From Deltaproteobacteria bacterium (GTDB taxonomy: Bacteria > Myxococcota_A > Polyangia > Polyangiales > JADJMO01): DNA of 39,720 bases. The position numbers and the translations under genes were made by a program. The notes below the pieces were generated by a model, which searched no databases, was not told where the DNA came from, and saw nothing but the letters and a program-made list of their open reading frames with translations. Every line of letters starts with the position of its first letter. The stretch's first letter is position 1. The stretch lies in assembly GCA_025363655.1 (NCBI GenBank), contig JANYDK010000148.1:1-39720 (forward strand), written 5' to 3'. This document shows, piece after piece, positions 1 through 39,720 of this stretch.

Positions 1-545
1 CGCACGGAGGTGAGGAACTCGCGCTTCTCGTTGGGATCGAGGTCGGCGGTCGGCTCGTCGAGGATGAGCAGCGGAGGGTCGTGGATGAGCGCTTGGCCGA
101 GGCCGACGCGCTGGCGCTGACCGTGAGAGAGTGCGCGGATCTCCTTGCTGTAGAAGTTGCGGATGCCGCAGACCTCGACGACGCGACGGACGGCTTTCTT
201 GCGGCTCTCGCCGACGGGCAGGTTGCGCATGTCGGCGCAGAAGTCGAGGTACTCGTGGACCGTCATCTCTTGGTAGAGCGGCGCACGCTGCGGGAGGTAG
301 CCGATGCGCTCGCGGACCTGGAGGGGCTCCTCGAAGCAGTCGAAGCCATGGACCTTGGCCTCGCCGTCGGTGGCCGAGATGAAGCAGGTGAGGATGCGCA
401 TCGTCGTCGACTTGCCGGCGCCGTTGGGGCCGAGGAAGCCGACGACCTCACCGCGATGGACCTCGAAGCTGATCCGGTCGACAGCGACGAAGGCGTCGTA
501 GCGTTTGGTCAGATTCTTCGTCTGAATCATCACGTCGGTCGCCAT
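1..545 (-). CDS. ABC transporter ATP-binding protein (partial, C-terminus off the window)
   Basis: Reading leftwards from ATG at 545 gives about 181 residues with no stop before the window edge. The reading frame starts MATDVMIQTKNLTKRYDAFV. It contains Walker A (GPNGAGKST, about residues 39-47), a Q-loop region (YLPQRAPLYQEMTV), a signature LSHGQRQR with His in place of the usual Gly, and Walker B followed by the D-loop (LLILDEPTADLDP). This is a classic nucleotide-binding domain of an ABC exporter. The short loops and the DGEAKVHGFD segment resemble the GldA/CcmA/NatA-type ATPases that pair with a separate membrane subunit. The partner should lie beyond the left edge. The substrate cannot be told. 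A sigma70-like promoter at 683-710 faces this gene. Confidence 0.93.
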   Translation of the reverse strand, partial: MATDVMIQTKNLTKRYDAFVAVDRISFEVHRGEVVGFLGPNGAGKSTTMRILTCFISATDGEAKVHGFDCFEEPLQVRERIGYLPQRAPLYQEMTVHEYLDFCADMRNLPVGESRKKAVRRVVEVCGIRNFYSKEIRALSHGQRQRVGLGQALIHDPPLLILDEPTADLDPNEKREFLTSV

Positions 546-682
546 GGAAATCCTCTCGGGTCGTCGATTCGACTGGGCTCGTCCGCCCGGTTCTCGTACT
601 TCGGTTCGTCGCCGGCGCGTGACCCAATCACGGCCACGACGCCCCTCGGGAGGGAGGGGGGCCCGCCCGGCGAGCGCCGCGC

Positions 683-710
683 ATCCTATGCACGTCGGTA
701 CAGTAGTCAA
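683..710 (-). promoter_or_regulatory. Candidate sigma70-type promoter for the ABC ATPase gene
   Basis: On the minus strand TTGACT (705-710) is followed after 16 nt by TAGGAT (683-688). This matches the -35/-10 consensus well and faces the ABC gene, leaving a 5' untranslated region of about 130 nt. A TCGGTAC half-site (695-701) lies between the two boxes and equals one arm of the dyad at 948-972. Confidence 0.45.
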
Positions 711-947
711 CCGGTTTCGCGCTGTGGATGACCCGGATTGGGCGTGATTTCGCGCACGGGAGCCAGGCCACGCCGAAGCGACGAGGCGCGTTTTGCCGCA
801 GCCCGCAGCCTGGACGAGGGCCGCAACCCGCGGCCCAGCCAGGACATTCCCGGCTCCGGCCGACCGCGAGAGATTCCGTGCTCTCGGCCCGCTTGCCTGA
901 GGGTCGAGGTGGTCGTCCGCCCTTTTCTTGGCCCGTGTCCAGGCGTG

Positions 948-989
948 TCGGTACGGGGTCGGCACGTACCGAAGCGCTTCACGAAGCGC
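948..989. promoter_or_regulatory. Two adjacent inverted repeats upstream of parA, candidate operator or partition site
   Basis: TCGGTACG (948-955) and CGTACCGA (965-972) form a perfect 8-bp dyad with a 9-nt spacer. One base later GCGCTTC (974-980) and GAAGCGC (983-989) form a perfect 7-bp dyad around AC. The pair sits just upstream of a parA plus ribbon-helix-helix operon. RHH partners of ParA proteins typically bind repeats upstream of their own operon, so an operator/centromere role is a reasonable inference. Confidence 0.4.
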
Positions 990-1071
990 CGAGGCGTCGG
1001 ACCCGCGGCGAGGTGCTGCTGGTCGTCCACTCGTAGTTCGAAGTCGTCACGCACGAACGAGGAGCAAGGCC

Positions 1072-2316
1072 ATGGCTGATGGACGCGCGATTTGCGAGAG
1101 CTGCAGCGTCTGCGCGAAGTCGTTCGAGGTGCAGTTGCGCTGGCAGATGGAGGAGCGCGAGGGCGGCTTCTCGTTCTTCTGCTCCCGCGGCTGCTACGAA
1201 ACGAGCGCGGTCGGAGAGGGATCGAACAACTGCGATGCGTGCGGCAAGCGCTTTACCGTGGAGCTGGTCTCCCAGGTGGTCGCGCTGAAGGTCGCCGGAA
1301 AGGCCGAGCGTCGCTACGCCTGCGGGCTCTCCTGCCGCGAGCAGCTGGTCCGCGAGGCAGACGGGCTCCGGCTCGGAGACCTCGAAGGTCAGACCGCCGT
1401 CGTGCGGGGCGGCACGCGGGTCTCTCCTGCGCCTACGCCGTCGTCGAAGGTGGCCGAGGCTCCTCCGCGCGCCAGCACCGATCACGTCCCTCGCCGGATC
1501 GCGATCTTCAACCACAAGGGCGGCACCGGGAAGACGACGACCGCGGTCAGCGTCGCAGCGGCCTTGGCGGCGCGTGGCAAGCGCGTGCTCCTCGTCGACA
1601 CCGATGCGCAAGGCAACGTCGCCGCGTCGCTGGGCGTCCGCACCGACAAGTCGCTCTATCACGTGGTGGTGATGGGCCTCTCGCCGGCCGAAGCGGCGAC
1701 GCCGGTTCGGACCAACCTCGACGTCCTCGGCTCCAACGAGACCCTCGCGGCCGCCGAGCTCTACCTCGCCGGACGTCGCGAACGTGATCGCGTCCTTCGC
1801 GATCGCCTCTCGTCGACGAGTCAGCTCTACGACGTAGTCATCCTCGACTGCAGCCCGTCGCTCTCGCTGATGAACCAGAACGCGCTGGTGTTCGCCGACG
1901 CGATCTTCGTGCCGGTGGCCTGCGACTACCTCTCGCTGGTCGGCGTGCGGCAGGTGCTGAAGACGGTGAAGAACGTCAACCAGCTGCTCCATCATCCCGT
2001 GCGCATCGGCGGCGTCATCCCGACGATGTACGACGCGCGCGCGAAGATTTGTCAGGACGCCCTCGCCACGCTCAAGGAGCACTTCGGCGAGCGTTGCCTG
2101 CCGCCGATTCGTGCGACGGCGAAGCTGAAGGAAGCTCCTGCGCACCAGAAGACGATTTTCGAGTGGGCCGAGGGCTCCAACGCCGCGCGCGACTACGACG
2201 ACGTGGTCGACGTCATCTGGAACGGCGTCTCGAGCGAGCGGAGCCAGAAGAAGAAGAGCGAGAGCGAAGGCGCCTCGTTCGAGGGAATCGGAAAGATCGA
2301 AGAGGCAGTCGCGTGA
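1072..2316 (+). CDS. ParA/Soj-family ATPase with two N-terminal Cys4 zinc-ribbon-like modules
   Basis: The product is a 414-residue protein. The ATG at 1072 is preceded by GAGGAG (about 1059-1064), so the longer in-frame extension from 928 is rejected. The C-terminal two thirds is a ParA ATPase. It has a deviant Walker A KGGTGKTT (about residues 149-156), a switch region LLVDTDAQGN, Walker B-like VVILDCSPS, and the C-terminal GVIPTMYDARAK and EAPAHQKTIFEW segments typical of Soj. Residues 1-90 are unusual: two repeats of C-x2-C...C-x3-C (Cys 11/14/37/41 and 54/57/84/88) with similar spacing, probably binding one metal ion each. A Pro/Ala linker joins them to the ATPase. The stop overlaps GTG at 2313, so the downstream RHH gene is co-transcribed. 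Cargo or DNA segregation is inferred; this may be an orphan ParA rather than the chromosomal Soj. Confidence 0.9.
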   Translation: MADGRAICESCSVCAKSFEVQLRWQMEEREGGFSFFCSRGCYETSAVGEGSNNCDACGKRFTVELVSQVVALKVAGKAERRYACGLSCREQLVREADGLRLGDLEGQTAVVRGGTRVSPAPTPSSKVAEAPPRASTDHVPRRIAIFNHKGGTGKTTTAVSVAAALAARGKRVLLVDTDAQGNVAASLGVRTDKSLYHVVVMGLSPAEAATPVRTNLDVLGSNETLAAAELYLAGRRERDRVLRDRLSSTSQLYDVVILDCSPSLSLMNQNALVFADAIFVPVACDYLSLVGVRQVLKTVKNVNQLLHHPVRIGGVIPTMYDARAKICQDALATLKEHFGERCLPPIRATAKLKEAPAHQKTIFEWAEGSNAARDYDDVVDVIWNGVSSERSQKKKSESEGASFEGIGKIEEAVA

Positions 2317-2357
2317 GCCGCGACGACGATGGCGCCACGGCGCGAAAGGGGACGACG

Positions 2358-2666
2358 ATGAGCGGCGCGACGAGAGACCTCTTGGACGGCGACGAAGTGG
2401 CCGAGGTCCTCTCGGGGACCTTCTACGCGCGCGGAAAGTCTGGTGCCCGCCCGCAGCTGCACGCGCTCCCTTCGGGCGCGAAGGCCCCGGAGAAGCCTGC
2501 CCACTACAAGGTAATCTGCATTTCGCTCTACAACGAGGACCTGCAGCAGCTCGATCGCATGGTCGACGAGTTGAAGGAGCGCGGCTTCACCAAGGCGAAC
2601 CGCAGCGCGCTCATCCGCTTCGCGCTCGAGCAGGTCGATCTGACGAAGGCGAAGAAGGGCCTCTAG
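2358..2666 (+). CDS. Ribbon-helix-helix protein, likely partner of the ParA
   Basis: The product is 102 residues from ATG 2358, which has AAAGGGG about 8 nt upstream. An in-frame GTG at 2313 overlapping the parA stop (GTGA) would add 15 residues and cannot be excluded. Residues about 1-45 are polar and probably flexible. Residues about 50-95 fit the MetJ/Arc/CopG fold: a short strand (KVICISLYN), helix (DLQQLDRMVDELKERG), turn, then helix (NRSALIRFALEQVDL) carrying the N/T-R-S-A-L-I-R-F signature. ParA-type operons often encode such a small DNA-binding partner instead of ParB (ParF/ParG type). The dyads at 948-989 are candidate binding sites. Role as ParA partner and autorepressor is inferred from position. 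Confidence 0.82.
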   Translation: MSGATRDLLDGDEVAEVLSGTFYARGKSGARPQLHALPSGAKAPEKPAHYKVICISLYNEDLQQLDRMVDELKERGFTKANRSALIRFALEQVDLTKAKKGL

Positions 2667-2694
2667 AGCTTCCTTTTCAGCGGCTTCAGCGGCT

Positions 2695-3966
2695 TCAGGT
2701 TCTTCGGAGAAGTCGGACGAGCGCGCGGCTGCCCGCTTCGGCGAGCGCAAAGGCGCGTCGTCCGCATTCTTCGAGATCTGCCGAGCCGGAAGCGGCGAGC
2801 ACCATCGCGGGCTTTCCCGCCACGAGCACCGTCTGCAAGAGCACCGCGGCGTTGGGCGCGCCGCGCAGCTCGAGGATGTCGATCAGCTCGGCGTCGAGCG
2901 CGAAGTCGAGGAGACCGACGCGCCGCCCGGATTCCTGCTCGATGCACGCGGCGAGGGCGCCGATCAGCGGAAGCTTTCGCCCATCCACGCGGCTTGGAGA
3001 GAGCTGCCCCGCCGCACCGACGGCGAGCATCTCGCCCCGCCGCACACCGAGCACGACGACGACGTTCGCCGCCGTAGCCAGGCCTTGCGCGAGCGCGTCG
3101 ACGAGCGGTGATCGCTGCATGACGCGTTCGATCGCCGTGAGGTGCGGCGCGAGCGGCGGGTAGGGGGGCGCCCTCGGTGCCGGAGCGCCTGGCAACGTGG
3201 ACGGCGGCCGCGCAGGGATGGCCGAGCCCTCGCGGCGCTCGTCTCGCAACGAGGGCCCGAAATCGAGCACCATCGCGATCGCCGTCGGCCGCACCACCCG
3301 CGGCGTCTCCGGTGGCTGCGTGAGCTCGGGAGTGTCGGGCGGGGTTGGACGCAGCAGGAGGGTCGGCTCCGCGGAGAAAGGTGCCAGCGAAGCCCGGGCA
3401 CGCCGCACGAGCGGCATCGCGCTCTCTTCCAAAGGGTTCAAGGGGTTCAAGGGGTTCGACGGCGGCGGGTGAGACTCGTTGGGAACCGTTCGTGGAGGCA
3501 GACTCGCAGCGGGTCCCGGCCGAGAGCTCGCGAGACGAAACGTGCGATCGGTGAGCGGCTGGCTCGCGGCACCAAGCGCATCGAGCGCCTTCTCGATGGC
3601 GTCGAGCGAAGCCCGCACGAGCCGCACCGGCGCGCGCAGATGATGAGACACTTCTTGCGCGGGAAAAGCGTCTTGTTCGTCGACGACCGCGAGATCGACC
3701 ACGCCGGTGCGGGGGTCTTCGCCGGTGGGCACCGCCGAAAGCCAGAGCAGGAGACCGGGAGGCAAGCGAGCGGCGATGTCGGCGTGCGGAACGAGCGGCA
3801 CGACGCCGATGTTGAGGAGCTGCCTGGCGGTGGCGGAGGCGTCGGCGAGAGCGCGAAGAAACGGCTTGCGCCGACGCATCGTCTCGCAGACTGCGTGACG
3901 AAGCTCGCCAGCTTGGATGGCGCTCGAGAGCACGAGGCGTCGGCCGAGCTCGAACGTCACGCCCAC
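2695..3966 (-). CDS. GspE-N/MshEN-like domain protein with Pro-rich linker and C-terminal GAF-like domain
   Basis: The product is about 423 residues if translation starts at GTG 3966 (GTG 3960 is also possible; the longer frame to 4092 would overlap the divergent cpsB start). Residues about 4-135 (ELGRRLVLSSAIQAGELRHA; VVDLAVVDEQDAFPAQEV) resemble the N-terminal domain of GspE/PilB ATPases, which in some proteins binds cyclic-di-GMP. No ATPase domain follows. A Pro-rich middle contains the 9-bp repeat product NPLNPLNPLE. The C-terminal ~150 residues look like an alpha/beta GAF-type sensor domain. Stand-alone proteins of this sort are common in myxobacteria; function is unknown. It converges on the RHH gene with a 28-nt gap. 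Confidence 0.75.
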   Translation of the reverse strand: MGVTFELGRRLVLSSAIQAGELRHAVCETMRRRKPFLRALADASATARQLLNIGVVPLVPHADIAARLPPGLLLWLSAVPTGEDPRTGVVDLAVVDEQDAFPAQEVSHHLRAPVRLVRASLDAIEKALDALGAASQPLTDRTFRLASSRPGPAASLPPRTVPNESHPPPSNPLNPLNPLEESAMPLVRRARASLAPFSAEPTLLLRPTPPDTPELTQPPETPRVVRPTAIAMVLDFGPSLRDERREGSAIPARPPSTLPGAPAPRAPPYPPLAPHLTAIERVMQRSPLVDALAQGLATAANVVVVLGVRRGEMLAVGAAGQLSPSRVDGRKLPLIGALAACIEQESGRRVGLLDFALDAELIDILELRGAPNAAVLLQTVLVAGKPAMVLAASGSADLEECGRRAFALAEAGSRALVRLLRRT

Positions 3967-4090
3967 CGAGGGTAGCGGATTCGCGGCGCAGTGTCCCCGC
4001 AAGCGCCGGGAGCGGGCGAGTGAATCTTTCGGCTCTGTGGTACACCTCACCCCCCTCGAGGCCTTTCGGACGACGTCTGGCGGCAAATTC

Positions 4091-4831
4091 ATGCGCGGTT
4101 ACACCGACCTCCACTGCCACTACATCGCCGGCGTCGACGACGGCGTGCGTTCGGAAGACGACGGTGTGGCCCTCCTCCGCGCGCTCCATGCGGTCGGTTT
4201 CGACCACGTCGTGGCGACGCCGCACATGCGACCGGCGATGTTCGACAACCACGCTGCGCCGTTGCGCGAGGCCTATGCCCAGCTCCGCCTTCGCCTCGAT
4301 CGCGAGGCTGACCTCCCCGAGACGAGCCTGGCCGCCGAGCACTTCTTCGACGACGTCGTCTTCGAGCGACTCCTCCGCGGTCAGGGGCTGCCGTACACGG
4401 CGGGGCGCTCCGTGCTCATCGAGCTCGCCACCGAGCAGATGCCGGTCGCGCTTCCGGCGCGGCTCTTCGACCTGCGCATGAAACGTCTCCGTCCGGTGAT
4501 CGCCCACCCCGAGCGCTACACGGTGTTCCATCGCGACCCGACGAAACAAGCCGATGCACTGCGAAAAGCGGGCGCAGTGCTCCTCCTCGACGTCTGCGCG
4601 CTGGTCGGAAAATACGGCGAACGTGCGCTGCGCGCGGCCGAGCAGCTGGTCGAGAACGACGGCTACTACGCTGCCTGCAGCGACGCTCACCGCATCGAGG
4701 ACGCCGAGATCACCGGCCGCGCCATCGACCGTCTGCACGCGCTCGTCGGTCGCGAGGCTGGCGAGGTCCTTCTGCGCGACCGCCCCAAAGAGATTCTCCA
4801 AGGTCGGATCTTCGACGACCGCTTCGAGTAG
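4091..4831 (+). CDS. CpsB/YwqE-type PHP-family protein tyrosine phosphatase
   Basis: The product is 246 residues, close to the family's usual ~250. Metal-ligand motifs of the PHP fold are all present: DLHCHYIAGVDDG at the N-terminus, VATPHM, an Asp/Glu-rich FFDDVVFE segment, PVIAHPERY and CSDAHR near the C-terminus. CpsB/Wzb-like PHP phosphatases dephosphorylate bacterial tyrosine kinases that control capsule or exopolysaccharide chain length. The next gene, 26 nt downstream, makes a nucleotide sugar acid, which fits. An extended -10-like TGTGGTACA (about 4036-4044) lies ~45 nt upstream. No BY-kinase gene is visible in the window. Confidence 0.9.
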   Translation: MRGYTDLHCHYIAGVDDGVRSEDDGVALLRALHAVGFDHVVATPHMRPAMFDNHAAPLREAYAQLRLRLDREADLPETSLAAEHFFDDVVFERLLRGQGLPYTAGRSVLIELATEQMPVALPARLFDLRMKRLRPVIAHPERYTVFHRDPTKQADALRKAGAVLLLDVCALVGKYGERALRAAEQLVENDGYYAACSDAHRIEDAEITGRAIDRLHALVGREAGEVLLRDRPKEILQGRIFDDRFE

Positions 4832-4857
4832 AGATCACTGCGAAAGGCCGAGCCACG

Positions 4858-6186
4858 ATGCAACGCTCCATCATCGAGAAGTTCAAGCGCAAGGACGCGC
4901 ACGTCGTCGTCGTCGGAATCGGGTACGTCGGCTTGCCGCTCGTCGTCGAGTTCGCGCGCGCCGGCTTCCGCGTCACGGGCTACGACAAAGATCCGAGCAA
5001 GGTCACCGAGCTCGCCGCCGGCCGTTCCTACATCGCCGACGTGCCGTCGAGCGACCTGCAGGGGCCGCTGAAGGAAGGCCGCCTGTTCGCGACGACCGAT
5101 CCGACGGTCCTCGGAACGGCCGATGCCGTGATCGTCTGCGTGCCGACGCCGCTGAACAAGACCAAAGATCCCGACATGCGCTTCATCGCGTCGGCGACGC
5201 AAGAAATCGCCCAGCATCTTCACCCGGGGCTCTGCGTCGTCCTCGAATCGACGTCGTACCCGGGAACCACGCGCGAGGTCGTCGCACCCCGGCTGCAAGC
5301 CGCAGGCGCCAAGCTCGGCGAGGACGTCTTCGTCGCGTTCTCTCCCGAGCGCGTCGATCCGGGCAACGAGAAGTGGAAGACGCGCAACACGCCGAAGGTG
5401 CTCGGGGGTATCACCGAGGCCTGTCTCGAGGTCGCCAAAACGCTCTACGAGCAGGCGATCGACCGCGTCGTCCCCGTCTCCAGCACCGACGCCGCCGAGA
5501 TGGTGAAGCTACTCGAGAACACCTTTCGCGCCGTCAACATCGGCCTGGTCAACGAGGTGGCGATGATGTGCAAGCGCCTCGGCATCGACACCTGGGAGGT
5601 GATCGAAGCGGCTGCGACCAAGCCCTTCGGTTTCATGCCCTTCTTCCCCGGCCCGGGCCTCGGCGGCCACTGCATCCCCATCGACCCGCTCTACCTCTCG
5701 TGGAAGCTGCGCACGCTCAAGTACCAAGCACGCTTCATCGATCTCGCCGACTCGATCAACAGCGGGATGCCCGACCACGTGGCGGTGCTCGTCGCCGACG
5801 CCCTCAACGAGCAGGGCAAGGCCGTGAAGGGAAGCCGAATCCTCATTTCCGGCGTCGCCTACAAGCGCGACATCTCCGACTTGCGCGAGTCGCCGGCGCT
5901 CGAGCTCATCGAGCATTTACGCCGACGAGGTGCCGACGTCTCGTTCGACGACCCGTTCATTCCGGTGCTCGACGAGCACGGCGCCGACACACACCCGAGC
6001 TTGATCGGGATGAAGGCCGTCACCGCTCCCGTCGCGTACGACGGCTATGACGCGGTGGTCATCGTCACCGACCACGCCCGCACCGATTACGCCCGCCTCG
6101 CGAAGGAGTCGAAGCTGATCATCGACACTCGCAACGCCCTGAAAAAGGCGGGAGTGACCGCAACCGGGCTGGTGGTGCGCCTCTAG
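4858..6186 (+). CDS. UDP-sugar 6-dehydrogenase (UDP-N-acetylglucosamine/glucose dehydrogenase family, WbpA-like)
   Basis: The product is 442 residues, full length for the family. The N-terminal Rossmann motif is VVVVGIGYVGLPLVVEFARA (residues about 15-35). Further motifs are ADAVIVCVPTPL, the ESTSYPGTT loop, the central domain SPERVDPGN and TDAAEMVKLLENTFRAVNI, and the catalytic Cys in GLGGHCIPIDP. The C-terminal NAD-binding half has SGVAYKRDISDLRESPAL. The enzyme oxidises the C6 hydroxyl of a UDP-sugar to the acid using two NAD+. PERVDPGN and the PFGFMPFFPGPGLGGHC stretch resemble WbpA-like UDP-GlcNAc dehydrogenases more than UDP-glucose enzymes, but substrate is not proven. It follows cpsB by 26 nt with GAAAGG before the ATG. 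Confidence 0.92.
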   Translation: MQRSIIEKFKRKDAHVVVVGIGYVGLPLVVEFARAGFRVTGYDKDPSKVTELAAGRSYIADVPSSDLQGPLKEGRLFATTDPTVLGTADAVIVCVPTPLNKTKDPDMRFIASATQEIAQHLHPGLCVVLESTSYPGTTREVVAPRLQAAGAKLGEDVFVAFSPERVDPGNEKWKTRNTPKVLGGITEACLEVAKTLYEQAIDRVVPVSSTDAAEMVKLLENTFRAVNIGLVNEVAMMCKRLGIDTWEVIEAAATKPFGFMPFFPGPGLGGHCIPIDPLYLSWKLRTLKYQARFIDLADSINSGMPDHVAVLVADALNEQGKAVKGSRILISGVAYKRDISDLRESPALELIEHLRRRGADVSFDDPFIPVLDEHGADTHPSLIGMKAVTAPVAYDGYDAVVIVTDHARTDYARLAKESKLIIDTRNALKKAGVTATGLVVRL

Positions 6187-6261
6187 CAAGCCCGAGTCGC
6201 CGAGGTGTGCCAGGGGCCAGCGGCGTTGCGGGTCCCGGCCCTGACGCGACGGGACGATTCT

Positions 6262-6270
6262 TGCTATACA
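6262..6270 (+). promoter_or_regulatory. Extended -10-like box directly before the flippase-like gene
   Basis: TGC followed by TATACA ends 8 nt before a TTG codon (6279) that is in frame with the membrane protein. It matches the boxes before 7565, 12696 and 25951. Transcription would begin at or next to the start codon. Confidence 0.4.
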
Positions 6271-6278
6271 CCCGGCGC

Positions 6279-7499
6279 TTGCCTTCCCAACTCCTCTCCG
6301 CCACGGCGCTCTCTCCAGTGTCGACCTCGTCCGAGCCACCGCCTGCCGACGGTCAAGCGTCCATCGCGACGTCGAGCGCATCGAGCGCGCCGAGCGCGTC
6401 GCAAGAGGTCGAGCTGGCCGGAGCGAAGCCGTCATTTCTCCGTCGACACGGGCTGAAGACGCTCATCTCGATCGTCATCGCCGTCGCCTTCTTCGTCGTG
6501 CTCAAGCGTGGCGGGTTGCCGCTCCTTCCCAAAGCCGAGGCCTTCGCGCAAGTGCACTGGGGCTGGTACTGGCTGCACGTGCTGCTCTTGGTGTTCGTGC
6601 ACCTCGTTCGCTCGATGCGCTGGCGTCACCTCCTTCACCCCATCGCGCCCGACATCTCCAACCGCAAGGTCCTCACCGCGTCGTGGGTCAACTTCACCGC
6701 CATCCTGCTCTTGCCGCTCCGCGCTGGTGAGATCGTCCGTCCGTATCTCATCCGTGACGGCAAGAAGGTCACGCTCAGCGCAGCCCTCGGAACCATGGGC
6801 GCCGAGCGTGTGATCGACGGGCTGGTGGTGACGTTGGTGCTCGCCTTCGCGCTTGGCGCGGTGCCGCGTCTCGACCCGCTTCCGCAGTCGGTCGGCGATC
6901 TCAAGATCCCCGTCGCCGCCATTCCTGCCGCTGGGTACATCGCGCTCTTCGTCTTCATCGGCGCGTTCATCGCGATGGCGGTCTTCTACTTCGCCCGCGA
7001 CTTCGCCCGTCGCCTCGTCGGCGCGACGATTGGCCGTATCCACAAGCCTTTCAGCGATCGGCTGACGCGCATCATCGAGGGCATCGCCAGCGGTCTCCAC
7101 TTCCTCGCAGGCCCGCGCCACGCCATCCCCTTCATGGGCGAGACGCTCGCGTATTGGGGTCTCAACGCGACGATGATGTGGGTCCTCGGCATCGCCTGCG
7201 GATTGCCGATGAGCTTCGGCATCGCCTGTGCGGTGATGGGCGTGCTCGCCGTCGGCATTCTCGTACCGGCCGGCCCTGGGCTCTTCGGTGCCTTCCAAGC
7301 AGCAACCTACGGCGCGTTGGCGATGTATTTCACGCCCGATCGCGTGATCGGTGCGGGCGGGGCCTACGTCTTCCTCCTCTACTCGACCCAGTTCGTCTGG
7401 AGCCTCATCGCCGCCGGCATCGGCTTCGCGCTCGATCCCTCGACACTGCGCGGCGATCGTTCGGGCACCTTGTCGCAGTCGTCCCGCGTGGTCACCTGA
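6279..7499 (+). CDS. Flippase-like (LPG synthase TM region, UPF0104/YbhN-type) integral membrane protein
   Basis: About 406 residues from TTG 6279. GTG 6318 is the alternative; neither has a Shine-Dalgarno, and TTG is chosen only for the -10-like box 8 nt before it. A polar, Ser/Ala-rich head (residues ~1-50, with a 9-bp tandem repeat at 6372-6401) precedes roughly eight hydrophobic helices. Family marks are the first helix SIVIAVAFFVVLKRGG, HLVRSMRWRHLL, the conserved LPLRAGEIVRPYLI, GTMGAERVIDGL, and the C-terminal VPAGPGLFGAFQAATYGAL. Relatives transfer or flip lipid-linked substrates (MprF membrane half, AglD-like proteins). Position behind the dehydrogenase suggests a role in surface glycan or lipid export; substrate unknown. 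Confidence 0.82.
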   Translation: MPSQLLSATALSPVSTSSEPPPADGQASIATSSASSAPSASQEVELAGAKPSFLRRHGLKTLISIVIAVAFFVVLKRGGLPLLPKAEAFAQVHWGWYWLHVLLLVFVHLVRSMRWRHLLHPIAPDISNRKVLTASWVNFTAILLLPLRAGEIVRPYLIRDGKKVTLSAALGTMGAERVIDGLVVTLVLAFALGAVPRLDPLPQSVGDLKIPVAAIPAAGYIALFVFIGAFIAMAVFYFARDFARRLVGATIGRIHKPFSDRLTRIIEGIASGLHFLAGPRHAIPFMGETLAYWGLNATMMWVLGIACGLPMSFGIACAVMGVLAVGILVPAGPGLFGAFQAATYGALAMYFTPDRVIGAGGAYVFLLYSTQFVWSLIAAGIGFALDPSTLRGDRSGTLSQSSRVVT

Positions 7500-7547
7500 A
7501 GCGAGCGGGCACTTCGACGCATTGGCAGCGATCCGCCCGCGAAATGG

Positions 7548-7556
7548 TGTGATACT
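7548..7556 (+). promoter_or_regulatory. Extended -10-like box before the RND exporter gene
   Basis: TGT followed by GATACT ends 8 nt before ATG 7565, with a C-rich spacer and no Shine-Dalgarno. The position fits a leaderless transcript. Confidence 0.4.
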
Positions 7557-7564
7557 CGCCCGCC

Positions 7565-10150
7565 ATGTCCGAGCGTTCGTCGAAACCCCCGACGTCGGGG
7601 ACGACCCTCGGCCTCTTCGCGCGCCTCGTGCGGCTGCAGGTCGAGCGTCCGTTCTACGTCCTCCTCTTCGGGCTCCTGCTCACGGTCCCGGCCTTCTTCC
7701 TCGCGAAGCGACTCGAGCTGCGAACCGGCTTCGAATCGCTCCTCCCGGAGAACAAGCCGAGCGTGCAAGAGCTCGAGCGTGTCGGTAAGCGCACCGCCGG
7801 CGTCGCCACGCTCAGCATCGTCATCGACGGCAGCGACAAGAAGCAGATCCAAGCGTTCGGCGACGCGCTCCTCCCCAAGCTCCGCGCGCTCGGCGAAGAG
7901 TGGGTCGGCACCGCCGAAGACGGCGTGCAGGCCGAGAAAGAATTCCTCCGTCGTCGCCAAGCGCTCTTTCTCTCGCTCGAAAAGGTGAAGGAGCTCCACG
8001 ACAAGATCGAAGACCGCTACGAATACGAGGTCAACGGCAACCTCTTCTCCGACGAAGTCCCCGAGCCGATCACGCGCGACAGCCTCGAGAAGGAGCTCGG
8101 CGTCAAGAAGGACAAGGACGGCAAGGCGACCGAAGAAGGCCCGCCGTACACCGACGGCTACTACATGGACAAGGCCGGCAAACGCCTGGTCGTCCTCGTG
8201 CGCACGCCCGTCTCGACCGGGGAGCTCGACAGAATCCACGAGCTCCGCAGCAAGGTCGAAGCGGTCATCGCCGAGACCAACGCCGCGTCCTACGATCCGA
8301 CGATCAAGGTCAGCTACACCGGCGACGTCGTCACCTCGGCCGAGCAGTACGGCGCGGTGAAGAACGATCTCGCGTCGGTCGGCGCCACCGGCATCGGGCT
8401 CATTCTCCTCGTCGATTTCCTCTTCTTCCTCCGCATCCGCGCGGTGCTCTCGATGGCCCTCGCCATCGGCATGGGCGTGCTCTGGACCTTCGCCATCACC
8501 AAGCTGACGATCGGCCACCTCAACACCGCCAGCGGCTTCCTCGTCTCGATCGTCTTCGGCAACGGCATCAACTACGGCGTCCTCTATCGCGCGCGCTTCA
8601 ACGAGGCGCACCGCGCGGGGATGTCGCTCGGCGACGCGATCAAGGTCGCGCACCAGCAGACATGGAAGCCGACGCTCACCGTCGCGGCCGCGGCGGGCGC
8701 CGGCTACGTCTCGCTCGCGAGCACGAATTTCCGTGGTTTCCGCGACTTCGGGATGATTGGCGGCTACGGCATGATTCTCTGCTGGATCGCCAACTACGCG
8801 TTCCTCCCGCCGTTCCTCGTCGTCTTCGAACGTCTCTTGCCGACGTTCGACGTCAAGCGCGCAGGCTTCCTCGGCAAGGTGCAGCACTTCATCGACCGCG
8901 GCGTCCCCTTCGGCGCTCCCTTCGCGCTCTTCGCCCGCGTTTCGCCCGCGCGCATCTTCGCCGCGCTCGGCCTCGCCCTCGCGCTCTTCGGCGGCTACGT
9001 CAGCTACAAATACGTGAAGTCCGATCCGCTCGAATATGACACGAGCAAGCTCGGCAACGACGAAGGCGTCGGTGGCAACACGCCGGCCGCGCTCCTCTCC
9101 GAGCAGGTCGATCAACTCGTCGGTCGCAGCGGCCAGGACGGCATGGCGGTGATGGTCGATCGCCTCGACCAGGTGAAGCCTTACACCGCCGAGCTGCAGA
9201 AGCGCTGGGACGCCGCCGCCGAGGGAAACAAGCCCTTTCAGAAGGTGGTCAGCATCTTCAGCCTGGTCCCCGATCAGCAGGCGGAGAAGATCGAGCTCCT
9301 CCGCGACATGCGGAAGAAGATCGATCGCGTCCACGAGCTGCACAAGATCCCCGACGCCGACTGGGCCGACATGGAGCCCAACCTGCCGCCGATCGACATC
9401 GCGTCGTTCGACGTCGCCGGTCTTCCCGAGCGCGTGGCGCGTCCGTTCACCGAGAAGGACAAGCGGCGCGGCCTCATCATCTACATCGTGCCCACCGACG
9501 GGCGCAGCGTGCGCGACGTCCACTATCTCTTGCAGTGGGCCGACTCGTTCCGCGAGACCAAGCTGCCGAGCGGTGAAATCGTCCTCGGCTCGGGCCGCGC
9601 GGTCATCTTCGCCGACATGCTGAAGGCGGTCATCGAAGAGTCACCGCGCGCCATCGTGCTCTCGTTCTTCATGACCGCGCTGGTCGTCGCCATCGCCTTC
9701 TTCCGCGGCGGAAAAGGCGTGCGATCGGTGGTCCTCGTCCTCGGCGCGCTCGTCGCCGGCATCTGCTACATGGGCGCCGTCATCGCCCACGACAAGCTCA
9801 AGATCAACTTCCTCAATTTCATCGCCGTGCCCATCACCTTCGGCATCGGCGTCGACTACGCGATCAACGTGGTCCATCGTTGGCGCATCGAGGGCAGGGG
9901 AAGCGTCATCGAGGTCGTCCGCGAGACCGGCGGCGCGGTCGTCCTCTGCAGCCTGACCACGACCCTCGGCTACCTCGCGCTCCTGACGTCGATCAACGGC
10001 GCGGTGCGCAGCTTCGGACTCGTGGCTGTGATCGGCGAAGTCACCTGCCTCAGCGCCGCGCTGCTCGTGCTCCCAGCGGTGCTGATCGCGATCGACGGCA
10101 CCAAGACGCGTCCGAAGAGCGAAGCTGCGCCTGCCGATCAGAAGACGTAA
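7565..10150 (+). CDS. RND/MMPL-family transporter (hopanoid/lipid exporter-like)
   Basis: The product is 861 residues with the two-fold RND layout. A first helix (FYVLLFGLLLTVPAFFLAKR) is followed by a large periplasmic domain (~55-270) with a charged coiled segment, then a five-helix bundle including FGNGINYGVLYRARFNEAHR (the usual GxDYG motif, here with Asn). A second periplasmic domain (~490-690) follows, then the C-terminal bundle with ITFGIGVDYAINVVHRWR. FESLLPENKPSVQELERV after the first helix is typical of the HpnN/MMPL group, which moves hopanoids or other lipids to the outer membrane. The first bundle lacks the usual Asp while the second keeps it, so proton relay may be asymmetric. 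The gene overlaps the convergent 10138-11529 gene by 13 bp. Confidence 0.9.
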   Translation: MSERSSKPPTSGTTLGLFARLVRLQVERPFYVLLFGLLLTVPAFFLAKRLELRTGFESLLPENKPSVQELERVGKRTAGVATLSIVIDGSDKKQIQAFGDALLPKLRALGEEWVGTAEDGVQAEKEFLRRRQALFLSLEKVKELHDKIEDRYEYEVNGNLFSDEVPEPITRDSLEKELGVKKDKDGKATEEGPPYTDGYYMDKAGKRLVVLVRTPVSTGELDRIHELRSKVEAVIAETNAASYDPTIKVSYTGDVVTSAEQYGAVKNDLASVGATGIGLILLVDFLFFLRIRAVLSMALAIGMGVLWTFAITKLTIGHLNTASGFLVSIVFGNGINYGVLYRARFNEAHRAGMSLGDAIKVAHQQTWKPTLTVAAAAGAGYVSLASTNFRGFRDFGMIGGYGMILCWIANYAFLPPFLVVFERLLPTFDVKRAGFLGKVQHFIDRGVPFGAPFALFARVSPARIFAALGLALALFGGYVSYKYVKSDPLEYDTSKLGNDEGVGGNTPAALLSEQVDQLVGRSGQDGMAVMVDRLDQVKPYTAELQKRWDAAAEGNKPFQKVVSIFSLVPDQQAEKIELLRDMRKKIDRVHELHKIPDADWADMEPNLPPIDIASFDVAGLPERVARPFTEKDKRRGLIIYIVPTDGRSVRDVHYLLQWADSFRETKLPSGEIVLGSGRAVIFADMLKAVIEESPRAIVLSFFMTALVVAIAFFRGGKGVRSVVLVLGALVAGICYMGAVIAHDKLKINFLNFIAVPITFGIGVDYAINVVHRWRIEGRGSVIEVVRETGGAVVLCSLTTTLGYLALLTSINGAVRSFGLVAVIGEVTCLSAALLVLPAVLIAIDGTKTRPKSEAAPADQKT

Positions 10151-11529
10151 GCAGCGCCGATCGTCAGCGACTCGAGGTTGTCGGAGGCGCCGCTGGCGAC
10201 GTAGAGATCGCCAGTTTTCGGCGAGAACGTGTAGCCGACGTGCCGATAGCGACCGAGCACGCGCACTTCGAGGCCACTCGTCACCATGTACGCCGCGCCG
10301 AGCCCGAATTCGGCGCCGCTCATCTTGCTCTCGGTGAAGCGGTCGGCGATGGGACCGCCCGAAGGGACGACGAGGTAGGCGAAGTTGGCGAGGAGCGAGA
10401 AGCCGCCGAACGACTGGCGAATGTCGGCGCCAAGGCGGATGATCTTGTAGTCGACCGACGGCGTCTGATCGGCGAGCACGCCGGTGGCGTCGATGCTGAA
10501 CGTCTCGGCGCCATAGCCGACGCCGAGGCCGATCACGGGAGCCTTCTCGCCGGTGCGAATGCGATAGTGGAGGCCGAGCATCCAGCGGCGCCAGGTGGTC
10601 GCCAAGTTCGTCCCGCTCGCGTCGGCCGACACCGACGACTTGAGCGCGATCGCCTGCGCGTATTCGAGCTGGAGCCCGAGGTCCTTGAGGAAGCCCTTCC
10701 CACCGGCGAGCGGATAGACCTCGGCGGCGAGGTAAATGCCAGGCGTCCCGTTCACCGAGTAGCCGCGGACGTTGTTGGTCTTCTTGTCGGTGAACGAGAG
10801 GCTACGAAAACCGATGTCGACGCCGACCCCGACGTCGAAGAGCGAGTGCGACACCACGTGCTTCTCCCGCGGACCGCCGGGCTCCTCGGGCTCTTCGTCT
10901 TTCGCGTCTTTCGTGTCTTTCGGGGTCTCGTCGACGACGGCCTTGGGCTCGGGCTCGGGCTCGGGCGCCGGAGCGAGCTTCTTCAGCGCCGGCTCGACCA
11001 CCTCGGCAACGGCCGCCGCGCGCTCTTTCTCCCACTCCTCTTTCTTCTTCTTCCCCTTCGCCGGGAGCGTGATTTCGGTCTCGAGCGCGACCAGATCGCT
11101 CTCGGTCTCGAGGACCACGAGCTTGACCTTGGTCTGGCCCTTCGCCGCCGTGGTGCGCACGACGATGACCGCGTCGACGCCCGCTGCCGTCGCTGCCTTG
11201 CGCAGCTTCTCGTAGAGCTTCGTCTTCTGCTTGTCGGAGTCGAGCCCCTTGCCGAGCGCGCCCTTCTGGCCTGCCTTGCCCAGCTCGGCCTTGTATTCGG
11301 CCGGATCTTTCATCGTCAGGCCGCTCGGGAGCGCGTCGACGACGTCTCCACCGATGGCCTCGGCGTCCGGTCCTTCGACGTAGATCGCGACCGGCCGATC
11401 TTTCGGCTTGGCTTCGGCGACGTCGACGACGAGCGTGACGGCGAGACCTGACGCTAGACCCGTCGCGAGTACGGCGAAGGCGGACGCACAGCGAAGGGCG
11501 ACCGGCACGAGGGCGTGGAGGCGGTTCAC
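10138..11529 (-). CDS. Secreted two-domain protein with C-terminal outer-membrane beta-barrel-like region, function unknown
   Basis: The product is 463 residues from GTG 11529. A signal peptide (helix SAFAVLATGLASGLAVTLVV, likely cleavage after AEA) leads to a periplasmic alpha/beta domain (~40-180; DAVIVVRTTA, KVKLVVLETES) and a Lys/Glu-rich, then Pro/Glu-rich, linker (~165-230). The linker includes the 9-bp-repeat product TKDTKDAKDEEPEE. The C-terminal ~230 residues alternate aromatic and polar residues in strands (FDVGVGVDIGFRSLSF, LGLQLEYAQAIAL, LTIGAAYVF), ending in an aromatic residue as outer-membrane barrels do. No family is recognised. The last 13 bp overlap the end of the convergent RND gene. 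A TGC-TAGCCT box lies 6 nt before the start. Confidence 0.8.
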   Translation of the reverse strand: MNRLHALVPVALRCASAFAVLATGLASGLAVTLVVDVAEAKPKDRPVAIYVEGPDAEAIGGDVVDALPSGLTMKDPAEYKAELGKAGQKGALGKGLDSDKQKTKLYEKLRKAATAAGVDAVIVVRTTAAKGQTKVKLVVLETESDLVALETEITLPAKGKKKKEEWEKERAAAVAEVVEPALKKLAPAPEPEPEPKAVVDETPKDTKDAKDEEPEEPGGPREKHVVSHSLFDVGVGVDIGFRSLSFTDKKTNNVRGYSVNGTPGIYLAAEVYPLAGGKGFLKDLGLQLEYAQAIALKSSVSADASGTNLATTWRRWMLGLHYRIRTGEKAPVIGLGVGYGAETFSIDATGVLADQTPSVDYKIIRLGADIRQSFGGFSLLANFAYLVVPSGGPIADRFTESKMSGAEFGLGAAYMVTSGLEVRVLGRYRHVGYTFSPKTGDLYVASGASDNLESLTIGAAYVF

Positions 11530-11535
11530 TCGGCG

Positions 11536-11544
11536 AGGCTAGCA
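11536..11544 (-). promoter_or_regulatory. Weak extended -10-like box before the beta-barrel-like gene
   Basis: On the minus strand TGC followed by TAGCCT ends 6 nt before GTG 11529. It is weaker than the boxes at 7548 or 12679, but spacing and the lack of a Shine-Dalgarno agree. Confidence 0.25.
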
Positions 11545-11662
11545 CTGCTGGTGCGGCGAACCTCGCCACTTTGCCTGCGCGACGCGAGCCCCGTCGCGAG
11601 CCTAATTTTGCGGTTCGGACGCGATCTTGGACGCGTTCGGAGTGCGCGTCGTCAACAGCTCG

Positions 11663-12436
11663 TCACGCGACCCACTTGAGGAGCACGACGGTGATGTTGT
11701 CGGGCCCGCCGTTCTCGTTGGCGCGCGCGATCAAACGTCGCACGGCGCCCTTGAGGTCGGTGCTCGAACGGACGATCGCCAGCATGTCGGCGTCCTCCAC
11801 CGGACCGGAGAGACCGTCGCTGCAGAGGAGGAGCACGTCACCGGCGCGGGGCGCCTCGTAGCGCGTGTCGACCTTGACGTTCTCCTTCATGCCGAGCGCG
11901 CGCACGATCACGTTTTTGTGCGGGAAATTCGCGATTTCCTCGGCCGTGAGGCGCTTCATCTTGATGTAGTCGTTGAGGAGCGAGTGGTCCTCGGTGAGCT
12001 GCTCGATCTTGCCGTCGCGGATGCGATAGATGCGCGAATCGCCGACGTGCGAGAGATAGACGCCGCCCTCGACCGCGAAGGCCGCCACCACCGTGGTGCC
12101 CATGCCGCGCTTGCCGATGTTGCCCTGCGCCTCTTCGTAAATCTTGAGGTTGGCGAGCTTGATCGACGTGATGAGGCGGTTCTCTTCGTAGCCCTTGCCG
12201 CGGTCCATCTTGTAGGGCCACGTTTTGTCGGGGTCTTGGCTCGTCGCCTTGAAGAAGTCGCGAATCGTCCCCACGGCGAGCGCCGAAGCGACCTCGCCCG
12301 AGGCGTGACCGCCCATGCCGTCGGCGACGATGTAGAGACCCTCTTCGTCGAGAATGGCGAAGTTGTCCTCGTTGTGATTCCGCTTCATGCCGACGTTGGT
12401 TTCACCGACGACTTCGATGCGGAGTGACTCGGTCAC
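11663..12436 (-). CDS. PP2C-family Ser/Thr protein phosphatase
   Basis: The product is 257 residues, the size of a lone PP2C catalytic domain (PrpC/Stp type). Start GTG 12436 has GAGG about 6-9 nt upstream. Metal-binding and catalytic motifs are intact: NHNEDNFAIL, VADGMGGHASGE, MGTTVVAAF, LSHVGDSRIYRI, LTEDHSLLNDYI, LLCSDGLSG and the C-terminal GGPDNITVVLL. It removes phosphate from Ser/Thr residues with two Mn/Mg ions in the cytoplasm and is expected to oppose Hanks-type kinases. The kinase at 25951 is 13 kb away, so partnership is only a guess. It is transcribed alone. Confidence 0.95.
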   Translation of the reverse strand: MTESLRIEVVGETNVGMKRNHNEDNFAILDEEGLYIVADGMGGHASGEVASALAVGTIRDFFKATSQDPDKTWPYKMDRGKGYEENRLITSIKLANLKIYEEAQGNIGKRGMGTTVVAAFAVEGGVYLSHVGDSRIYRIRDGKIEQLTEDHSLLNDYIKMKRLTAEEIANFPHKNVIVRALGMKENVKVDTRYEAPRAGDVLLLCSDGLSGPVEDADMLAIVRSSTDLKGAVRRLIARANENGGPDNITVVLLKWVA

Positions 12437-12678
12437 AGAGAACCTCGCGGATCGATCCCGCCAAGGGGCGGGGAAAGACTGCCTACGGCTTCGTCGACGA
12501 CACGCATCGACTCGTTACGCTCACGCACTGCAAACGGCGTGCACCCGAGATCGACGTGGAGAGCTTGGAGCAACGCCCCGCGATCGTGCGGGTGAGAGCA
12601 GCGTCGTGTCAACATCGTAAACGCTCGATCTTCGGCAAAGTCACGCGACGAGCCCGCGGAGAGATGCCGCTCGAAATG

Positions 12679-12687
12679 TGCGGTACT
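12679..12687 (+). promoter_or_regulatory. Extended -10-like box before the 3D-domain gene
   Basis: TGC followed by GGTACT ends 8 nt before ATG 12696, with no Shine-Dalgarno in the spacer. Same arrangement as at 7548-7556. Confidence 0.38.
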
Positions 12688-12695
12688 CTCCCAAG

Positions 12696-13595
12696 ATGGC
12701 CGAAGAGCGCCCCGGAAGGCCTGTGTCGCGGCGTGATGCCGCGCTTGGGTTGTCACGGCGTGCCGCGCTCGGGCTGCTCTTCTTGCGGGGGAGCGAGCCA
12801 GCCCCGACGTCGCTCCCAGCGTCGACGACGAGGCGACGTCCGGTCGCGCTCGGGCCGGCAGGTGTGGTCGTCGTCGTGGCGATTTCCCTGGTCGCCACCT
12901 GGGGGGGATGCGCAGCCCGAACTCGGGTGAAGGCCCCCCAACACGGCGCGACGACGGGCGAATCTGGAACCGACGCGACTCCGAGCCCGAACGGCACGCC
13001 CGCCGGGGCTGTCGTGGACCTCGTGACGACCACGCCGACGGTGAAGCCCAACGTCGCCGGGCGTCCCATCAAGATGACCATGTACCACGTGGCCACCGAG
13101 CCTTGCCCCGACCCGCCCCAGGCGACGATCCCCCGCTGCGGTGGCGGCGTGCTCGCGAGCGTGTCCCACGCCTTTCGCAAGAGCGTCACCATGCAGGGCA
13201 CCGGCAAGCTCTGCGACGGACGTCTCATCGGCGTGCAGAAGGTGAACCCGCTCTGCTTCGTCGTCGTCGATCCGAAGTACCCCTGGGGCCTCACCGCCTC
13301 GGGTCATCCGGCGACGCCCTTTCGCTCGATCGGCGTCGATCCGAAAGACTTGCCCTACGGCCATTGGTACTACGTGCGCGAGCTCGACGGCGTGACGTTG
13401 CCCTTCCCCGACGAAGGAAAGAAACACGACGGCTGCGTGCGCGCAGACGATACCGGCAACGGCATCGGGGAAAATCACGTCGATTTGTTCGTCGGCCCGA
13501 AGTCGGCGATGACGCCCGAGCTGGTGAAGATCGTCCAGCTCCCGGTGACCCTCGCGCCCGGCGCCGGCATCTGCAAAGGCAAAGACGAGTTCTGA
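12696..13595 (+). CDS. 3D-domain protein, membrane-anchored or lipoprotein
   Basis: The product is 299 residues from ATG 12696. The N-terminal ~50 residues are Arg-rich (SRRDAALGLSRRAALGL). A hydrophobic segment (GPAGVVVVVAISLVATWGGC) follows and ends in a lipobox-like GGC, then a Thr/Pro linker. The C-terminal ~190 residues match the 3D domain of MltA and resuscitation-promoting relatives: GVDPKDLPYGHWYYVRELDG, then RADDTGNGIGENHVDLFVGP, with the conserved Asp residues. These double-psi barrels are linked to cell-wall glycan binding or cleavage. Six to seven Cys residues in the domain suggest export and disulfides. Enzymatic activity is not established; the N-terminal extension before the helix is odd and the true start might be later. 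Confidence 0.8.
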   Translation: MAEERPGRPVSRRDAALGLSRRAALGLLFLRGSEPAPTSLPASTTRRRPVALGPAGVVVVVAISLVATWGGCAARTRVKAPQHGATTGESGTDATPSPNGTPAGAVVDLVTTTPTVKPNVAGRPIKMTMYHVATEPCPDPPQATIPRCGGGVLASVSHAFRKSVTMQGTGKLCDGRLIGVQKVNPLCFVVVDPKYPWGLTASGHPATPFRSIGVDPKDLPYGHWYYVRELDGVTLPFPDEGKKHDGCVRADDTGNGIGENHVDLFVGPKSAMTPELVKIVQLPVTLAPGAGICKGKDEF

Positions 13596-13634
13596 GCGGT
13601 TGTCTCGCGCCTCTGCCGTGACTACGACGGGCAC

Positions 13635-13952
13635 ATGTCCAAGCGCCTCGAAGCCCTGCAGAAGATGATCGACTCGGGCAAGGCGCCGGACATGTCCTTC
13701 GCGCGGTACGCCTTCGCGATGGAGCTGAAGACGCTCGGGCGCCTCGACGAGTCGCTGGTCGCCTTCGACGTCCTGAAGACGCACGACGCGGCCTACGTCG
13801 CGCAATACTTGATGGCCGGCGGGGTGGCGCAGAGCCTCGGCAAGATCGACATCGCCCGCGGTTGGTTCGAAGAAGGCATCACGCGCGCGAAGGCGAAGGG
13901 CGACGGCCACGCGCTCTCGGAGCTGCAGCAGGCGCTCGCCGCCGTCGGGTAA
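13635..13952 (+). CDS. Small TPR-like helical protein, unknown function
   Basis: The product is 105 residues, soluble and wholly helical in appearance. SFARYAFAMELKTLGRLDES, followed by VAQYLMAGGVAQSLGKIDIA and the WFEEGI segment, match two tetratricopeptide-like helix pairs. TPR proteins mediate protein contacts; no partner is evident. It lies 39 nt after the 3D-domain gene on the same strand and stops 15 nt from the convergent helicase gene. Confidence 0.75.
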   Translation: MSKRLEALQKMIDSGKAPDMSFARYAFAMELKTLGRLDESLVAFDVLKTHDAAYVAQYLMAGGVAQSLGKIDIARGWFEEGITRAKAKGDGHALSELQQALAAVG

Positions 13953-13967
13953 TCTCCGACAAATGGC

Positions 13968-16109
13968 CTAGAATTTCGGCCGCGTGGCGAACGCCGAGAG
14001 CGCCTTCGAAGTGCGATCGAGGAGCTGCGTGGTGTCGAGCTTGGTCAGCTCGCTCACCTCGCGCGTCTCGCAAAGCTCCGGCGGAACGTCGAGGAGGAAG
14101 CGGCTCGGCGTGCGTGGGCTGGTCGAGCCGCGACTCTGCCGGGAACGCGCGCGACAGAGATAGAGCCGTTGCCGGGCGCGCGTGACGCCGACGTAGAAGA
14201 GACGTCGCTCTTCGTCGATGCCGCTCTCCTGCAGCACCGGCTCTCCCGACTCGTCGGTCTTGAACTCGACGACGTCGTTGGCCTTCGGATCGGTCGTGCG
14301 CTTGTGGGGGATGATCCCCTCTTCGAGGCCGATGAGAAAAACGACCTCGTATTCCAGCCCTTTCGAGCCGTGCAACGTCGTCAGCGTCACCACCTCCTTT
14401 GCCTCTTCCTGCTCGCCGAAGCGGAGCATCAGGCGGTGGAGCAGCTCGCTGATCGACGGCGTGCGCGGCGCGTCGAGCTCCCACGCGTTGTCCTCGGCGC
14501 GCTTCTCCCAGCGCTCGATCGAGCCGAAGAGATGCTCGACGTTGGCCCAACGCTTCTCCGCGGCGTTGCCCGTCGGTGAGGCCGCGTTGACGTCGGCACG
14601 CAACGCGATCGCCTCCGCCAGATCGCGCGCCACCCGCGAGGGCGGTTTGCCGGAGATGATCGACGCCTTCGCCTCGACGAGGATCTCCGTCAGCTCGGCC
14701 GCCCCCTTGCGCGCTGGTCCGGAGAGCTCGGGGATCTCGTCGGCGCGCTGCAACGCACGAAAAAGCGGCACATCGTGGCTCGCCGCCCACCCCTCGAGCC
14801 GGAGGAGCGCCGCCTCGCCGATGCCGCGATTGGGATAGTTGATGACGCGACGGAGGCTCATCTCGTCGAGCGGGTTGATCGACAGACGGATGTAGCAGAG
14901 GAGATCTTTCACCTCTTTCCGCTCGAAGAACGATTGCCCGCCGATGAGGTTGTAGGCGATCGATCGCTCGCGCAACGCGGCCTCGATCGCCTCTGCCTGC
15001 TTGTTCGAGCGGTACATGACCGCGATCTCGGAGGGGCTTCGGCCGGCGCGGATGAGGCGCTCGGTCTCGGAGGCGACGAACGACGCCTCGACCTCCGGGA
15101 GGGCGCAATTCACCAGCTGAATCGGATCGCCATCGACCTTGTCGGTGAAGAGATTCTTCTTGTACTTCTTCCCCGGCATCCCCGAGATGACCGCGTTGGC
15201 GGCGTCGAGGATCGGCTTCACCGAGCGATAGTTCTGCTCGAGCTTCACCACCTTGGCGCCGACGAAGTGCTCTTCGAAGGCGAGGATGTTGGTCACGTCG
15301 GCGCCGCGCCAGGCGTAGATCGACTGATCGTCGTCACCGACGACGGTGATGTTCGGACGATCGCCGGCCGCCACGAGTCGCAAGAGCTCGAGCTGCGCAC
15401 GGTTCGTGTCTTGGTACTCGTCGACGAGGAGATAACGGAAGCGACGTTGCCAGCGCTCACGCAGCTCGGGAAATTTCTGCATCATGCGAACCGGCTCGCA
15501 GATGAGATCGTCGAAATCGAGCGCGTGAAAGCCGCGGAGCGCCGAGAGGTACTTGCCGTAGAGAATCTTCGCGACCTGCTGGTAGAGCGCGGCCTCGCCG
15601 TCGAGATCGCCGCCGTCGGGCATCGTCTCGGGCGTGAGGAAGGCGTTCTTCGCCAGCGAGATGCGCGTCAGCACCGAGCTGATGTCGAAGCGCTTGCCGC
15701 CGTCGACGTTGAGGCCGCGCATGAGCTCGCGGAGCGTACCGACCGAGTCGCTGGCGTCGAAGATGGAGAAGCCGCCGCCGAAGCCGAGATAGCGCGCCTC
15801 GCGCTGGAGAAAGCCGAGCCCGAAGGAGTGGAAGGTGCTGATCGAAAGGCCCTGCGCCGGCCGCGTGCCGACGAGGGAGACGACGCGTTCGTGCATCTCG
15901 GCCGCGGCCTTGTTGGTGAACGTCACCGCCATCATCGCCGTCGCCGGCACGCCGAGCGCGAGGAGGCGGGCGATGCGATTCGTGATCACGCGCGTCTTGC
16001 CCGAGCCGGCGCCGGCGAGGACGAGGAGAGGGCCCTCGCCATGGATGACGGCAGCCTTCTGCGCCTCGTTCAATCCCTGCTCGAAGCGCTCCGCGGACAG
16101 CGACGACAT
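13968..16109 (-). CDS. Superfamily 1 ATP-dependent DNA helicase, Rep/UvrD/PcrA type
   Basis: The product is 713 residues, with all SF1A motifs in order: Q-motif/LNEAQKAAV, motif I LAGAGSGKTRVI, Ia VTFTNKAAAEM, II LLVDEYQDTN, III VGDDDQSIYAWRGA, IV KLEQNYRS, V TLHGSKGLEYEVVF and VI YVGVTRARQRLYLC. The DFDDLI and GDDDQSIY wording and overall order look closer to E. coli Rep than UvrD, so roles in 3'-5' unwinding at stalled forks are likely. A ~20-residue insertion (DPKANDVVEFKTDESGEPVL) lies between the EEGIIPHKR and IDEERRLFYVG segments. The start ATG 16109 lies just below a copy of the 61-bp repeat (16161-16222). Confidence 0.95.
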   Translation of the reverse strand: MSSLSAERFEQGLNEAQKAAVIHGEGPLLVLAGAGSGKTRVITNRIARLLALGVPATAMMAVTFTNKAAAEMHERVVSLVGTRPAQGLSISTFHSFGLGFLQREARYLGFGGGFSIFDASDSVGTLRELMRGLNVDGGKRFDISSVLTRISLAKNAFLTPETMPDGGDLDGEAALYQQVAKILYGKYLSALRGFHALDFDDLICEPVRMMQKFPELRERWQRRFRYLLVDEYQDTNRAQLELLRLVAAGDRPNITVVGDDDQSIYAWRGADVTNILAFEEHFVGAKVVKLEQNYRSVKPILDAANAVISGMPGKKYKKNLFTDKVDGDPIQLVNCALPEVEASFVASETERLIRAGRSPSEIAVMYRSNKQAEAIEAALRERSIAYNLIGGQSFFERKEVKDLLCYIRLSINPLDEMSLRRVINYPNRGIGEAALLRLEGWAASHDVPLFRALQRADEIPELSGPARKGAAELTEILVEAKASIISGKPPSRVARDLAEAIALRADVNAASPTGNAAEKRWANVEHLFGSIERWEKRAEDNAWELDAPRTPSISELLHRLMLRFGEQEEAKEVVTLTTLHGSKGLEYEVVFLIGLEEGIIPHKRTTDPKANDVVEFKTDESGEPVLQESGIDEERRLFYVGVTRARQRLYLCRARSRQSRGSTSPRTPSRFLLDVPPELCETREVSELTKLDTTQLLDRTSKALSAFATRPKF

Positions 16110-16160
16110 CGCGTCGACCTACACCGCGAATGCCGCGGCGAAGCAACGTTGACAAGAGTC

Positions 16161-16222
16161 CGGCGACCGAGCGAAGCGAGATCGACCGGACGGCCAAAAT
16201 TGCGTAGCAATTTTTGGCGAAA
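16161..16222 (+). repeat. Two-hairpin dispersed repeat, copy A
   Basis: This copy lies between the helicase start and the TPR-like gene stop. Hairpin 1: CCGGCGA at the left pairs with TCGaCCGG at the right, around CGAGC-GAA-GCGAG. Hairpin 2: GCCAAAATTGC, loop GTA, GCAA, bulged T, TTTTGGC. Related copies lie at 18545, 21524, 21705 and 24074. Confidence 0.9.
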
Positions 16223-16257
16223 CGAGATCGTCTCGTTCGCCGGCGACTTCGCGCCGG

Positions 16258-16515
16258 CTACATCGGGCGCGAGTTGCGACCGACGCACTTCTTGGCGACG
16301 GCGACGGCGTCGGGCTTCGACTCAGGATCGAGGCGCGCGGCCCGATCGGCGCAATCGAGCGCTTGCGGATCGCAGCCCATTCGCTCGAAGGCGCGGGCGA
16401 GGATCAGCAGCTCGGCGGCCTCGAGGCTCTCCGGATCGTTCGTGTACCGATCGAGATAACTCTCGATCGCGGCCGGCGGGATGGAGTAGGCGGCGTTGGA
16501 GCTTCGCGAGGACAA
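16258..16515 (-). CDS. Small TPR-like protein
   Basis: About 85 residues from TTG 16515; the frame is open up to GTG 16558-16560. The sequence (AIESYLDRYTNDPESLEAAE; RAFERMGCDPQALDCADRAA; VAKKCVGRNSRPM) looks like two or three short helices with TPR-type spacing, and contains three Cys. Codon use agrees with neighbours. Start is uncertain: no Shine-Dalgarno precedes any candidate, but a TGC-TACACT box lies 12 nt before the TTG. It sits between the helicase and the glycosyltransferase on the same strand. Function unknown. Confidence 0.55.
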   Translation of the reverse strand: MSSRSSNAAYSIPPAAIESYLDRYTNDPESLEAAELLILARAFERMGCDPQALDCADRAARLDPESKPDAVAVAKKCVGRNSRPM

Positions 16516-16527
16516 GGAGGGGTAGTG

Positions 16528-16536
16528 AGTGTAGCA
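16528..16536 (-). promoter_or_regulatory. Extended -10-like box before the small TPR-like gene
   Basis: On the minus strand TGC followed by TACACT ends 12 nt before TTG 16515. It belongs to the same box family as at 6262 and 7548. Confidence 0.3.
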
Positions 16537-16578
16537 CGTCCGACCAGGCGCGCCCGTCACCGCCCCGACGCTTCTATT

Positions 16579-17310
16579 TCAGAGCTTTCCGCGCAGGGCG
16601 TCGATGCGGAGCTTCCACACCACGCCGATTGCCTCGACGAAGATTTTTCGGCTCATTTTCGAGGCGCCTTGGCGACGATCGACGAACACGATCGGCACTT
16701 CGGCGACGCGCATCCCGCTCCGGAGCGCGCGGTAGGTCATCTCGATTTGGAACGAGTAGCCCTCGCTGCGGACGGCGCCGAGGTCGATCGACGAGAGCGC
16801 CCGGCGTGTGAACGCCTTGAAGCCGCTCGTCAAATCGCGCACGCCGAGGCCGAGGATGGAGCGCGAGTAGAGCGAGCCGCCCTTCGACATCACGTGCCGC
16901 CCGAGCCCCCAGCCCTCGACGCCGCCGCCGGGGATGTTGCGCGAGCCGATGACGATGTCGGCGCCGCCATCGAGCGCCCCTTCGAAGTCGGGGAGGTAGC
17001 GCGGGTCGTGCGAGAGGTCGGTGTCCATCTCGTAGAAGACGCCGTACTTCGGGTTGGCGAGGCCGAGCGCGAAGGCCTCGCGATAGGCGCTGCCGAGGCC
17101 GAGCTTTCCCGCGCGATGGAGCACGGTGACGCGCGGATCGCGGGCGGCGATCTGATCGGCGAGCACGCCGGTGCCGTCGGGGCTGGCGTCGTCGACGACG
17201 AGGACGTCGGCCTTCGGGGCGTAGCGAAAGAGCCCCTCGAGGAAGGGCTCGAGGTTCTCGCGTTCGTTGTACGTGGGCGTGACGATGAGCGCGCCGTCGC
17301 CTTGAGCCAT
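16579..17310 (-). CDS. Polyprenol-phosphate glycosyltransferase, GT2 family (dolichol-phosphate mannose synthase-like)
   Basis: The product is 243 residues, the size of a lone DPM1/Ppm1 catalytic domain with no C-terminal membrane helices. Motifs: VTPTYNERENL (nucleotide-sugar binding), VLVVDDASPDGTG, GLGSAYREAFALGL, the metal-binding EMDTDLSHDPRYLP, IVIGSRNIPGGGVEGW, the DLTSGFKAFTRRAL acceptor loop, and VPIVFVDRRQGASKMS. The enzyme transfers mannose or another hexose from GDP/UDP-sugar to polyprenyl phosphate at the inner membrane face. The polyprenyl diphosphate synthase starting divergently at 17438 could supply the lipid carrier, a plausible functional pairing. Confidence 0.93.
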   Translation of the reverse strand: MAQGDGALIVTPTYNERENLEPFLEGLFRYAPKADVLVVDDASPDGTGVLADQIAARDPRVTVLHRAGKLGLGSAYREAFALGLANPKYGVFYEMDTDLSHDPRYLPDFEGALDGGADIVIGSRNIPGGGVEGWGLGRHVMSKGGSLYSRSILGLGVRDLTSGFKAFTRRALSSIDLGAVRSEGYSFQIEMTYRALRSGMRVAEVPIVFVDRRQGASKMSRKIFVEAIGVVWKLRIDALRGKL

Positions 17311-17390
17311 GGAGCGGGCTTCGTACAGACGCGCTCACGGAAGGTAAAGGGGGGAGTTGACGACCGGGCCGCGTCCCCTACAGTCTTCAA

Positions 17391-17412
17391 GGCTTCAAAA
17401 TAATTTGAAGCC
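17391..17412. promoter_or_regulatory. Perfect AT-rich inverted repeat upstream of the polyprenyl synthase gene
   Basis: GGCTTCAAA (17391-17399) and TTTGAAGCC (17404-17412) are exact complements around ATAA. This is the most AT-rich patch nearby. It lies 26 nt before ATG 17438, between divergent genes, so an operator or attenuator is likelier than a terminator (no T-run follows). Confidence 0.45.
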
Positions 17413-17437
17413 TCCGAATAGAATGAGGGGTACGAGC

Positions 17438-18535
17438 ATGTCGTCGTCGGCCGCCCAGCACGTCTCCACCACGCGCTTGCCCATCGATCCTTCGCTCCGC
17501 ATGCTCGGAGACGTAGCCCAGAGTGCCCGCGTCGATGGGCGATCGCAGCAGCGCCTCGACGAAATCACCACCGCGCTCGGGGCTGATCTCGCCGCCCTCG
17601 GCTCCATGCTCGCCGAAGCCTGCGAACGCGGCGTGAGCCCGGCGCGAGAGGCCGCCGCCCACCTCGTCGCCGCGGGTGGAAAGCGCGTCCGCCCCCTCGC
17701 GACGTTGCTCTCGGCCGCCGCGGCCAATGGACTCGGGGGTGATCGCGCCCCGCGCGCGCGTGCCGTCGCCCTCTCGGCCGAGCTCATCCACTCGGCGACG
17801 CTCCTCCATGACGACGTCATCGACGACAGCCCCGAAAGGCGCGGTCGGCCGACCTCACGCATCGTCTACGGCAACGCCGTCTCGGTCTTGGCGGGCGACT
17901 TGCTGCTCACCCATGCCCTCGAGGTGGTGCACCCGCTCGACGGCGCAGACGGCCGAATTCTCGGTGATTTGCTCGCGACCTTGCGCAAGATGGTCGACGC
18001 CGAGGTCGTTCAGCTCCGCGGTCGAACCACGCTCGATCTCTCCGAGCTCACCTACGAGCGCATCGTCCAAGGGAAGACGGCGGCGCTCTTTTCGTGGGCT
18101 TGTCGGGGTGGTGCTCGCGCGGCCCGCGGCGATGAACGCGTGGCGGCCTCGCTCGGCGCCTATGGAGCCCACGTCGGCGTCGCCTTCCAGCTCGTCGACG
18201 ACCTCATCGACTTGGTCGGCGATCCGGCAGTCACCGGCAAGGCGCTGCTCGCCGATCTCCGCGAGGGCAAGCCGACCTTGCCGCTCCTCCGTGCGATCGG
18301 AAAATCGAGCACCATTCTCGATCAGGTGCGACGTCTTCGCGACGAAGGAGATCCCGGTGGGCTCGCCGCCGCCGTCGCCGAGGGCATCGTCGCCTCGGGG
18401 GCCTGCGACGAAGTGCGCGCGCGCGCGGTCACCGAGTCACAGCGGGCGCTCCTCGCGCTCGAAGGGGTCCCCGAGGGCCCGGCACGCTCGGCCCTGGCGA
18501 AGGTGGCCGAAGACCTCGCGGCTCGAGCTGGGTGA
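17438..18535 (+). CDS. Trans-polyprenyl diphosphate synthase (IspA/IspB family)
   Basis: The product is 365 residues from ATG 17438, which has GAGGGG 8 nt upstream; ATG 17423 is less well placed. Residues ~1-75 are an added polar head. The first Asp-rich motif is LLHDDVIDDSPERRG (DDxxD), preceded by GGKRVRPLATLL. The second is FQLVDDLIDLVGD, with KTAALFSWACRGG and GKALLADLREGKPTLPLL typical of long-chain (C40-C50) enzymes. It condenses isopentenyl diphosphate units onto an allylic primer to make the side chain of quinones or a lipid carrier. Chain length cannot be fixed by eye. A dyad at 17391-17412 precedes it and repeat copy B follows 10 nt after the stop. Confidence 0.93.
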   Translation: MSSSAAQHVSTTRLPIDPSLRMLGDVAQSARVDGRSQQRLDEITTALGADLAALGSMLAEACERGVSPAREAAAHLVAAGGKRVRPLATLLSAAAANGLGGDRAPRARAVALSAELIHSATLLHDDVIDDSPERRGRPTSRIVYGNAVSVLAGDLLLTHALEVVHPLDGADGRILGDLLATLRKMVDAEVVQLRGRTTLDLSELTYERIVQGKTAALFSWACRGGARAARGDERVAASLGAYGAHVGVAFQLVDDLIDLVGDPAVTGKALLADLREGKPTLPLLRAIGKSSTILDQVRRLRDEGDPGGLAAAVAEGIVASGACDEVRARAVTESQRALLALEGVPEGPARSALAKVAEDLAARAG

Positions 18536-18544
18536 TCGTCTTGT

Positions 18545-18606
18545 TTCGCCAATGATTGCTTCGCAACTTTGGCCGTCCGGTCGATCTCGCTCCGCTCGGT
18601 CGCCGG
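18545..18606 (-). repeat. Two-hairpin dispersed repeat, copy B (inverted)
   Basis: Reverse complement of copy A with about 7 differences. On the minus strand hairpin 2 reads GCCAAAG-TTGC-GAA-GCAA-T-CATTGGC (one mismatched pair) and hairpin 1 has a GGA loop. It fills the gap between the polyprenyl synthase stop and the GbsR-like gene. Confidence 0.9.
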
Positions 18607-18616
18607 ACTGACAAGC

Positions 18617-18622
18617 TATAGT
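18617..18622 (+). promoter_or_regulatory. -10-like box directly before the GbsR-like gene
   Basis: TATAGT ends 6 nt before ATG 18629, the distance expected between a -10 box and the transcription start. No Shine-Dalgarno is present, so a leaderless transcript is likely. No clear -35 box. Confidence 0.42.
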
Positions 18623-18628
18623 CACCGG

Positions 18629-19258
18629 ATGAGCGCCACCAAGCGAGCTCCGGCCGGCCGTCGCGTGATCGGCGCTGCTCGCAAGCCCAAGACCGAAGAG
18701 CCCGACCGAGCGCTCACCGACCCCGAAATCATGGTCGGTGACGCCGTCGGTCGTCTCATCGAGTTCTGGGGCTTCAAGCGCAACATGGGGCGCATCTGGG
18801 CAGTCCTCTATCTCTCGCCGGGTCCGCTGAGCGCGCAGCACCTGCAAGATCTGCTGCAAATCTCCTCCGGGGCAGTGAGCATGACTCTCGCCGAGCTCAC
18901 TCGTTGGGGCGTGGTGAAGAAGGTCTGGGTCCAAGGCGAGCGGCGCGATCACTACGCCGCCGAGGTCGGCCTCTGGCGCATGATCTCGCGCGTGCTCGGG
19001 GAACGAGAGCGCACCGAGATCACCGTCGCGGTCGAGACCTTCGAGCGCGCGGTCAAGGTGCTCGAGGCACGCAAGAGCGGTGGGGCGGCCGAAGCGAGAT
19101 CGCGGGCCGATTTCCAACTCCGCCGCGTGCGCGCGCTCCTCGACCTCGCGCGCCTCGGCTGGACCTTGCTCGACGCGCTGCTCTCGACCGCGAAGCTCGA
19201 TGCCGAGCCGCTCGCCCGCTTCCTCCTCGGCGGCGCCCGTGACGCAACGAACGGCTGA
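18629..19258 (+). CDS. GbsR/MarR-family transcriptional regulator
   Basis: The product is 209 residues from ATG 18629; the longer frame from 18569 merely reads through repeat copy B. A basic head (~1-25) precedes a winged helix-turn-helix: IEFWGFKRNMGRIWAVLYLS, then LSAQHLQDLLQISSGAVSMT (recognition region) and LTRWGVVKKVWVQGERRDHY (wing). The IEFWGFKRNMGRIWAVLYLS phrase is characteristic of GbsR-like proteins. The C-terminal ~100 residues form long dimerisation helices. It overlaps the following outer-membrane protein gene by 20 nt, so it probably controls that gene; this is inference from position. Confidence 0.88.
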   Translation: MSATKRAPAGRRVIGAARKPKTEEPDRALTDPEIMVGDAVGRLIEFWGFKRNMGRIWAVLYLSPGPLSAQHLQDLLQISSGAVSMTLAELTRWGVVKKVWVQGERRDHYAAEVGLWRMISRVLGERERTEITVAVETFERAVKVLEARKSGGAAEARSRADFQLRRVRALLDLARLGWTLLDALLSTAKLDAEPLARFLLGGARDATNG

Positions 19259-20732
19259 CGCGCCGAAAAAACGTGGACGCACGTCGTTCTCGACGGGCGC
19301 GCTCGCGATGCTCTTCGCAGCACTCGTGCTGACGACGACGCGGAGCGCAGAGGCCGAGTGCGCGTCCGGCGCGGCGGTCACCCACGACTGCGAGCTCGAC
19401 CTCGTCTCCGGTCCGGTGCTCGCCTCGAGCCGGGTCATCGGCATGGGCGGCGCGTACGAAGGCATCGCCAACGGCCTCGACGGATATACGCAGAACGCCG
19501 CCGCACCCGCCGTCCGCGATCCCTGGTCGCACAGCTGGTTCGACTACGATCTCGACGCGTCGATCTCGTTTCCTTCGGCCTTCCGCAACGTCGACTACGA
19601 GAACCGCGGGCACGTCAGCAACTTCACGTACAACGATTTCTTCTTCCTCACGCTCGGCGCCAACGTGCAGCTCGGCGCCTGGGGCTTCGGCTTCGTCGCC
19701 GATCTGCAAAACTACAATTTGACGCCGGGCGCGGCGGCCACCGACGCCAAGTTCAGCGCGCTCGTCAGCAAGACGCACGTGCTCGTGGCGCGTCAGCTCT
19801 TCGGCGGCGAGCTCGTGCTCGGTACCGGGCTCCGACTCGTCGGCTTCCAGATCTCGCGCACCGAGCCTGGGCAGAGCGCGGCCAACGTCGTCTCGCTCGC
19901 CGGGGCTGGCCTCGAGATCGGCGCGCTCTATCGTCCGGCCGCGCTGCCGTTTCGTGCCGGGCTCACCTTACGCTCTCCGGTGCGCAGCGACGATCCGGCC
20001 CCTGGCGCGGCGACCGAGGTCAACGGGATGGTCATTCCGACGCGCGCGAATCTCCCCTGGGAGATCGACACCGGCATCGCGGTGCAGGCGGGACCGCGCG
20101 CGATCACCGACGCCTGGATCAACCCGCACGATGAAGAGGCTGAGGTCCGCGCCGAGATCCTCACCGCGCGTGCGCGCCGTGAACAAGAGCGGTCTCGCAT
20201 CCTCCAAGCCACGCCCGCCGCCGAAAGAGCCGAAAAAGCAAGGGCGCTCGACGAAGCCGAGGCGAGGGCTCGCAAGGAGGAGGACGACGACCTCGACGCC
20301 TTCACGCGCGATTTCGCGACCACCCGCAAGGCGCGCTGGGACGGCCTGCCGCAGGAGTACCTGCTCCTCTCCGCCGGGCTCCTCGTCACCGGACCGACCA
20401 ACAACGGCATCAGCCTCGAGTCGTTCTTCTCGCAGCAGGTCGCTCGCGCCGGGCGCGTCGCCACGTTCTCGCCGCGCGCGGGGATGGAGACCGAGCTCGT
20501 CCCGGCGATTCTGCGGCTGCGCGTCGGGACGTACATCGAGCCGACGCGCTTCGGCTCCGAGTCCGACGTGCGCGCGTTTCGGCAGCACGTGACGGGCGGG
20601 TTCGACCTCTACCTCTTTCGCTGGGGCGCCTTCGGCGTCGTCGACGCGGGGACTCGCTGGCGTCTCTCGACCGCAGTGGACGTCGCGCCGCGCTGGCAGA
20701 ACTACGGCCTGTCAATCGGGTTTTGGCACTAA
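19239..20732 (+). CDS. Outer-membrane beta-barrel protein (OmpP1/FadL-like appearance) with a charged helical insertion
   Basis: The product is 497 residues from GTG 19239, overlapping the regulator gene. A signal peptide (GALAMLFAALVLTTT, cleavage near SAEA) precedes GMGGAYEGIANGLDGYTQNA, the motif of FadL-type/PorV-like barrels. Alternating strands follow (WGFGFVADLQNY; LVLGTGLRLVGFQI; LEIGALYRPAALPFRAGLTL) and the protein ends in GFWH. Between strands, residues ~297-362 (about 20127-20325) are almost all Glu/Arg/Ala/Lys and should form a long charged helix, probably projecting into the periplasm or outside. Such barrels pass hydrophobic molecules or anchor other proteins. No close family is recognised. 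Likely co-transcribed with, and regulated by, the GbsR-like protein. Confidence 0.82.
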   Translation: MTQRTADAPKKRGRTSFSTGALAMLFAALVLTTTRSAEAECASGAAVTHDCELDLVSGPVLASSRVIGMGGAYEGIANGLDGYTQNAAAPAVRDPWSHSWFDYDLDASISFPSAFRNVDYENRGHVSNFTYNDFFFLTLGANVQLGAWGFGFVADLQNYNLTPGAAATDAKFSALVSKTHVLVARQLFGGELVLGTGLRLVGFQISRTEPGQSAANVVSLAGAGLEIGALYRPAALPFRAGLTLRSPVRSDDPAPGAATEVNGMVIPTRANLPWEIDTGIAVQAGPRAITDAWINPHDEEAEVRAEILTARARREQERSRILQATPAAERAEKARALDEAEARARKEEDDDLDAFTRDFATTRKARWDGLPQEYLLLSAGLLVTGPTNNGISLESFFSQQVARAGRVATFSPRAGMETELVPAILRLRVGTYIEPTRFGSESDVRAFRQHVTGGFDLYLFRWGAFGVVDAGTRWRLSTAVDVAPRWQNYGLSIGFWH

Positions 20733-20815
20733 AATCAAGCGCTTCTTTGCCTGTCTCGGGAGAAGGGCGGAAGCGACTCCCTGCGGCCGAGAGTAAGGGT
20801 GTGATCGCTGTGCGC

Positions 20816-20829
20816 TTGACACGGGTCAA
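20816..20829 (+). promoter_or_regulatory. TTGAC-acgg-GTCAA dyad containing a consensus -35 box
   Basis: TTGACA (20816-20821) is a perfect sigma70 -35 hexamer and is also the left arm of a 5-bp inverted repeat. A good -10 box is not visible at 16-18 nt. It lies 113 nt before the Lys-rich lipoprotein gene in an otherwise featureless 210-bp gap. Confidence 0.3.
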
Positions 20830-20942
20830 CCGATTCCTGGAGCATGCGCCTCCCAAGCATCGCGTCTGCTGTGCAGGCGACCCCGCCCTTGGGGCCTTCG
20901 TCTTTCCAATGACGAGCGAGCGACTAACAGGAGGATTCCAAT

Positions 20943-21518
20943 ATGGTGCTGCGACGTCTCACGGCTCTCGCGATGGTGTTCGGTCTCGGCCTGCTCTTGA
21001 CCGCCCCGGGGTGTGACAAGAAGAGCGGCGACGGCTCTACGTCCGGCAAGGGCGACGACAAGAAGGCGGCTGCCAAGGGCAAGAAGAAGCAGCCGAAGGC
21101 CAAGCCGGCCGACGCCAAGAAGACGGCGAAGAAGGGCGGCGACGGCAGCAAGGACAAGGCGCCCGCGAAGGACGCGAAGAAGACCGACGAGACGTCCGCC
21201 AAGGACAAGAAGAAGGTCGACGACGCGGCGGCCGGCATCTGCGACGACGTGCCCGATGGCGCGGCGGAGTGTGGCGGCAACGACGTCTTCTTCTGCTCGG
21301 AGAAGACCCTCTACCACGTCGACTGCGATGCCGAGGCGAAGGCCGCCGGCTTCGATCTGGGCGGCGCCTGCTTCGAGACCGAGAAGGACATCGACTGCCT
21401 CGGCTGCATCAAGATGGACGACAACAGCGTCGTCTGCTGCAGCGCCACCGGCAACTATTGCTGTACCGACGACGGCGTCTGCTGGGACGACGCCGAGGGC
21501 GGCGACGACAACCCGTAA
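20943..21518 (+). CDS. Lys/Ala-rich, Cys-rich lipoprotein, function unknown
   Basis: The product is 191 residues; start fixed by AGGAGG at 20929-20934, the strongest Shine-Dalgarno in the window, which implies high expression. A signal peptide with lipobox LLLTAPGC gives a lipoprotein with Cys at about 24 and Asp at +2. Residues ~25-95 are a low-complexity Lys/Asp/Ala linker (GDDKKAAAKGKKKQPKAKPA). The C-terminal ~95 residues hold twelve Cys (e.g. GICDD, FFCSE, SVVCCSATGNYCC), enough for six disulfides in a small extracytoplasmic domain. The layout (lipobox, charged linker, Cys-rich head) parallels the three lipoproteins at 30.7-35.5 kb, but with a basic instead of an acidic linker. Repeat copy C begins 5 nt after the stop. 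Confidence 0.85.
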   Translation: MVLRRLTALAMVFGLGLLLTAPGCDKKSGDGSTSGKGDDKKAAAKGKKKQPKAKPADAKKTAKKGGDGSKDKAPAKDAKKTDETSAKDKKKVDDAAAGICDDVPDGAAECGGNDVFFCSEKTLYHVDCDAEAKAAGFDLGGACFETEKDIDCLGCIKMDDNSVVCCSATGNYCCTDDGVCWDDAEGGDDNP

Positions 21519-21523
21519 TAGCT

Positions 21524-21584
21524 CGGCAACCGAGCGAAGCGAGATTGACCGAGCGGCCAAAGTTGCGAAACAATCTTTGGCGAA
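21524..21584 (+). repeat. Two-hairpin dispersed repeat, copy C
   Basis: Begins just after the lipoprotein stop. Hairpin 1 outer stem extends to 21521: GCTCGG-CAA with TTG-a-CCGAGC. Hairpin 2: GCCAAAG-TTGC-GAA-ACAA-T-CTTTGGC. Could act as the 3' end structure of the lipoprotein mRNA. Confidence 0.92.
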
Positions 21585-21637
21585 CGGGAATGTCGCTCTA
21601 GCGGCGAGCCTGCGGCTCGACCGCAATGGCTTGCGAT

Positions 21638-21675
21638 GGGCAGAGCGCTTCGGCGTCTCTGCCCGTCGTCTTTTT
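21638..21675 (+). terminator. Intrinsic terminator-like hairpin with T-run
   Basis: GGGCAGAG (21638-21645) pairs perfectly with CTCTGCCC (21657-21664), with an inner GC-TTCG-GC cap, followed within 7 nt by TTTTT (21671-21675). It lies between repeat copies C and D, downstream of the lipoprotein gene, and is the clearest intrinsic terminator in the window. Confidence 0.6.
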
Positions 21676-21704
21676 GTCGCCGATTGCGTACAGTTGGGAA
21701 GGCT

Positions 21705-21766
21705 CGGCAACCGAGCGAAGCGAGATTGACCGAAGCGGCCAAAGTTGCGACGCAATCTTTGGCGAA
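21705..21766 (+). repeat. Two-hairpin dispersed repeat, copy D
   Basis: Nearly identical to copy C, 181 bp away in the same orientation, with one added A (CGAAGCGG) and hairpin 2 loop GAC flanked by intact TTGC/GCAA. It ends 10 nt before the ATG of the small membrane protein and would form its mRNA leader. Confidence 0.92.
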
Positions 21767-21776
21767 AACGAGCAAC

Positions 21777-22274
21777 ATGTTTCGACGACTCCTCCTCGAT
21801 GGGTTGAAGACGGGCATCGCCCTCGCGGCGACGACGACGGCTGCGCTGATGTTGTTCGGGCGCCGTGAGCGCGGCACGCCTTGGGCGGCCCTCAACGGCC
21901 TCGCGCGCCTCGTCGATCCGTCGCTCGCGCGCATCCCTGGCGGGTTCTCTCCGCGGGAGTCGTCGCTCGGGCTCGCGCTCAACGCCGGCGCGATGATGAC
22001 CGCCGGCATGCTCTACGAGAGCGTCTTCCTCGTCATCCGCCCACGCTCGCCGCTCCTCGCAGCCGGCGCGGCGACGGCGCTCGTCCTCGCCTTCGATCGC
22101 GCGATCATGCCCGAGGGTTGGTCGCCCATCGAACAGGCGCTCGGCTTCGGCGGCGTCATCGGCACCTACGCGATGGCCGGCGCGACGCTCGCGGTGGTGA
22201 CCAGCCTCCGCGCCCCGCGCCAACTCCCTGCGGGTGAGCACGACGAGACGCGGGAAGATGCTTGGTTTGTCTAG
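21777..22274 (+). CDS. Small integral membrane protein, unknown
   Basis: The product is 165 residues from ATG 21777; the longer frame from 21636 only reads through repeat copy D. Three to four hydrophobic helices are visible (LKTGIALAATTTAALMLFG; LALNAGAMMTAGMLYESVFL; PLLAAGAATALVLAFDRAIM; GGVIGTYAMAGATLAVVTSL). No Shine-Dalgarno is evident. No family recognised. The stop TAG (22272-22274) overlaps the dnaE2 stop on the other strand; both share CTAG. Confidence 0.68.
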   Translation: MFRRLLLDGLKTGIALAATTTAALMLFGRRERGTPWAALNGLARLVDPSLARIPGGFSPRESSLGLALNAGAMMTAGMLYESVFLVIRPRSPLLAAGAATALVLAFDRAIMPEGWSPIEQALGFGGVIGTYAMAGATLAVVTSLRAPRQLPAGEHDETREDAWFV

Positions 22275-25200
22275 TGAAAGTCGTGCGAGCGGATGTGTTC
22301 GGCGCCTGAGAGACGCAAAGGCTTGATGGTCTTCGCCTTGACGTTGATCGCGCCGTCCTGACGTTCGAGGACGCCGTCGATTTCGAGGGCAGGGTGGCCG
22401 ACGATGGTGAGGCGTTGGGTGTCGAAGAGCGTCGGATCGACGACGACGTTGACCATCCCTCCTTCGTCTTCGAGCGTGAGGAACACGAACCCCTTGGCGG
22501 TGCCGGGGCGCTGGCGACAGATGACGAGACCGGCGATTTTCACCTGTTTTCGTCGTGTATCGGCGAGGGCGCGGGCGGTGATGACGCCGCGGGCATCGAG
22601 CTCGGCGCGGAGAAAATGCATCGGATGCTCGCGCGCCGAGAGGCCGATGCGCGCGTGATCGGCGGCGACCAGCTCGGGGCCCGACTGCGATGGCAAGCGT
22701 GGCGCGTCGCGCTCGAGACCGGGCAAATCGAGCGGCCCGCTCTGCCCTTTGCCGAGCCGGAGGATGTCCCAGATCGCGCGCCTTCGTTCGGGCTCGAGCG
22801 AATCGAACGCGCCGGCGGCCGCGATGCCGAGGAGCAGGTGCTCGGGGAGACCGGAGCGGGTGACGAACTCGACGAGGCTCGCGGGCCGTGGAAAAAGGGC
22901 GCGTTCGACGTCGGCGCGGACCCCTTCGCCGAGGCCACGAACGAAGCGCATGCCGATGCGGAGCGCTCCAGGATGTCGCCCGAGGGTCGTCGATTCGATC
23001 GTGCAATCCCAACCCGACGCGCTCACGTCGGGCGGAAGAATTTGCACCTCGTGCCTCTTCGCGTCCTCGACCAGCGACGCCGGCGAGTAGAAGCCCATCG
23101 GCTGCGCGTTGAGAATGGCCGCGTAGAACTCAGGCATGAAATGGTGCCGCAGATAGGCCGAGGCGTAGACGAGGAGCGCGAACGACGCCGCGTGGCTCTC
23201 GGGAAATCCATAGTCTGCGAAGGCAGTGAGCTGCTTGACGATGCGCCCGGCGATGGTCGCCTCGATGCCACGCTCGATCATCCGGCTCGCCAGCCGCTCA
23301 CCGATTTGCATCATCGCCTCTCGTGAGCGCTTGTGGCTCATCGCGCGGCGCAGCTCGTCGGCCTCGGCCGGGGAAAAACCGGCCACCGCGATCGCCACCT
23401 TCATCCCTTGCTCTTGAAAAAGAGGCACGCCGAGCGTGCGCGCGAGGTGCGGCTCGAGCGAAGGATGGAGATAGGTGATTGGCTCTTGCCCGCTGCGACG
23501 CCGCAGATACGGATGCACCATTTCGCCTTGGATGGGGCCGGGGCGAATCAGCGCCACCTCGACCACCAAGTCGTAGAACTGCCGCGGACGCAGGCGCGGG
23601 AGGGTGTTCATCTGCGCGCGCGACTCGATCTGGAAGACGCCGACCGTGTCGGCCGCGCAGATGTCGTCGAAGACGTCGGGATCGTCGTGCGGCAGCTCCC
23701 ACAAATCGAGCTTCTGACCACGGTGTTTCTCGATCAAATCGAGGTGCCGATGGAGCACCGCGAGCATGCCGAGCCCGAGCAAATCGAATTTGACGATGCC
23801 GAGCGTGTGGATGTCGTCCTTCTCCCATTGGAGGATCGAGCGGTTCGGCATCGAGGCCCACTCGACGGGACAGACCTCGGAGATCGGGCGCGCCGAGAGC
23901 ACGAACCCTCCGGTGTGAATGGCGCGATGGCGGGGCAGCCCGACCATCCGCTCGACCAGCCAAGGGACCATCGCCACTCGCGCGTCGTTCGGATCGAGCC
24001 CGATGCTCGCCAGCGCCCCCGGATCGCGCAGGCGATCGGCCGACGAGGGGATGCGATCGTGGTGCGGATCGCCCGGCGACCGAACGAAGTGAGATCGATC
24101 GGGCGGCCGAAGTGGCGAAGCCATCTTCGGCGAATCGACTCCCGGCGAGCGCGCCGGGTCGTCCTTCGTCTGCGTCAGGCGGTGCTCATTTCCCAGGCCT
24201 TGCGAAGGAATGAACCGATCGCAGAGCCCCGCGAGCGCCGCGCCTTGCGCCACCGAGAAGCCGAGCACCCGCGCCACGTCGCGCGCCGCCGCCTTCGGCT
24301 GGAAGGTGTGCACCGCCGCCACCATCGCCGCGTGATCGCGTCCATAACGATTGTATACGTATTGGAGCAGGCGCTCGCGCTGGTCGTGCTCGATGTCGAT
24401 GTCGATGTCGGGAGGCTCGGTGCGCCCCGCCGAGAGGAATCGTTCGAAGAGGAGATCGCGCCCGATCGGATCGACCGCGGTGATGCCGAGGCAGTAACAG
24501 ACCGCGCTGTTGGCCGCGCTGCCCCGCCCTTGGACGAGGATGTTCAACTCTTTGGCTGCGCGAATCACGTCCCAGAGGATCAAGAAATAGCCGCAAAATT
24601 GCAGGCTACGAATGATTTCGAGCTCGTGACGGAGGTGCGCGCGGTGCTTCTCGGCGCGCGGGTCGGAGGCGTCGTCGAGGAACGGATAGCGCACGCGCGC
24701 ACCCTCCCAGGCGAGGAAGGCGAGCATCGCGTCTCCGTCCGCATCTTCCGCGAGCTGGTCGCTGAGGACCGCGCTCATGCGCTGGCGGAGCGAGCCGATC
24801 GAGGGAAAACAAGGGAGCGGCGCCTGCAGGTCGGAGAGCCGGAAGGTGCACTGCTCGGCGATGTCGACCGAGGCCCGGAGCAGCTCGGGGTGGTTGCGGA
24901 AGCGACGGTGCATCGCCTTGCCCGAACGGAGCGCGCGCTCGTCGTTGGGGAAGAGGCGATCGCCGGCGTCGTCGATGGTGCGCTGGTTCTGGATGCAGCG
25001 GAGGACGTCCTCGACGCGCTTGCCCGCGGTGGTGGCGTGATGGACGTGGTTGGTGGCGACGACGCCGCGATGACGCCTTCCTCCGGCGCCGGCTTCCGCT
25101 CGACCGAGGCGCGCGGCCAAGCGAAGCGTGGCGCTGATGGCGGCCCGCTCTTCGGGCAGCGTGTGATCTTGCACCTCGAGGTGGAAGTCGTCGCCGAAGA

Positions 25201-25708
25201 CGTCGAGCCAAGGCGCGGCGAGTCGCAGGCCGTCGTCGACGTCGCCACGGCGAAGAGCTGGCGCGAGCGGCCCATCGAGGAAGGCCGAGAGCGCGACCAG
25301 CCCACGCGAGCGCGCCGCCACTTCGTCGAGCGTGACGTACGGCCGCCCGCGCGGACGCTCGAAGCGCCCGAGCGAGACCAGCGACGAGAGGTTGGCGTAC
25401 CCGGCCGCATCGCGCGCGAGGAGCACGAGCCCGAAGGTGTCATGCTCGTCCCGGCCGATCGCGCCCATCGCGCCACGAGCCCCATCGAACAGCGGCGTCG
25501 CCCTCACCGTCAGCTCGGCCCCGACGATGGGCGCGATGCCGACCTTCCGCGCCGCTTCGAGGAACCGCACCTGCCCGCCCAAGTCGTCGCGATCGGTGAG
25601 CGCCAACGACGCGTGCCCGAGCTCGGCCGCCGTCAGCGCCAAGTGCTCCGGCAACGAGGCCCCCTCGAGAAAGGTAAAGGCGCTATGCGTATGCAGCTCG
25701 ACGTACAC
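22271..25708 (-). CDS. dnaE2: Error-prone DNA polymerase III alpha subunit DnaE2 (ImuC)
   Basis: The product is 1145 residues from GTG 25708. An N-terminal PHP domain (YVELHTHSAFTFLEGA; LALTDRDDLGGQ) precedes the polymerase palm with GRGSAANSAVCYCLGIT and catalytic Asp residues in PPDIDIDIEHDQRERLLQ. It continues through fingers, the helix-hairpin-helix region (GLPEHLLLGIAAAGAFDSL) and a C-terminal OB fold (FVFLTLEDEGGMVNVVVDP). It lacks the beta-clamp tail typical of DnaE1. DnaE2 performs mutagenic translesion synthesis with ImuA/ImuB in the SOS response. A LexA-box-like palindrome overlaps the start codon. No imuA or imuB lies in the window, although they often precede dnaE2. Residues ~525-545 are encoded by repeat copy E inserted in frame, near DPARSPGVDSPKMASPLRPP, accounting for part of the extra length over typical ~1080-residue homologues. 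Confidence 0.95.
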   Translation of the reverse strand: MYVELHTHSAFTFLEGASLPEHLALTAAELGHASLALTDRDDLGGQVRFLEAARKVGIAPIVGAELTVRATPLFDGARGAMGAIGRDEHDTFGLVLLARDAAGYANLSSLVSLGRFERPRGRPYVTLDEVAARSRGLVALSAFLDGPLAPALRRGDVDDGLRLAAPWLDVFGDDFHLEVQDHTLPEERAAISATLRLAARLGRAEAGAGGRRHRGVVATNHVHHATTAGKRVEDVLRCIQNQRTIDDAGDRLFPNDERALRSGKAMHRRFRNHPELLRASVDIAEQCTFRLSDLQAPLPCFPSIGSLRQRMSAVLSDQLAEDADGDAMLAFLAWEGARVRYPFLDDASDPRAEKHRAHLRHELEIIRSLQFCGYFLILWDVIRAAKELNILVQGRGSAANSAVCYCLGITAVDPIGRDLLFERFLSAGRTEPPDIDIDIEHDQRERLLQYVYNRYGRDHAAMVAAVHTFQPKAAARDVARVLGFSVAQGAALAGLCDRFIPSQGLGNEHRLTQTKDDPARSPGVDSPKMASPLRPPDRSHFVRSPGDPHHDRIPSSADRLRDPGALASIGLDPNDARVAMVPWLVERMVGLPRHRAIHTGGFVLSARPISEVCPVEWASMPNRSILQWEKDDIHTLGIVKFDLLGLGMLAVLHRHLDLIEKHRGQKLDLWELPHDDPDVFDDICAADTVGVFQIESRAQMNTLPRLRPRQFYDLVVEVALIRPGPIQGEMVHPYLRRRSGQEPITYLHPSLEPHLARTLGVPLFQEQGMKVAIAVAGFSPAEADELRRAMSHKRSREAMMQIGERLASRMIERGIEATIAGRIVKQLTAFADYGFPESHAASFALLVYASAYLRHHFMPEFYAAILNAQPMGFYSPASLVEDAKRHEVQILPPDVSASGWDCTIESTTLGRHPGALRIGMRFVRGLGEGVRADVERALFPRPASLVEFVTRSGLPEHLLLGIAAAGAFDSLEPERRRAIWDILRLGKGQSGPLDLPGLERDAPRLPSQSGPELVAADHARIGLSAREHPMHFLRAELDARGVITARALADTRRKQVKIAGLVICRQRPGTAKGFVFLTLEDEGGMVNVVVDPTLFDTQRLTIVGHPALEIDGVLERQDGAINVKAKTIKPLRLSGAEHIRSHDFH
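24074..24134 (+). repeat. Two-hairpin dispersed repeat, copy E, in frame inside dnaE2
   Basis: The most diverged copy, yet both hairpins persist by paired changes: GCCGAAG-TGGC-GAA-GCCA-T-CTTCGGC for hairpin 2, and CGAAC-GAA-GTGAG in the core of hairpin 1 where A-T replaces G-C. It lies antisense to dnaE2 and is read through without a stop, adding about 20 residues. Confidence 0.88.
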
Positions 25709-25724
25709 CTGAACTAGAGTTCAG
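25708..25724 (-). promoter_or_regulatory. LexA box-like palindrome overlapping the dnaE2 start
   Basis: Minus strand CTGAACTCTAGTTCAGG: arms CTGAACT and AGTTCAG are perfect complements around CT. As recalled, the Myxococcus xanthus LexA consensus is CTRHAMRYBYGTTCAGS; the site matches at 15 of 17 positions. Its last base is the first base of the GTG start codon, so bound LexA would block initiation. Confidence 0.65.
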
Positions 25725-25727
25725 TGC

Positions 25728-25781
25728 ATGCCGCCGAAACGCAAGAGGACAGAAAGTCAGAGCCATATTCAATACTTATGA
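25728..25781 (+). other. Short divergent open frame in an AT-richer patch, probably not a gene
   Basis: ATG 25728 opens a 17-codon frame (MPPKRKRTESQSHIQYL) directly facing away from dnaE2 across the LexA-like site. The patch 25768-25795 is unusually AT-rich for the window. It could be the leftover 5' end of a lost divergent SOS gene or chance. The rest of the 226-bp gap to 25951 shows only the -10-like box. Confidence 0.15.
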
Positions 25782-25935
25782 ATGTATCTCTCGCGTGAAA
25801 TCACGCGCATGGGCGGTCGAGCGGCGCCGATGCTGGCACGATCGTGACGTACCCCGCGGGGTTCATGAGCGGGCCGCGACCGCGTCCGCTTTTCGTGACG
25901 GACTGGTGTCACACCGACAACGCGCGCTCCGCTCG

Positions 25936-25941
25936 TATACT
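25936..25941 (+). promoter_or_regulatory. -10-like box directly before the kinase gene
   Basis: TATACT ends 9 nt before GTG 25951. The spacer is C/T-rich without Shine-Dalgarno. This is the best -10 hexamer of the set. Confidence 0.42.
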
Positions 25942-25950
25942 CGACCTCTC

Positions 25951-27441
<1,491 letters not shown>

Positions 27442-27475
27442 CGGGTGTTCAGGGGGTAGGGTAACGGACGGCGAC

Positions 27476-29428
27476 ATGGCCGCAGTCAGCCCCGCGCAGA
27501 GCCCCCAGGCGTCCAAAGCCAAGCCCGAGCGTCGAGCCACCGCCGAAACGATGGCCTCGCGGCAGCGCGAGATCTCGGTCAGCGAGTTCTTCACGAAGAA
27601 TCGCCACCTCCTCGGCTTCGACAACCCCGCCAAGGCGCTCCTGACGACGGTCAAAGAGGCGGTCGACAACGCGCTCGATGCCTGCGAAGAGGCCGGCATC
27701 CTCCCGAGCATCCGCGTCGAAATCGTCGAGCTCCAGGCGGGCGGCCCGGCCAAAGAGGGCCAAGAGCAGAAGTCGTCGCGCTATCGCGTGGCGGTCGAGG
27801 ACAACGGTCCGGGCATCGTCAAAGCGCAGATCCCCAAGATCTTCGCCAAGCTCCTCTACGGCTCGAAGTTCCATCGCCTCAAGCAATCGCGCGGGCAGCA
27901 GGGCATCGGCATCAGCGCGGCGGGGCTCTACGGGCAGCTCACCACCGGCAAGCCGATTCTCATCACCTCGAAGACGGGGAAGAAGAAGCCGGCCGTCCGC
28001 ATCTCGCTCCGCATCGACACGCGCAACAACGCGCCCGAGGTGCTCAAGGAAGAAGAGCTCCCCATCCACGGGACGAGCGCCGACGAGATTTATTGGGCGT
28101 CGATCGATCACGGCACGCGCGTCGAGATCGAGATGACCGGCACGTACCGCGCGGGGCGCACCGGCGTCGACGCGTATCTCGAGCAGAGCGTCGTCGCCAA
28201 CCCGCACCTCGAGCTCTACTACCAGCCGCCCAAGGGCGAGCCGCAGAGCTTCCCCCGCGTCAGCAACGATCTCCCGCGCGAAGCCCAGGAAATCAAGCCG
28301 CACCCGCACGGCGTCGAGCTCGGGATGCTGCTGAAGATGATGCAGGACGCGGAGGGGATGACCGTCTCCAAGGCGCTGCAGGAAGACTTCTCCAAGGTCT
28401 CCTCGTCGGTGGCGGAAGAGATTTGCAAGGCGGCGAAGGTGAACCCGCGCACCAAGGCGCCGGCGCTGACGGGTGAGGACATCGAGCGGCTCCATGCTGC
28501 GCTCTCGGAGGTGAAGATTCCTCCGCCGAGCGCCTCGTGCGTGGTGCCCATCGGCGAGCCGCTCATCATCGAGGGCCTGAAGCGCCGTTTCCGCGCCGAG
28601 TACTACACCTCGGCGACGAGGCCGCCGGCGGTCTATCGCGGCAATCCGTTCGTGGTCGAGGTCGGGCTCGCGTACGGCGGCGATCTTCCGCTCGACGAGC
28701 CGGCCGAGGTGCTGCGCTTCGCCAACCGCGTGCCGCTCCAGTACCAGCCGCGCGCCTGCGCCGTCACCGAGGGCGTCTACGACACCAACTGGAAGAACTA
28801 CGAGCTGCAGCAGCCGAAGGGCTCGCTCCCGGTCGGTCCGATCGCCATCTTCGTCCACCTCGCGTCGGTGTGGGTGCCTTTCACCAGCGAGGCGAAGGAA
28901 GCGGTCGCGCACTATCCGGAGGTCATCGGCGAGATCAAGCTCGGCCTCCGCGACGTCGGGCGTCGGCTCGGCATTCATCTTCGTCAGCGGCAAAAGGCGC
29001 AAGCCGATGCGCAGCGGCGCTCGCTCTTCGAGCGCTACATCCCGGAGGTCGCCGGGGCCATCGCCAAGATCCTCCACGACGATCCGACGAAGATCGCGCA
29101 AGCGTTCCAGGACGCGCTGCCCAACTTCGTGCGGATGAACGCGCCTGGCAGCGGCGAGGGCGAAGAGGGAGAGACGCCCGAGGGCGAGACGAGCGGGGGC
29201 AATGCGCCCTCGATGCCGCCTCCTGCCGACGACGAGGGCGATCCGCCGAGCAAGCCGCGCGGTCCGAAGGCCAAGGCTGCCGCCCCGCCACCTGCGGAGT
29301 CGAAAGGGCAGTCGAAAGAGAAGAAGCCGGAGAGCAAGCCGCTGCCGAAAAAAGGCGACAAGCCGAAGAAGGCAGAGCAGCTGAAGCTCCTCGACGGCGG
29401 TCCCATGATCCACCCGATGAAGCGCTAG
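27476..29428 (+). CDS. top6B: DNA topoisomerase VI subunit B (ATPase)
   Basis: The product is 650 residues. Residues ~30-530 match the Top6B core: the N-terminal strap [24 protein letters not shown] ATPase motifs [24 protein letters not shown] and [20 protein letters not shown], then the H2TH region and transducer ([40 protein letters not shown]). ATP binding dimerises the subunit and drives strand passage through a double-strand break made by subunit A. The last ~120 residues are a disordered Glu/Gly then Lys/Pro-rich tail (29150-29400) not found in archaeal enzymes of ~530 residues. Topo VI is mainly archaeal and plant; bacterial cases are sporadic. Subunit A follows after 14 nt, and the kinase gene ends 34 nt before. 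Confidence 0.93.
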
Positions 29429-29442
29429 AGAAGACCTGACCG

Positions 29443-30657
29443 ATGGCGACCAAGAAGAAGACTGGGACGAAGAAGACCGCGGAGAAGCCGGCAGCCAAGG
29501 CCGAGCCGCTGAACCCCGACAGGGTCGTCTTGACCGCGGCCGAGAAGCGCGTGCAGGCCGAGAAGCACGAGCGGGCGAAGAAGACGCTCGCCAAGCTGCA
29601 GAAGATGGCGACGCGCGCCGTGGCCGAGGTGAAGGCAGGCGAGAACCCGTCGCTGAGCATCCCGGTGCGCGCGCTCTCGAACGTGTCGTTCAACGAGAAG
29701 AAGAAGCTGATCGAGCTCGGCGATCGCGCGCAGTCGCGTGAGTTCTTCAACAAGTCGATGGCGAAGAAGTTCATGCAGACCTTCTTGGTCGCCGGCGCGG
29801 TCAAGGAGCTGCTGGACGTCGGCAAGACCACCAGCATCCGTGATTTGTTCTACATGACGAAGCACACGATCAAAGGATCGCGTGAGAACACCTTCGACGA
29901 GCAGAGCGAGAGCGATCCGGTCATCGAGGACCTGGAAGTCTCGATCGACGCGCTCCGCGAAGAGCTGCACCTCTTCGCCAACCCCAAGGGCAAGCTCGTC
30001 GGGCCGGTCGTCCTCAACGACAGCGGCGACGAGATCGATCTCTCGCGCATGGGCAGCGGCGGGTACGCCATCCCGTCGATCGTCGAAGATCCGATCATCA
30101 AGTTCATCCGCAGCAGCGCCGAGTTCGTGCTCGTGGTCGAGAAGGACGCCGTCTGGGCGCGCCTCAACGAGGACAAGTACTGGCGCAGCGCCAAGTGCAT
30201 CCTGATGTCGACCGGAGGGCAGGGGGCGCGCGGCGCACGTCGCATGCTCCAGCGCTTCGCCACCGAGCTGAAGCTGCCGGTCTACTGCCTCGTCGACAAC
30301 GATCCGTGGGGTCTCTACATCTACTCGGTGCTCAAGCAGGGCTCGATCAGCCTCGCCTACGAGTCGATGCGCCTCGCCCTCCCGCGCGCCCGCTTCATCG
30401 GGATGAGCACCTTCGACTTCGCCAAGTACAAGTTCGACGACTCGGTGAAGATCCAGCTCGAGAAGGACGACATCTCGCGCGCCAAACAGATGCTCGCCTA
30501 CCCGTGGTTCCAGGCGAAGCACTGGCAGCGCGAGATCAACGCGATGGTGGAAGCGGGCTTCAAGATGGAAATCGAAGCCCTCTCCAACAAGGGAATCTCC
30601 TTCGTCACCGAGGAGTACATCCCGAAGAAGCTTCGCGACCGCGAGTGGCTGGAGTAA
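29443..30657 (+). CDS. top6A: DNA topoisomerase VI subunit A (Spo11-like, DNA-cleaving)
   Basis: The product is 404 residues; archaeal Top6A is ~370. The first ~45 residues are a Lys/Ala-rich tail (KKKTGTKKTAEKPAAKAEP), then a helical segment (KKTLAKLQKMATRAVAEVKA). The winged-helix domain has the catalytic Tyr in TTSIRDLFYMTKHTIKG. The Toprim domain has Glu in FVLVVEKDAVWARL, the ILMSTGGQGARGARRMLQRF segment and the Asp pair in LVDNDPWGLYIYSVLKQG. It makes staggered double-strand breaks with covalent 5'-phosphotyrosine links. Coupling to subunit B is certain from position. It ends 9 nt from the convergent lipoprotein gene. Confidence 0.93.
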   Translation: MATKKKTGTKKTAEKPAAKAEPLNPDRVVLTAAEKRVQAEKHERAKKTLAKLQKMATRAVAEVKAGENPSLSIPVRALSNVSFNEKKKLIELGDRAQSREFFNKSMAKKFMQTFLVAGAVKELLDVGKTTSIRDLFYMTKHTIKGSRENTFDEQSESDPVIEDLEVSIDALREELHLFANPKGKLVGPVVLNDSGDEIDLSRMGSGGYAIPSIVEDPIIKFIRSSAEFVLVVEKDAVWARLNEDKYWRSAKCILMSTGGQGARGARRMLQRFATELKLPVYCLVDNDPWGLYIYSVLKQGSISLAYESMRLALPRARFIGMSTFDFAKYKFDDSVKIQLEKDDISRAKQMLAYPWFQAKHWQREINAMVEAGFKMEIEALSNKGISFVTEEYIPKKLRDREWLE

Positions 30658-30666
30658 TGAGCAGCG

Positions 30667-31617
30667 TCAGGGAATCGCCGGTGCGCAGATGCTGCTGTCC
30701 TCGCAGATGACGTCGCCGGTGCCGGGATAGCGGCAGCACTTCGCGGCGCTCGTGGGGCACGCGTCGCAGGGACAGGTCGTGCAACCGACGGCCGCGTACT
30801 TCTTGCACTTGCCGAAGGCGCAGAGCTCGCTCGGCGCGCAGACGCTGCCGCAGCCGCCACAGTTCCACGGGTCGGACTCGGCGTTGACGCAGGAGCCGGC
30901 GCCGGCCGCGCCGCACATCGTGGTGCCGAGCGGGCAGGCGATGACGGTACGGCACTCGGTCTTGAAGCAGAGATCGGTGCCCGTGCACTTCACGCCGCAG
31001 CCACCGCAGTTGTTCGGGTCGACGTCGATGTGCGTGCAGCCGAGGCATCCCGCAGCGGTGCCGCAGCGATCGAAGCCGGGCGCGCAGGCGGCCTTGGAGC
31101 CGTTGCAGATCTCGCCGTGACAGACCGATTTTCCGCACGCGCCGCAGTTGAGCGGGTCGCTGGTGAGATCGACGCAGGTGCCCGAGCAGCAGGTGGCGCC
31201 GGCGAGGCAGGTCTTGCCGCCGCAGCTGGCATCGGCGCCATCGGCAAGCGAGTCGGTGAGCGAGTCGGTGAGCGAGTCCGTGAGCGAGTCGGGCGCCGTG
31301 TCGATCGGCGTGATCGTGTCTGTGGGCGGAGTCGTATCCGTCGGCGGTTTGGTGTCTGTGGGCGGAGTCGTATCGGTCGGCGCGGTCGTATCGGTCGGCG
31401 TGGTCGTATCGGTCGGCGTCTTGGTGTCGGAGCCGCTGTCGGCGGGCATGGTGTCGAAGCCGCCCGTGTCGTCGAGGGCGGTGTCGTCACCGCTCAGCGT
31501 GTCGGGATCGTCCGCGAGGCCGGCGGCGTCGACACCGCCACACCCGAGGGCTCCGAGCACGAAAGTAACGGAACCGACACCGAGGACACGTGCGCAACGT
31601 CCCAAAGCAAGCCGCAT
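30667..31617 (-). CDS. Cys-rich lipoprotein with Thr/Pro/Asp repeat linker
   Basis: The product is 316 residues. Signal peptide with lipobox VLGALGC, then an acidic Asp/Thr linker. The linker contains about seven six-residue units of PTDTTx type and four SLTD units (DNA repeats 31246-31425). The C-terminal ~185 residues hold more than 30 Cys in repeats of the form C-x-G-x-C...NCG-x-CG-x-x-C (DPLNCGACGKSV; DPNNCGGCGVKC; DPWNCGGCGSVC), spaced about 30-40 residues apart. Such disulfide-rich repeats are frequent in predicted myxobacterial surface lipoproteins; their ligands are unknown. A cell-surface location with the linker as a stalk is inferred. Confidence 0.87.
   Translation of the reverse strand: MRLALGRCARVLGVGSVTFVLGALGCGGVDAAGLADDPDTLSGDDTALDDTGGFDTMPADSGSDTKTPTDTTTPTDTTAPTDTTPPTDTKPPTDTTPPTDTITPIDTAPDSLTDSLTDSLTDSLADGADASCGGKTCLAGATCCSGTCVDLTSDPLNCGACGKSVCHGEICNGSKAACAPGFDRCGTAAGCLGCTHIDVDPNNCGGCGVKCTGTDLCFKTECRTVIACPLGTTMCGAAGAGSCVNAESDPWNCGGCGSVCAPSELCAFGKCKKYAAVGCTTCPCDACPTSAAKCCRYPGTGDVICEDSSICAPAIP
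31246..31425 (-). repeat. 12-bp and 18-bp in-frame tandem repeats in the lipoprotein linker
   Basis: Four copies of a 12-bp unit (31246-31293, encoding SLTD) are followed by about seven degenerate 18-bp units (about 31298-31425, encoding PTDTTx). Both are multiples of three, so copy-number change would alter linker length without frameshift. Confidence 0.85.
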
Positions 31618-31714
31618 CCCTTGAAGGTACGGTGATCGTCGGGAAAGTCACGATACTGCCGTCCCAGGTCGATCGCAGAGCGGCGTCACGAGGCGTACCC
31701 CAGAGGAACCCGAC

Positions 31715-32536
31715 ATGTTGCGACGAACGACCGAAGACGCTGGGCGCATCGAGCTTTGGACCGTCGACCGCCCCCGCCAGGCCAACGCCCTGGACACGAC
31801 GACGCTAGGGATGCTGGAGGAAGCGGTCACCGAGGCCGAGGCGCGGCTCGCGCGACGGGAGCTGCTCCGCGGCGTCATTCTCCTGGCGGCGCCGCGAGAG
31901 AGCGGTCGGCCGGTGTTCCTCTCCGGGGCAGACCTCAAGGAGGTGGCCGCGCTTGCCGTGACGGGTGATGCCGAGCGGGCGCGGGCCTTCGCGGTGCGGG
32001 TCTCGAGCACCCTCGCGCGGCTCGAACGGCTGGGGTGTCTCGTCGTCGCGGCCATCGATGGCGACGTCTTCGGCGGCGGCTGCGAGGTGGTGATCGCCTG
32101 TGACTCGAGGATCGCCGAGGCGGGGATCGAACTTTCGTTTCGTCAGACCCGCATGGGTCTCACGACAGGCTGGGGCGGCACGACGCGGCTCGCGCGGCTC
32201 GTCTCGTTCGGGGCGGCGAAACGACTGCTCCTCACGGGCGCGCCGTGCAAGGCCGAAGAAGCGCTGCGGCTCGGGCTCGTCGACGAGGTGGTTCCGGTCG
32301 GCACCGCCAAGGCGCGCGCGCTCGAGCTCGTCCGCGTCAGCGCCCAAGGTGCCCCGCACGCCATCGCCGAGCTCAAACGCGGGCTGCTCGAGGCACGCGA
32401 GGGCACGCCCGAGGAACGCGAGACACGCGAGACGCGCGAGCTCGATCGCTTCGTCGCCTCCTGGGCGCACGACGATCACCGCGAAGCACTGGCCGCTTTG
32501 CGCGAGAAGCGTCCGGCGCGATGGACGCTCACGTGA
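31715..32536 (+). CDS. Enoyl-CoA hydratase/isomerase (crotonase) family protein
   Basis: The product is 273 residues; AGAGGA precedes the ATG. Crotonase marks: TVDRPRQANALDTTTLGMLE, the oxyanion-hole segment FLSGADLKEVA, and AAIDGDVFGGGCEVVIACDS with the first catalytic-type Glu (GGGCE). The second Glu of true hydratases (QPEI in rat mitochondrial hydratase) is replaced: the matching region reads FRQTRMGLTTGWGG. This pattern resembles ethylmalonyl/methylmalonyl-CoA decarboxylase-like crotonases more than hydratases, so hydration activity is doubtful. A 9-bp tandem repeat (32411-32440) encodes ERETRETRE near the C-terminus. Flanked by two minus-strand Cys-rich lipoprotein genes; no pathway neighbours. 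Confidence 0.87.
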   Translation: MLRRTTEDAGRIELWTVDRPRQANALDTTTLGMLEEAVTEAEARLARRELLRGVILLAAPRESGRPVFLSGADLKEVAALAVTGDAERARAFAVRVSSTLARLERLGCLVVAAIDGDVFGGGCEVVIACDSRIAEAGIELSFRQTRMGLTTGWGGTTRLARLVSFGAAKRLLLTGAPCKAEEALRLGLVDEVVPVGTAKARALELVRVSAQGAPHAIAELKRGLLEAREGTPEERETRETRELDRFVASWAHDDHREALAALREKRPARWTLT

Positions 32537-32545
32537 TCGGTTCGC

Positions 32546-33682
32546 TCAGGGGCCCGAGCCGCACGTCGCGCCGTCGGTGACGCCCGCGTCGGTGACCACG
32601 CAGAGACCGAACCCCGTCGGGATGGTCGGAGACTTGTCGCACGTACCGGCCGTGCACTCCTCGTCGTGCCCCTCGTGGCAGAGCTTGCGGCAGCGACGAT
32701 CGCCGGTCGGACCGAGGCAGGCGTAGCCGCGATCGCACGGCAGGCTCGAGCTACAGCAGTCGAGATCACGCCCGTGACCGACGGGCACGCAGGAGGTCTC
32801 GCCGAACTTCGTGACCACGGTGCACGTCGAGCTGTCGCTGCAGATGGTGTCGGGCGAGGCGAGGAGATGGCAGTTGTCCGGCGTGACGCAGACGGGGACT
32901 TTGTCGCCCGTCTCCGCGAGCGGGACCGGCGTGCAGTAGGCGCCCATCGCGTGGCAGAAATCGGCGTCGGGCGTCGCGCCGCAGCAGTACGGGAGGCACC
33001 GCGCGATGGTCCCCGGGGTGCCCGCGCAGGCGAGACCGGGCGCGCAGTCGGCGTCCTGGAGGCAGAACGACTCGCGTGCGCCGGTGCCGGCGAGCGCGCA
33101 GCTGGTGACGATTTGATTGCTCTCTCGCAGCACGCGACACGCGTGCACGGTGCCCGAGCCGGTCGTGTCGTAGGCGACGTCGGGGACCACGGCGTCGAAC
33201 GTCGCCGTGTCGGCAGGTCCGGTGTCGCCACCTCCGCTCGAGTCCGCCGCGTCTGCCGCGTCTGCCGCGTCTGCCGCATCTGCCGCATCTACCGCGTCTG
33301 CCGCATCTACCGCGTCACCTGCGTCGCCCGAGCCATCGGCGTCGACGTCCGCGAGCGAGTCCTTGGTCTCGTCGCTGGCGTCCGTCCCCGAGTCGAGGCG
33401 CGTGCACTTCTCGGCGCGGTCGGGATCGCACGAGGTGGAGAGCCTCTCCCCGCAGAGCTTGTCGCGGGTCGTCGAGACGTCGTCACCGATCTCGATGATC
33501 TGCGCGTCGCCCCCGTCCGGGATCGAAGTGTCGTGGAAGGGGTCGACGCCGGCGTCGCTCGCCGCGTACGAGCAGCCGCCCGAGCCGCCGAGAATCACCA
33601 GGGTCGCAGCGCCAGCGCCGGCCAAGAGGGCCATCAGCCAACGGCGGCGGGGGCGATCGGCGGGCGGAGGGGGCATGGTCAT
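32546..33682 (-). CDS. Cys-rich lipoprotein or membrane-anchored protein with Ala-Asp repeat linker
   Basis: The product is 378 residues from ATG 33682 (ATG 33676 also possible; the frame opens with TTG at 33688). A basic head and hydrophobic segment (LMALLAGAGAATLVILGGSG) end in a lipobox-like GGC. A short Cys-bearing region follows, then an acidic Asp/Ala linker built from a 9-bp repeat (33243-33323, product AADAADAAD). The C-terminal ~220 residues hold over 20 Cys with DADCAPGLACAGTPGTIARC and DLDCCSSSLPCDRGYACL motifs, the C-x(5-8)-G-x-x-C spacing common in myxobacterial surface proteins. Function unknown. Convergent with the crotonase gene, 9-nt gap. Confidence 0.83.
   Translation of the reverse strand: MTMPPPPADRPRRRWLMALLAGAGAATLVILGGSGGCSYAASDAGVDPFHDTSIPDGGDAQIIEIGDDVSTTRDKLCGERLSTSCDPDRAEKCTRLDSGTDASDETKDSLADVDADGSGDAGDAVDAADAVDAADAADAADAADAADSSGGGDTGPADTATFDAVVPDVAYDTTGSGTVHACRVLRESNQIVTSCALAGTGARESFCLQDADCAPGLACAGTPGTIARCLPYCCGATPDADFCHAMGAYCTPVPLAETGDKVPVCVTPDNCHLLASPDTICSDSSTCTVVTKFGETSCVPVGHGRDLDCCSSSLPCDRGYACLGPTGDRRCRKLCHEGHDEECTAGTCDKSPTIPTGFGLCVVTDAGVTDGATCGSGP
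33243..33323 (-). repeat. 9-bp tandem repeat, about nine copies
   Basis: Unit TCTGCCGCG with C/A and T/A variation, exactly nine bases per unit, in frame, encoding Ala-Asp-Ala on the minus strand. The longest of several 9-bp repeats in the window. Confidence 0.92.
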
Positions 33683-33866
33683 AAGCAAGCGCGTGGCCGT
33701 GACCGCGCTCAGCTAGCTGGCACGTGGGCGGGCCCTAGTCTGGCGGAACGGCCCTCCGACCGCCAGCATTTGCCGGTTCTGGCGCCGACGATCTCGCTGG
33801 CATCTTCCGCTTCCGCCCCGGCACGTCGTTGCTCTCGGGCAACTTTAGGCTACACCTCCGCACCCC

Positions 33867-35456
33867 ATGCGCAGTCTTCGCCTCGTTTCGCTCGTCGCAC
33901 TCGCTTCTCTGCTCGCTTCTCCGCTCGCCTGCAGTGGCGCGACCGGGCAGACGTTCGACTTCCCCCAGGACACGAGCGAGGGCGACGGCGGCGACGGCAG
34001 TAGCAACGACGGCAGCGGCGACACGGCCCCTGAGGGCGGCCGCGACACCAGCGCCTCTGACACGAGTGGCGGCGATGGCAGCAGCACGGATGGCTCCGGC
34101 GGTGACGGCGCGGGTGACGGCGCCAGCGATGGCAGCAGCGATGGCAGCAGCGCGGATGGCTCCGGCGGTGACGGCGCGAGTGACGGCGCGGGTGACGGCG
34201 CGAGTGACGGCGGCGATGGCAGCAGCACGGATGGCTCCGGCGGTGACGGCGCGAGTGACGGCGCGAGTGACGCGAAGACCGACACGCTCGTCGACACCGG
34301 CGGCGACACCGCATGCGGCGCTCCTGGCGATCTCTGCTGCGCGGGCGGCACGTGCAAGGGCGGCGCGCTCTGCGTCGGAGGCGTCTGCGGCACCTGCGGT
34401 GGACCGGGGCTCATCTGCTGCAGCGGACCGACCGCGTGCGGGACCGGAAGCGTCTGCAGCGCCGGCGCGTGCGTCGTCTGCGGTGGTCTCGGGCAAGCGT
34501 GTTGCGACGGCCCTTCGTGCAGCACTGGCTTCGTCTGCGGCGCGCTCGGCACCTGCGCGCGCTGCGGCGGCATCGGCGAGCCGTGTTGCGCGGGCGCGAA
34601 GTGTACGAGCGGCGGCGTCTGCAACGGGACGACGCTCCTCTGCGAGTGCGGCGGCCCCGGCGAGCCATGCTGCGCGGGGAGCACCTGCAGCGGCAGCGCG
34701 CTCTGCACCGGCGGCACCTGCAGCACCTGCGGCGGCGTCGGACAACCGTGCTGCGCCAGCGGCGGATGCAGCGGCTTCAACGTCTGCCTGACGGGCACCT
34801 GTCGCGCGCCGACGTCGTGCTCACGCGAGACCGATTGCACGAGCGGCGGCGGCACCGGCAAGTGCGGCGGCCCGTCGGTCTGCACCGGCAGCGTCTGTTA
34901 TGTCTGCTACACGCCGCCGAGCACTGCGACGGGCGTCAGCGACGCGAAGTGCGCCGACTCCAGCACCTGCGCCAGCAACCTCTGCGACGAGCTCCGCAGC
35001 CACTGCAGCGCGCCCTGCTCCAACTCCGACGCCACGCGCGACAAGGACTGCACCGACTACCTCGGCGCCGGCTTCGTCTGCACCGAAGAGACGCTCACCG
35101 TCGGCACCGCCAGCGGCCCCCTCGGCTGGTGCGCGCGCGGCTGCGCCCACAACGCCGACTGCAAGACCGGCGACATCTGCCAAGGCTCGTCCAACTCCGG
35201 CGCCAACCGCGTCGACCTCGTCTGCGGCCCGCCCGACGCCGGCTCCAAGACCTTGGGCGCCGACTGCGATCCGACGAAGGCCGACTGCGACACGGGCGTC
35301 TGCCTCACGTACACCAGCGGCAGCGTGACGACGCACAAGTGCACCGCGTTCTGCACCAGCATCGCCGACTGCGGCAGCGGCCTCGGCAAGTGCACGACCG
35401 TGTCGTTCACGCGACCGGGCGGGGGGACGCAGGCTCAGCTGGTGTGCACGCCGTAA
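33867..35456 (+). CDS. Cys-rich lipoprotein with Asp/Gly/Ser linker and six tandem Cys repeats
   Basis: The product is 529 residues. Signal peptide with lipobox LLASPLAC. Residues ~30-145 are a low-complexity acidic stalk of DGSGGDGASDG type, encoded by nested DNA repeats (34066-34275). Next come six tandem ~27-residue units of the form CGG-x-G-x-x-CC-x(4)-C-x(5)-C-x(4)-C (CGGPGLICC, CGGLGQACC, CGGIGEPCC, CGGPGEPCC, CGGVGQPCC), then ~200 residues with less regular Cys pairs (SRETDCTSGGGTGKC; TSIADCGSGLGKC). All Cys counts fit an exported, disulfide-bonded surface protein. A TACACC box 10 nt before ATG is a possible leaderless promoter. The stop codon is the first three bases of a 21-bp tandem repeat. 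Confidence 0.87.
   Translation: MRSLRLVSLVALASLLASPLACSGATGQTFDFPQDTSEGDGGDGSSNDGSGDTAPEGGRDTSASDTSGGDGSSTDGSGGDGAGDGASDGSSDGSSADGSGGDGASDGAGDGASDGGDGSSTDGSGGDGASDGASDAKTDTLVDTGGDTACGAPGDLCCAGGTCKGGALCVGGVCGTCGGPGLICCSGPTACGTGSVCSAGACVVCGGLGQACCDGPSCSTGFVCGALGTCARCGGIGEPCCAGAKCTSGGVCNGTTLLCECGGPGEPCCAGSTCSGSALCTGGTCSTCGGVGQPCCASGGCSGFNVCLTGTCRAPTSCSRETDCTSGGGTGKCGGPSVCTGSVCYVCYTPPSTATGVSDAKCADSSTCASNLCDELRSHCSAPCSNSDATRDKDCTDYLGAGFVCTEETLTVGTASGPLGWCARGCAHNADCKTGDICQGSSNSGANRVDLVCGPPDAGSKTLGADCDPTKADCDTGVCLTYTSGSVTTHKCTAFCTSIADCGSGLGKCTTVSFTRPGGGTQAQLVCTP
34066..34275 (+). repeat. Nested in-frame tandem repeats encoding the Asp/Gly/Ser stalk
   Basis: Blocks such as GGATGGCTCCGGCGGTGACG recur three times, separated by runs of GATGGCAGCAGC and GTGACGGCGCGA units. 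All lengths are multiples of three. The pattern indicates recent slippage or recombination. Confidence 0.85.
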
Positions 35457-35581
35457 GCGGGTCCCGGGGCTCTGTAAGCTGGTCCCGGAGCTCTGTAAGC
35501 TGGTCCCGGGGCTCTGTAAGTTGGTCCGGGCGTAGGGGAAGCTGGTCCGGGCGTGGGGACAGCTGGTCTGGGCATAAGGAC
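35454..35581 (+). repeat. 21-22-bp tandem repeat, six copies, starting at a stop codon
   Basis: Units of type TAAGCTGGTCCCGGGGCTCT begin at 35454, 35475, 35496, 35517, 35539 and 35561. The first TAA is the stop codon of the preceding Cys-rich gene; the next three units repeat the TAA in the same frame. Later copies decay. No coding or terminator role is evident; the rest of the 169-bp gap is blank. Confidence 0.85.
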
Positions 35582-35625
35582 GGTACCCGCGCGAAAGATC
35601 CTAAAAGAGAACGATCTCGCGCACT

Positions 35626-37677
35626 TCAGTACTTCGAACCGCTGCCAGGCTTCGGAATCGGCAGCACGTACCCAGTCGGCGCGGGGGGCACGATGACCGT
35701 CGGCTGCGGCGGAGGCCCACCAGGCCCCGGACCCTTCGGACCCTTCGGTCCCTTGGGCTCGCCACCTGGACCAGGGCCCGGCGGCGGACCACCCGGCATC
35801 ATCCCGCCAGGACCACCAGGGCCGCCGGGCATCATACCGCCTGGGCCACCAGGACCTCCAGGACCTCCAGGACCCCCAGGGCCACCCGGACCGCCAGGAC
35901 CCTGCGGCGGACCGCGCATGATCATCGGGGCCAGCACCTGCATCGTCAGGTCGAGGTCGAAGTCGCCCAGCAGGCTGACGCCGTTCGGGGACGTCACGAG
36001 CGAGAGCGCGATCGCCGAGTCGAGGGGCTCGATGCCCATGCCCTTGGCGAGCGGCGTGTCGCTGCGCAGCGGCGCGATGAGAGCGAAGGCGGCGCCGCGG
36101 GCGGGGAGCTTGGCGAGGTGGGCCTTCATCGGCGTCGAGGCGCCGAGGTGCTCGTCGGACTTGGCGGAGGCGAGCTGCTCGACGCGCTGCCTCGGGCTCG
36201 CACCACGCGCGATGTAGACGTAGCCGTCGCGGACGATCCAGGCGAAGCCGATGGGAGGCATCGGGGGCTGGCCGGGCTCGACGGGAGGGACGACCTCCAT
36301 CGACTCACCCACGCCGCCGCCTTCGGTGCTGAGCGCCTTCGCGGGGATGCCGGCGACGAACATCTCGCTGAAGTCGTGCGCAGCGAGCTTCGCCTTCTCG
36401 GCGTCTTTGATCTTGAAGCGCATCAGGCTCGCGCCAGGGCCACCGTAGGGCGGCGGATCGGCGACCGAGGCGACGACGACCTCGCCCTCGATGGCGGCGA
36501 TGACCTCGGCGAACACCTTTTCGGTCTTCACGCGCAGCTCGGCGGGGATCTTGTCTTCCTCACCGGGGGGCGGCGTGACGAGGAACTTGCGGAGGATCTC
36601 CAGCCACGCGGTCGGGAACTGAAGGGCGAGGGCGCCGAGCGCATCCTTCGGCGCGCCCGAAGCGAGCATGCTCGACTCCTGCGAGGGGTACTCGGAGAGG
36701 AAGCGCGAGAGCGGCGTCGACGGGGACACGCGCAACGTGGCGTTGACGTTCGCGGTCTTCTCGCCGATGTCGAGGATCAGCTCGAGGTCCTGCGCGCCCG
36801 GCCACGTCTTGCTGGCGGCGCCGGCGACCTCGTCGAAGAGCTGCTTGGCCGGCCCGGTGGTGGCCCCGCCGAGCTGGGGGGCGCTCCACTGCACCCACCA
36901 GTTTTCGATCAGCTTGGCGAAGGGGCCCGAGATCCACGACTGCGGCGCGCGGGCGACGATGTCGTGCTTCTGCTCCATCGCCAGCGGGAGGCCGGCGGCA
37001 AATCGCGGCGCGCCTTGCTCGAGCGCGCGACGATCGCTCCCGAGGAGGACTTGATTGCCGTAGAGCGCGAGGTAGCGGCCGGTCTTCGCGCCCTTGTAGG
37101 CGTCGACCCCGAGCACGTCGCTGTGTTCTTTCGTCGCCTTCTCGCGCTCGGCGTAGGCGATCATCACCTTGGCGGCGCTGGCCGCGTTCTTCACCGTCGC
37201 CGCGAGGACGAAGCGTGAGCCGCCATCGGGCGGAGGCGGCACCTGCGGATCGTCGGCGAGGATCGCGTAGCCGAGCGGCTTCTCGAAATCGAGCTCGTCG
37301 ACGTCCTTCTGCGACTCCGGCGGCATGCCGTTCTTGAGGACCGTCGCGAACGTGACCACCGCACCGGGCGGCGCGAGGCGCGGCAAGATGTGACTGGCGA
37401 CCAGCTCCGGGTTCTTCACCCAAATCTCGAGCGCGAGCCCCTGCGGCACCGGCGCCGGTACCACCGGAACGTCCGACGTCTTGGGGATGATCAGCTGCCC
37501 GGTCTTCGTCTGACCGGCGTGACCGGCATGACCGCCGTGACCCGCGTGCTTGTGATGCAGCTGACGACGCACGAGGAAGGCGAGCGCCAAGACGGCGACG
37601 GCGATCACCACCGCGTAGTACCAACGTTCCCTGGCCTTCGTCGCCTCGGCCTCTTGGGTCTCTTGCATGTCGCTCAT
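35626..37677 (-). CDS. Single-pass membrane protein with collagen-like C-terminal tail, unknown
   Basis: The product is 683 residues; ATG 37677 has GAGGG 7-11 nt upstream. One N-terminal transmembrane helix (WYYAVVIAVAVLALAFLV) is followed by a His/Gly-rich stretch (HHKHAGHGGHAGHAGQ) that could bind metal. The large extracytoplasmic region (~75-560) is a mixed alpha/beta repeat-like fold (LALEIWVKNPELVASHILPR; GFAWIVRDGYVYIARGASPR), without recognised family; segments recall DUF3352-like proteins. The C-terminal ~110 residues are Gly-Pro-Gly-Gly and Gly-x-Pro runs (collagen-like but irregular), ending PIPKPGSGSKY. Function unknown. Expected in the periplasm, anchored in the inner membrane. 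Confidence 0.82.
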   Translation of the reverse strand: MSDMQETQEAEATKARERWYYAVVIAVAVLALAFLVRRQLHHKHAGHGGHAGHAGQTKTGQLIIPKTSDVPVVPAPVPQGLALEIWVKNPELVASHILPRLAPPGAVVTFATVLKNGMPPESQKDVDELDFEKPLGYAILADDPQVPPPPDGGSRFVLAATVKNAASAAKVMIAYAEREKATKEHSDVLGVDAYKGAKTGRYLALYGNQVLLGSDRRALEQGAPRFAAGLPLAMEQKHDIVARAPQSWISGPFAKLIENWWVQWSAPQLGGATTGPAKQLFDEVAGAASKTWPGAQDLELILDIGEKTANVNATLRVSPSTPLSRFLSEYPSQESSMLASGAPKDALGALALQFPTAWLEILRKFLVTPPPGEEDKIPAELRVKTEKVFAEVIAAIEGEVVVASVADPPPYGGPGASLMRFKIKDAEKAKLAAHDFSEMFVAGIPAKALSTEGGGVGESMEVVPPVEPGQPPMPPIGFAWIVRDGYVYIARGASPRQRVEQLASAKSDEHLGASTPMKAHLAKLPARGAAFALIAPLRSDTPLAKGMGIEPLDSAIALSLVTSPNGVSLLGDFDLDLTMQVLAPMIMRGPPQGPGGPGGPGGPGGPGGPGGPGGMMPGGPGGPGGMMPGGPPPGPGPGGEPKGPKGPKGPGPGGPPPQPTVIVPPAPTGYVLPIPKPGSGSKY
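35770..35915 (-). repeat. 9-bp based repeats encoding the Gly/Pro-rich tail
   Basis: Runs of CCAGGACCT-type nine-base units (clearest at 35850-35903), in frame, giving GPG GPG on the minus strand, interrupted by two GGMMPGGP segments. Confidence 0.82.
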
Positions 37678-37746
37678 GAAGCGCCCTCGCTAGCCGCCCA
37701 CCTGCGGGGTGGCAATGGCGGGAGTCACATCGCGACTACAGCGCGA

Positions 37747-39180
37747 TTACATCGCGACGAGCAGGCGCGCCGCTTCTTCCAGCTCGGCGGCGCAGGCGAC
37801 CTCGAGGACGCGGGTGCAGGAGGGGGCGTACTTGTGCATCGCGCTGTCGCCGATCGACCAGGCGCCGCGACGTTCGGGGTTGATCCAGAGGAGCGCCCGC
37901 GCACGACGGCGGAGATCGGCCAGCACCCAGGCTTCGTCGGGTTGGTAGTTGTTGCGACCGTCGCCGATGATCACCACCGTCGTCTTCCGATCGATCGCGC
38001 CGAGGTGATCGCGATGGAAGCGCGCGAAGACGGCGCCGTAGTTGGAGTTGCTGGCGAGCGAGGTGGCTTCGCCGGCGAAGATGCGGGAGAGCGCGGCGCT
38101 CACCTGCTCACGCTGCATCAGCTTGGTGACCTCGCCGAGCTCGCTGACGAAGACGAAGGAGCGCGTGCCCGAGAAGAGCTCCTGCAGCGCGTAGACGAGC
38201 TCGAGCATGAAGCGCGCGGCGAGGCGCACCGAATCGGAGACGTCGCAGAGGAGCACCAGCTTCGGTCGATCGCGACGACGACGACGGCGCACGGGGGCGA
38301 TCGGGACGCCGGCGTTCTTCCACGACGCGCGCAACGTCCGGCGCACGTCGATGATCCCGCGACGCTGCCGACGACGTCGCACGCGCGCCTTGCCGCGCAG
38401 CTTCTCTGCGAGCCGACGGACGGCGCCGCGAACCTCCTCGACCTCGGCGTCGGAGAGCGAGGTGAAGGCGGTCTCGGTGAGGCGTCGCGTGCGACTCTCG
38501 GCGGTGCGCCCGAGGGTGCGACGATCGAGCTCGCGTCGGACGTCGCCGCGCACCTCTTCGCGCGTGCGTGCGAGTTGTGCTTCGAGGGCATCGGCGAGCG
38601 CGTCGCCTCGCTCCCCGAGTGCTCCCCGCAGCGCCGCGCGGAGCAGCGCCAGCTCCCCTTGGGCCCGACCGAGCCCGACCCGCTCGAAGACCCGCTGCGT
38701 GAAGAAGCCGAGCTGCAAGGGACTGCCGAGACCTTCCATCGCCCGCAAGACGTCTGGCCTTCGCATCAGCCGCGCGAGCTCGCCACCGCCACCGGCGCCG
38801 AGGAGCCCGCCGAGATTGCTGAGGGGTGCGCCACCGGCCTGCGCGGCGAGCGCTTCACGGAGCGCTTCGAGCTCGGCGTCGCTGAAGCCCTCTTCGCGCA
38901 AGCGATCGAAGAGATCGAGCGCCGTCTTCGCGCCCGGCCGGAAGAAGCCCTCGAAGACCTCGTCGAAGATCACTCGCTGCGCCTTCCGCTTCACGAGCGC
39001 GGCGGCGAGGGCCTCGCGCACCGTCTCGCGATCGTCGACGCCGACGATGGCGAGCGCGCGCGCCGCGTCGATCGCCTCGGGAGGTGCGAGCGGGAGACCT
39101 CGCCTCCGGAGCACCGCGCAGAGCTCGGCGAGCACGCGCAAGACGCCGTCGGGATCGAGGACCTTGGCGCTCACGCTCAT
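37747..39180 (-). CDS. VWA-domain protein of the CoxE family
   Basis: The product is 477 residues. The N-terminal ~270 residues are helical and charged (VLRVLAELCAVLRRRGLPLA; AFTSLSDAEVEEVRGAVRRL) as in CoxE/YehP-like proteins. A strongly basic stretch (RVRRRRQRRGIIDVRRTLRA) precedes the VWA domain (~300-470). The MIDAS motif D-x-S-x-S is present (LLCDVSDSVRLAARFM), with FVFVSELGEVTKLM and VVIIGDGRNNYQPDEAWVL. CoxE proteins act with MoxR-type AAA+ ATPases (CoxD) in metal-cofactor assembly. No MoxR ATPase is seen within the window; it may lie elsewhere. The gene lies 69 nt from the membrane protein gene and 39 nt from the Gly-rich gene on the same strand. Confidence 0.9.
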   Translation of the reverse strand: MSVSAKVLDPDGVLRVLAELCAVLRRRGLPLAPPEAIDAARALAIVGVDDRETVREALAAALVKRKAQRVIFDEVFEGFFRPGAKTALDLFDRLREEGFSDAELEALREALAAQAGGAPLSNLGGLLGAGGGGELARLMRRPDVLRAMEGLGSPLQLGFFTQRVFERVGLGRAQGELALLRAALRGALGERGDALADALEAQLARTREEVRGDVRRELDRRTLGRTAESRTRRLTETAFTSLSDAEVEEVRGAVRRLAEKLRGKARVRRRRQRRGIIDVRRTLRASWKNAGVPIAPVRRRRRRDRPKLVLLCDVSDSVRLAARFMLELVYALQELFSGTRSFVFVSELGEVTKLMQREQVSAALSRIFAGEATSLASNSNYGAVFARFHRDHLGAIDRKTTVVIIGDGRNNYQPDEAWVLADLRRRARALLWINPERRGAWSIGDSAMHKYAPSCTRVLEVACAAELEEAARLLVAM

Positions 39181-39219
39181 GAAGGACCGCCCATCGCTGG
39201 AGACGATGGACCGGCGCGA

Positions 39220-39720
<501 letters not shown>

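Follow-up and report, generated by a model that had tools for sequence, protein, structure and literature searches.

A conserved ParA/Soj-type ATPase with two N-terminal zinc-finger-like modules, often encoded next to a predicted ribbon-helix-helix protein

ATPases of the ParA/MinD family usually take their cargo via a separate adaptor. Type Ia ParA proteins, 300-450 aa in length, repress their own operon through an HTH at the N-terminus (PMC9178275). The partition protein ParG consists of a ribbon-helix-helix (RHH) core and an N-terminal tail that stimulates ParF, and has its operator upstream of its own genes (PMC7308502); more broadly, the partners of ParA/MinD ATPases commonly act via an N-terminal peptide (PMC10241942).

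The locus described here lies in a stretch of 39,720 nt from a Deltaproteobacteria bacterium (contig JANYDK010000148.1), the whole of which is called the window. A 414-aa open reading frame (1072..2316, + strand) encodes a ParA/Soj-type ATPase with an N-terminal double zinc-finger-like domain, hereafter finger-ParA, and an AGGAG-type ribosome site, read by eye, is found 7 nt 5' of its ATG at 1072. The best Pfam match of this frame is AAA_31 (residues 141-307, E 1.2e-47), and residues 1-120 gave no confident match in the same scan. A preliminary description of this DNA had placed two Cys4 units before the ATPase core. They are real, the pattern CxxC...CxxxC occurring twice within residues 11-88: module 1 (1102..1194, + strand) has the spacing C11-x2-C14-x22-C37-x3-C41 and module 2 (1231..1335, + strand) the spacing C54-x2-C57-x26-C84-x3-C88, while Cys8 of the window protein is extra and not conserved. 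A linker (1384..1482, + strand), modelled with a pLDDT of about 37-54 over most of its length, leads from the modules to the ATPase.

Conservation was followed in an order-level set of 63 loci (the window, L007-L062 and L064-L069), about 58 of them distinct because some contigs appear in two collections; residue-by-residue conservation and identities refer to a 55-row alignment. One locus (L063, Sorangium So0157-2) was left out because its N-terminal frame is broken; its fingers and ATPase are in different frames, through either a sequencing error or a real break. Of 56 order-level genomes, 44, the window's own among them, gave a strong orthologue (>310 bits) in a query search, and the named loci with an orthologue include Sorangium, Minicystis, Polyangium and Labilithrix. 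Many matches in this 56-genome search cover the ATPase only, yet all 29 loci that were fetched (L007-L035) carry an in-frame Cys-rich front end. Seven of the eight module cysteines (C11, C14, C37, C41, C54, C57 and C84) are present in 63/63 loci, which leaves module 1 with all four invariant, and the eighth, C88, is present in 60/63, the three exceptions all being His in the 55-row alignment. The modules are open in frame in the 63 loci, so the ATPase does not start downstream of them. They are also more conserved than the linker, with a mean pairwise identity of 0.52 and 0.43 against 0.27 (0.69 for the ATPase). The observation of two Cys4 modules ahead of a ParA/Soj-type ATPase is thus right, and it is not the quirk of one genome.

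The two modules are homologous to each other (hhalign probability 98.3, E 1.4e-14) and hence form a tandem repeat; plain BLASTP of window module 1 against window module 2 found no alignment. AlphaFold2 predicts two units (pLDDT about 73-95), in each of which a helix comes after paired strands and has the CxxxC at its start; the front end is accordingly modelled as two treble-clef-like units. This fold call rests on predicted secondary structure and sequence profiles, as the fold search with the ATPase model took residues 134-388 only. Against the PDB, the front-end profile matched the ribosomal protein eL24 at E 7e-4, with the C2H2 protein ZBTB20 just above it (6e-4). Most module sequences match MYM/FCS in Pfam (11/19 at E ≤ 0.1, best 1.1e-8). 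In a distant orthologue (L136) this family passes the Pfam cut-off (24.2 vs 22.4), as does DUF2256 (25.9 vs 25), and the window copy, at 10.9 bits, stays below the MYM/FCS cut-off of 22.4. The ligand pattern CxxC...CSxxC of MYM/FCS treble-clef fingers is present in the modules, which we read as MYM/FCS-like putative zinc fingers. Fingers of this family are mostly known as protein-binding.

The cysteines could instead hold a redox centre or an Fe-S cluster that gates the ATPase, since Cys4 sites can hold iron and ParA relatives such as NifH are generally known to carry clusters. We consider such a sensor very unlikely, given the treble-clef-like model, the MYM and eL24 matches and the replacement of Cys by His at the eighth putative ligand in three orthologues, which is the exchange expected of a zinc ligand. 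As a main reading, the redox centre was rejected on account of this exchange together with the finger matches. The preliminary description had offered DNA, protein or a redox metal as what the modules might bind; of this, a conserved metal-finger pair of MYM/FCS-like, treble-clef type was supported, and the exchange favours zinc over a redox centre. As also suggested there, the modules may give the ATPase a new cargo.

The ATPase core (1492..2217, + strand) was said to be intact, and this was borne out: it holds the deviant Walker A motif KGGTGKT at 149-155, together with D176/D178, D259, R323, R347 and K351, and its active-site residues are present throughout the alignment. K149, K154, D176, D178, Q180 and D259, the residues by which a ParA/MinD (Walker-type) ATPase is recognised, occur in 55/55 rows, R323 and R347 are invariant (55/55), and a K or R occupies position 351 in every one of the 55. 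A PDB sequence search gave Soj as the closest solved relative of the core (E 4e-44); this is probably Thermus Soj, the entry being named 'segregation protein'. Structure comparison to ParA and Soj chains gave Z of about 36 and an rmsd of 1.7-1.9 over 242-248 residues. In the alignment to Soj, the DGR motif of Soj lines up with R323 and its NVR motif with K351; these are the regions that presumably hold its DNA-binding arginines.

The ATPase gene is followed by a gene for a 102-aa protein (2358..2666, + strand). An alternative GTG start at 2313 overlaps the ParA stop, but ATG 2358 is the likelier start, since in orthologues the protein starts immediately ahead of the conserved tail motif. An RHH-type gene follows finger-ParA in 63/63 order-level loci, in line with the earlier claim that the partner is an RHH protein and not ParB. 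The conserved core of the partner, YKVICIS...DLxxLDxxV...TKANRSALIRxAL, is RHH-like, its model contains two helices with pLDDT >90, and in second-look fold alignments the RHH chains TraM-N and PutA rank first (Z about 5 over 42-48 residues). Pfam named no family for the partner, and neither a PDB sequence search nor Foldseek at E ≤ 0.001 returned an RHH relative of it. From the second-look alignments, the motif and the predicted helices, we assign the partner to the RHH proteins as a model-based call. Its conserved tail peptide (L9-Y23, LDGDEVAEVLSGTFY; 2382..2426, + strand) is proposed as a ParA-docking motif. This peptide is acidic and hydrophobic and follows the pattern E-V-x-x-V-L-x-x-x-F-Y, with E13 in 55, V14 in 60, V17 in 58, L18 in 62, F22 in 59 and Y23 in 56 of the 63 loci. 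A ParG-like arginine finger was sought in the tail, and no Arg or Lys was found among the conserved columns of the 63 loci; the linker of the partner is mostly net basic, with the basic residues at shifting places.

The operon is preceded by a TTGGCC element (928..933, + strand) that lies 144 nt from the start of finger-ParA. It is the first block of TTGGCC-N13-YRTG; in the window only this block is clear and the second is not evident. TTGGCC occurs in 34/55 upstream regions (shuffle mean 5.7, max 11) and TTGGCC-N13-[CTG][AG]TG in 23/55 (shuffle mean 0.1, max 2), and of the spacings from 6 to 24, that of 13 nt is conspicuous, the next highest reaching 5/55. A scan of 11 genomes for the strict form of the two-block element found nine occurrences, with none for the reversed control: four before the finger-ParA gene, four as one repeated sequence in genome G027 and one elsewhere in genome G322. 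The copies in G027 are identical, lie near four contig ends (L163, L166, L168 and L169) and are probably a repeated element. The two-block element thus appears largely operon-specific in the genomes scanned, and it may be a promoter or an RHH operator. Both genes are kept in several branches that are without it; the presence of the proteins therefore does not hinge on the element. A centromere-like repeat array was looked for upstream in the window and not found; only short two-copy repeats are present there.

These data bear on the possibility that the system is a transcription regulator first, in which fingers and RHH protein would work at their own promoter and a small number of others, with the ATPase serving as a nucleotide switch, as in type Ia ParA autorepressors or FleN, and not as a positioning motor. 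The fingers do occupy the place of the operon-repressing N-terminal HTH of type Ia ParA (PMC9178275). An upstream element that is strongly conserved and rare elsewhere in the genomes scanned would also fit. Its loss from branches that retain the gene pair, and the mostly protein-binding record of MYM/FCS fingers, point the other way, and we regard a regulator as unlikely, though the most credible of the rivals.

In the same genome, a canonical ParA gene is followed by a ParB gene (L002), in which ParB_N, HTH_ParB and ParB_C all score over their cut-offs. Finger-ParA is therefore a second system and not the ATPase of the chromosome's ParABS. The adjacent ParB CTPase that marks chromosomal ParABS is absent from finger-ParA, whose neighbour is the RHH gene in every order-level locus. 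When 53 loci were compared, 23 had the same chromosomal gene as upstream neighbour. In the range L041-L069, a gene that looks like purH by sequence lies upstream on the same strand in 23 loci, and a Lon-like gene in nine. Such purH-like and Lon-like neighbours speak for a stable chromosomal setting. On the other side of the operon, the minus strand of the window holds a 465-aa frame (2695-4092) with short NPLNPLNPL repeats and no confident Pfam match, and a relative of it adjoins finger-ParA in 4/4 close relatives compared.

A ParA gene followed by an RHH gene is the layout of plasmid partition loci (ParF-ParG, delta-omega), and the operon might thus be a partition cassette that stems from a plasmid, a phage or an integrated element. 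We consider this extremely unlikely. The finger region is without a match in 72,556 plasmid records, and 50,697 phage records give only two weak matches to HNH endonucleases; a plasmid or phage origin was rejected on these searches. The shared upstream neighbour, the presence of strong matches in most order-level genomes and a tree with one clade, in which most families group together, also argue against it. In this tree, a quick version computed from the ATPase cores with a warning of long branches and with rows compared only as Cys or no Cys, a single clade (SH-aLRT 97) unites every row with Cys and also includes L063.

The Cys module fused to ParA had been suggested as worth seeking across the phylum, and the front-end finger profile indeed matches in 96/282 phylum genomes at E ≤ 0.001, some of the matches being weak and to other proteins. 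One that was inspected is a P-type ATPase (L150:936-3320) with a single N-terminal CxxC...CSxxC finger, and other weak matches, in frames of about 660-870 aa, may be of the same kind. In 198 genomes from the phylum of a Desulfobacterales genome, the finger module was not found at E ≤ 1e-5, an empty answer that alone shows nothing. Among 19 ParA loci outside the order (L131-L149), 15 have two modules and four (L143-L146) have one. Judged by its sequences, finger-ParA is a family of the whole phylum and not a stray variant.

The RHH gene is less constant at this distance. It adjoins finger-ParA in 8/19 of the out-of-order loci, with one further doubtful case (L138), and a genome-wide search with the RHH profile found none in 17/35 genomes, including 10/10 of family f26 and 3/3 of family f52, both of which keep finger-ParA. 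Because the RHH protein is absent from some lineages, the fingers cannot serve it alone; its absence speaks against it as the sole partner, and it is either not universal or replaced there. In families f26, f34 and f54, all eight loci that were fetched (L131, L132, L134, L136, L137, L142, L144 and L147) have a gene for a membrane protein of about 480-510 aa after finger-ParA or its RHH gene. By eye, the protein has an N-terminal hydrophobic segment and a second one near its C-terminus, and no Pfam family was found in the three copies scanned. It is a possible alternative partner.

Taken together, we favour, with a probability of roughly 0.6, a second, chromosomal ParA-type positioning system made up of a nucleoid-bound ATPase, an RHH adaptor or activator and a finger docking module. 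The conserved basic positions suggest that ATP-bound dimers of the Soj-like core would bind the nucleoid non-specifically. The RHH dimer would be a ParB/ParG-like adaptor on a specific DNA site, probably at least its own promoter region, and its conserved N-terminal tail peptide, from its anatomy, would trigger ATP hydrolysis. The MYM/FCS-like finger pair on its flexible linker would be a compact docking module that ties the ATPase to a partner, the pole or cargo. Sequence conservation, predicted folds, the gene pairing and the single clade support this positioning system, and everything dynamic in it is inferred. More tentatively, and with odds short of even, the finger pair might be a cargo- or pole-docking domain on ParA itself; specificity would then lie partly on the motor, the positioning system would be old in the phylum and run beside ParABS, and the RHH adaptor would be exchangeable, for example for the membrane protein next door in f26, f34 and f54.

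Finger-ParA is real and conserved, and as far as the open-licence literature shows it is not described: among the best-ranked matches in that literature, no description of a zinc-finger ParA was found. A ParA family that spans the phylum, brings its own zinc-finger-like module, has an RHH partner and works alongside canonical ParABS would illustrate a different route by which cargo can be assigned. An orthologue is present in bacteria that have been cultured and sequenced (Sorangium cellulosum, Minicystis rosea and Polyangium), which makes the question accessible to tagging and deletion.

Compared with known systems, finger-ParA shares with Soj/ParA of chromosomal ParABS the ATPase core, the deviant Walker A and conserved basic positions on the face presumed to bind DNA, but differs in its zinc-finger-like front end of about 100 residues, its RHH partner and the lack of a ParB neighbour; the Walker-B loop reads DCSPSLSLMNQNAL in the window finger-ParA and DCPPSLGLLTVNAL in the same genome's own ParA. 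Type Ia ParA proteins (P1, F SopA) are likewise about 400 aa long with an extra N-terminal domain, which in them is an HTH and here is modelled as two zinc-finger-like Cys4 units of strand-strand-helix. As in ParF-ParG (TP228) and delta-omega, the gene after that of the ParA-type ATPase encodes a small RHH protein that has an N-terminal tail. Unlike these type Ib systems, whose ATPase is small and without an extra N-terminal domain, finger-ParA is chromosomal, has a core closest to Soj and carries a front-end domain of about 100 residues; the tail of its partner is acidic-hydrophobic with no conserved arginine, and no repeat array is seen. In lacking a conserved Arg or Lys, this tail also departs from the basic or arginine-finger peptides described elsewhere (PMC10241942, PMC7308502). 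The modules resemble the treble-clef fingers of MYM/FCS (zf-FCS) and eL24 in their CxxC...CSxxC spacing, their treble-clef-like model and weak-to-good profile matches; unlike those fingers, they form a tandem pair joined to a ParA ATPase, with the window copy below the Pfam cut-off.
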